DNA of 64,000 nucleotides from Tubiluchus corallicola (taxonomy: Eukaryota; Priapulida; Priapulimorpha; Priapulimorphida; Tubiluchidae). The notes beneath the pieces are model-generated. The model was not told the DNA's origin, did no database searches, and saw only the letters and a program-made list of their open reading frames with translations. The position numbers and the translations under genes are program-made. The stretch lies in contig JAQGDQ010000036.1 in the NCBI GenBank assembly GCA_030141605.1, positions 124,001 through 188,000 of the forward strand, written 5' to 3'. Shown here one piece after another: positions 1-64,000 of this stretch (the stretch's first letter is position 1; each line of letters opens with the position of its first letter).

Positions 1-1164
1 TGTGGCATGATTCACCAAACTGCACGCTCAAATGATGCTCAGTTCTGACTTTTCATGGTTCCTTTCAAGTGGTATGGCTTCATAAATTCAATAAATGTAG
101 ATTTATACCACTAACTGGTAGTTTCAACAAGTAATATTGAAACTAAGAAATTATATAAATTATTTACGTGTTTGTTTAATGTGGTATTTGTGGAACTGGC
201 TAATTCTTTATTATTAAAGTCTAATAATTATAACAAAGACTTCAAAAAATGCCTCGTGTCGTGAACATCATAATTATTGATAAAAAACAAGACAAGAAAT
301 CTTTCCGAATTGCAAACAGCCTCACGATGCCATAATCCTACAGTATTTAGTTCAGCAGCCAGAAAATCTAGTTTAGAAAAAGTATCTAGACTAACAGGCT
401 TTCACCCACACACATGCCTAGCAGCATGCCAGCAACAAATTCATTAACTGCCCTGTGGATGCGGTTCTCTCAATGACAAAGCATTTGCTTTTGTCCTTGT
501 TCATGCAGTAACAATAAGTGTATTCCTTATTTCCCTGTGGTGTCTCCCTGCACTGAGTGTGCCTATTTTACTATGATAAGTTAAATGTAAAATAAATGTG
601 ACAGTAATCTTCTTGCTATGAAGTTTAAAATAATTGTTAGAAAGAATAGTTATACATAGGGCCTACTGACCAAGAAGCAATATCTACTTGGGCGATATTC
701 AGATAGGAAAGATACTAGTAGCATACATAGTAAAATAACATAACACAAAAAAATGACAAATTATTTTTTGTAAATTGTTCCAACATTACAGCAAAGATAT
801 CTCATCAGAAGTGCCACACTAATACACTCTATGTCCGCAAAAAGCTAATCATGCATTTACTTGAAAGTACTTTTTACTTTAAGACATTTTAAAAATATCA
901 CGACGTAGTTAAGGTTAATAAAATTCCAATAAACAAATTTAAGCGATGAATAATGGCTCATTTTTATTCATATGCCTCAAAAAACTAAAATAAAGTAAAT
1001 GTTGTTTTCGAATATTATTAATGTTTCAAGTTCGGGGCTGGGATTGGGTTCGAGACGTGATGACAGTGAATGTTCGGGGTTTGACAAAAGTTCGGGATGG
1101 AGGCTCGGATTTCGAGATCATAACTTAATAGCTGTACTTATTTGACACATATAATTGTACTTAC
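1..1164 (-). other. Start of RECK intron 11
   Basis: Sequence downstream of exon 11's donor. At about 1029-1115 a small GC-rich patch repeats GTTCGGG three times. At 421-562 there is a cysteine-containing open frame in the right phase to follow exon 11, but it does not match the vertebrate continuation. I cannot place the true exon 12 with confidence; it probably lies beyond base 1. Confidence 0.5.
421..562 (-). other. Possible alternative RECK terminal exon (unproven)
   Basis: After an aaaatag acceptor-like site (weak pyrimidine tract), one base plus 47 codons stay open to a TAG at 420-418. The single base completes exon 11's split codon as AAG (Lys), as vertebrate RECK has there. The frame starts HTQCRETPQGNKEYTYCYC and has several cysteines, but it does not align with the vertebrate residues after ICK. 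It could be an alternative terminal exon, part of a mobile element, or chance. Confidence 0.2.
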
Positions 1165-1444
1165 TTGCATATTGGATTAGTGTAAGCTCGAGTGTTGCAT
1201 GGTTTAATCTGCAGCATGCAAGCGATTGCTTTCCATAATTGTGGTTCACATTTATTTATATCCAAGACTGGAATATTCATCAAAAGCATGCGGTGATTTA
1301 TAGTTCCGTTCTTCCACAGCATGATGTCATTTCTTGCAGCTGCATCTGCGCGTTGATTGCAGGATCTAAACAGCTCTGTTGGTCTGTCATTAAAGTTTGT
1401 GCAGTATGAAAGCCCGCTACATCCTGGCTCACACGGCTCTTCAA
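1165..1444 (-). CDS. RECK: RECK exon 11 (post-CC cysteine-rich domain)
   Basis: Completes Val335, encodes residues 336-427, and leaves two bases of the next codon. It starts EEPCEPGCSGLSYCTNFNDR and includes PTELFRSCN, NIPVLDINKC and LWKAIACMLQIKPC. All are near-identical to vertebrate RECK in the segment after the CC modules, often described as Frizzled-like; this is the most conserved part visible. A sequon (Asn380-Gly-Thr) occurs. Acceptor ttctag, donor gtaagt. Exit is phase 2, and the vertebrate protein continues ICKSDC, so the codon split as AA|N probably encodes Lys. Confidence 0.97.
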
Positions 1445-1830
1445 CTAGAAATAATGAAACATTATTAAACTAACAGAAACACAATAAATCTAAAGCAGTA
1501 CAATGGTTGATTAAAAAATAACTAAGCATTTCTTAACTTGCACTCCCCTACCACCATCGTATACAAACAGCACGATGAGATTACCTAATAAAACAAATAT
1601 ATAGCTAACTTAATAAACATGTGAAGGCTAAAATTAGGCAATTAATGACAATACAAGTGTAACAAATGAGAAGTTAGATCCATGCAAATTTGACTTGCTT
1701 CAAAGTAGTTGTCATATAGATATGAATACCATATACATACATACATGAATAGATATCATGACTTATGCTATTTATGTATATGGTATGTTAACATTTATCA
1801 TTTAACATCTACCTTACAACTACAGCTTAC
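1445..1830 (-). other. RECK intron 10 (phase 1)
   Basis: A 386-bp intron containing a perfect 14-bp inverted repeat (1726-1739 with 1773-1786, ATACCATATACATA and its complement) around a 33-bp spacer. No coding content. Confidence 0.8.
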
Positions 1831-1927
1831 CATCGGCCAAACAGCTGATGAGTGGTAATTCTGATGGCTGGTATCGACAATGAAGCTCAAACTTCTGCCA
1901 AGTTTGAGTAAAATCTGTGCTAAATGT
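1831..1927 (-). CDS. RECK: RECK exon 10 (CC5, end)
   Basis: Encodes residues 303-334 and the first base of Val335: TFSTDFTQTWQKFELHC, then a segment ending LISCLAD. It aligns with the vertebrate stretch NTQSWQEFDRFC ... MLTCLADV. It supplies the last two cysteines of CC5. Acceptor ttttcag, donor gtaagc, entry phase 0, exit phase 1. Confidence 0.95.
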
Positions 1928-2066
1928 CTGAAAACACAAGAATCTGCTGATAAATTGCAATAATATTTGAGAAAATATATCGTATACGAGAACTGCATAA
2001 TAAATTTAATATACACAGTATTTTTTTGATTGTATTTTAACAAAGTAATGACAGAACTTTAGTTAC

Positions 2067-2243
2067 CTTTGTGCACAAGTTCCTACATTTTGCAGTCACA
2101 GCCTTTTTACAGCACTGTAACTTGGCGGCATCAAGACCAGTAGTATCGATAGTTGAAACCCTCTCGTGGTGTTTGCTTCTCCGACCATTTTCTTTTGTTC
2201 CAGATGAAGCAGAATTCCAGAGGAAACACTGCCACAACGGATC
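2067..2243 (-). CDS. RECK: RECK exon 9 (CC4 end, CC5 start)
   Basis: Encodes 59 codons (residues 244-302). It opens DPLWQCFLWNSASSGT, identical to vertebrate RECK over DPLWQCF, and continues through a basic, poorly conserved loop (KENGRRSKHHERVS). It then enters CC5: TTGLDAAKLQCCKKAVTAKC followed by RNLCTK, versus vertebrate STGLDGAKLHCCSKA. It carries the last cysteine of CC4 and the Cys-Cys and C-x3-C of CC5. Splice sites are ttttag and gtaact. Both flanking introns are phase 0, so skipping it is frame-neutral but would fuse CC4 to CC5. Confidence 0.96.
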
Positions 2244-2425
2244 CTAAAAAACGAAAAGTACCCATAGAAAAATACCAGTTGTTCAACAAAAAAAATCAGA
2301 TAATTATAGTGAGTTTTTTTAAAAATAAAATGGTCTTCTTATTTTGATAGAAAACTCGCTTCAATAATTACTCCAGAATTTGCAATTGCAATGTCTAAGC
2401 AACATCATACTATGCAAACACCAAC

Positions 2426-2562
2426 CTGTGGTAACTTGAATGGAAGGTCACATGCAGCTACCAAACCATCCATGATTTCTTGTTCTGTTGTAAAGTTACG
2501 CAGTACAATGCGGCATGTTTCCTTGCACTTTATATTGTTGGATTCTTCACAGCAATGTATAC
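2426..2562 (-). CDS. RECK: RECK exon 8 (CC4, first part)
   Basis: Completes Ser198 and encodes residues 199-243: IHCCEESNNIKCKETCRIVL, a sequon Asn220-Phe-Thr, the helix-like EIMDGLVAACD and the terminal KLPQ. It matches vertebrate CC4 (LYCCDRAEDHACQNACKRIL ... EIVDGLIEGC ... PLPQ). CC4 is the module reported to contact Wnt7 in vertebrates. Acceptor is atgcag. The donor CAG|gttggt is the weakest of the gene's donors. Entry is phase 1 and exit phase 0, immediately before Asp-Pro-Leu-Trp. Confidence 0.95.
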
Positions 2563-2669
2563 CTGCATTGCAAGAATTCAAATGAACATTGGTAGACCAA
2601 TCAAACCTTTAACAATAAACTGCTAGAAAATAGAAAATAAGCTGGAACGATAAGCTCATTTCTACATAC

Positions 2670-2864
2670 TTTCCATCGGGTTAGATGTTGATTTAACTTT
2701 GGAGTGGTTCTCCACACAACGAACCACCCTTCCATTATGGCGGCCTGTGCAATGGTCTCTGACAGCTTTGTGTTGCATACGGGTGGGTTTTGGGATGTCA
2801 AAAATGGCTTGGCAAGCTTCCTCACATTCCTCAGAATTTGCATGGCTGCAGCATCGATTCCCAT
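2670..2864 (-). CDS. RECK: RECK exon 7 (complete CC3)
   Basis: A single exon holding all of CC3 (residues 133-198). It starts GNRCCSHANSEECEEACQAI, giving the Cys-Cys and C-x3-C motifs, then has a His-Cys and an Arg-Cys that complete the six-cysteine module, and ends near NPME before Ser198. It aligns with vertebrate CC3 (SVCCSYAGHHTNCREYCQAI). The sequon Asn185-His-Ser corresponds to a vertebrate N-glycosylation region (human Asn200). The exon is symmetric (phase 1 on both sides), so it could be skipped with exact loss of one module. A different, longer open frame on the same strand is a shadow. Confidence 0.95.
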
Positions 2865-3439
2865 CTATTGAAGAAATGAAATAGTAGAATGGAGGCTGAG
2901 TCTAAAATATTAACATGAAAAAGATAATGCAAGAAATCCAACCCACACATCCTGCATATTTTCCATAAACAAAACCTATTTAGCGCTTCAAGTTACTAGA
3001 TTAGATACATATAGTTACTACATTTATTCACAATCTCAATCAACAGAATCCATTGCATTAATGAAGAAGACACAACTTTTACCAAAGATGGCCCAAGTAA
3101 TTATCAATACAAGCTGGTTGTAGAGTTATCAATTTGCTAATCTTAGCGCCTCCCCTGTAGTAGATGGAGGTAAGACAGGGTTACTCTGGCTTCACTGTCA
3201 TTGTCAAGTGCCCAATCTATTTGGGTAGAATTAAATAGATAATGCAAAATTAGGAGTATATCGCAAAAATCTAAAAAAATTGACTGAAGGCTGGTTAAAG
3301 GCTAGTTTTATTTCTAACCTTACAGAAAAATAGGAAAACTAGTTTTTATTACAACACTCTACACCAAGAAAAGATTGCTAGAACTACACAAATAACACAA
3401 ATTATAGTAAAAAATGAAATATAAGCAAAAAATTCATAC
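2865..3439 (-). other. RECK intron 6 (phase 1)
   Basis: A 575-bp AT-rich intron with gtatga donor and tcaatag acceptor. I see nothing else in it. Confidence 0.85.
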
Positions 3440-3521
3440 CCTCCTGCCTGCGCAAACACTTGTAGAAATTTGGCTCATGACTTTGACGACAATGACCATG
3501 CAAATCGCTTTTTGACATCGC
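3440..3521 (-). CDS. RECK: RECK exon 6 (CC2, end)
   Basis: Encodes residues 106-132 and the first base of Asp133: AMSKSDLHGHC, then a segment with FYKCLRRQE. It supplies the last two cysteines of CC2 and aligns with the vertebrate stretch from ASSKND to SCISRNE. Acceptor tttgtag, donor gtatga. Entry is phase 0 and exit phase 1, where CC3 begins. The 82-nt length fits 27 codons plus 1 exactly. Confidence 0.93.
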
Positions 3522-6500
3522 CTACAAAAACAGACCAAATTCGTTGAAATAATATACTGCTGCATTTTGAGTCAAATATGCCATTTTTGCATTTAGCTAT
3601 TTTCAGCTAGCTCCTTAAATAGGCCTGCAAAAATAAGTTGTTACATAACTCATAACGGTAACGGAATACTCGTGGAGATTTTAATGAACAGAAACAACTA
3701 GTCTAATCTCATTAGGGACTATAATTCTGAAGAATTTATTAATTTAGTAGAAGACTGATTCTCAGTTACACGTCCTCGTTAAAGTTCCTGTTACGTTCAA
3801 ACAAAAGGCTTATCAAGAGTCCATAACTGCAAGATTATGAAACAGCTAATAACTAAACAGATTTTGACCAATGAGTGAAAACAAAGTATCTTATAACTCA
3901 CAACAAGACTTGCATGTTTTCCACGCCTGTAAGTTGTTTAGCATGACCTGGGCAAAACCACAGGCCTACAATTAAAGTAGAAGTTTATAGTATAGGTGGT
4001 TAGCCTCTAGTTAGTGAACTCCAGTGACAATTTAACACTTTACCCGTCAGGTATACGTCATGGAAATATTGAATATGGAATGCTGAAATCCATAAAAATC
4101 AGAAATGATTAGTCCACAAAATATCAAGACGAGTACCAACAATGAAACCTGCCTATCACAGACTGACTGAAATGATGACAGAAATGTAGTTCAACACAGT
4201 CGATAAAGTGCAAAGTCCAAATAATCGACTTACAAAGCCATCTCGGGTTGACAAGTGAGCGAGACGAAATGTTCCAAGAAAATAAATTTTTAGAATTTGT
4301 TTTAGTCAAGCAAAAAGTATCCTGGAAGCGACAGTCGTAACACTTTGAATACTTTTATCAAAAAGGCCATTTGTTGTAGTATCAATATGTATGGTTCTAC
4401 TAACGTAGAACACATCTTGAACATGAGAACCAGATAGGCTGCTACAGAATTGTATTAACCCTGTTGAAGGATCCCAAAACTACCAGTTACAGAATTGTCA
4501 AGACAACTACAAACACTCTGTCCAGCAGTTCACGGTTAATCTAATAGCCTCAGTAGTCTAACAAGCAGACCACAGCATCAAAAATACGTTCAAAATTTTA
4601 TCAGAGGCTTGAATCACATAGGTGCAATTTTTGAATCAGCCATTCCACTAACAAGACATTATATTACGCAATAATAACTCTACAAAAAACAACGTGTTAC
4701 TACAACAAAATACAAAACTAGTTTTATAATATCCTGGTGGATACCTATTGGAGCTCTTTCAATACCAAAATATCTAGCCAAAATTATTTACGAGCAACCT
4801 GGACAGTTTTATGTGACACAAACTGGCTCTTCTAAATACACTCATTGTCAGGGTTTGCAAAGGGAGACGTTAACATCTGCTCCACAACAAAGACTGTGTC
4901 GAAAAAGAATACAAATATCAGCATATACGAGGACCAAATATTGGAAAAATCCACTTTCGGAGCCAACTCCATTTCAAATGAGTGATTCAGGTGGGTCATG
5001 GGGAACATGCATTAACTAAAAACGTTTGCCGTCAAGCTGTTGGGGAAGTGGATATTCCCAACTGATATTATCTAGCAGAGAATGCCCACTCCGCTAGCTC
5101 GTTGAAGTTGACGGCGCGGACAGACAGTAACTAAAATAGCACTGTATACTAGTCCTGTCTATCATCAATACTAGGCTTTACGACCTTCTAGTGTTGTAAT
5201 ATCATTCTGCACGTGACTTTAGTGTCTTACTCATATCTTCGCCATTTATTCTGCAGATTCCCTTGACTTCAACAACCTCCACTAAGAAAACGCAATGTTT
5301 TTTACCTGACACTACAAAACAAAAGTAGTAAAGTGCAAGGTAGTATAAGCATGCACTGAAAAAACTTTGCTCAATTTATTTGCAAGCATTTAGGAATTCC
5401 AAAGATTGTACGTAGTCACACATTATAAGCCACTTGCAAGGCTAGTTTATTTTCACGAAAGTGTGATAATCTTTGTCAAAACAAGCTGGGCAAAACATCA
5501 GATATGGCTTTCTAGAGGAGAACTGTTGTAAAAGCAAATTGTAAACGACTAAAATACTAAACACAAATAAAATGGTTTGGCTGTGCAAGCCGCTTATTTG
5601 ACAAACGCGTGTTTTGTAAAGATAAATCCAACAAGCCACAGTGCAAGATATGAGACCAGCAAGAACAGCGAGGATCTAGACGGGATTAACTATAAACTAA
5701 CAAGCAGCGAAAATTTTCAAATCGCATGTTAAGCAAGAAGCTTCCTATAAGCCTGCAGTAATCCGCAAAAGGCAAAAGTTTGATAAGCGTGTGGCTCTCG
5801 AAACTTCAAGACGGTTTTCATTTGAAAAGGACACTTGGTTTCTAAATCAACAGCTGTGAAGGATTTGCTCCAGTTTTTGCTAAATATAACTATAGTAATC
5901 GAAATACCTATACTCAGTATTACGGATTAAATGAAGTATAATTACCACCGTATAATACTACACATGGATATTGCTCTGCACATACAAAAGCTACATGTAG
6001 ATAGGTATACCTTTAATAGGAATGTAATTTAATTTTTATAACAAAATAATTAATTGCCTCAGTGAACATCACATATCATTTTAAATATTTTATTGTGTCA
6101 GTTATTTTATTTCGATTTAGTCGCGACGCAAAGTCAACAAAGGTTGCACTGAAACTTTTTCATGTTTAACAGGAAAAAGTACTTAAGTTAGGACTCATTC
6201 ATAACCATATAATATGTAAATCTTAATCCAATAATCTCTAGACGGCAGTTGAATGTTACAAATAATATATGTATACTAGGTTAAGTGGCTTCTAAAATGC
6301 TCCATCCAGTGCGTCTATCTTCTTCACAAAAGAACTAAAAAATTTCCATTAGATAGTTTCTTTCATAAAAAAATAAACACGATTTCCAAGATTTATTTAC
6401 ATGATTTCTTTTATAATAATGTACAATTAGATTGTTTTGGCAAGCTTGCCTCTTGCCGCTTAGAGTATACGCTGCACTCACTCAGTTAAGTTAGCAGATG

Positions 6501-9500
6501 CTTTTACGTAACTTAATTCGCCGCCAACCAAATTTACCCGAGACGAAAGATGCTTATTGAAAAACTGAAAGATAGAAAGCGGATTATTTTTAATTGCACG
6601 CATTAGGTCAAGAACCCAATTACGGTAATAGCGCGTCAGAGATGGTATCTTACAGCGTAATAATCCTTAATATCAGATCGGAATGTTGCGCTGTCAAAGA
6701 AATTTCTTTTTCATACGATGTATATACATCCATAGGGATAGGTTTTCACTGAAATTTATTTTGCCATTAGACCTAAGTACGTTACCAAAGAACTATATCA
6801 TATTAACATATAAAATGGAGTGTCTAACGGAGAAACCTACACCGAAATGACTTAGATCTGATTACTATACATTGTATACATACAAAGCTAAACGATATTA
6901 CTTGTCTGAATTTACAAACTATCATTGAAGTACATTCCTGTTTAACTGTAGACTAAACTTACTCAATAAACTGACGAATTTTCTTCTGTGAAACGTATGT
7001 GACTAATATTTCGTCCAAAAACCTAAATTCCAGTCTTACAGCCGTTATTCATCCGATTTGTTATGTAACATTATTTTTTAATGTCACGATATTTTTTACG
7101 TAATAAGTTTAACTGTTAACAAATTCAATCAACTGTGAAAATTGCAGGCTAGAGCAATTAGCTAATTGTGCGAAATCAACACCAACAGAAAGAACACAAC
7201 TATCACACCATACAGCATAAACTGACTTCGCTAACTTTCCTAAGCATTTAGCAAATTACTTTGTCTGTTTAATTCATTTAATATACATTATGTTCGGCAT
7301 TATCTTTCCTCTTAGTTATACAGTTTATAGACACCACTCCACCTCGAAACGCAACAATGATAACTCCAACAAACGCACGCGTAAAAGTACAACGCAATAG
7401 ATGGCGTAAATTACAGGAACTAGTTAAATGGTCGCAGTGCGTAATTAGTCACAGAAGTTAAGTAACATTCGGGCTAGACAAGAAAGGGATTTTATCTGCT
7501 TCGGGACGGATTTCATGTACCATACTGTCCCTGGTTGTTCACTTGTTGAGAAGGGCACGATCGTTCATTACCTAATCTTAAAAAGTTACCAACTAACTTT
7601 TAGTCCACCCATAGCAATCAACACCAACTAGGCCTTGCTAAAGAATGATAGATCCAACTTGCAGTGTACTGAACTAAATAAAAAATTTCACATGCGATAC
7701 TTTTACAGGCCGAAAATCCTCTTAGTCATCAGCTAGAATAGACTTGCAGCTTCCCCCGGAGATGAAAACGGCAATAAATTATTGATAGTTGCTGACGCTT
7801 CTCTGAGTATACTAAGGAAGACGACTCCCGCGATAGTAGTTTGCTGCTAGCTAATGTAAATGTGTATAAGAACTTTGCATTTTAAATTTCGCTTGCATCT
7901 ACGGGACAGACAAAAGTAGAAAAATTATTTCTCAGTGCAGTTCAGCAAGAAATATGTACAAAAATATAGTTTATGGTGACTACAGAGGTCTAATTTATAG
8001 ATAATAAAAAATTAATATAACCCTCAAAAATCATAAATATATTGTAGATGCATTAAACATGATCTTCCAAGCATTCATCGAATTTACGCAGTTAATACGA
8101 ATGGTAATACGAATACGTAGAATGAATAAATAGGCCTACTTATGAATAAATAAATGTACAAGTTAAAAACAATTTGTCATTGAAATGAGTCTAGTAAAAT
8201 AATACGAGTTATTTCATTTTTGCTTCTGTTTTTTAACATAAATAAATGTGTAACGATACGCGCAATGGTACAAATTAATGTAGGCCATATGCATTTCCAA
8301 CTTTACATCAAATCATTTTAAATTGCAGTTCGTGTAACATTTGTTTAGCCACTACTGTATATCACACTGAAACTAGTTCAGCAAATTTCAAACATGTGTA
8401 AAATGTATTTAGCTATCTGGTTTCAGAGGAAGATGCGGCCGTTCCTAGTGAAGCCATGCTTTGCCTCCTCAAACAAGAGTAATTAGTATTAACAAGGAAC
8501 TCATTATCTGCTCCAACTTAGAAACAACGTTAATCCTAGAGAGTTTTGCAAGACATGCGAGATAAAACGACCTACATCTGGTAAACGTCAAGTAGCTGGC
8601 TACTGTTGGTTGTTCTTCATTTGAGGAATCGTCTAAACTTGGTTATGATTAAACGCAGCAGCATACATGCAGCAACTACCCAAGCAGTTCAGATGTTTGT
8701 AAAATACGTTACGATACTACTTAGCGGCTTAGCCTATCAAGACTACAGTCAAAGAGCCCAAGAGTCCTTGCAAGTAGCTTTAAAAAAAATTATTTGTTAG
8801 AAAAAAGAAAATTTATTTTTGCTACTTTCGTAAACACAGCAGCTCGAACGAGCAGTTACTGTTTTAGTTTACGAGAAAAACAAATGGAATTAAAAATAAA
8901 ATATCCAAACTAAAAAATACGAACTAATAACAACAACTGGGAAAAACGAGATGAAGTTGGTTTTGAAAATAAAGTATATCAGTAGAAACCTTGCACTTCT
9001 GGTCATAACAATAACAATCTGAGCAAGATGCATGTTGTTAAATACGAACGATTACAAAACAGCACTATACACATACAAATTTCTAAACAAGTTAGGCGAT
9101 TTGAAACATTGGGTGATTTCTAACATCTAAAATTCCGCCAAAATAAACTGATTTTCATATAATATTCATTTTTTCTACAGAATATATCAAATGTGCATGT
9201 AACAAAGTCTTCTGCCTACAGAAGGAAGAAGTTATAGCTGAGGCGTTGAATTATTTGCATATGAAATTGAGCGCGCAGAATATTTCATGAATCACACTGA
9301 AAAGCCACTGAAAACAGTTTCAATTACCGAAATGAATTAAGGGATGATTGGCCAGAGAACTGGCCGAAATGAATTAAGGGCATGATTGGCCAGAGAACTG
9401 ACCCACTATTAATGTTTCAAAACTCAGATCCGCAAAGCCAAAAATTTTTGGAAATAATTTTTGCCCATGGAAGACATGGAGATAAGAAAGACTTAATATT

Positions 9501-12500
9501 AAAATGTTTCCTGCCAACTTCTTTAACAGAATTGCTAAATATTTCTTATCAACTCCTGGAATATTCAAAAAGCTATTGAAACGGTCATAACATAGTATTA
9601 ACGTCTTCAAGCGATTAAGAGATTTCAGTCTACACGATTCATCAAATAAAACTCACAAAACTTAGTAAATTACATTTACATAAAAGCTCGTTCCAATTCC
9701 AACTAAAGTGGTAACAGTGTGATAAGGGTTCAGCCGATAAAGTGAAGTTCTTATATAGATAAGCAGTATTAACTATGCAGTATCTAGCATGTTATTGCGC
9801 AAATGTGTTACGCGCGTACTATTTAAAAGTATACTTGGAAAAATTTTGCTTGGACTTGCAAAAATGTTTTAACGTTTAACCCATTAAGCGCCTCATGATA
9901 ATAGTCTGTCTGCGTATAAGAAAACTGGCATAAACAAATCAATGGACGGCAAATGTCTGAGGAGAAAAACCTCATTATCTGTTAGATACTTGGCAGGGTA
10001 AGATAATAATTACATCGCTTCCAGATTTCTTATGGAACAAAAGCTCAATTTGGCTTTGGTTGTTGAGCCGAGTTCTGTGTTGAGTTCTTCTACCATTTAA
10101 GATCAATAAAAACAGCCTCTGATTAATGACTTAGCTTTCTGTGGACAGCAGGCGGAACGAGAAAACAGTCGATGTCCAGCAAATTACGATTTCCACATTT
10201 TCACCTCTGCCGGTTGAATATTTTGTCTTAGAATTATCTCTGATAACAAACTAGATACCTGTCCCACCACAACCGTCAATTATAATAAGCAAACCCTATT
10301 CATACCATCTTTCTGTGTAAATGCATAACTGCACAATAGAGCCTTTTCAATGAAACAAAGCGTCATGAACCCCGTTTTAGATTCATTGGCAAAATTTTTA
10401 GATTTAAGTCATTTGCTCACACACCCAGATTACGGTATTTAGCACTGGTTATCTGTAGCGCATAATGTTCCATACGTGGGCGGAACCGTTTCAATAGCTT
10501 TTAATAGAAACTGTCCATAATTTACCACCGTTTTCTATGTTAGCACTGTATAATAATAGTCCCTAAATAGTTTTACTTGGGCGAGTTGTGACTATTACGA
10601 TTTATAGAATGTGGGCTGCAGTGTTCAAAATTTGCTGCGCACAGTGTTTAAAAACTGTTTGTACTGTGCTAATTGGATGTGAATTATTTTCTTCTGCGTT
10701 TTTTGTAAATTAAAGGTTTAAATCACTAATCAGTGTTACTGTGCTGTATGCTGTATATATAATTATTACGTGCTCTGTATTATCGGAGATTTCAGCTTTC
10801 AGAAGCATTTAAAAACTTCGAAGCATAACACTTACTGTATGGTGGATTTTTTTTGTAATTAAACAAAGCATCCGTTTCCCAAATTACTGACTCTTAAACG
10901 TCTGATGCTTAAAAGGTTAGAACAGAGGAATATTCTTGACATATACAAGCATATATCAAAGGGCGAATTTTTACCACATACTTTAATAGAATTTATTTCG
11001 CATATTGAAAACACCAAAATTTTAAAACTCTGCGAGCTTACATAAAACTGGTGGCAATAACATAACCGTGTTCAGCGCTAATGGTAAATATTTTTGAGCA
11101 TGAAAAATGATCAAATATCTCTTTAAGAGAACGATGCTGCAAATTGCACGGCGAAAAATGTGGAAACATTTTTCAAGTTGTTTGTAACGCGCCCGCGTGT
11201 CTGTCTGTCGGCAACACCGGCTGTATTTTCTTCATAAAACTGTGACGAACACAGATGATGATTATATCCAACTCGCCCGACAAGTCATTAATATTAGGTA
11301 AAACAGGTAAATTTCAAAGGATTTGCAAAAGCAAATGATCGCGGCAAGGTGATTAGCACGGTTAATTGAATTCATAAAGGCAAGTGGACAAGAACAGATT
11401 TTCTCAGATATCGTCATCATATCGATAAGTCGCGTCCAACAGCGACTTCAACTGAAGTGCATACTTTCACGTATGCAGTTGCAAAAAGAATGCAGTGACG
11501 TGCTTTTGCAATGATCTGGTTCTGACCACTTGGATTTGGAATCTACACCTATCCTATTGACCACAAGCAACAAAAAATATTGTACATGTCGAAAACCAGA
11601 TGGTACCTCACTTGTCAATAGCCCTGTTCTCGGACAATTCTTCGTATTGTTTACAACAGAGAAAGCAGATGCATATTAAAAACGCCAAATAAAAGTCGAA
11701 CATCTGCACAACGAAAGGCCCAATAAACATGAATTTTAGTTTTCGCATAATATGTTTGACTGTTCATTTATCCTATTACTAGTACCACTCTTTTGCATGA
11801 CTTAAACGAAGTGGGGAATGAGCTACCAGTTTTCAAAACAAGTTTTTGAAAGCCACTTGCATAATCTAAAACAGGAAATTTGAAGAGGGTGAATGATTAA
11901 ACTCCTATAAGCTTCGAATAAAAAATATGGTCGCAGCTTTTAGCGTCTAAAAACATACTTTCAGCAGCAAATTCAGCTACAGTCTACAAGCGTCGATTAG
12001 ATTCAGAGGATTCAGCTATAGGTTGACGTTGAGAATGTGACAGTAATCTCTTAGCGAACACGAATTTAACGGATGAACCTAATTCCCGAGGTTATTCGAC
12101 GTTATCTGCAAGCAGTGACCACGGAAGAAGCGTCTCGAGAGATACTCGCGAAAATTCTTATAAAAATCTATCTAAACTGTAAGCAAAATCGGGATTTTCT
12201 GGGTACAAAAACGTCACCTTAATTATAAGAATGTTCTCGTTGTAGGTAATTAACACGGACGCTAAAATCTCGAAACTGTTAATTACATGTTGAACATAAT
12301 CGTGAACATTCTAATTTTCCGTCGATGAATTAAGTAGCGAATCTAGAGACTCAAACGTACTAAGAAATTTAAATTATCAGCGTGACAAGAGGAAAGTTGT
12401 CGTCGTTGATCATTTCATATAATTCACAGACGGACCAACAAACAATTTTCATGTTTAACACATTCTCTTACAACACATGTATGAAATTCGATTTACGCAA

Positions 12501-12891
12501 TAAACTCCCCTACACTGTGGTGCAGATTAACAACTTAATACATTAAGTTAACCTACTGTAGAAGATATGTAATTAAAACACCGCAAACTATTACCGTTGT
12601 AGGAGTAGTCTTGCGTACCTATTATTATTATGGTTATTAAATAAAGTTCTGTATCTTGATCTATAGTGGTTTTCCGAGGTTTTTGCCTGCTGCGACGTTA
12701 AAATGTCTGAATTCCTAGTTAAGCGCTGTGGTCTTACAGTTATTCAACTTATAATACAAAATGTTTAAACAAAAGATCATCTTTCTGCATGACGCGCGAT
12801 AATCAAAAATACAATATTCATTTTTCAAGCTCTATCTATATTGATAAAGCAACCGCTAAGTTTTTTTTTTTTAGTAGACTTGAGATCATAC
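3522..12891 (-). other. RECK intron 5 (9.4 kb, phase 0)
   Basis: AT-rich intron without recognisable genes. It contains a tandem duplication of about 37 bp at 9327-9400 and a stretch at 7448-7475 resembling the internal control region of 5S rRNA. The short reading frames (for example 4124-4309, 5442-5639 and 8606-8800) look like chance. Confidence 0.75.
9327..9400. repeat. Tandem duplication, ~37 bp unit
   Basis: Two adjacent copies of a unit starting CCGAAATGAATTAAGGG and ending GGCCAGAGAACTG (9327-9363 and 9364-9400). They differ by one inserted C and one terminal base. The near-identity implies a recent duplication within intron 5. Confidence 0.9.
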
Positions 12892-12974
12892 CTGGACACA
12901 TGCCCTCTGGCAAGACGTTGAGATGACGTTGTCACAGCAAGGTCGTCCCCACCAAGTCGATGCTCTATCGACAG
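12892..12974 (-). CDS. RECK: RECK exon 5 (CC2, first part)
   Basis: Completes Ala78 and encodes residues 79-105: a linker with Trp-Trp-Gly, then the CC2 signature PCCDNVISTSCQRACVQ. This matches the Cys-Cys...C-x3-C pattern of the second vertebrate module (GCCELAIALECRQACKQ). Acceptor tttgcag, donor gtatga, entry phase 1, exit phase 0. The exit intron lies two residues after C-x3-C, as in CC1. A run of about a dozen A (minus strand) sits just inside the following intron. Confidence 0.93.
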
Positions 12975-15900
12975 CTGCAAATAAAAACAAAACGAAGATA
13001 AGTACATCTTTGGCTCCCTACAGTCACCAGATTATGCTAAAAAATCAAACGTTCGGGTGCCAGCATTAATCACTGTCAAACCAGACAGGTGGGACGGGAC
13101 ACAATGTGAGCATTCTTCCTGCCAGGAATTGCCAGCATCAATAATTACGCCTACTTTACATCTACTTTAAATAAACAAACATACTAGGTTCAATATGGAT
13201 GACCTCGAAATTAGCGCAACACTTTTTCATTCCGTAGCAAATTGAAGTGTTTCAGACTGAGCATCCGAGAGATATCAAATAAGCTCATACATTTACCAGC
13301 AATAACTCCGTAGTAAACAAGGTCGGCAAAAGTGGAAAAAACAGAAAAAGTTGCATAATTCTGAAAAACTAGAAAAGACAGGCCGCGCAACATTTACTAC
13401 GAAACAATACTTGCTGAAAACTGAAAAGGCCAGTATTATCTTTTGAAAAAGTTTAGCCATAGGCTACCTGTTGCTGGAGATGCTTGGAGTTCTATCGAAG
13501 CTCATCTCTAAAGATGTTCGGGATGCCTGCTAAACAAGCTCGGTGTATCTTCTAAAGGACCATCCTGACCATTTTTCAAATTTCTAAAGCGTTTATCCTA
13601 ATTTTTGTTTAGCTAGTGTTCATAGGTGTTAAATGAGGCTTCATTTTATTAAATTAACTCTAGCGAAATCGAACTCCAACAATCGCTTCGAGATTATTCA
13701 GTAATTTGTGGTGTGTTAACCTGCATCAGCTTCTCAAAAATGCATAAAATGGCACTGGCAGATACAGTAATAATTTTTCTGGTTCCCACCAACAAGTAAA
13801 AAAAAATCCCCAAGAACTGCGATCAACTTCCTGGCCACTTTATAAATTTAAAGTACATACATGTATTTGATGAAGAATCCTCTATTTAGATTACCATGCC
13901 ACTCTGCCGACGAAAACTTTTGTACTATTCCAAATGCCAAAATCAAACGCTTTTGATTTACAGACACAGGCGCAATTTTATTGTTTTTTCTTTAACAACG
14001 ACTATAAATAAACTAGCACAGTTAAAGGAAATTATATATGTATATATACAAATACTTCGTGATACTCTCTTATATCAGTATTGGGATGTATGAAATCAGT
14101 TCAGTTGCTAGGCCCTTAAAGGCTTAAAAGAGCTATAAATAACATTATTATGTTGCCCGACTGTCAAAACTACTTCAAGATCGTAATTTCGTGCTAAATG
14201 AGAAAATTTACGAGGTTGTTGTCAATAAAAAGGCGATGAAATTACACCTGACCATTTTTATGGCTGTTAACGGTGATTTACTTGGCAACGTTTGACAACA
14301 TGGGTTCAATGTGTAAAGTAAAAAGACGACTTAGTGTGGAAAGTTTGATGTTAACACTCTAGCTTAACTACTAGTGTAGAATGATTTACAGGACTCCGAG
14401 CTTTGTAAATGCTACGTTCTACCTTTTTTCGGTTTCCTAATATAATTTCATTGGTAGCAACTGCTGTGACAAGGGAATCAGTAAACGAGCAAAGGTTTTT
14501 TCCATTTTTCACATTGTACACAAAACTAGCAGAAATCTAACTAAACATCTAAATTCTGAAATTTTGCAAGATTTCCGAATAAGCAGAAACAAACAAATGA
14601 CCAGACAGGTACTACTAAAACGCACTAAAAATACGTGCAAGCAAAATCATCATCACACAACTTACTAAAAAATTATGCCATTGTTTTTTTTTATGACGCA
14701 CTACATCCACAATGGAGAAAATTAAATAGAAAGTAAACAAAAAATCATTAGAACCAAACCCAGATTTGATATGCCCTCATCATTACACCCTAGATATATT
14801 ACATGCTAAATATGAGCCCAATGTTTCGATGTTTAGAAGGCACAGCTTCGGCAATAAGGAACTGTTCCGAGAAACAAATGCCTCCAAACGGGCACTTGTC
14901 ACAAAACGCTACAGCAAGACGCACTGGATACATCATAGGTATCAGCCTTAACTGAATCCTAATAGTTTGTTCAAGTAGTTCTTAAACCCATCGACGCACG
15001 GAAGAACGGCAAACGTGGGCCAGGACATGTCTAATTCTAAGTGATGCCAGTTAAGCACTGGGGAGGGAATAACAAGATAGGACTGATAAGTATTTGCTTT
15101 CGGCAAATAACCTCATAAAGGCCTGCAAGTCTACAAACATAGGGTTGAAAAGAACACACAAAGACTAAACTTGTGCTCAGTTAGTCCGCCAGATGACAAA
15201 TAGATGTTTTTCAGTTTAATCACTGGCGCATAAAATACAGATATTGTCCAAGTATTATCCCCTCGCCCAAATCCACTGGCCTTTTCAAAGTATCGTGAAC
15301 GTGCGCTACACACATTCTAATGCTGTTCCGTTTAATCCTTGTACCCGCATCTAACAGCAGGTAAACCCGGTCCATTAATACACCTCCCTAGCCGTTGCAT
15401 TTAGTGTCCACACTAACAATTTGAATCAGCTTCCCATTATGTTGACATTAGATTTAAAACTAACAAAAGCGCAAGTCAAAAGGCAATCTAGGAGGGACCA
15501 CACATGCACCTGAGCGGCATAATACACAAGCCGGGTTTATAAAATAATAAATTGGTAGTTAGCACCGCAGTCATCGTAATATTACGGCGTATTTTACGGA
15601 TACTTATGACAGCTGTGAGATTCAGCTTTTCGTTACGAACGGGAAACGTCTTTTTATAGTGAGTTTACAAGTTTTTGTAATGATAATATCGTAATATAAC
15701 TAATTTGAGTTGAAAAATAACAATTCCACGAAGCTTTCCATGTCCTGCTGACACGATAAAATTATCACAGCACGAAGTCGTAATATGTTTGTTAAAAAAG
15801 TACCGTCTCTCTACAAACTATGCAGGAAAGGAATACTTCTTCCTACTTATTATGGAAACTTCTTGATAGTTGAAGGTGTCGCACAAACCTGCTACAATTA

Positions 15901-16332
15901 TTCCTACTATAGACTACTAAAGTGTGAAATATTTCTCTAACACAATAACAGAAAAACCGACTTTCGCCAAAATATTGTGAAAGACCTGGCTGGCAAGCAA
16001 TACTATGAAGTCACGCCTATGTTAGTGTTACAATAGCTGAGTGTACCAATGTTTTGTACGCCTGTTATTTAATTATGCGCAAAATGGTTTCAAGAACTTG
16101 GAAACAAAATGAATGTTGAGTTTCAAACCTCGCAAACAATACTGAAAAACTGATTAACTTTCCTTAAAATCACAATAATAAAAACTCAAGCAATGTGTAC
16201 ACATATTTAAGACAAACCTATATAGCATACAGTGATATTAATAATTTAATGAAAGAGAAGAGGAATAAACAATTTAAACACGCGCAAAACTTTACCGCTT
16301 CTTCTGATTTTTAGACGTACTATACTACCTAC

Positions 16333-16450
16333 CTGATTTATTCACATCTACATAAGCTGATGTCTCATTGCTCACTGGAATTGTATAATTACTTTGACAT
16401 AAAGAAGGTGATATCAAAAGACAAACGCTCACAAATAAACCGAACAACAT
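16333..16450 (-). CDS. RECK: Candidate alternative first exon with signal peptide
   Basis: The ATG at 16450-16448 (A at -3) opens 39 codons. The product starts MLFGLFVSVCLLISPSLCQ, a textbook signal peptide, followed by 20 residues with two N-glycosylation sequons (Asn-Tyr-Thr and Asn-Glu-Thr). The frame ends in G at a CAG|gtaggt donor, phase 1. The next downstream RECK exon on this strand (exon 5) needs exactly one base from upstream, so splicing gives an in-frame Ala junction. The predicted isoform has a different N-terminus and lacks CC1. It could instead be the first exon of an independent nested gene, but I found no convincing partner exon between 12975 and 16332. Confidence 0.5.
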
Positions 16451-16600
16451 GTTTCGTCGGACACAGCTATAGAACTGACCGAATCCTGTACTCCATGCAG
16501 CAATGATCTAAGCAAGAATGAACACTGAACAGAACCAAGCAGCGGTCTGCTCGCTCGACTGCCGACGCCGATGCGGCTCGTTTTTTCCCGATCTATCAAC
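16451..16600 (-). promoter_or_regulatory. Candidate internal promoter / 5' UTR in RECK intron 4
   Basis: A patch much richer in CpG than the surrounding intron lies directly upstream, in minus-strand sense, of a signal-peptide-coding exon. On the minus strand it includes TTCAGTG at about 16523-16529, similar to the TCAGT initiator of arthropods, with no TATA box upstream of it. A short out-of-frame upstream ORF (ATGGAGTAC...TAG, 10 codons with stop) precedes the main ATG. Promoter activity is inferred from composition and from the exon it precedes. Confidence 0.45.
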
Positions 16601-19600
16601 ACAAATCAACACAACACAAGCCAGTATCACTCTCACCTCTACAAGTGTCAGGGCCGTACATATCTATCTGTCCAGTCTTCTTCATAAGGCACATGAGCCA
16701 ATATACTGTGTTTTTTTACAATTTGAACAAATATCTATAAGTGCAATGTTTACTCTACATTGAAAACATGCTTTATTGTTGTATATAAAACCTCATACAC
16801 GACAAGCGATGTTTTACTTGGTCGGAGAAAACCTACATTTCACTCCTGTTAAAACTTTCTTGCAGGTTTCGTTCACTAACTGAGAAACTGGCTGACTCAT
16901 TCTCAATTACACTACTTCTGAAAACCGTAGACAAAACTATAAAAGAAACATTATATGGATTCATATCAACACGTTTAAAACTAGTCACTATCAACTTAGT
17001 GTAATTAAAATATCATTTGTAAGGATGATGTGAATAGCTATATTTATCATCAAATTATTTGCAATTTCATTCAAACACGAAAACGGCAAGCTGCGATTCA
17101 TATTTTGTATTCCAAACACGCATTATCAATAAGCCATTATCAATACTATCTATATCGTGTGCATTTAGTAAGAATCTTGCTGCACATTACCAAACTGTCG
17201 GTGAGCTTAATTTTTATATTATTCGTTCTTTATTTGTGTAGACTGGAGCTATAAACAATTTTATAGAGCAGGACCTATTATAAACCAATATCGGTACCAT
17301 CAAAAGATCTCTAGGACGCGCATACGGTAGAGCTTTATGTATTTTAACTTTAAACACGCGTTAGCCAGCATTGCTAAACAGTAAACAACAATCTGCACGG
17401 AGTGTTACACTATACGGCTTAGAATGATTGATCAGTATTTTAATTGCAAGTGGTAAGGGATTTGGAAATGAATGAGCTAAACTAGTAAAGGCACGTATGC
17501 ATCGTTAACTCTTTAGCAGTCTGAAAATAGCAGCAAACAAAAAGTTTAACATAAACTTTTTTGACAGCTGAACCTGGTGCTGACAATAATCTCCCATTTC
17601 TTTCTATAGCTTAATTTCCTGCTTACGTTGGAATTTGCAAAGTAAAATCTTGAACGGTGGATCCATAATGTTACTCAGGCAATTAAACTAAAAATGGGTT
17701 TAAGACTCTCTAAAACTTACATGATTTACTTGTAAAAAGCTGTCCAAGTAAGGCAGTGATAAAGAGTTTGGCCGTTTTAATGACTTTACTTTAGCAAAAG
17801 CCCAGAAGAGCCTCAAACACAAAATTCACATTTCAGACTGTAATGCGAGCATAATGAATCGCCCCATTACTACATGGCGCTAACCACTATCCGTTTGGGT
17901 TTTGCCTTCACTACTTAAAATCGCTGTCATTGGTTACTACGGGTAGCTTAATACTTGTAATATATGTATGGTAAGGATGTTACAGGTACCCGTGTTTTCC
18001 CCTGGCACTGAAACAAGAAAATTGGTATTAGTTAGTGAAACACTCTGATTCTAGCAATAGCACATTTTTACTATGCGAAAAACTAAATGAACAATATCAA
18101 TTAGGCCCAAAAAAATTCTTGATTATAGCTCTTAGTACTGAAATCAAAGTGCTCGAATTTTAGCTATCTCCAAATTACTTAGGAATACAAAGTACAGATA
18201 ATGTGCAAGTTCTTTTTGCCTACACACTTTTTCATAACTTAAATTCGTAATTTTTTTTATTTAAATAGCAAATAGCATAATTATAATTACCGATGAACAA
18301 ATTTTCAAACTTAAATGGAACCGCCATATATTAATACTCATAAAAAGCCAAAAGCAGCGCCTAGAGCATCTGCTTTGAATACGCCATGCTTACCAATTTA
18401 TCAGAATCGCAAGTTCGTAGTGGACAGTGTGCGTGGCTTCTCAAAGTTCGACGGCGTCAGAGAAGATTTTAACAGCATAACTGCAAAAACGCGTACCGGC
18501 AAAAGCACCCGTTAAATCTAACGCACGCAAAACCGTTGAGAAGCTTATGTTGTTAAGAAAATAAAAGCACATCCATACTACTTGCGTGTCAAATGCCGTA
18601 CATCATGCTCGCGCGAACGTATATTCATGCGTTGGAACATTAAATTTAATACACAAGATGCCTTAAAAACTTTTCCCACTAACTGCATGAAGTGCAAATG
18701 AAAACATAATGCACGAGGATAACTGCATAATATAATGCAGTAGCAGCCTCAAACGCAACTTTATCTCTAGAGACAAAAGCCACATAAAATCAACTGGGGA
18801 GAAATCTTCGACTATAATAATTTTACAGCGGAATGATAAAAGGCAACATAAAATCAAGCGAGAAAATCTTTTTCCGGCTATTTGTAGCCATGAAGTTGCA
18901 ATAAATGCAGTTATAGCAAACGCTGGATTGAGATTTATAAGACTGAAGGCAGGGAAATGGTTGAAAATTGAAATGAAATATACCGATATTTTTTGAAGAT
19001 GCAGGAAAGCTATAATGCAAGTGTAGTCTGAAATGTCGTTGAAACGAGAAGTGTGTAATTTGCGTAGAAATTTGAAGAGATCAACATGGAAAGTGTTGTC
19101 AAGCACAATGATTTCGTGACCACGTGACGAAAAACGCATCCACTGATGTTCAATAAGATGTTCGGCAGGTTGTTTTTATTTTAAAATGAAAGGTTTGGTT
19201 CAATAAGGGTGAATACATACTAAAAAGTCGACATTAAAAGTTTACTTTTTTCAGTGGCTCAGGCATGGTGCAGTAATGTTGTCAAGCAACTTCAAATTTT
19301 AATCGATTAATCGAAAAAATTTTGAATTACAACCAAGGGTGCTTTTCCGTGGAATTCACTGACAAAGTAAATCTTTTTGAATAGGAACAAGATGTGCACA
19401 AAGCAGTTGAAATTCTCTGATTCAACCAAGTCTTCGCTAAAATACTTGAAGAGAAGTGGAAAAACTATTATTATTAAAGTATACGCCCTAACTATCTTAT
19501 AAAACACTTAAAGATATTATTCTTTTGTTAAACAGTGTCGCCACAGAAACTCCCAATTGGCAAATATTTGCGCCTCTAAATAATTGATACTGAACTCTTC

Positions 19601-22600
19601 ATACTGCCTTTACACACAGCAAGTTAATTGTAAATATGAAAGTATATCTGAAGTAATATAAATCGCATGATAATAAGGCTATATAATACATGCACTATGG
19701 TACCAAAGTAACTGCATGCGTTATCACAAAGCTAAATTTTAAATTTTATTTAAATAAATACGAAATTTTTCCGAATATAGAGACAGGCTGGAAAATACAA
19801 GTTAAAGTATCTTTGTACTGAAATTTATTAGGGTTTACATTTTAGTTTTTTCTGTCTTAAGTACTTTTGAAATCTCATATTCAAAGACATTCCTTACAAG
19901 CTTCACATTGCGAAACGTGCGAGAATATTTCTGACTGGAGTATTGAGTTTTATCTTGTTTACTGGGTACCCGTTCATCCGTAATGTAGTTTATACTATAA
20001 ACCAAATGTTGAGAGTGAGGAACCCGGCCAACTCTGAATATTTTTACGTGTAATGTACACAACATCAGCATTCAGCACATCACCTGTGCATACACATCCG
20101 CTGCCACATCATGCATAGTGTATAGATAAACAAAACCCTAGAGCGTTTACATCGTAAAAACACGAAACTTTGCTGAAATTGTTTAAAATTTATCATCATC
20201 ATCCAAAATGTCGAAAACGCTTTCTCTGTGCAAACGTACACAGTTAGGAAAGCAGATTAATTACAAAAACTTTAGCAACTAATAAAATCTCAGTCGCAAA
20301 ACTGAAAACATGGTACAAAAAATCATTCAAAAACCAATCTTTACAAATACAAGAAAAAACACCCAAGGTATTGATTTAAAAATCAAATAATAACTGCGTT
20401 CTACCTTTCACGTTTTCATGCTCTTGATTTTATTTGAATGTAAAGCCTAATTCACAACAAATGTGTTCGTTCAATTATGCCATTTGATTAATTATCACAA
20501 CTTGTTAAACGACAAAAAAGGATACCTCAAATAGGTTTCAGAAAAATCGCCTTAAAATTGTATTATATTATAGCAACTTTACGCGTATATCGTACTCAGG
20601 CTGAAAGGATTTTTTGCTTGTTTTCATTTTAAATCTCACGCAATACTGTTCCGACCGCGCCATTACATGACGCCATATACGCACAACGTAAATCAGGGGA
20701 AGAAAAGGGAAACGTTAAACTATGTCCCAAAAGTTTCCATGCAAAGTTATGTTACTTGGCATTTCGCTTACCTGCTTGAAAGATTTATGTAACTAGAAAA
20801 GAAAAGTAATAATCATTTAATATGCTTTCACCAATTGGTAAAATGTCGCTGACACACCCTCCAGGGTGCACCACTTATTAACCAAAAATGGATTTTTAAC
20901 CTTATTGATGAGATACAGTACTTTAAAATTTTACTTAGTGATATGTGCACTAAAAATGCTCTGATTATTTTTTCAAACTTTGCACAATGTTATCTAAACT
21001 TGTTTCAAATGTTATCTTCAAAATGGCTGCGTCTAATGGTCATCGCGGGAGTTTAAATTTACATGTTTTACAGCATTACTGCCGATGCAAGTCCTGTATG
21101 CAAAAAGACAGTATGTAAGTCGTATAAAATTTCAAGCCGAATTTTGTAAGCTTTATGTAAGTGGAAGGTTTTCTTGTGCTAAAAAACACTAAAAAATTGA
21201 CGTTTCTTCAGTGTTTCTAGGCATATCATATTAACCAGTCTTAAGGGTTTCTTTGTTGAAACTCATATTTCCTGCTATCGCCACACCGTGCCCGAATGTC
21301 TTGAAGTTAATAAATGAGAGTGAGCAGCTGTAATCTGTGCACCAGCACACAACCCCCACGACGGGTGGGGAAGGCGGCCTGTGACACACTTTTAAAGCAC
21401 GTCCTGCTTGAGCACCACGATAAATAATACTAACTAATTAGCCATCGATTCAAATCGTTTCTATCAATAAACAAAATATAAAGAGTTAGGTTACTGTGCG
21501 GCTGATTTATCACATCATTGCGGAAACTTCAAGCTAAGCACATTAAAATCAAATCAATCTCAGTTCAACTGCAGACAGTCAATAAAAACTTAAATACAAC
21601 ATGAAAGCTGCTTGATGGGCATTGTACAGAAACGTTGAAGAAACATTTTTTTTCTTTGAATACAATATTAAGTAACCTGCTCAAAGCTCATTACAGCTAC
21701 AAAAGCAAATCTGCAAGCACTTAGGCTCGTAACATAAATACTAGAAAGCGCCATAATTAGTGAACCATTCTGATACATAGAGTTAAGCTGAAACTTCTTT
21801 AAAGCCACTTTTCAAACGTTAAGAAAACAATAGTACAATATATTGAAAAAGAAATGCAAGGATATAAACTGCGCTTACAGAGACCAGCAATGAAACAGAC
21901 CTAATATGACTCACAAACCCAATACACTGCCAACAAGACTTAGTGAAACAATTAATACATGTACTTGGAATAATTTATGTTCTTGTTAGAATCTCACCCC
22001 TGCACTGAAGATCGCTGGTCTATTTATAATCATAAGCAATTATTAAGTTTAAAATAAATAGGCCTGCAAATACAATTTACAGTTTGTGTGAACTGTGTTA
22101 GAATTTATTTATATGTTTTGATTGATTTTATAGGTTTTAATTTAGCATTTAATGTGCAAAAACTTGCACACAGATAAATCCAATGCAAAAATACGCTCTT
22201 CATTTCTAAAAACTTTTTACTTCCTAACCGACTTCTTTATTGAAAAGGTAACTATTTCTGCCGCTAACACTAACTAGCAAAAGGTAGGTGGCAGTCTAAA
22301 GACACACTTTATAACTGTCACACTTGAGAATATCACCCGTAGATGGCACCACTAACATGCAAAAGTTCGGCACTCGTCACGCACGTAACACTATAGCAAA
22401 TTCTATAATGCGCATGTACAGATAGCCCTGTTGGTTCTCTTGTAAACCACACCTGCTCCAAACACAAACACACCCTCTTAGTGAAAGCGATTCATTCTAG
22501 AACATTTTATCGGCAGCAAATTATTAAGAAAATTCATGAAAAATCAACATGGAAAAGCTTACGAAAACATGATGCAGACAATTACTCATATACTCGAGAA

Positions 22601-24015
22601 TAAAGCCCTATAGAGAACCACCCAAAAGGAACTATAGCTACATGTAAGCTCACAGGGGCACCGAATGTTTTCAGATATGCATTTGCTTTCAGAATTGGCA
22701 AGCTAGCGTCCTAATGTGTATATATCTAAAACGTGAATCAACCAGACACGGTAATGCACTGAGTTCAAACAATGTTTGTCGGCTACTCTTTCTTGTAGTA
22801 AAAGCTTTTTTGTTTTGCTAGGAGGAGGTATTCCATGCATGAACTGCAGACGTTTCAAGTTATTCTATGGATTAGACGTTTACATCTGCTATTATTATGT
22901 CCGTGTGTCTTTCCTGTACAATATTGACTAAGTGGACTAGGTATTGTTTACTAGGCATGATTACGAATAAAAGTTCAACCACTGATGTTCAGTTTGTGGC
23001 TACAGACTACAGTAAACTCAAGATTAAAGGTAAGTTCATATAGAGGTACGTAATTGTTTAATCCAAGATGAATTACGTTGTGCTGGCAAAGTGAAGTGCA
23101 GTAAGTTCAAAATTGCAAAATGTAGCTCCATGAAGACCAATAGCATATCTGCAGATTCTCAAACATGCAAATCAGTAACTGTTTCACTACCTGGTAGCGC
23201 TATAATGAACAGTTCAACTTCTATATGATTATATACGTTGCTCCATACTTTAAGCATTTAACGACTAGCAAATGCCATTAATTTTATACTCCTTATAAAT
23301 AAAAATAGTTGTCATCATTTCGTGTAAAACTGGCCGAATAATTAATACTATAAACAACTGGCTGGCGGGCTTCTTTAGCTATTGTAACTTGTTCAAAAAC
23401 TATGCGGTGATCTCATTTAACGCCGACAATACATTTTCATTGTTGTACTTGAAGAGCAGCAACAAATACAGCTGCCCTGTAGTGCTTTCATTGCTGAATA
23501 GGAATACCAACAGCTCTGGTATGCACACAATACGCACACACTTGCGCACCCTGATGCACACAAATGCAGACTCACGCAAAAATAACACAGATTCTAATCA
23601 GTGTGTGTTTACACAGATTGCACAGACATGCAGAGCTCACAGAGATGTCCATCGAGTTAAAATTCCAGAAGTGAAATTCAACGAGAGTTCACGTCTTATG
23701 GAAGCCGTACATTTTTACGCAGCTCAACTCACACAAGACAACTGGCACTAAAGTCAAGTGCCCGCAACGAAAAGTAAAGTTCATTTGCATACAAATATGA
23801 AAATGAGCCTGCTAGTAACGGAAGGTATCTGTCGACATTCTTCTTGATTACATGATTATAATTTAGCGGGGCTTAACAATTTCTGTATATATGCATGCTC
23901 ATACCGCAACTCACACTAGGTGATAACTTAAAAGACGAAAAACCAAGTGGACCTCGCTTAAGTAGGTGTATCCATGAAAGACGTTCTTCATGAACACGTT
24001 TTTGCAATCCCTTTA

Positions 24016-24065
24016 CTCTCTCTCTCTCTCACACGCACGCACGCACGCACACACACACACACACA
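24016..24065. repeat. Compound microsatellite (CT)n(ACGC)n(AC)n
   Basis: A CT run passes into ACGC repeats and then an AC run, within intron 4. Confidence 0.95.
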
Positions 24066-25560
24066 AAGCTGGAAATGAGTCTAAAAAATATTGAAATTGT
24101 ACCTAGAATAAAAATAAAACTGTCTATAGAACATAACTTAAATTTTACGATTAAAGTTTTATCACTGTACTGACCATTTCAGGAGTCGCAGCTTTTGCTC
24201 TAGAAATCTGTGTTATTCAAGCAAAACAGGTGTCCGTTATTTAAAAGTTTGGATGATTTTGCAGTTGTCCAGAAGCTAATACTATATATGTCTTTTGCAG
24301 ATTGGAGATAAGACCGGAGCAATATAGATCAGCTCTTCAGGGCGTGGTTCGTTTTATGGCTGGCAGATAATAGGTGTGGTTAAAAATCACGGTATCTAAG
24401 GGTCGAATGAGTGATGGGTAGCACTTGGTGACCGATTTCCGGCTCTGCTCTCCGTTAATCAGAAATAACCTATATTCTAAGCTTACCTGGTATCAGGTTT
24501 ACCCACTTTGTTCAGAAAACAAGATGCACTCAAACTCATGAAAACAACTACATTTACTCCCATCTCTTCAGTTTACTGACCACTAGAGGTGCTTGATGAT
24601 AACCTTCCGCTCAATGCTGTTAATATTTGGGCAGCAAACACGCGAAATCTGCTATTCTGCTACTGTCCTGATCAAACAACCATCATGCATCGATTTTAAC
24701 TGTCATTTGCCTGAATTTATCATCAGTATTTATTGGCACGATAACTACATCAAACTAACAACTGTGAAAAAATGAACATTTCTATATTTCCCGTAAATGC
24801 GAATAATTAGAAAACAATTATCATGTAATCACAACTCTTATACATTTATATTAAACAAGGTGTCCAGGCTAATAAAACAGTAGTGCCGATAAAAAAATCA
24901 TCGACAAAAGCAGCGATAGGAAGCTTTATCAGCAACAACAACAGGTATAAAAAACATTGAAAAGCCTAAACGCAAGCTTACATGCTTAACCATATTACTG
25001 ACAGCAATAATAAACGAGCAAGGATAGCAACGACAGCGACATCATCAGGCGACAGCAATTTCCATTGGGTTTTTCGGCGAAGAAACACGTTACTATACCA
25101 GAGATAATAAATTTGCATTTGCTGTCATTCATAATTTCATCGACATATGATCTTCAACGGACACAGGTTTGGTGACAACCTTGGGAAGGCAAAATAACTG
25201 TTAATTGCTTAGAGCTTTATAATGTGTCCAGCAGGTTTTAATACTTCAAAGCACCGGCGATGACAACTACTACACAAAGACACATTTATAAAACTTCCGG
25301 TAACAGCAAGACTGCAAAAATGACAAATATTTGCTGGGTAGCACGTTCATTATGATTTAGACAAAACAATGAGGGCAGCAAAAATATTTGCAATGGTCAG
25401 TCCTCAGACTGGTCAACAAACCGAACATCAGGTGGGTCAGGAACAGGATAGAATCTAATTAGCCATTCACAAAAGACGCTATAAGAAAAATAATGATAAA
25501 CAGCACAGAACAAACAATGATGTTGTGTTGTACATGTTCAGAAGTTTAAAATAAAATAAT

Positions 25561-25683
<123 letters not shown>

Positions 25684-27768
25684 TTAATATGGGTTTATTA
25701 CATTTATGTATATTCAATCCTAGAGTTCTTCAATAGTACTGTTTTTAACTAAAATTTGCAGATCTATAGTGTGTTAATTTATTAATTTGTTTAGATTTTG
25801 TTAGAACAATTAAAAAATGATTCGCAGGTAGGTAACACAATATATACTGCAGAATTATAAAGGAATTTAAAATTTCAGATATTGGTTCAACAACATCCAA
25901 CAACAATACACCAAAAAAGCAAATGTTGATAGGCCAGTTTCCACGAAGGCTACTGAACCGCCATAATAAATTTTTAATCGTTAAAATGACGATTCTTTGG
26001 GAAACGGCTGCTCAACTGCAAAATTTAATAAAAATGATGTGGCACTGTGCAAACAAATGAGGCATAATTAAACCATTTGCCGTGCACGCATATGAAATCA
26101 GAACGAAAGCCTCATCAACTAAAATACTGGTTAATATTGAACTTGTAATTTGATAAATCATTCAGAAAACTCGGATACAGCCTACAATATTTTGACAAGA
26201 CACGAGGCAAAGACAGAAATCTTCTTAGACATATTAATTCAATCTGAAAAAATATTAGAATCAATTAACAGACTAAACAAGATTTGTCGACTCATTTGCA
26301 TTGCTTTTATTTTTGAATGAAGTGAATACATTGTAACCAATGTGTGTAATTAGTGGCTCTAATAAACTACATCTGACAACCATATAACAAAGACAAAATT
26401 GACTAGGATTTAATAAGATTAGTTGTTATGCTAATAAGAATTCCAAAAAAGCCTAGTTCCAATGGTAACGTGTTTTATTCTGAACATTCACGCACTGCAC
26501 TGACCGGTAATTTAAAATTATACAGTATACACTATGCAGCAATAAAGTTATATGATAGCAAAGTGATTATAGTCAATCAAAAGTGTCAAAGTGGATAATT
26601 CGTTGTTTTTCAGTAAAATTCTTATAAATTGCAAAGATTTATATCAACTTTCAGAGAATTTCTCACATTCACTTTATACCAAAGGCTATATGGCTCATCG
26701 GCCTGCCAGCAATCATCTGAGTAAAATTCCTCAATGCACGGCTTTCATAGTGATCGAGTCGACTCTGTCGTAGTTATCAACGTCATACAATTCTGCCTTT
26801 TATGAGTGCACTACGGACACCACAATGAACAAATTGCAATAATTATAGGGTAATTTACAGAAAAGCTCTCCTGCATGAGAAAACACCTGTCTAGCCGTTC
26901 CTTCACCGCTCTCGTGATCACAATCAGCTCCCATTATCAATACATATAGCTTGGGAGGCTCTTTTTTCTATTTACCACTTTGTGTAGTGTGCACTATAAT
27001 CTCGTGTGTACTGCAGGATGGCCATTAAATGAGATGATTTGGACGAAATTTGGAAATGGATCAAAATTTTTCCAAATGCATAATACCATAATGGGCCCGC
27101 TGTTATAACCGAAGCTGTCCATTGTGCAGAACTATTTATAACCAGAAATGCCTTCCAGTTCTACCTGCGAACTCTGAACTTTGATTTATTTTATCTAAAT
27201 AAACGAGATTAATCGCAGCCATATAAACTGGATGGGATGAGTAGTTCTTGAAAATGACACCACCATATTTCACGTGGTGAAAATTCCCAAGCACTAAATT
27301 GTAAATTGCAGACGAGTGGTAAGTAAAGCATGTTGTGTGCCTATGTTTTGACATGTCTAGCAGTTAATCAATATTTCTAATTAATGACCCGCTAATTAAT
27401 AATTGACTTATCGATTACTCCGTTTGCTATTGTGAAGTTTCAAACGACGACTGTAGAAGTGCAGGTTTATTAGATTGATTTTCCATCAAAAAGCAAATCA
27501 ATGTTGAATTTATGCATGCAGAGAAGCCAATGGCCTATAATTATCTAATATACGTTTTATATGTATTGTATATAGAATACCTACGTCTCTTCGTGCCACA
27601 GCAATCTATAATATTATCAGTTCAGTGCATCATGTAAACATGTAGAGAAGGCCGTGTTGTTTTTCTGCTTTAACCAAATTTCGTTACTAAGCTGCACATC
27701 AAAAACAGTGAATTCAATATTTCCCGTTAATGAAGAAATATTTTAACTTGCCTAAATATTAAACTTAC

Positions 27769-27805
27769 CTTGAATTGTATCATTGATGCACTGCCAAAAT
27801 TTTTC
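27769..27805 (-). CDS. RECK: RECK exon 4 (CC1, end)
   Basis: A 37-nt micro-exon encoding EKFWQCINDTIQ (residues 66-77) and the first base of Ala78. It aligns with the end of vertebrate CC1, which has the pattern W-x-C-x-N-S-S. The Asn73-Asp-Thr sequon sits where human RECK has its N-glycosylation site at Asn86 (numbering from memory). The acceptor follows a T-rich tract ending tttcag, and the donor is gtaagt. Its phase-1 end fits exon 5 exactly. It is too short to find as an ORF and is supported by splice sites, frame and alignment. Confidence 0.88.
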
Positions 27806-30800
27806 CTGAAACGAAAATAACGAAAATTACTCAGCTACTAATTACAATTTTTTATAAATTCATAGAGGTGCAAGTATATACCATACTCATACAATAACAT
27901 AATACTAAAATTGTACATTGCTTTGTTTAGTGAGTACTAAGTATACATAAAGTAATTCAGAAGAACAGTTTAATCAATCAAAAATACTAAATGATGAAGC
28001 AGAAAAGAGTTCTGGAAAAAGTTCTTAAAATTTGAATGTTCATATATTATTATGCAAAGACGCCAGCTTTTATTCAGCGATTATCGAGTACATTTGTTGA
28101 ATTTTCAATTGTGTATATTATACAGTTCAAGTATAAAACGCAATCACCGGCTAAAACTGTGCATCGACATAAGTCACAATTCCATTTCTATTTCCATAAA
28201 ATAAAAATCATAAATATACATACAAACTCGTGGTAAACATTCTTTTGTTTTGAATGTTTTACGGTGAAAGTAAAAGTGAGGATATTACCTCTGTAACTAC
28301 AGAAAGCCGCATGAAAGTATTTTCTCATGCTCAGGACAGCATATCAAACAAAAACAGCCGCTCAGTTGATGCTACCCGACAGTTATGCGATATTGGCTGC
28401 TGCTTAAACAGGATTTATTTATTTACACATATTATTTGTTTTGACAAACACGTATTGCAAAACAAATCTGGCTGTTTGCAAAACAAGATGCAAAATCCTC
28501 GGTATAGCGGGAACAGATATGTTAATAAAAAATTCATATTGCATAGGCTTACATAAAATAATCTTTAAAAAAAGTTTACAGAAAGATTAACAAAAACTGC
28601 GTTTGAATAAGAATAATAAATGGCACAATTATTAGTAATGGCTCTTCACTATAATTACTGCCGTCATTTTTTATTTAATATGAATCAGTTAGTGATCAGG
28701 AACAGTACTAATTTTCAGTCTCACAATAAAAATCCACTTTTTCTTGTAGATTAGCATCTCCCGAACTACGATTCTGACTGGGTGGCAGGAAGGCGACTAG
28801 GCTGGCGCCAAAACTGCAAAACAGCTTAGCGCGGTCGATTATTTTCTAAAAATGAGTAATCGAAATTGTGTAGTAGACAGTCTTTTGTCAAACTGAACAA
28901 TTGCTGATAATGATTTTGACGGTGGCACTTTGAATGCACGAAACGCCGAGACCAGGAATTGACGCATGCGCACTTTACGCAGCGTGAAAGACGAATGTAA
29001 GCATTATTCTTCCAATCTAGAAAATTAATTAGCAATTTTTTCCGAAACTGCTCCAATATTGAAAGCAACCACATATCAATAAAAACTATGACAGGGGTTG
29101 CGTGACATAAATTTAGTAGATTCGCGTGGAAAGCGACAGTGCCAAACCTCCACAGATTTCACAAGCAATCAACTCACTATAAACGCTCTTAAGGAAATGT
29201 GGTTTAAACACCCGCTGGCAGCCCTTCCTTTTTGTCACTTCAGATTAGCGCACAACTTATCACATTCAAGTCGGTATTGCGAACAGAGAAATCACCACAG
29301 TGATTACGAAAAGAAGAAAAACTTGCCTTTTATAATAAGGCCAAATTGTATTTCTTCCTGGTTTTCCAAACTTAGTGTTTAAAGCGGTAAAATTAATGGC
29401 TGAGAAAAAATGTTAAAATTGTTGCAGTGAGTACAACTTAGATAACGTTACTATAACATCTCCATTTCAAAAAATAAAAGCACTCCAGAAAAAACGTTAG
29501 CGATTATTGCATATTAGTGAGATGATCTATAACATCTTGTAACATTTTATTATGAATCAATTTTTATTACTAGGAGCAATTGACTAGGAGAAAAGTTGGC
29601 TGGCAAAATGTTTATTAGCAAACCAAACCACAAACAAAGTGAAATGTTCATAAAAATAAATTTACGTTAATTATTATAGACAACCGCGAAGTAATAGTGA
29701 AGAGCAAGAACAGAACGCTGCAAAATGCTACATCTTTTTAATAACTACTATGCAATCATTGTCGTTATTGGTTGCAAACCGAACTGGGCCTGTTTATCTT
29801 AGAACAGCTAATGATAAGTGAAAATCCAAACACATCAAAGATGTTGAAAATATATTTCATTCTGCATTTTATTCATTCCTACAAGATAAGTTTGTTTACG
29901 GAACACGACACTGTCATCACTAAATCTTTGCAGTTCGTGCACAACTTTAAAATGCGCGAGTGCCTAGAAATCGCTTTATCTGCATAATTCAAACCAAAAA
30001 TAACAAAAGAGAAATGCAGAAACACAATCCGCGAAAGATTTCAGATAACGCAAACAAATCACTTACGATATTTTCATCAGTCTGCATAATAATTACCATA
30101 ATTATTGACAAAGCTTTTTTACTTGTTTAAATAGAACACAAACAGCAATATCGCAAAATCGTACAAATTTAATTCACAACATGAATAACGCAGGCTAAAA
30201 ACAAATCTTTATACGTTAGGCCAGAAAAGTATTCAGTCACATATGTTGTGCTATGGAAAATACGCCGCCATAGCTTGGCAGGAAAGGGCAAATGTTAATC
30301 ATTCACACAATTGGGGGTCCCGGAGATCTGACAAAGTGCCGACGGTGCGCTAACAAGGAGGAACTACCTACATCAATATGGATATGGCTAACAAATTATT
30401 TGACAAACAAATTTCAGACTATTACTCTCAAGTGGCAAACACATAAATCAGTTAAGTAAATACTAGAAAGTGACTTCAGAGGTGTTGCTGTGCTTAACTA
30501 ACTGCTTATTCACAATGTACAGGATTATACCTGTTCAGTATCTTCTTTTTGAAAATGGATAGGACTTTTTGAAAGGTTTAGGAACCCAGCAACTCAGTCT
30601 TAAAGGCAGCATGTTCCATCCAGGGTTGTTTAAAAATAAGTTTAAAACTTAAACTTACTTCAGTGGATTTTATACATGTAAAAGTTTAAAAAACTTAAGG
30701 TTAAGGTTAAGTCAACCTGCATGGTGTACGAGTAAGCAAAAATAAGTTACAAATATATTCACCTGTGTCAAGAAAAGCTACTACATTCACTGCGTGGTAG

Positions 30801-32620
30801 TATATCTACATGCATACTTATGAAAGCTTAAAAAGCCAACACGAAAACTTGTAGAAATTCGTTTCTTATTTGTATACATAGAGCAGTTACAAGTTGTTCA
30901 CCCAAAAAACAGCCTGCTATAAGAATTTTGAGTCGAATTAGACTTGATTATTAAATACTACGTACCAACTACTTCATTAAATTTCTACCATAATTTTCCA
31001 GCACTACATGAAACACATATATGCCTGCTTAGGTGGTCTTTAATTCACGCCGCACTGTTTTTGAGAATTATACGTGACGTTTAACAAAAATCCAATTGAG
31101 CAGAACCAGATGTAACAAACCAATGTTTAAACTACGCTAATTACAAACTGATTATAATAAATAATATTATTTATAAACTAAGTAACGTTCTTCTAGGCAG
31201 CAAAAACTTTTCTGCTTTGTGTCGAGATACAAACATCAGTCATTTTGAAAACAAGATAGTCATCACAGTAACAGTAATGGACCATAAAATCTAACTAAAA
31301 CAAACATTTAACTGCTTAACTCCTCGAAATCTCGGCAGGCTTTTATTTCACTTTGTTGTACTGAAGTAGTGTTTACATCACCTAACTTAAGAACATTCTT
31401 TGCAAAAACAAGCACACCAAAGAGGCTCATCCAGCTATAACACGTGGCTTAAAATTTTGAGAGCATCACACAAAGCATATGTCTCGCCAACTTTTTCTCA
31501 AGCTTTTCTCACAAGGTATCCCATACAGGTAAGAATGGAAGTGTTTGAGCAATTTCAGGAATCAAGAACTTAAATGCAATATGCGAAACGACAGCTGTTA
31601 TAAAAACATACAGCAGGTTTTACACTTGAAAACTACAGTACTCAATTACAATGCCGTTTTGACATGAAAAAAACATTTAATAAGTGGTTAGTGTATTAGA
31701 TACAAGAAAAAATGACGAATGCCAAGTAGTTTTAGAAATTTTCAAATTTCAGTAAAAAATTTGATGATATTGAAAGAAGAAAATCGACTGAAAGAACTGC
31801 ACCGCCCCATCATAAATTTTCGGTAGTTTGCTCACTCTAGCAGGCTCACGAGAGACACGTTAAATCTTTGAAATCCACAGAGCTTACTGTGGCAGAAACT
31901 GTTCATAACTTTTTCAGTTAGTCAAACCAGCACTTTTAATTGCGTAGGTTATGTATGATATTAATTAACGCAAATAACTTTGTAAATCAATTAAACAATT
32001 TTGCAGGAATGCAAATATGAAATTAGTTTAGAATAAGCTTGTTTTATCAAGTACATCTGAAAATGTTCATTATTAAATATATCACTTAATCATCAGAAAC
32101 TTACAAGATTTGTTTTTTATTTATGTCCGTAACAACATGCTTTTGAAGAAGACTGAAATTTCGCTTCAACTTTAAAACTCTTATAAGTTTTTTCATAATT
32201 ATTGTAATGTAACGTTAGAACAGTCGGATTAAGATCGACACTGATACGTCACATATAAAATGCGTATCTTCTCTCAGTCTAACCTTCGCCAAATTTAACA
32301 TAATTGTGATGGCACTGAGTACTTATACCACTAATAATACCAGCTTGAAAAATTACACTCAGCATTTCACTAATACGACGCCATAAAATGCTTCACGTCA
32401 CTTTTCGTTAGAAAGAATTTGACAAGGTATGGCGATAATCCAGCCTTGTAACTAAAATAGAACGAGAAGCATTCTATCGTGCAATAAACAACTTTTAAAA
32501 GTGGGCCTGACGTAATCAAGCATAACTGTTACAATTGTGATATATAAAGATAAGTTGCATTTTTTACTAGTTGCACAATCTACAACTATTATTGCTACTT
32601 TCTGTGGAGAATATACTTAC
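27806..32620 (-). other. RECK intron 3 (4.8 kb, phase 0)
   Basis: AT-rich intron with strong splice sites. It includes a CpG-rich patch at about 28750-29000 with an E2F-like core (TTTTGGCGCC on the minus strand, near 28803) and an NRF-1-like core (CGCATGCGCA, near 28965). No coding exon is recognised; ORFs at 28826-29074 (minus) and 29098-29382 (plus) resemble nothing known to me. Confidence 0.75.
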
Positions 32621-32695
32621 TAGTGTTTTAGGACAAAGAGATATCATATTAACCATGAGCGCTTTCCTCTTTTCATCATCAGCTTGCATTGACAT
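32621..32695 (-). CDS. RECK: RECK exon 3 (CC1, middle)
   Basis: A 75-nt exon of exactly 25 codons (residues 41-65), starting MSMQADDEKRKALMV and ending with Cys-Pro-Lys-Thr-Leu. It corresponds to the vertebrate CC1 segment whose Cys-Pro precedes the W-x-C motif. Acceptor gttgcag and donor gtaagt are both strong. It is bounded by phase-0 introns on both sides, so skipping it would keep the frame but remove a CC1 cysteine. Its first codon is an internal Met, not a start. Confidence 0.9.
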
Positions 32696-35600
32696 CTGCA
32701 ACGAAAAAGTAAATTAGATAAACAACTAAAAAACTGTTTCATTTCGTCATACTTAAAGACACAATGCTAGATTATACTAACACACAGACCTAATAATCAC
32801 TCTGTTTTTGGAATTATTAACTCAACCACATGTTACTAAGATGGCTTCGTTTTCGAAGAGTTACAAAAACGATGTTATAAAAGGTAAAGTCACAAGTAAT
32901 TTGACATAACATAAACATCACGCAGCTAAGTGTTTTAAAGTATTGCCATGAAATCAGTTTAAGAGTTGAGAAATCCTCTTATTTACACTAACAAACTACA
33001 AATTAGAACAGGCACAGCTCATATCAATATGAAACACCATACATTACCACTAAAACAAAAGGTATAAAGGCAAGTTTAATAATAACATTTTAAAAGCGTA
33101 CATTTAATTATGAAGTCATCCCTTCAACACTCTGCTCAGTCTGCTGAGCACAGTCAAGCACGGGTCCATTTTCTATATACAGATTTAGTCTGCTGCTGAG
33201 TGTTGAGACAGGATGGTCTACGGATGATTTATAACTGGGTAAACTTTAGCACATGGCATCACTGCGCACGGAAAATTTAGTAGCCGCCTTTGGCAAGTGA
33301 TTATAGCTTCTAATTGTTATGGGCTCATAAACGTTCACTTGTAAACCTGCCTAGCGATTTAATGCTTTTTGTAAGTGCCAAATTGGTGAGTGACAGAATA
33401 AATAATTGCATGGTGCTTGAAACTCAAGATACTAGAATGCAAAAAGGAAGTAGTTTTACGGGGTTTATACAACAGAGATTGTATTTACATGAAATGCTTT
33501 CTCTTTATTTCTCCTAGTAATTTAATTTAGCTGCTTTGCAGTTTATTTCAGCATTTTAAAAGTGCTATCACGAATAAAACGTTACGGTAAAAACACTAAT
33601 ACATCGGTACTCCTAAAAATGCAGGTACTAAAAATACACAGTATACAAAATATAAAATAAGTCACTCGTCAAAAATCTGTCAGAATAAGTCATTGAGTTT
33701 CTTAGTAAACAGAGGTGTTTCATTCATTTGGCAAAGAATTCATAAAATTATTCTATGTGAGCACAAAAATTATCTTCTTGAAAGACAGAACGGATTACTA
33801 ACGAAAAATGTGAAAAAAATGATGTTAGGAAAAGTCCTTAGTTGATAAGGACTCTTCGTCTGTTAAGGTGATAAATGTTAGCCAACTTAGCCGATTTAAC
33901 AACACGGTTAGTCTTTTCAAAATACACCAAGGATCAGAAACAAATTACTCGAATGTTAGAAAGGAATTCAAACTTTGGTGATCTACTCCTGGTCGCTTTC
34001 ACTTGAGTGCTTATTATAGCTCAACACCAGATTTCTAGCAGCTAAAACATTAAAGCATACAGCTTAAAAAATAATGAAGAATAAAACTGCAGTATGCTAC
34101 AAAAATTGCGTAATGCCCTGTAATTGAGTAAGGCCATAAACCAGTTTGAAATTTTAGAAAAATAGCTCAGTTTCGAAATATGGAGTACCGTATGACGGGA
34201 GATGTTGTGTTACTACTAATAACGCTGATTTCGAGTGTGGAAAGAGTTAATGTTTTCCTGTATACATTACTTGCCATTACTCCATAATCAAGTGCTGTAA
34301 GTATAAATAACTTTGAAGCAGGTAGCATAAATAATTACACTGAAAACAAATAAATCGGCAACCGGAAACTTTTTAGACTTTTAACATCAAAAAACATTAA
34401 GGAAACAGATGGTTGAGCCTACATGTATGCATGCAACAGCTTAAATTAATGCAGGGTGAGCAACGATAAATTACTCGAGAATGACGCAACTTGATAATCA
34501 AACAAAACCCCTAAAGAGAGCAAGAAAAAAGCTCTAAGATACAAGAGCTGCAGTTTTTTTCACAAAACTCTCTATCTTATACGATCGCTTTATTTTTTAA
34601 AAAAGCTATCTACCTAAACAAGAGTACTACATCTTGAATTTAAAATAAACGAAAGTGTGCATGTGCAATTGTACATGCACGTGATAACTTCAGACCTTTA
34701 AAATAGCTTGACTTCTCCTTTAACTGACACATCTTTTTGTTTGCAAAATACTAGCAAGTCTACGATAGACCGACCCGGCGACTTTACATAATGGATACTG
34801 ATGCTGTGTTAAATGCGCGCTTATTGTTTTAATACACGCTGCTGAGAGCAACACTGCACTTGTAACATTGGTCTTATTTAAAACCACCTTTACAATAATT
34901 CGCACACAACGATTTTGCTGTAATAAATATCACTTTGACAATCTTGCCATTGGGTGCAAAAGCTCAGCAGGTAGAACAACACCTTTGCGAACATTCTAAA
35001 CTCATCTTTCATGTCAACGCATCTGTCACTAGATGAAAAATGACAAGTAAATTATCAGTATCACAGCATGCATACATAATTAATAAAACCATTGATATTG
35101 AGTTAACAATATGAAAAACTGCTACCATCATTACGTAGTAAGCATTTGTATCAAGGGAAAATGGCTGCAGTTGAAATGTATTAGATCTGCCTGCAATTAA
35201 TATGATATAAATATTCATATTCACCTCAACTACTTTATTATACGTACTATTTTGTCATAAACTAGAATATTTTTACGAATGTCTCTTCAGTACTGTGCAG
35301 AGCTGCTATACTAACAACTAATTGCTATCATACAACACACAACAACCAAGCAATCAAACCTGAAACATATTGCGATAAATGTCTATGTTCTGATTGATTT
35401 TGTACTATTGCAAATACTAGCCTATAATGTTTTATCTACTAACTACTTTCTCTACCAAACTTGAGCTATTTTCTGCAAAACCCACTTTACACTTATTTTC
35501 TCTTGGATTTAACGAGAGTGACGTCTGATTTACAAGGTTCCAGCTCTGGTTCCAGGTTGATTATTCCTCAAAATTGAAGGGGAAAATTATACGAGCAGGA

Positions 35601-38600
35601 ATGAAAGCGGATCTCACATCTGGAAGACGTGGTGCTCGCCTAAGGGCTTAAGAATGCCTCACCGCCGACTTTGATGGAACATGGGTTTGTTTTCCACATA
35701 ATTTGTTAAACATGCAAGCAAATGTGCAAATGCAACGATAACACACACGTGTGAATGTTATGCGTAAGCATTTGTGCACTCTGAACGCGTATATATACAT
35801 GTACATAATATCTGATAAAATTACGTATAGGTATGTAATACACACATTCGTTAATTTTATAAATAATAATGACCCATGGATACTGGCTTTACTGTTTTAA
35901 AACTTGATTTAAAGGACTTTCCGTGATATTCTGTAATGCCGTTGCCGTTATTAGTCGTTATGCCAAGCACTTCAGGTATAATTACTGATTAGTGCGAGAT
36001 TAACTAATTATCAGTCAGATTAATTTACGTTCAACATCATCCTGGTGACCTAAGCATTTTATGGTACCACAAGTTGTTGTCTTGATTTTTCACTTAAATC
36101 TATACTTTCTGGGATAACAGACTTAGGATAATTGCAATGTGCATTACAATCATGTTTCACAGCGTTTTCCGCCACCATAGAAATGAAATACGGTGCAATG
36201 CTAATTGAGGGCAAAACCTGGGGTAAATGCACTAGTATAATGAAAGAGTAAAATTACTGTATTCAACAAATTCCCGCTGTTCGTTTACTTCAATGCAAAA
36301 CATTTATAGAATTTCTTGTTTATGAAAGAATGAATAAATCTATGTTACCACTGGTTACACAATACCCGGCTAATGCACCAGGCACGTTTAAAGCCTAATG
36401 CAGTCTCTGAATAATACTGTCCATTAGGCCGTTTTTGTGTAGGTTTACTCCTTTCTACCCGTGGTCACAATGCGAGTTTTCTTTGAACACATATTACTAT
36501 TGGAAATCGATCATCCAGCTGAGCAGGCAATTCTCTCATACCAGGTGAAATACGACAGGTGAAAGACGACCAAGTATGTAACAATCATATCATAATCAAT
36601 AAAATTAATTATTAATTTATTTACCTAAACGTTAACCACAGGCGCATTGTTACAGGTTACCTGGCTTCACCTTCAATGTCATGATAAAAATTTAATCTTC
36701 CTTTATACACAATACTGACAATAGACTCACAGTTGCGTGGCTCTCGTACGTCTAAATGCACAAATTGTAAAAGTGCATATTAAATGGTACGTTATAACAA
36801 ACAAATTACAGAATTTACACAGTAGCTCTCACAGCCAACTAACCTATTCTGTGAACGACGAGATTTCTTTGCATGAGACTTACTTTTGGTGGGTAGCTTA
36901 AAGTCTTGTAGCAAAGTATTATTATTAAATATAGCAAGTGAATAAGCAGTCGAGTATTACAACACAATACTTTTAAACTGCAAAAAAGAGCGTCACAAAA
37001 GAAAGTTAACGGAGGTAATGTATAATTGGTCCGTGCAGAAAAAGTTAAGCTTTGAAACAGCAACGTGTAACTGTTACATCGCATCTACATCTTCATTAAA
37101 ATTATGCTTTTCTGTGTCGGCACTGCAAAACGTAGGGTTAGATTTCCAGCGTACTCTGGCAGTGGTACTTAGTGGCTGCAAACTAAGCATCAGCTATATC
37201 GCTGCCCACAAACCCCAACATCCGCACATTACGAATGTCAAAAGTGCGTGGTCCGTCTAGTGTCTCATATTCAGTTGTCTATAGCTGTCGAACACTAAAC
37301 AATGTTGAAGTGAAGTTCTCTTAAAACTATCGCCTTACCGTGTTTGTTTTACTAAGCGACAGCTTCAATCTCGTATTTATTCCGCGGATTCCGATGTTTG
37401 TTATTAAAGCGATATATAGAAGCAAGACCATACGCGCACACCAAAGCTGACAGTCTAGTCAGACAAATGACGCCTGTCAAATGGGGTTACTAAATGTTCT
37501 TTGTCACCAGAAGATAAAGTAGGTCTAATGTACGCTACAAATGGGAACGTACAAGCATATCTACAAAAATTGCTGCAGCAGCGTCCTAAAGATAATGGTT
37601 GATTTCCACTAACTTTATGAAGCTGCCAAACTCTGCTGCACCAGACTGTATGCATGTAGCATAGCCCATTGCATATGTTCATTAATTTCCTATCATACCC
37701 TAGCAAGGTGTATAAAGTCATAAACATTTTAGCGAGAACAGGCAATGTTATATCTATCTTGCACGGTTTAACATTTGACATGTGTCAACGCTCGTACCGC
37801 GCTAATCTCCGCTCACTGTGTGAAAGTTCACCTTCATTTACGCTTATCAGGTAGCTAATCAAACAAAAGAAAACCAATATTATATTATTAAAAGCTCTTG
37901 TGTTAAGTTGGCAAACACGCAAGTTACTGTAGTAGGTCTACATTCTCTTTCCATGGCATACAAGGAAAAAATGTTATCACATGTATCTTTCTACCGATTT
38001 TCAGACACGGCAGACCACAATTGAATTCTTGGTGATTTTAATAAGTAGAATTACGATAAACTAATGCATTACTAAAAGCAGGCAGTCATATTATAAACAT
38101 TTACACTTATCGAATGTGCAGCAGTTATAAGACGCGTGATACCACACCATTGACGCTGGTTCGCCATGTACTGGTAGCACACAGTGCTATTTTAATGCTA
38201 GCAATGGCATAACTAAAGATACAAAAACTAATTAACTACGTACACGTTCTAATGGTACACACACTACTCCCGCCATGTGAGAGTTCCAGCCGCTAATGAA
38301 TATTACCCTGTCGTTTTTATTATGCAATGCTGTCAACAAAATAACATTTAAGCTATTTGTCTGCGATACGCCTACATAATTATCAATTTGCTGTAATTAA
38401 TAAGCAGTTGATGCACCTTTTCAATGCTCTTTGCAAGTTTTTTTTGTAACTGAAGTAAGCAAAGCAATTTACAAAGTTCGAGATGAGCTGTTCTTATAAT
38501 TTATCATATGCTATATTACTCAACTGATTCAACTTACGCAAATCACCAATGAAGGGGTGTAGTACATACATTTCCTTTCACGCGTAATAACCATCATTAA

Positions 38601-41600
38601 CCTGAAAATAATGCTTCTTTGCAAGCAAACAATGTGAGCAATAAATTTCCATCAGTAAAAATTACTATAATAAACCCAAAGTAACGATCAATTCAATTTT
38701 CTTAAGATGTACGACATTGTTAGTGAAATTAACTAGCAAAAAACTTTACAATTCGATAAATGAGTCTGGGAAAAACGCCGTCAGAAAATAGAGGCTTCAG
38801 TTCGAATAGCCAGAGTAACTTTAAATATCTTACTGAATTACATACATTACAAATATCCACTGCAGTTGATGATCAAGCATTATGCACTGAGTACATTTTC
38901 TATATATAGAAGAGACGAATAAAAAAACAAGTTATTTTGTTTTAACGAAATAAATTTGACTAAACGATTTACTTTCAACGGAAGATAAAAAAAACGATCT
39001 AATCGTAGGCAACAGTGCGCTTAATTAAAGAGTCATTCAGATTCAAGTAGCAAGTAAAATCTGAACATTTTTACCCGATCACCATTTCAATGACGACTCG
39101 TTTATCTTTTCAAACAGGTACAGCAGGTGAAAATACCTGAGCCTATTAAAATCAGTTTATTCGTTCATTAACGAAATCGACAACAAGACAGGGCATGGAA
39201 AGAACACTGCATGCTTCAGTTCGACTCAAAAACGAACTTTTCTTGGTTCCTGATTTAAATCAAGCAGACAAAATTGCACATGAAAAAGCACTATACAAGT
39301 TTATTTTTACATTGCGTACACGTAGTAAACAAAGTATTGTGATAGGTTTTTTTTGGCGTATTATTACGTCCCATGTAAGAATCATTACCAAGTGGAGCCC
39401 AGAATCAGTAAACCTGCCGAATGCACAAAAGGGTCTAAACGCGTCGCACAGCCAAAAATTTTCATTTGCATCTTAAAACGAGGTTATAGACCTATATTGG
39501 CCTGGCTTATTAGCAGAAACGTATACATTTATCTTTTTAATTTCCTTTCAATTAAGCACAAATATCTTAATTTTTTTCTAAACTGCCACAACACTTTGCG
39601 CCAATGGAGGTGCTTAGCCTTAAACATAATAATTCGATCCCAAATTGATCACTAGATAACACGGACCACTTCTAGTTGCCTTCAAAAACGGCATTAAGGT
39701 TATGATGCTGTAGCTTCCGATAACTTTTTGGCATCTTTGGCGAAGTTGTAAAGTGCCACTGGTTTTTGCTAGCTGGTAAAAATTTACAACTAGGAAAAAT
39801 TTACGTTGGTAACTTGGCATACTTTAAACCAAGCTTACATGTCCGACTATTTACTCTCTCGTGAGACTTTATACTTGCATAGTAGCTTATCTAACCACAC
39901 CATATCAATGATATCAGAACTCAACAAATGTTTACACACAGTTAATGCATTGCTGCTTCTTGGTTGACATGATGAAATAGTGTTTGGGGCATATTGACAG
40001 CCGGTGTCGCAGTTAATGAAAATCGCATTCACAAAACAAACCGCAAAACAGTAACCGATTTTTTTATTTTTCAATTCTTGTTCTGTTACCAATTAGAGAC
40101 ACGAGGTATATAAATGGCCCAGATAAGGTAAATCGAACACTGAACGACCTAATTACAGGATAAAAATGGCAGCAACACGCCGAACGACAGAGGGAAAACT
40201 CTATGAGGTCAACACTTAAACACTCGCCAACAGCTCAAAATGCAGGCAGCCATATCGAAATTTTGGATTTTTAGGTAGTTAAGATGTGTGGAAAAGAGCC
40301 CAGTAAAACATTAGTTTTACTATTTTAAGCAACGCAGTGGAATCATTCAAGTCAATTCACCTGGATTTTTAAAAACTTCCCAGGTGACCATCTCAGATTC
40401 TTCCATAGCACAATAACATTGTAAAATATTTTGATCAAGCTAGTATACCAAGAATGATGATCCAGAATTGATGTACGACAAGCAGCAAATGACAGCATGG
40501 AAATTAGGAGCTGTAATCTCAGTATGCCATGGTTGCTGTAATGTCATGTGTTCAGCCTCATTAATAGTCACCACCTGGTTGCATGCATAGGCTGCTGAAT
40601 AAATATTAAGGTCAAGTTTCTACTTACCATTAAGCATTAAAAATGCAGTTAATTACCATGGAGAAATTAAGCATCACAAACACAGTTAATTTAGAAATTA
40701 TTAGGTGATTTACCGCCTGTTTCTTACGCAAGAAAAAAACAAGAGTTAATTTATAACTTGCACTAATCACAGGTTAGACTCTGCAAAATTCAGCAATTGA
40801 TCACATTAATCACGCTAAAATTTATTCACTATGCGTCGAAATAATTACGTAAACACAATAACGTAATTCAGATTAGGTTCCTTGTTAACATTTCTAATTA
40901 AACTAAACATACTTAGCTAGATATGTACATACTTGTTGTAACTTAAATGAATAAACTAACGAAATTTCATTTTTTGCTTATTTTGAATGACAGATCCCTA
41001 ATATCGTAATAATAGGTCTATAAAAAATAGAAGGAAGTTCTACTTAAAGCTGAAAACTGGGCGAAAAGTGGACACATTTGTGTAACTTGTAATGTAAAAA
41101 TTTCAGCGGTTTCAGTAGTAGTCAACATAGTGAAATACCTCTTAGACTGAAAGCCATTTTTCTTCATTCTGGAAGCGTTTTAGGCACTCATAATTTGCTC
41201 ACCTGTGCAGTTACTCAACTACAAATGTAACAGTGGACTAAGTGTCACTTAGTTAACACATGATTATAAAAATATAAAACTAATCAGCTTCTTTGCTTCT
41301 ATGCTGTGGCTTCTGAAAATCTGTAAATTGCAATCCGCGATGACAAAATTTGAGTTTTCGAAGGGATGTATCTGAAAACCAAATAAGATGAAAGTATTCT
41401 GACACTTCCAACGTAATGCTCTGGTGATGTCTGCCCATAATGCACAATTTTAGCTCCATACAACATTCATTTTTAAGGGTATGGAAGCTCGAACATGCTA
41501 AAAAACGTAAATCGAGCACTCACGACTAAAAATAAACGGCGTTAAAAAAATTAATCAGTTAAGAACATGGAGTTGGGCTCACATAGTTTTAAAAAACTAA

Positions 41601-43989
41601 TTAGTGAAGAATTATTGGGCTCCAACGTTTTGCATGTGCTCATTACAGGCACTGAGGAATTTTTGAAATTTTCAAGAAAAACTGAGGGCACCTGGGGACG
41701 ACTCGATAATTTGCCACGGACTGACCCATTTTGTAGATGTAGATACCCAAAAACTAAAAACTAGCTACTTTGTTCTACCCAACATATAAAAACCAGCTAT
41801 TCTAGTTTCAGCAACGACATTTTAACAGAATTTCTTCTCGTTAAAATTTCCTATAAAACAATAACCACCTATTACTTATTTGTAATTTACGAATGTAATT
41901 AACGCACTAACGTACTTTCGCCATAGATCTGCTGGCATTTCAACAAGCACGAAAGCTAAACCTTGTAAATTGATATTTTTACGATTTACAACAACAGCAG
42001 CTTGTATAGCAACAATTTCATTCAAATCGTGAGAGAAAAGACACTAAGAACTAAGAGAAACGTTTGACAGGCCAGTGTTAAGTTTTCAGCGCCGTATACG
42101 AGTGATTACTGACACCTCATGTCTTGATTGTCTCCCGCCACAAGACAATTTTATTACTGACAATATATCAAGTTGATACTCTGCTCTGGACACACTTGAG
42201 CACGTGTTAATATAACATTCTAAAAGTGAGACTATAAATTATGTTTCGCGTGTAAAACTATAAATTTTAAAACATGAGCTGACAGGGAGAAAAACAGAAA
42301 ACCCACCACATAATTCATATTAAACAAAAACGAACAAGACAGACACGACATAAAACTATAGAAAGTGATACAAAATATTTTATAATTTTCTTCAACATTA
42401 TCACTTTCTTATTTTATGCCACGTTACATTTCCTCATTATATAAATTTCTGCGATCAGCTGAACGGTAGCAAAATGACTCGATTTGAGTTTCGCGTAAAA
42501 GTACAGATAAAATATGGATCATTAATAATCCGTGTTGTATACTGTAGAAACCAATGTTTATCTGTCAAACCAATACATAACAAAGTCCACGTTACTTCTA
42601 CGCTGCAGCCTGCCTACATAATTCTGTGATTTACAGCTGAGTCTAAATAGCTATTCCATTAGTTCAGACAACTTTGTGTATATCTTCCATCTCGCACGCG
42701 GCAATTTATGATTAGGCTATGCTTAAGCTTCACCGACGGGTAAAATTGGGGTTGTGTTTACATGAGAGCAAGCTTTCTCCTAGGCGAAATGACAGTTTAC
42801 GCGCCGATAATAATACTTTCACAGTCAAATTATAAATTTACCAGTCAATTTTACAAGATAAATAGTTTCTTAGGCATACGAGAAAACCCGAAAACCAGAA
42901 GCTGTAATGCCTTCTAAATTCTTTAAATAAAAAATACACTTAGGTCTGTCGTCCATCTTTCTTACAGTAACATATACTTAGACGAGACAATCCTAATTTT
43001 GTTTCTGTAATTTCTTTTATTAGCTCCTCGTATTTTCCCACCACATAAATGCTCATAAAATGATTGAACGGTTCAAGCTTACTTGTCTGCTGAGAATAAA
43101 GCTTTGACGCAGAAAGACTAGTAGTCTATTTATTTATTTATACAACAGGAACATTTACATTAGCGAAACAGATGCCAACAAATAGGCTAATATGTCAGAT
43201 ACAGATGATTGGTGAAAATTCAACTATATTACTGCAGCTGAGGTGAACCCAGATGAACGTTTTAAGATTACACAAGTAGGATGTGATCCAAATCAATAGT
43301 ATGCACAGTGTTAAAAATGATTAGGTTGGCCTCTTACAGTCAGGTACATCTTTTAGCAGTTTTTTAAGCACAGTAAAAAATATTCATCTCTTTTTAAGGC
43401 AAGTCACATTACTTTTGGGAACCAAGATTAGTAAATGGATTTATGATGGAATATAAAATGTTTTTAGCTGAGTCCTATACTGGCTAACATTTCCTTCCAT
43501 TTTGTGTCATCTGAGTGGGCTATTCTTAATGGTGAGATATAGCCATATAGGTTCCATCGTCTACATAAAATAGGCCCTGCCCACAGGTATTCAGTTTGCA
43601 GAACTGCATAAAAAACACTCCTCCAGTTCTTTATAGATACTTTCATAGTTATAAACGAACGTCAATTGTGAGCCGGAACCAGACTTGCATAATCACATTA
43701 TAACTCGTTTAATTATTAAACAGGTTGAACTTGATCGCAACAGCATCAATTAGTGCTGCTAGCCGTGCAATATGGGATGAGATTAAATCTGTCATGTTCT
43801 GAGTGACAGGTACAGGTGTTCAACACCTTAAACATGATGGATGAGGAATGCAGGCATGTGTGACTTATCAACTCCTGTCCATCAAGATTTCATGTAAGCA
43901 GTGCATGCACAAACATCCAACAATTATTCACCATAACACCAAAGTTGTTTCCAATAAATTAAGATGATTTACTGATGGCAGATAACATG

Positions 43990-44175
43990 TTGAAAATGTC
44001 AAAATGATAATGACAACAACGTGAAGGCAATAGCACCAAGTGTTATACTGTAGCTAACAATGATAATACTGATAAAAATGACGTGGCGGACAAACATGAT
44101 TACAGTACTGATGATGATCATGATGACAATGATAATAACGGTGATGATAATGATACTGACGATGTTATAGCAATA
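43990..44175. repeat. Imperfect GAT/ATG microsatellite
   Basis: A degenerate stretch rich in ATGATAATGA-like units in intron 2. It produces a repetitive Ile/Val-rich open frame on the minus strand (43999-44187) that should not be read as a gene. Confidence 0.8.
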
Positions 44176-47100
44176 ATAAGTCAACAAAATCAGAGTATAA
44201 ACAGAAATGCAGAGTTTGCTACTCTCTGAAATAATTAGACTAAGCTAGCTTGAAATTATTCATAAATAAGTTACACTGGGCTTACAATGTTTAGTACAAT
44301 GTGCACGTGATAGAGATGGTGGATTTAAACAGCTGATCCCACACACGTTTCCTTTTAAAGTTCTGTTGCTCACTTGCTCACATCACACACACCAACAGAC
44401 ATTTATAATTTACCTTCCAACCTCCAATTCTATCAACACTAAAATTTTACTGATGATAGCTGCATTAAGGCGCACAACTGAACGAGAAACAAGACGTGGA
44501 GTGGATAGAACACATCATGGTGTTTAGACTGCTTATCACGTTGCGCGCGTCTGAGCAAAACATTGTTTACATCTTTGAAGATATTTTTGTTATTCCAACT
44601 TTAAACATAAAAAAGGACAATAAAATACTATAAAATAATTTTTATTTGCAGAAAAAACATATTGTCACTGGTGTGAGAAAACTCAAATTTGGCAAGAATT
44701 TCGGCGGAGAAACTAGTACAGAATGTTTTACTAGTGCAATTTATATTATATTTAGATAAGTGTGGGTCAGATAATTTTAAAAGATTTTTAAAACATTATT
44801 GTCTAGAAGAGCTAATTTTAACGTCCAGTTATCAGAATAGGGAGTAAGTTCAAATTGTAGATTAGAAATTAGTAAGAAATGCAAAGTTTAGCTCTGTTTT
44901 AAGCTAATTCTTTAGAACGTAAGTAGTAGTTATTTAATGAATTTGATATTGAAGGGGGTGAAGCTGCAGAAACCAACACATATACCAACTACCATACCAT
45001 CATAATTTCTTTGTTCCATGCTTCAAAGGCATCCGCACAATGTAGTCATTGAAAAGCGTTTCTCCCAACTTTCTACTCAAGATATAATACACATTTTGTC
45101 ACCGTCAATTCTTGCATAAAACCAGTTACTTTGGGGCTCTTGAAAGGTTAGCGGCGCCAATTAGACACACAGCCTAGCTTTACTAACTATGCAAGCATGC
45201 GAGGCTGCAAGTTTCCAACACCATTGCGAACAGGAGGATTGAATTTCTTTCAATGGCTATACACCATGAAAACATGCTTTTAACGCTCTTGCTTTACACC
45301 TAAGACAGCTTGCTAACAAAATATGCATCATTTGCCTAAAACCCAGCATTACAAATAACCGTGCATCACAGATGTTTTGGATTACACAGTTAGCATGAAA
45401 ACATTTTTTGCGATTCACAAAGCTTGCACAAGTCGTTCTCACACAACGTGTCTTGCAAGCTTGCATGCTAAAAATTAGTAAACCAAATTATCCATTTTTC
45501 TTCCTAAATAAATACGCCAAAAATTATATAGTGATTATTACCGTTGAACTGCAAGCTAATATTCTTTCACGCACTAAAAAGGCGTTTATCCGGCAAAAAA
45601 CAGAAATATCTGTCTCACTGTTTAAAAGTCACATTCTGTATTGATAGTTTTATATCATTATTAATTAATATCCTTGAACTGCTCTGCCTACTGACCCTAC
45701 TGCAAATTATGTGGCAACATTGTCGCAACTCATAAAGCAACATTTTTCACAACTGGAGTATAACAGACACGTGAAAATAATTAAGATGAACCAAACATCT
45801 AATACGAATTCATAAAATGACGAAGCTTTCCCAAACCACATTTTCAATTAATTATTGAGAACAAACCAAGCAGGCAGCTGTTCAAAATGTACAATCGATT
45901 AAGAAATTCAGTCTGGTGAGCATTTTCCTCCTGTATTCAATCTTCATTTTATTCACTATTCACTGACAAGTACGCATGCATGCAAATCAATTATAAAAGC
46001 TAGGCTAGGAGCAACGAAACGACGAAAAAACCTGATTCTACTTTCTAATGAGCAAAAAATCAGACATCGGCGTGTTCAAAGTTAATGTGACTACCAACTC
46101 TAAAGTAAGGAAGTACAATAAATTTTCAGCCAATTTTCTGCCAGCTCTTGGTTTCAGGCGTCTGACATTAACCACACCGTTGCATACTTACCGCCAGATT
46201 TATGGCCCTCCTGCACCATCCAAGTGAATCAGTGAGTAAAAAGCTACCACTGTAGTGCTCGCGATGAGTAGCAAGAGAACTACAGTAATAAAACTGCTAC
46301 ATGCCATTGCACATGGAAGACAGCCCTTTTTTGCAACTTATATGTACTTTACAACAACTGCCATTTCCTCGCACAAAACAAGTGAAGGCAGGAATTACTG
46401 GTTAAAATATCAGCCAGTTAACTACAAAATTGCTAAAAATTTGCACTTTTTAGATATTTCAAAAATTTTAAAATGTTTAACTGGCTAGCAACGTCATTAC
46501 ATTAATAATAATCAAAATTTTCTTGACAGATCACAAACCTCATATATCATATCAAATGTCTTGATTTTACCTAATTAATTGCAAGCGACGATAATTGATA
46601 AATTTCACAGTGACTAGAAGAATGATAAATATGAAGTAATAAATGGCTAGGCAGTTTCCTATCCTTCATAGTCAGATAAACGATCTCGTGGGAGACATTT
46701 TCCCTTCATACGACAAATGCTAAACGAGAAACTAGCTTAATCCTTACAAACCATCTCAGTCATCCCAAGAAAAGAAGAGCGAAGTATTTTTCGTAAGATG
46801 GTTTCCTTTAGCATGGCCCACTGTCTTATACTGATGTGTATGTACAAGCGCGACAGGCAATATCTCAAATGTGTTAAATTGGGAGACGTCTGACACCAGC
46901 TCATGAAGGCAGGCGTGGAGGTTAGCTGCTAAAGTTGTCTAAAAATGAGAGACACTTAATACGCCGAGCTATTTAACAGATAGGTAACAGAAAAAAACGG
47001 TTGATCATCTCAGATTCGTCTATAAATATTCCACGTTAGCATGCGTCACGTAATTTATAATCTCATCAATCTGGAATACAGACATTAAAACAAAGCTTAT

Positions 47101-49203
47101 ACATCTCGAGTACAGTATCTTAACTAGGATAACCCTAGAAGTATTAATTAATTGTGTTCATAATTACATGTAATCGATTAATTACTTTCCTAAAAACTCA
47201 CAGACATCTGACAAGTGGCAACATCATATACACAACCAAGAACGACAGAACTTAATACGGAAAAATTGGTAAATCTTAAAATCACGTGTTTTAAGCGGCA
47301 TAGAAATAAACAAACGTCAACACCTAAACAGACAACATTGGTGGCTTACGCTTCTATATACCACGCCTACACGGCTTAACCCTAGTAAAAAACATTTCAG
47401 CAATATTTTTCACGTAATTTACCGAACATGTTCAGTCGAAAAATGTGGCAAAGTTAGTCTTTCAGACTATCATCACGCCAGCAATGTGATTAATGACAGC
47501 GAATGCCAACCATTTTCAACTTAGGCTACAGCTTTGGCAGCTAATAATCCTAATGTAAGCTGCTAACTGAGAATTGTATAAAAAACCAAACAAGAATCCA
47601 CAACCAGAGAAAACAACTATAAAACCATCAGCTGCAACGGATACAGCAAACTGCGTGGACGTTAAAGAACATGTCCACAAAAACTAAATGATTATGAAAC
47701 GGAATGTTAAATTGGAAAATAATCTGACACACCTGAAAGTTAATTAATAATCTGAGAAATTCGACAAAGAAAGCTTGCTTGCATAAAATTAGGCAGTGGA
47801 ACACAATACACGGGTGAGTGAAAAATGATGGCAGAGGCGATTAAGTGTCTGCCAAGGTGCGTTACTCAATACACCTCTCACGTTTCCAGTCACCAAGAAA
47901 AATGACTGCTCGCAATTCAATGCTATGCCGCAACAATACCAGTTTAACGCAAAACCATACAATGTTTAGGAATGGTCATTTATCATCATGAATATATCTA
48001 GACAGCGAATGTTTGTTAGCCATCACCATGCTAACGGAATGGACCTTACAGCAACTTGAATTTTTGGCAATGATGATATTGTTACGTAAGCAAAACACAT
48101 CCTGGCAGCGAAAAATGGGAGAGACGGAGGGGGGTATTAACGGCCAGTAACTGCAAATTTGCAACCTTTCCACGAGGCATTCCCAATTTCATATAACACA
48201 TCAAATCTTGTTTGTAAACTAGACGCTAATAAATAACGCAAAAACGCTTCTTTTCTATCAGCTGTCATTTCTTGCTGATGCACCCACAGCTCATTGATCA
48301 TTATCAGGGAAAACAGTTAGCTTATCCTCGCCCGGCTACTTGGGGAATATTGTATTTTAACTGAAAAAAATAAGATAAATCGCACTAACTGTCTACCCCA
48401 CTTTCAACAGTTGCTAAAGTTACTTTCACTACGTAGACATAGAAGCAACTTCGCTGCGGGTGCTGAGGTTGCGGGTGCGAGAAGGTCGCGGGACCAACGT
48501 ACAGGTTGCTAATACTACGGACACCGAGGAACGTCAAATATGGTGCATGTCAAAATACTGTTTCAGGTTTCAATTTTGTGTCATAAGGTACACAGTTTCG
48601 GTAAAGTTTCTTAAATTGGATTTCGTATTAGATCGTTCCAACAACTTTACAACAGTTAGAAATGTAAATAAAATTTACATCTACTCGCGATTGCATCATG
48701 GCCCTATGCGATCTGCAAAAACTTGTAGTCGCTATCTTTACTGCTTAAACGCCAAAAAATCCATGTTTGGGAAACCATTATTATGTCTCTCACCGAATGT
48801 GCTTTTCCCCACAACTTGCGTATACTCCCAAGAAGCGCTCAATGATTTTGTACAGGTACCGCGCCACGTGAAAATTTTGCGATTAGGATAATTATTAAGG
48901 CTCAAGCGATTAAAGTTATCAGATAATGTATCAGCGAGTATATTGTCATCGGTAAGTACAGTATATATAGTATATTTGGTTAGGCTGATTTAAAAAAAGA
49001 TCCTTAATACCATATAATTACACAATGACTATAATCACTAATGCATGATGAAAAAGACTGGAGGATATAAATTTTCAAAAAAATATGTATTTGTGAAATA
49101 TTTTGGACAACATTCAATAATTAGGTCTATCTAGATTAAATGTTTGCTTTGATACTTTACTTATTAATTTATTGCATATTATGATTTAGACGGGTTCTGT
49201 TAA

Positions 49204-49275
49204 CAGGGCCGGTCCTACCATTTGGCAAACTTGGCAGCCGCCTTGGACGCAAGCCCCTGAAGGGCGCAAAATTGA
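49204..49275 (+). mobile_element. hAT-type terminal sequence, element truncated
   Basis: The sequence starts CAGGGCCGGTCCTACCATTT, continues with GGCAGCCGCCTTGGACGC and then AGGGCGCAAA. This resembles the ends of widespread hAT-family MITEs (CAGGGCCGGCCCT... with GGCGCC-rich subterminal sequence). I see no matching GGCCCTG end within about 1.8 kb downstream, so the element looks truncated or its other end has decayed. The family resemblance is from memory. Confidence 0.5.
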
Positions 49276-49719
49276 ATGCTAAAGAATCACAGCATTATAA
49301 GAATTAGCACAAAAACTGCAACAGAAAAGGCATGCAAAGTGACTGAAATTGAAACCTGCATGGGGCGCGTTTTAACTCTGCAGACTTTTTGGTTTTTTAA
49401 TCTTCCGATGCCTGGAATGTTTCCAGCTCAGCAACTAAAACTTGTTTCTCCTTGCGTCTCTAAAGCTTATAGCTCAAACCAAGAACAGTTTTGTTTATCT
49501 GTAAGTTTAATTTGCAAGTTAAGTGTGGCAAAATTCTTAATTATTAGTAATAAAATAATAACCCCATTCAACAACAGGCATAAATGGACTAGTCATAAGC
49601 TATGTTAGATGACTACTAGTCATAAAAAACTGAACTACTAACTTGTGAAGCCCCAAATCATCAAATAACGGATGTAATTGGAAGACCGACGCTGGTAGAC
49701 TCAGAGGAACGACAAAGCA

Positions 49720-49900
49720 TACGATATGCTTGACGGACTGAGCAACCGAGCGCCTAAATAACTGACTGAATGAATGCATAAATAACTGACTGAATGAATG
49801 CATAAATGCAATGAACATACGGATATGTAAACGTATCAACCTTTGAACTAACCGATCAATCAGTTAAATAAAGATGACTAACTCAACACTGACTTACCAA
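49720..49900. repeat. Degenerate ACTGA-type minisatellite
   Basis: A near-perfect 24-bp duplication (ATAACTGACTGAATGAATGC, 49758-49804 region) sits inside a longer stretch of variants such as aactaaccgatcaatcagtt and gatgactaactcaac. It is a decayed tandem array in intron 2. Confidence 0.7.
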
Positions 49901-50972
49901 CCGATCATTTTTCATCAACTAATGGTAAAGCCTAATTAACTTTGAACACTGATTATATAATAATAACAGATTGAAAGACAAACCCTATATATAATTATTA
50001 AGGGCGCTTTACCATAATTTTTGTCTTGGTGACGGTTACAGTACAAAAATCACGACCAAATTTCAAATTATCAAAACCTAAAAAGTTCTGAACCTTATAA
50101 AGTTTGCAAGGAAACCCAGGCCTACAATACAGTAGATACGCTTGAAGCTGTGTTTTAAAAACAATCTTTCATAAGTATTCAATTTCGAATATATAGGTAA
50201 TCATTAACACATTAATAAATCAGAAACTTCAAAATTGACGTTTGCAAGGGATGAATAATGGTGAGGGTTCTGGGAAGCCAATTTCGCTGGGAATATACCA
50301 CACTACAGCTTCACATTTGCTAGGAAAAAGACTTAGCTCCTGGGCAGACATAAACATCCGCAGAGGTTACCGTATTACTATTGTAAATCTTTGGTGTTTG
50401 GTCACCCTCATGCACGTTATCCAACAGTGACGTAACGTGACGCATTAAAATAAATTGCTCCAACCAGTTAAAGATCATTGACATTTGACATGTTGCAAAT
50501 ATGTGGGCTTAATTAAGATGATTCTGAAATCTCTATAAACTAGGTCAACCGAACTATTGCAACATTGACATGAAAGAATATTACAACACATTTACAAGTG
50601 ATATCAGAAAACTCAGAAAAAGTAAACGATTATTTAATGAATACTTTAAACAGTTTGAGGCAAGTTGAAGTGAATCAAACATAAATGACCATTAAGTTTG
50701 TTAAATAAACCCTTAGTAAAAATAGCAACTTATTCAAATTTTCAAATTGAAAAGGGGAACAAATATGAAAGTTTCGGCTTCGTTTTCGGCTAATGTTACT
50801 TCTGATTTGTGCCTACTACAGTGATTCTTGACATTATAGATATATACATTTAATATATCTTTCATTTAAATTAAATTTTAAGCTCTAACTGGAGTAGATT
50901 TTGGTTTTGAACAACAAGCAACCACTACATACTAGAAACATTATCTCAAGATTTAAATGTGAGCCGTTATAA

Positions 50973-50996
50973 TGTGTGTGTGTGTGTGTGTGTGTG
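50973..50996. repeat. (TG)12 microsatellite
   Basis: Twelve pure TG units in intron 2. Confidence 0.97.
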
Positions 50997-53900
50997 CAAC
51001 TTTTTGTCACAATAATTATCTAGCTACTATTAATACTACATAGCAGCCTAAAATCTATAAAAATACGAGCGAAGCGACATGCTAACCAGTCGCATAATCA
51101 GTTAGTGGCAACAAGGCCCCGCCTCTTCCCACCCCATTACTGATTATGTAACATTGTATATTCTTCTTCACGCAACTTCTGTCACTTGATAAATAGCTAT
51201 GGGACATCAATTTGTTTCAGTTCCTTATCCTTCTATAGGCTTCTCGGCAAAATCTCATTAAGACACACCCACACAAATATGCACTCCCGCAAGCGTAACT
51301 TATAAATGTACGTTAATCAAAATTCTATTCAATGATCTCTCTTTCGTTTGTAATTTCATTGTATTTATTTTTCAGTTGAAGCTTTTTTATAGCAGATAAC
51401 ACTTCGCTGTTTTCCAGCGAATAAAATTTGACCGTTTTCCAGTGAATTTTTGCTTTCAAAATTAAAATTACTAACAATAAACATTTTGTATACTATGTAT
51501 ATCAGGCGATAAAAACAAAATTACCGCCTCAACAGCAAAAAATGGGAAAAGGGAATTGGAAATTCCTATAAAATATACTACAGAGGCATAAACTATATGT
51601 CAAGTGGAGCACAAAAGTGCGAAGTTTTGATCATGATATCATAAGAATCACTTGAAAATACCCACACTGCTGTTACAGACGTGTGTGTATAAACACCAAA
51701 AATTTTACTCAAGTTTTAAAACAAGTCAAAAAATAATTTACATTTTCAGTGCAAAGTAGACGAAGGCGTTTCCTGATTTTCCTCCAACAGCTGACAGAGT
51801 TTCTCACTGTTTAAGGTGTGTTTGCTTCCAGCATTCAACAATTTTTGCATTTAGTTCTACACTAACTGGCTTTGTACACTATCTCTTTGTACAGCGACCA
51901 CCGCTCACTTTCCCTTTAAGGAAATGCCCGATTCCGTAATCCAGAGGATTAAGTCACACTTTTTCTTATCAACAAATCTTTATAAGTGCTTCATTTTCTC
52001 TGGTGATGACCATGATGCAAAGTGGTTGACTCCTTTATCGTTTTGCTCAATTTGTCGAGTATTTTACACGTCACTGAACGTGGCTGTTTTTCAGTTGAAG
52101 ATCAGCTGACATTGTTCTGGCATTTAATTTTTTAACATGCAAAAGTTTTCGGTCATAACTTAAGAACCGCTAAGACTATAAACTTGTAACTGTCACAGCT
52201 AAAAGCGAATGCATTGGAATATCATGCTGTGAAATTTGAACTTTGTAGGGCAGTTGATTTTAATAGTATTGCAGTCTAAACTTCGGCACATTTTTTCTGC
52301 ACCACCCAATTTATATCTCTATAGCAATTAAACAAACAAAAAAGGCTAATGAGTGACTCGTGTAAATAGTCCTTGACGTAATACCTTAAATATTTTGCGA
52401 CCCTATACGTTTCTAGAATGTAGTACAATTTCAAACTATAAGACAAGCAAGACACCTGAAAAGAAGGGCAAAACGGAGCTGGCGAAGAAACGACACTGAA
52501 CAGACATATATCACAGCCTGAAGGCAGGCGTTAGCTACAATACGGGCTAAAGATCACAAACGTATTGAAGATCACTTTGTTATCAGGAAAGCAGCCTGGT
52601 GTGTCAGTGCAATGAATAATTACTTAGGTTTTTAAAAGCTCGTACTGTTGGTTAAGGCTATTTTGCGTTACTTACACGACAAAAAAAACCACATTTTTCT
52701 GGCCATTATTTTCAAAATTTGCTGTGTTTGTGCCATAGTACGTATTTAGTCACATACGCCGACAAAACAAGATACTATGCGTTCAAGTAGCAACATCATT
52801 TAGTATAACAAACTTATGTGAAGAGAAACCTACTTCAAAGCTATACAGTGAAGGTAGTTTCATCCATACTAAGTTTGGTTTTAGATTTTGAAAATTTTAT
52901 TTGCTCAAAGGTTCAATAAAGTTTAAAGAGAACAGAGAATTAAAAACTAATCTAGAATAAATTAGTAAATATAACATAAAGAAAAGACAATTTTTCGATG
53001 ACACGAAACAAAATTTTTGTATAGCGCGAAATTATAAAATGTGAGGCACAAGCGTACGATATAAAACGTATATGTTTTTCTACATAAAGTACCATTATTA
53101 TACATTTTTCCTATGGTGCAAAAACGAAAAGGGTACATAAACAAATCTATTTTGCACTGTAATTTGTATAGAGATTTCAACCTTCCTACCTGCTAAAACA
53201 CACACAGTCTTCAGTGTCCCCTGTTCACAGTTTAAAATAGCCAACCGAAATTTTTATTTAACAAAAGTAAAAGTTTCCTGATCAAATTTAGCAATTTTGG
53301 TCACGCATCAAGCGTCCTACTGGCAAAAATACCACAATCAGCACTTTTCACAGTAAAATAACACAGGAATTTATTTATGAGCAAATTCATTATACATTAT
53401 AATAAGGTTATATATTATTCTAACTAAAGTACATACAGCCCAAACTAAACACTCTCGTCACGATATCACTGGGAAGCCGGACAAGCAAGAATTTTATTAG
53501 CTTGTAATTAAACGGTTTAAATGATTAATGCCCTGCCACTAAGCACCCTTAATTAATATTTTAAACACAGATTACAAAATCGATTACAGTTAAATGACAG
53601 CACCCATCTTGTACAAAACACATAGAACAACTGGTACAATCCTTTACAAAAGACAAAGTTTTAAAAGTACTTAAGGCTATATATGGGCAGAAATTAAAGC
53701 AATGATGCGTCACTGCAGACAAGTTCTGAATTGCAATTGAGATGGTAATGATAACACTTAATTCAGTATTTTAGTTCCTACAAATGGAATAATTTACCTA
53801 GTGTTTAGCTACGTTAAAATCAAATTTAAAGTTGACATTTTAACTGCCAAAGTACTTGGTTTTAAAGATTTAAAATTCCAAAACGGAAGCAATTTTTTCC

Positions 53901-56061
53901 ACATTTATGCTCGACATAGATCTGTTTGATGACTACAAAATTTACAAGAATGGTCGATTAATGTTAATTAAGATTAATAATAATGGCGTCGTGGTAGGCA
54001 TTAATTATACCCTATCTGATTACTAAGTTATTCAACTGTCTTAACGGCATACTCTGAACACTTTGGGAAAATCTCAACTCAAAAAGAGTTCATCAAACTT
54101 GCACCTACAAGAGAGAATAATGTCAGCCACTGTATGGGGTAGGAATTTCACCACTAAAACCACAGCCGGTTCTCTCTTGTGGCTAAGATATGGCATTGTT
54201 AAGAAGTGGTAGGGGCTGGAACATCTCAGGAAGGGCCCGTATGTCAGCGAACAATAGAAAACATGATTACATAGGTAACGGACACGCGATTATAATGGCT
54301 GAGTGCAAGCGGCATAACTATACACCTCACTTCATTAAGTAACAATATAAGAATCTCACAGGCTTGCCAGTCTAGGTGTACACATAATAAAAACAGTTAG
54401 CTGTTTTATAGTGTAATAAATTGCCATAACATATTAGATTTAAAGGTGTTAATCTAATCAAATATGCAGCGACTGCAATGTACATAAAAATAAATAGATC
54501 CTAAGTGATCAATAAATATCTTGCTACCTTATTTGAATTAGGCATTCATTAGCCATATCAACTGTTATGTACAGTTAATGTTAGCATGTTCAGCATAGCG
54601 ATTATTTTTCAATATCCTATTTTCAAATCCGATTTACTAGTTCATGCATTTTTTTGGTCATTTTTAAATGTACAAATGTGATATGGAAAGAGTTTGTCTT
54701 TCTAATTTATATTTCTTGTTTATTGATAAATTAGAAAAATAAGGTTTTAAGACCTAATAAAACTGGCGCACTTATTTGTCCTGTCAATAAAATTTCAGTA
54801 TAGAAGTCTGATGATGTCCTGCATAAACAAAACGGTCAGATAACAAGTTGACGCAGATGTCGGCTGGAGAGTCGGGTTTCTTCACTCTCTGGCAGTATCC
54901 TGCTGATTCGGCAGGTTGAATGTCGGTTATATCTCAGTAAGGATTCTTTCCAAGTTTTTAGTAAAGAAATACTTTACATGAAATATTAGAATTAAAATAA
55001 GCAATGCGACTGTGGGAATTTACCCCGGAAAAACAGCAGCTAGGCTCGGGTTAATTAGTAACGTGTAATACAACTAAAACAAACAATTTCGTATACGAAA
55101 AAGGGGAGCTATCCATACTGTGGGTCAAACTGATCGTTCAGATACATATAGCAGTGGAATACTTATGTCAACAATCTAGTAAATGTTTTACTGAAAACTG
55201 TTCGTTTTGTTATGCCAAAAACGGTAATAACAAGCCATCACCCACGTATACTGCCTCAAATTATAATTACAATTACTTTACAGAACTTTAGGTTGCCTGA
55301 AAATGCCTGCTATAAGTCACAGTATCCTATGTGCCAAGAATGACTGAAGCTAGTTATAATGGTTCATATGATTCTTACTGTAACCTAATTTAAATAGCTC
55401 ATATTGCGACTTTTTTGTCGGGCAAGAAAAACATGACACATGGTGCATGCTCGAAATGAATTCAGAAAGTTATTGAGCTGCATTGACCACATATGTGAAC
55501 AGGATGATCAGGATCAAAGTTACCACGTAAAACAAATTCTAATTCTGCGGGAACTTCTAAATCTAATCCATTAAGGGTTTTACCCTCTCAGTTCAAATGC
55601 CTGGGCATTCATTCATTCAACTGCCAATGTCAATTTTAACTCATTTCGTTCAACACATTGTGCCAGTATGGACTCCCGAGAACCGTTATTGTTCACATGG
55701 GCGGTGGGTCTGAATAGAGGTAAAGCAATCTTCATAATGAACAAGGCACTTAACTACAAGCTGCAGTAAATAAACCAACTAACCACAAAAGCGTATAGGA
55801 TCTAACCAATATCATGTACGTAGCCATTAATGCACTATCTATATGTTTTAACCCTAATACAAAATTGTATTTATAATAGACACCTAAGCTACGTACTGTG
55901 TACATTACCTATTACAAACTGTTTAGAGTAGCTTATAGCCAATCTCTGACCAGTCAACAATTTGATAATATATTACATGCTTCCGTCGTAATAGTCTATG
56001 AGTTGTCAACATTTATCTCTTAAAAAGTTTTTAAAAATGAATAATGAATGAAATATCTTAC

Positions 56062-56120
56062 CTCTCCACACCAGTGTTTACACAATGAAGGACCAACCAC
56101 ATCTTGACAACAAGTTGGGA
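56062..56120 (-). CDS. RECK: RECK exon 2 (CC1, first part)
   Basis: Encodes the end of codon 21 through residue 40, PTCCQDVVGPSLCKHWCGE. It carries the opening signature of a CC (CNKM) module: a Cys-Cys pair, then a C-x3-C motif, aligning with the first CC module of vertebrate RECK. In mice and fish CC1 contributes to the GPR124 interaction (family knowledge). Acceptor is tttacag and donor gtaaga. The exon enters in phase 1 and leaves in phase 0, two residues after the second cysteine of C-x3-C. That exact intron position recurs in CC2 and CC5. Confidence 0.92.
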
Positions 56121-57931
56121 CTGTAAAGTATATAAAAATATAATAAAATACATATTAGTAATACGTAAGCCATTTTGCATAATTTTCAGTTTCAAGAACC
56201 TTTAAGATTTAAAAAAGAAATACTGTTAAACATTTCAATACGATATAGTATTTTGAGATAACAAACAGTGTCCAGTATCTATACTTTTAAAATAGATGAG
56301 CTTACATACATTATAAAGCTGAACATTTAACAGTATTTTCAATCAAATACGCTTACATTTTGCATTTTCTTGCATTACTCATTTTTAAATTGCACCATTG
56401 CAATAACCCTAACAATAAACAATTTACTGCAAGTTAGGGAGTAAAACTTTAACCATAACATATTCTTAGTGATACCAAAATGTACAACTTTTGCTTCTTA
56501 AAACACCATTAAATTTTTCAGTGGGTCATGAACTCATGATTCACCATGGTGAGAGCATTTGTGTACAACTATAGAAACTATGGTCATTATCAACGCGTTT
56601 TACAATTTTGTAGGCATTTCTTATTATTTTGAGGTCTGACTGCTATCTAGCCAATATTCAGTATTCATCAGTAGCCAGTGCCTGACCAGTCTGACCTAAA
56701 TCTCTGAGAAGGAAATCTGGATAATCTGCTATGTGGAGACAGTGAGCTGCTGACAGTGAAAGATTTGTTGACTGCTGGGTACATGTGTTTCTCATGCAAA
56801 GGACTCACATACCAAATTCATACATAACATACTATACCAATATATAACACAAAATTTATAGTATTAAAAAAGAATAATTCTTCGGCTATCCAAAATACTG
56901 GAAAAGAATGGAAAATGTTGAATGGCGTACTTAAATTTGTATATTAAGAAGAAAACTAAAAACCTTTCAACCCAGGATTTCTAAGAAAAATGTCATTACA
57001 TTGTTTTAGAATGTATAAAAAATCTAAGCCAATACAAGCTGAAGATAGTATATATATATATATATATATATATAATTTGCTGCACTATACTCGGGTATTA
57101 TTTTAAATTCTGCATCGTACCACATCTTCTTAGCCTTAATAAAGACAAAGGCATTCTAGTAATCTCCAGTAACAAATATTCATTTAAACGTCATGTCTAA
57201 ATCCTAATACAAATATCATAACTATTATTGATACCTTACAAATAACTTTATAAATATGCATAAAACAATTCAAAAACATTTTTGTTGCTTCACTGAGTGT
57301 TCTTTTTCATGTAAAGAAAACTGGAAGGGTATTCATTTTGTTTTACAATAATTTATATAAAGCCAAGATGCAGTAAAATAGACCTGCAGAAAGATGCAGA
57401 AAAACTAGATGTTTGTGAACAAAATTAAAGGGAAGTGAGCTACTTTGCACATTAAGACAAATCTTTTTATGGTACACGGATAAACTTTCTTTGATTAATA
57501 GATCTCAGTTATTTGCAGCTTTGGCCACAGTGCTGACATTATTAAACGTCCAACTACTTTAAACGTTAAGAATGTATGAATATCTGGATATTTCATCTAG
57601 AACTGGCAAGAAAGTGAAGAAACTAAAGTCCTCTCAATCTAGCATTCACGATCATATTTGTGTCTCTCACCTCGGGACTGCGGCCAAAGTTAACTGAGAC
57701 CTATTAATAAAAAAATTCGTCTACGTGCCCCAACAAGCCTTCTTTTAATGTGCATTGTAATTAGTTCCTCTACTTTGCTTTTAAACATCTAGTTTTATTC
57801 TATAAATGAAATTGCTAAGCAAACCAATCTACTACCTTCAGTTTATATTTTTTCTACATACATTTCCACGAGCGAGGCAATTACTTTAGAGTAAGTTTGT
57901 GCTATTGCAACAAAACAATTTAATTTCATAC
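56121..57931 (-). other. RECK intron 1 (phase 1)
   Basis: A 1.8 kb AT-rich intron with gtatga donor and ttacag acceptor. It holds a (TA)13 microsatellite at 57049-57074. I see no coding exon or RNA gene in it. Confidence 0.8.
57049..57074. repeat. (TA)13 microsatellite
   Basis: Thirteen TA units in intron 1. Confidence 0.95.
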
Positions 57932-57992
57932 CTTGTCCTTTTACATGGATGAGCAAAAATAGTTGAATATGCACAATAAACGTTAACCTCAT
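57932..57992 (-). CDS. RECK: RECK exon 1 (signal peptide)
   Basis: Coding exon 1 encodes residues 1-20 and the first base of codon 21. The product starts MRLTFIVHIQLFLLIHVKGQ, a short basic N-end followed by a hydrophobic core, as expected of a secretion signal; RECK is a secreted, GPI-anchored surface protein. The ATG (57992-57990) has a purine at -3. The exon ends in G before a gtatga donor (phase 1) and joins exon 2 to give Val21. The first cysteine pair follows at residues 24-25, so cleavage probably falls near residue 20. The match is by position, frame and signal-peptide character, because signal sequences are not conserved. Confidence 0.85.
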
Positions 57993-58280
57993 GTCTTCGG
58001 ATAATCCACGCGTCCCCACGATAGAATCATGACTGAACTTTTACTTGAATTTCTCTTCCAAACTCGACATACTAAGTTTACGCACGAGGGCAGATCTGTG
58101 AACCTCCCGCTGAAGAAACTGTCAATTAGAGGTTCACTGGGGATTTCGGAAGTGAGAACGTGGCGGATTTCGGAAGAGAGCAGTGCACCTGCTATGCGAT
58201 AAGAAGCATATACCATAACCTCGAATAGCTTTCTGAATTTATGACTTCTTTCGTCCAATTTGGAGCCTATATGCAAGGTT
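57993..58280 (-). promoter_or_regulatory. RECK: RECK promoter / 5' UTR region
   Basis: This is the sequence just upstream of the RECK start codon, richer in G+C and CpG than its surroundings. On the plus strand it contains two copies of GGATTTCGGAAG (58141-58152 and 58165-58176) spaced 24 bp apart. Each holds a CGGAAG core resembling an ETS-factor site. No clear TATA box is visible. An ATG-initiated reading frame (58213 down to 57989) overlaps the RECK ATG through ATGA and would act as an upstream ORF if transcription starts above it. The transcription start is not determined, so the boundaries are approximate. Confidence 0.5.
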
Positions 58281-58768
58281 GCAATTGTCTGGATTTCACT
58301 AAATTAAACAGAATAAATGTAAACGTTCCTTAACAATAACATGCAAAGTAAAATAAAGAACTACGGAAATTACTCTAACATAGCTAACTTCAACAGATCC
58401 CAATAAATTTTCTAATGGCATTATTATAAAAGCTTCATAGATTTAAGGGAAATACTAGATGACCCAACATTGCTCTAGCTAATACCACGATCATCATAAC
58501 AGCTTTTTTAACCGAAGTCAACTGTCACCCAATCAGTAATTTGAATACGTTGGTAGCATTAATTTAAGTCAACTTATAAGCTCTGTAATCTGTCTAGAGG
58601 GATTGGCTTGGCTAACTTACACTAAGTTAAACCAGTTTCCTAATAATTTGAAATTATTACACGTGATCACAGCCACTGCAAATTACTTACACAAAATGCA
58701 AATTAGAGGGCTCGCAACAGAGGCACAATGCACAATTCATTATAAATTCTCCTGTTTTCGTACGCGGC
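58281..58768. other. Upstream flank of RECK, no feature seen
   Basis: About 490 bp of AT-rich DNA between the promoter region and the LINE tail. No ORF, repeat or motif stands out. Confidence 0.6.
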
Positions 58769-59822
58769 AGAGGTGAGCAAACCATCATCATCATCAATGA
58801 ATCATACGTCCAGGGACATGATTCTGCTCACCTCTCTATGCCAGGACTCCTTACACGCTGCAATGCCCCAATAGAATCAATGCTGAAGCGTTTAAATCTT
58901 TCTGTGCAAAATCTAAGTATGTTAAGATTTGTCCTCCTGCAGGTTTTTTAGCTGGTTCTATGGCTTGTTCTTCACTATCTTCACTGGAACATCAGCAGGT
59001 AGTCTAAGCATATGCCCAATCCAATCCCAATCCGGCGTCTTTTTCTTGTCCAAGGTTCTTCTTTTATTTCTTCATATAGATCTTTGTTTGAAATTTTCTT
59101 TGGCCATCTAATACCCAAAATGTTTCTGTATTTTCGCCTTTGAAACACATCGATTTCAGCTTTATGAATTGCTTTAATGTCCAGAGCTCAGAGTTATACA
59201 GAAATACAGTTTCAACTAAGGCTGAGAATATTCTAATTTTTGTTTCCAAAGAAATCTTCCTATTTTCAAAAACTATTGTGAGTTTTGAGTAAGCTGATAG
59301 CCATTATCTTCCGTCTTGATATGTCGTCCTCTGTTGCCAGCAGACTACCGAGATACTTGCATCTTTGCCATGATTCATCACTATGGCGTGTTATATGAAA
59401 CTCTTCAGTTTTATTTTTGTTTACAACAAGATCCATTCTGTTCAGTTTCTCCTCTATTGAGTTTTTTATTTCATCTACTTCTTCTTTGTTTCTTGTAATC
59501 AATGCCACATCATCAGCATACTGCATTGATATCGTAGTTGACTTACTTTGTAGAGAGCTGTAACTGTGTTCTTGTTTTACTTCATTCGGTATTAATTCAG
59601 GATCAAGAATTGTGTAGTTGTGATCTTCTAGGTCTTTCAATGGTATAACTTTGTCCTCAGTGAGAGCTATGGCAAGATATAAAGTAAAAAGTACAGGGCT
59701 TAGACATTCACCCTGAGGTACTCCTTTGTTTGTAGAAAATGGCTGACTCAATTTCCCTTCACACCTGACTTGAATTAATAGATTTTCTAACATTATACTT
59801 ATGATGTATATTTCGTCAGTTT
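58769..59822 (-). mobile_element. 5'-truncated non-LTR retrotransposon (LINE 1)
   Basis: A LINE fragment on the minus strand running from inside its reverse transcriptase (59820) to its 3' tail. In order it shows the PQG box (NKGVPQGECLSPVLFTLYLA), the catalytic YADD box (MQYADDVALITRN), a YLGSLL block with DDISRRK, LYNSELWTL, a RRRIGIGHMLRLP block, and a C-terminal CKESWHREVSRIMS. The tail is a run of GAT units typical of some LINE 3' ends. An 11-bp inverted repeat (58769-58779 with 58825-58835) flanks the tail. Only the 3' half survives. The clade is not assigned. Confidence 0.9.
58803..59820 (-). pseudogene. Reverse transcriptase C-terminal half, frameshifted
   Basis: The open frame 59820-59266 carries the PQG and YADD motifs. 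It ends at a TGA created by a one-base insertion in a T-run near 59270. The next piece, from about 59270 to 59064, has LYNSELWTL and ends at TAA. Homology continues in pieces through further stops to 58803. The N-terminal fingers domain and any endonuclease are missing. The first 17 or so residues of the longest frame (above 59820) are read from the neighbouring hAT end and are not part of it. Confidence 0.85.
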
Positions 59823-61372
59823 CAAGGTGCGCAAACCGCGGAATGCGGACTCGCAGACCCAAGTTCGGCAACGTTTTTATGGGAAGTCCGGATTGCGGAG
59901 TGCGGAACTAAGTAATTTCTTAACTATTGTTCGCGGACCCAATAGCCAGATACGTAAACCGTGCAATGTCCAATTATTTTTAGCTCTTTTCTAATAATGG
60001 GGCATATTTAATTGTTTAGTGACTGATAATGATTAGCAGTCTTCGACTGTTGACGTTTGTATTGTATGTGTGCATTACCCAAAAGCTCTTGTTTCATCCA
60101 TAGCTATGGGTGTGATTTCGCTGCTTTATCGCGCTATGCAAGGCAACTGACCGAGTAGTACATTAATCGGCCGATTGGAATACTCTGAGATTCGTAAAAT
60201 TTGATAAAGGAATTATTAATTTTATACTGTGAGATTGAATGTGAATGTGTAGCCATGACGAAGTGATGAATTATTTTAACTTAAGAATGACTGGCATGAT
60301 TGTTCAGCAGTATACCAAAGAAGGAAAGTTCGTCATTTTGTCATTCTGGAAAAACCTACACTGTGTTGCAAAACTGATATTTGGTGTCCTGTTCGCCAGC
60401 ACCATCTGAACGACTGAACGTGTGTTCAGCTTAAATGGGCATACTTTTAACAACGGGAGGACAAGATTATCGCTTTAAGTCCACAAAATTTGGACAGAAT
60501 CTTATTTTTAAACAGCAAGCGAAAGTGACCACTCACTTGTAAGAAAGGCCAGTTTTTAGCGATTTGACTGTTGTAAAATCAAAGGGATACAAATTTCAGT
60601 TCAGTTTTGCATTGTCTTTCCTCTCTTAGTCACATGCGAAGGGTAAAATTTAGTTCCCATTGTTTATTGTTTATAGTGCTATTTGCATGCGTTTTTAAAT
60701 TATAGTGGTGGCAGTGACAGTGAACGTATGATGATCATGCTGAGTGGTGTTCATGATGTTAATGATGGTTGTTGGTGGTGGTGATGGTCATTGTTTTGGT
60801 AAAATGAAGCTGACAAAACAAGTAAATGACGACTAGATGTAGCTACTGCTACTCCTGTCGGTGATGATTACAATGATGTTCCTAGAGTTAGAAAGGTGAT
60901 GCACTTCAGCTCATGATGAGGTGATGACGGTGACACAATGTGATTACTCATCTCTAGTATACAGACATTTATTTATTACCACATAAAACCCATAAATCTG
61001 TAAAATACAGATCACAGTTTTCGACTTCACTAGGTCAACTTTAATTTCTTGTTATTATCATAATTACTTTTAATTTTATTAGGCTTAAAGTAATTTGTAG
61101 TGCTAGTAATAATTTATAAAACCTGCCAGCCAGACTTCAGCTAGTTTATTTAAAAGACGAGAGAATTATACTGCGATCTTTTTATTGCCTCGATAACTTG
61201 GCTTCATGATAAGACATATTTAAAGTTTAGGCTTGACATAATCATTTATATATACTGTCCTCGCTGATCTAGCGGATCGCGGATCTGACGATTTCATACG
61301 GCCGCGCACCATTCTTTTGCAGACCTGAAGATGCTCGGTCCGCGAATCTGGTACGCGGCAAAGGAACCTGTG
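59823..61372 (+). mobile_element. hAT transposon remnant
   Basis: About 1.55 kb with degenerate terminal inverted repeats. The left end reads CAAGGTGCGCAAACCGCG and the complement of the right end reads CACAGGTTCCTTTGCCGCG; both pass into TCGCnGACC. Subterminal CGCGGAyC motifs recur (59930, 61275, 61338). Inside is a transposase C-terminus of the hAT family. Most of the transposase is missing, so this is a deletion derivative. An imperfect GAT/GGT trinucleotide stretch lies at about 60710-60960. An exact 8-bp target duplication is not visible, so the ends are approximate. Confidence 0.65.
60256..60528 (+). pseudogene. hAT transposase C-terminal (dimerisation) domain remnant
   Basis: From 60256 the frame reads DEVMNYFNLRMTGMI, then FWKNLHCVAKLIFGV and, after a stop, ERVFSLNGHTFNN. 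This is the hAT C-terminal dimerisation signature (FWK...LA...SERVFS...RR.RL). A frameshift near 60470 moves to LSPQNLDRILFLNSKRK and a terminal TGA at 60526-60528. At least one internal stop and one frameshift make it non-functional. No zinc finger or DDE core remains upstream. Confidence 0.85.
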
Positions 61373-61834
61373 CGTCTTGTCTATTACGATGCTATTAAGA
61401 ATCGTACAAAAGGTCGTATTCTAAGCCTAAACAATTTTTAAGATATTTTTGCAATAAAATGAATAACTGAAATTGGAATTTAATTAACCGAATCTCTAAA
61501 ATTAAATCTTAAGGCTAATGGATATTTTTCACCAAGTTTTAAACTTAGTATTACCCTTAGTAACTCAGTATTATCTTCAATGATCTTATCAGACTAAATG
61601 CATGTAGAATTGCCATTACCTTAAACAGCATGCCACTTCAGTTTGTTTGAAACTATCTAACACAACTTAAAGGAAAACAGAAGATTTTTCAGATCCTAGC
61701 CCATTTTGAAGTGCGATAAATCACCTACAATCTTATCAAAGAAATTTAATTAGCAGACGGTGAGCACAGTCATACATTAATCATACACAGTCAAACATGA
61801 CGTAGAAGGAACATGCACACTGCACATCCACTAA
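61373..61834. other. Intergenic DNA, no feature seen
   Basis: AT-rich sequence between the hAT remnant and the first recognisable part of LINE 2. I see no coding signal; part may be decayed LINE. Confidence 0.5.
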
Positions 61835-62073
61835 GGCCAGAGGAAGGTAATGTTGCTTCCACGGATGCTAAATGCCTTGCAAAATTATTTCGCTTCCGTC
61901 TATACTAATGAGAATTTAGCACATATCTCGAGATTTCTACAGCGAACAAATGTCAAACTTGCTGTTAGACTGATAAACTTTTGGTGATGAATTATATAAC
62001 AAAATAAATTCTCAAAAGACTTATAAATCTACGGATCCTCATCAAATCCACACCATCCGCACACAATAAGGAT

Positions 62074-62128
62074 GTCCTGATGAAGACCCTTCTGTATAAT
62101 TATTATGAATAAGTCCTGATGAAGCAAC
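62074..62128 (+). repeat. ~38-bp tandem duplication inside LINE 2, split by the MITE
   Basis: A unit beginning GTCCTGATGAAG and ending TATAATTATTATGAATAA occurs at 62074-62112. A second copy begins at 62113, is interrupted by the MITE at 62129, and resumes after 62580 with ttctctataattattatgaataa. The duplication therefore predates the MITE insertion. Confidence 0.8.
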
Positions 62129-62572
62129 CAGGGGCGGAACTAGGGGGGAGCGAGGGGGGCGCGCGCCCCCTTTGTCAAAATTTGCGCCCCCTCCCTGCAA
62201 AATCGGACAATTTTTTTTGCAGTGAAAACTGCAGTTCGCATGTAATCATTTTCAATATGAATTAGAATTAGGTAAAAAAATGTTTGGTAGCTTCAGTGTA
62301 TTATTTTCTTAAAACTTGTGTGTGATAAATTTCTGTAAATAACAATTTAGTTAGAGGCACATTAATAACGTTAGGTTAACTGAGAGTTAATTTTCTCATT
62401 ATTGCTCTGTCCGCTACGCTGTCCTACACACGCTAATTATAGGCCTGCATGCAGTATAAAAGGGGTTAAAATTGGCTTAACCATTATTTAACCACTTCGG
62501 ATATCTCGCCCCCCCCCCCAGAAAATTTTTGCGCCCCCCCCCCCCTGCTTGCCACATCTAGTTCCGGCCCTG
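62129..62572. mobile_element. hAT-type MITE with 8-bp target duplication
   Basis: A 444-bp element with terminal inverted repeats: left CAGGGGCGGAACTAG, right end complementary CAGGGCCGGAACTAG. GAAGCAAC is duplicated exactly on both sides (62121-62128 and 62573-62580), the 8-bp target duplication expected of hAT. The subterminal regions are C/G homopolymer-rich with AAAATTTGCGCCCCC-like motifs on both sides. It has no coding capacity; the minus-strand frame at 62484-62684 runs across its end and is spurious. It is nested in LINE 2 and therefore younger. Confidence 0.93.
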
Positions 62573-62595
62573 GAAGCAACTTCTCTATAATTATT

Positions 62596-63440
62596 ATGAA
62601 TAAAAGTTCGGGAGAAGGAAACATTCCAGCGAACTGGAAAACTGCATATGTAACAGCAATTTTCAAGAAACGAAATAGGAACATGTCAAAAAACTACAGA
62701 CCTATTAGTCTAACATCAGTCGTATGTAAAATTCTTGAGGCTGTACTTCAAGACAGAATTATCAATCACCTAGAAGAAAATAACTTATCTCTGACAACCA
62801 ATATGGTTTCAGGGTAGGAAAATCATGCCTAATCTCTTGGAAACTATAGGGGACTGGCTAGAAATCCTTGATACTGATGGAAAAGTGGATGTGATCTATT
62901 ATGATTTCCAGAAGGCATTTGAGCATGTCCCTCATGAAAGACTTCTATATAAACGTCAAGCATGTGGTGTTGACAGTCACTTACTGAGATGGACTGACAG
63001 TTTCCTCTAAGACAGAATGCAATCTGTGGGACTAAATGAGTGCAAATCATGATGGAGATTAGTTACAACTGGCATCCCACAAATTCACAATTTTCATTAA
63101 CGATTTACCCGGCACATTAATTTGTGGAAGCAAACTATTTCCTTGTGCTACCAAAATATAAGACACAGTAATAACCATAGAAGATCAAGATCATATGCAA
63201 ACTAATGTAGACTCTACAGATAATGGGTGCAGAACTTAGCAAATGATTTTTAATCACGACAAATGTAAAGTTACAAAAGTTGGCAAAGTTCCAATGATTC
63301 CCTATAGATCATGACACATAACAGTAATCTCAGATCAAGTGAATGTCTATGAAGAAAAAGACCTTGGTGTTACTGTGGACAAGTTGCAGTTTACAAGTCA
63401 CATTCATGATATTATTGCAAAAGACACATAGCATATTAAT
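62596..63440 (+). pseudogene. Reverse transcriptase pseudogene of LINE 2
   Basis: RT blocks are present but broken. There is a frameshift just before QYGFR, and another between the GKSCL motif and NLLETIGDW. About 10-15 residues after GIPQ are lost by deletion. Stops lie at the ends of the frames at 62817 and 63010. At the position of the catalytic F/YADD box the sequence reads KLFPCATKI, so both catalytic aspartates are gone. It is dead as an enzyme. Confidence 0.85.
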
Positions 63441-64000
63441 GCCAATAAAATGTAACTTCAGACATTTGGATACTGGTATGCTGATTAGTCTTTACAAATC
63501 ATTGTAAGGCCTGTCTTAAACTAAACTGAAACAATTTGGAATACTTCCAGGAACATGAAACAATTCCTGAGCTTGAAAGCATTCAGTGATGAGCTACTAG
63601 AATGATTTCAGGGATTGCTGGAAGATCCTTCCCTAAAAGGTTACGACACTTAGGACTTACTAGGCAAAAAATGACAAAGACATTCGGAAACCTTAAGGGT
63701 ATAGATTGGATTGCCAGAAACTGTTTGAACTTCAGATCCATCGGAGAACAAGACAGCATTCACCTAAAATAAATAAGAAATTTGTTTCCAAATGGACAAG
63801 AAAACAAAATTTCTTTGCAGCTCGTGTTGTAAATGCTTGAAACAATGTAGTAAGTGCTTCTTCAGTTCCAGTTTAAAGCTCAATTAGAAGTTCTGGGCCA
63901 ATCACCCTGAGAAATACACTGATCCTAGACTTCCCCAGTGCCAGTAAGATGCATGGATTATTGAGGGAACCTGGCACTTCTTCATGGTGCAAAAACACAA

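Follow-up and report, generated by a model that had tools for sequence, protein, structure and literature searches.

A candidate alternative first exon in intron 4 of the RECK gene of Tubiluchus corallicola, predicted to give a form without CC1

Beta neurexin is a form without N-terminal domains whose signal peptide comes from a separate exon of its own. The alpha and beta neurexins are made from two promoters per gene, according to the portions of the source available to us (PMC12665717). In mouse, the accessible parts of two further papers link CC1 of RECK with the binding of GPR124 and CC4 with signalling by Wnt7a (PMC6588345; PMC12842694), with CC4 residues P256 and W261 being needed for the latter (PMC6588345). 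RECK has two jobs, as a Wnt co-receptor and in protease control, and a natural form lacking only CC1 would make these parts testable apart. An earlier note on a stretch of 64,000 nucleotides from the priapulid T. corallicola (hereafter the window) had proposed that such a form starts from a second promoter and signal-peptide exon within RECK, and we describe here how that candidate compares with the systems above.

To place the candidate, we modelled RECK exons 1 to 6 around it, of which exon 1, at 57992, is only probable. The exons are as follows.

57932 to 57992, minus strand: probable canonical exon 1, MRLTFIVHIQLFLLIHVKGQ, with a phase-1 donor (AAG/gtatga) and 12 CpG in the 200 bases upstream
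56062 to 56120, minus strand: RECK exon 2 (59 nt, phase 1 to 0), which encodes the first part of CC1
32621 to 32695, minus strand: RECK exon 3 (75 nt, phase 0 to 0), which encodes the middle of CC1
27769 to 27805, minus strand: RECK exon 4 (37 nt, phase 0 to 1), which encodes the end of CC1
12892 to 12974, minus strand: RECK exon 5 (83 nt, acceptor in phase 1), which encodes the start of CC2 and is the predicted splice partner of the candidate
3440 to 3521, minus strand: RECK exon 6, end of CC2, with a less certain donor position

An alignment of the spliced product of exons 1 to 6 to the RECK chain 8tzp_C covers residues 36-146 of that chain (E 3.2e-14) and starts in exon 2, and the candidate therefore lies in intron 4. 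Exon 2 of mouse Reck is also 59 nt long, according to the part of the source at hand (PMC6588345). The gene, the strand and the position in intron 4 given by the earlier note are thus borne out by exons 2 to 6 and by the probable exon 1. Five RECK CC domains with the pattern CC-x7-8-C-x3-C are present: CC1 is recognised solely through the alignment to 8tzp_C and has no Pfam match; CC2, which exon 5 opens, matches PF22961 at 62 bits; CC3 shows the cysteine pattern, its Pfam score of 25.9 bits being below the cut-off of 27; CC4 scores 43.5 bits and the first part of CC5 32 bits. Downstream in the gene are a frizzled-like domain (PF23298, 131.9 bits, frame 1469-1161) and, at about 122.1 kb of contig C2214, a Kazal-like frame identified by pattern, the only one found by that pattern. 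Two matches to PF23298 exceed the cut-off in the genome, both in this RECK gene, with the second of them a little beyond the edge of the window; a third match, in another place, stays below the cut-off. A KIF21-like gene lies upstream of RECK.

Some of these exons were found only when search thresholds were lowered. A strict search for exon 3 found nothing, and lower cut-offs gave two candidates, of which 32695-32621 fits RECK. The sole row of a single-exon search for the end of CC1, at 17687, was a false lead. Strict searches covering 78 to 158 kb of the DNA before exon 2 yielded no convincing canonical exon 1, and a relaxed search of 56120-93000 returned eight rows, from which we picked 57992 for its CpG content, its start context and its closeness to exon 2 (1.8 kb). 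This probable exon 1 has no homology of its own and fails the rule-based signal-peptide score. We rejected a CpG-rich patch 77 kb upstream as exon 1, which by eye looks like a DNA transposon. A CpG-rich repeat at about 256.4-257.5 kb of contig C2214, with repeated TTAATATGGACA words, is transposon-like by eye.

Several other elements lie in and near the window. A single-exon ORF of 66 residues (MEPPYINTHKKPK...) occupies 18315-18515 on the plus strand in a CpG-rich patch of RECK intron 4, with an AATAAA soon after its stop; it is single-copy in the genome by protein search, has no Pfam or PDB match, and is possibly a small nested gene on the strand opposite RECK. In intron 5, a CpG-dense patch (21 CpG per 300 bases, observed/expected 2.0) lies at 11851-12400. 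Open frames at 59266-59907 (minus) and 62470-62817 (plus) look by eye like fragments of retrotransposon reverse transcriptase, and an (AAT)n microsatellite of 47 copies at 25550-25689 reads as long Ile or Leu runs. Outside the window, an SMC4-like frame (by eye) of 1266 codons without a stop, from about 267.7 kb of contig C2214, is perhaps an intact retrocopy, or else a gene without introns.

The candidate exon and the features around it are these.

16333 to 16450, minus strand: candidate alternative first exon, coding part, with ATG, signal-peptide-like start, sequon-rich segment and phase-1 donor
16327 to 16332, minus strand: candidate donor gtaggt (CAG/gtaggt), score 7.0 with a generic matrix
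16467 to 16496, minus strand: upstream ORF of 9 codons, MEYRIRSVL, in the putative 5' leader
16523 to 16529, minus strand: initiator-like TTCAGTG, a putative start site
16400 to 16599, no strand assigned: CpG-rich patch, 14 CpG per 200 bases, putatively promoter-like

The 39 codons read MLFGLFVSVCLLISPSLCQSNYTIPVSNETSAYVDVNKS. As the earlier note had it, the ATG, at 16450, has an A at -3 (context CGAAACATGT) on the strand of the gene; an in-frame TAG lies upstream of it at 16510-16508. The phase-1 donor CAG/gtaggt is likewise where it was reported, after 16333 on the minus strand, and its score is below that of the RECK exon 4 donor (7.9) and above those of exon 2 (6.4) and exon 5 (4.7) with the same matrix. 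Its phase is that of the exon 4 donor, and the claimed match to exon 5 is confirmed: exon 5 starts at 12974, and the predicted join to it (12974-12892) places GCT (Ala) at the joint and reads AVDRASTWWGRPCCDNVISTSCQRACVQ.

We scored signal peptides with a rule-based measure, not with SignalP. The start of the candidate is signal-peptide-like by this measure, and to that extent the earlier proposal of a 19-residue signal peptide stands, but the best cleavage positions are after residue 16 or 18, which are tied, with 20 close behind. Cleavage after residue 18 would leave the new segment without cysteine; cleavage after residue 16 would keep Cys18 in the mature protein. The segment after the signal peptide is about 21 residues long and has three sequons (NYT, NET and NKS), one more than had been counted before; the 22 residues on either side of the predicted mature start contain all three, a density equalled in only 0.044% of the 132,336 overlapping windows of open frame. 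Neither Pfam nor PDB gave a match to the 39 residues, and they show no homology to RECK. A protein search found no second match to them in the 343.5 Mb genome, nor was a second copy of the 501-base candidate stretch found in it, and the window gave no Rfam match at gathering scores. Apart from the corrections given here, what the earlier note had observed in the letters is confirmed.

Promoter-like features upstream of the ATG were also as described, although less distinctive. TTCAGTG is present at 16529-16523; it is a short word and proves little. The CpG-rich patch is real, and over 274 kb 0.42% of 200-base windows are at least as dense, but it is not unique: among 300-base windows over 194 kb, 12 clusters hold at least 17 CpG, whereas four windows at the candidate hold 14-15. 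Other places have richer CpG patches but no known promoter, and at least one of these patches resembles a transposon by eye. The 200 bases before the candidate ATG contain 12 CpG, the same number as upstream of probable exon 1, and no match between the two 5' regions is longer than 9 bases. The upstream ORF MEYRIRSVL falls between the initiator-like site and the candidate ATG. Because richer CpG clusters lie elsewhere, the initiator-like word is short and an upstream ORF precedes the ATG, we go no further than to infer that the candidate exon may have its own promoter.

With a start codon, a signal peptide by the rule-based score and a donor whose phase agrees with that of the RECK exon that follows, the candidate has the parts of an alternative first exon, and we think it is probably one, used from its own promoter to give a CC2-CC5 form of RECK. 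Transcripts would start near 16526 and would be spliced from 16333 to 12974, the first base of RECK exon 5. In the predicted product, about 21 glycosylated residues would replace CC1, and CC2-CC5 and the frizzled-like and Kazal parts would be kept. Since exon 4 and the candidate exon end in the same phase, promoter choice alone would decide whether CC1 is present.

The strongest alternative to an alternative first exon is coincidence, with an open frame in T-rich intron DNA that by accident begins with hydrophobic residues and runs into a donor. The sense strand is T-rich here (the plus-strand AT skew is positive), which favours hydrophobic codons. Nor does codon usage set the candidate apart from open frames in introns: its score is matched by 42% of the open windows there, and that of the part after the signal peptide by 11% of null windows, but the measure is blunt, as RECK exons 1 to 5 straddle the candidate's value. 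We also compared the candidate with other frames that have a signal peptide and a donor. Four frames passed our cut-offs for both in 194 kb (both strands), and 11 passed with a shorter minimum length in 234 kb. The candidate's donor ranks best of the four and second best of the 11, a frame further off, at 164791, having a better one; its signal-peptide score is 4.40 against a top value of 4.41 (frame 37431, in the window); and its upstream CpG count is the highest in both lists. When a phase-1 donor scoring at least 5 was required over 234 kb, two frames passed, the other having a donor of 7.9 and a hydrophobicity of 2.48, versus 3.12 for the candidate.

As a null we used 120 order-4 Markov simulations of the 234 kb, on both strands, with the candidate's own values as cut-offs. 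Frames at least as strong in both signal peptide and donor arose at 0.025 per simulated 234 kb (in 3 of the 120 simulations), and none of the 120 had one that also showed phase 1 and a purine at -3. With a looser measure the rate was 0.21 per simulation (19 of 120), or 0.075 with phase 1 (8 of 120). However, at the loosest cut-offs the real 234 kb hold 12 frames on both strands, against a simulated mean of 3.5 and a maximum of 11, and the chance figures therefore need raising about threefold. Even so, the main figure does not reach 0.1 per 234 kb, and intron 4, read in sense, accounts for about 3% of that search space. The shortage of loose frames in the simulated null led us to raise our estimate for chance and to lower that for the main reading. 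Still, with three sequons, and with the CpG patch, phase, strand and position all in agreement, we regard a chance origin as unlikely. If it were nevertheless the answer, the candidate would be a good-looking intronic ORF of little interest.

Less probable again, and in our view a distinctly long shot, is that the candidate is the first exon of an independent gene for a secreted protein that lies within intron 4, runs on the same strand and has later exons and a poly(A) site of its own. The 39 residues without RECK homology would suit such a gene, and intron 4 offers 15 other acceptors and, downstream of the exon, six AATAAA or ATTAAA words. Between 16272 and 12892, 17 acceptors score at least 2, and that of exon 5 comes second (5.6 versus 5.7 for the best, which leads to five codons and then a stop). 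But of the 17, only the acceptor of exon 5 is known to lead into an exon that matches a family; behind the others the open frames run to no more than 52 residues and by eye resemble no known exon. Same-strand nested multi-exon genes are also rarer than alternative first exons.

It is highly improbable that the candidate is the sole real exon 1 of RECK, moved into intron 4 by assembly error or rearrangement, for although the exon 2 acceptor is also in phase 1 and fits the candidate donor as well as exon 5 does, strict scans upstream of exon 2 gave no further good signal-peptide exon whose donor is in phase 1, and the probable exon 1 fails the signal-peptide score, the relaxed scan does yield that fitting, CpG-preceded exon at 57992 close to exon 2, and the 274 kb scanned contain no N gaps.

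If, as we favour, the candidate is an alternative first exon of RECK, what would be lost can be read from the gene model. All six CC1 cysteines are in exons 2 to 4, and the swap would therefore remove CC1 whole, so that the earlier prediction of an isoform without CC1 is upheld at the level of the model. The alignment to 8tzp_C shows that CC4 P256 and W261 are kept here, in a conserved LPQDPLW, and these residues would be common to both isoforms. The resulting form of RECK would have the Wnt-linked CC4 and the protease-linked parts, without whatever CC1 binds.

The further step, by which the loss of CC1 had been connected to GPR124, is less secure. CC1 residues R69, P71 and Y73 were reportedly described by Cho et al. 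in 2017 as critical for the GPR124 co-receptor role in mammals; these labels were not found in the main texts that we searched in the open-licence literature. In the alignment to 8tzp_C, this animal has N, I and L where human RECK has residues 69, 71 and 73 (exon 3, 32621-32695). Thus, while the loss of CC1 stands, the GPR124 inference is weak for this animal. CC1 may here have a partner other than GPR124, and because R69, P71 and Y73 align to N, I and L, losing CC1 may amount to losing some other contact.

Putting these parts together, we lean slightly towards a RECK gene with two promoters, each with a signal-peptide exon, in which promoter choice would set the presence of CC1. The second form would carry a short glycosylated tip and the Wnt-linked CC4; CC1 would be a separable module, possibly with a partner other than GPR124.

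How does such an arrangement compare with those already described? In the neurexins, as predicted for our candidate, an internal promoter leads to a shorter cell-surface protein (available portions of PMC12665717); the neurexin genes are, however, unrelated to RECK, and their transcripts are established, whereas the candidate RECK transcript is predicted. The IgLON genes Lsamp, Ntm and Opcml, with promoters 1a and 1b, are alike in that alternative first exons each encode the signal peptide of a GPI-anchored protein, but the processed IgLON proteins have identical N-termini, as the source describes them in the part at hand, and the candidate form of RECK would lose a domain and gain a segment (PMC5288359). 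Within RECK itself, human variant 2 (NM_001316345) has extra exons in introns and a potential protein without CC1; unlike in our candidate, these exons are in introns 2 and 6, CC1 and CC2 would both be lost, the start codon is in a poor context, and the sections of the paper that we could consult describe no new signal peptide (PMC12842694). Amphimedon RECK also has fewer CC domains, but the same sections present it as a homologue with three, not as an isoform (PMC12842694). Among the matches listed in our search of the open-licence literature, we found no RECK alternative promoter or isoform without CC1 beyond human variant 2. Internal promoters and alternative first exons are thus a known kind of arrangement, and the instance in T. 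corallicola would, if real, be a new variant of it.
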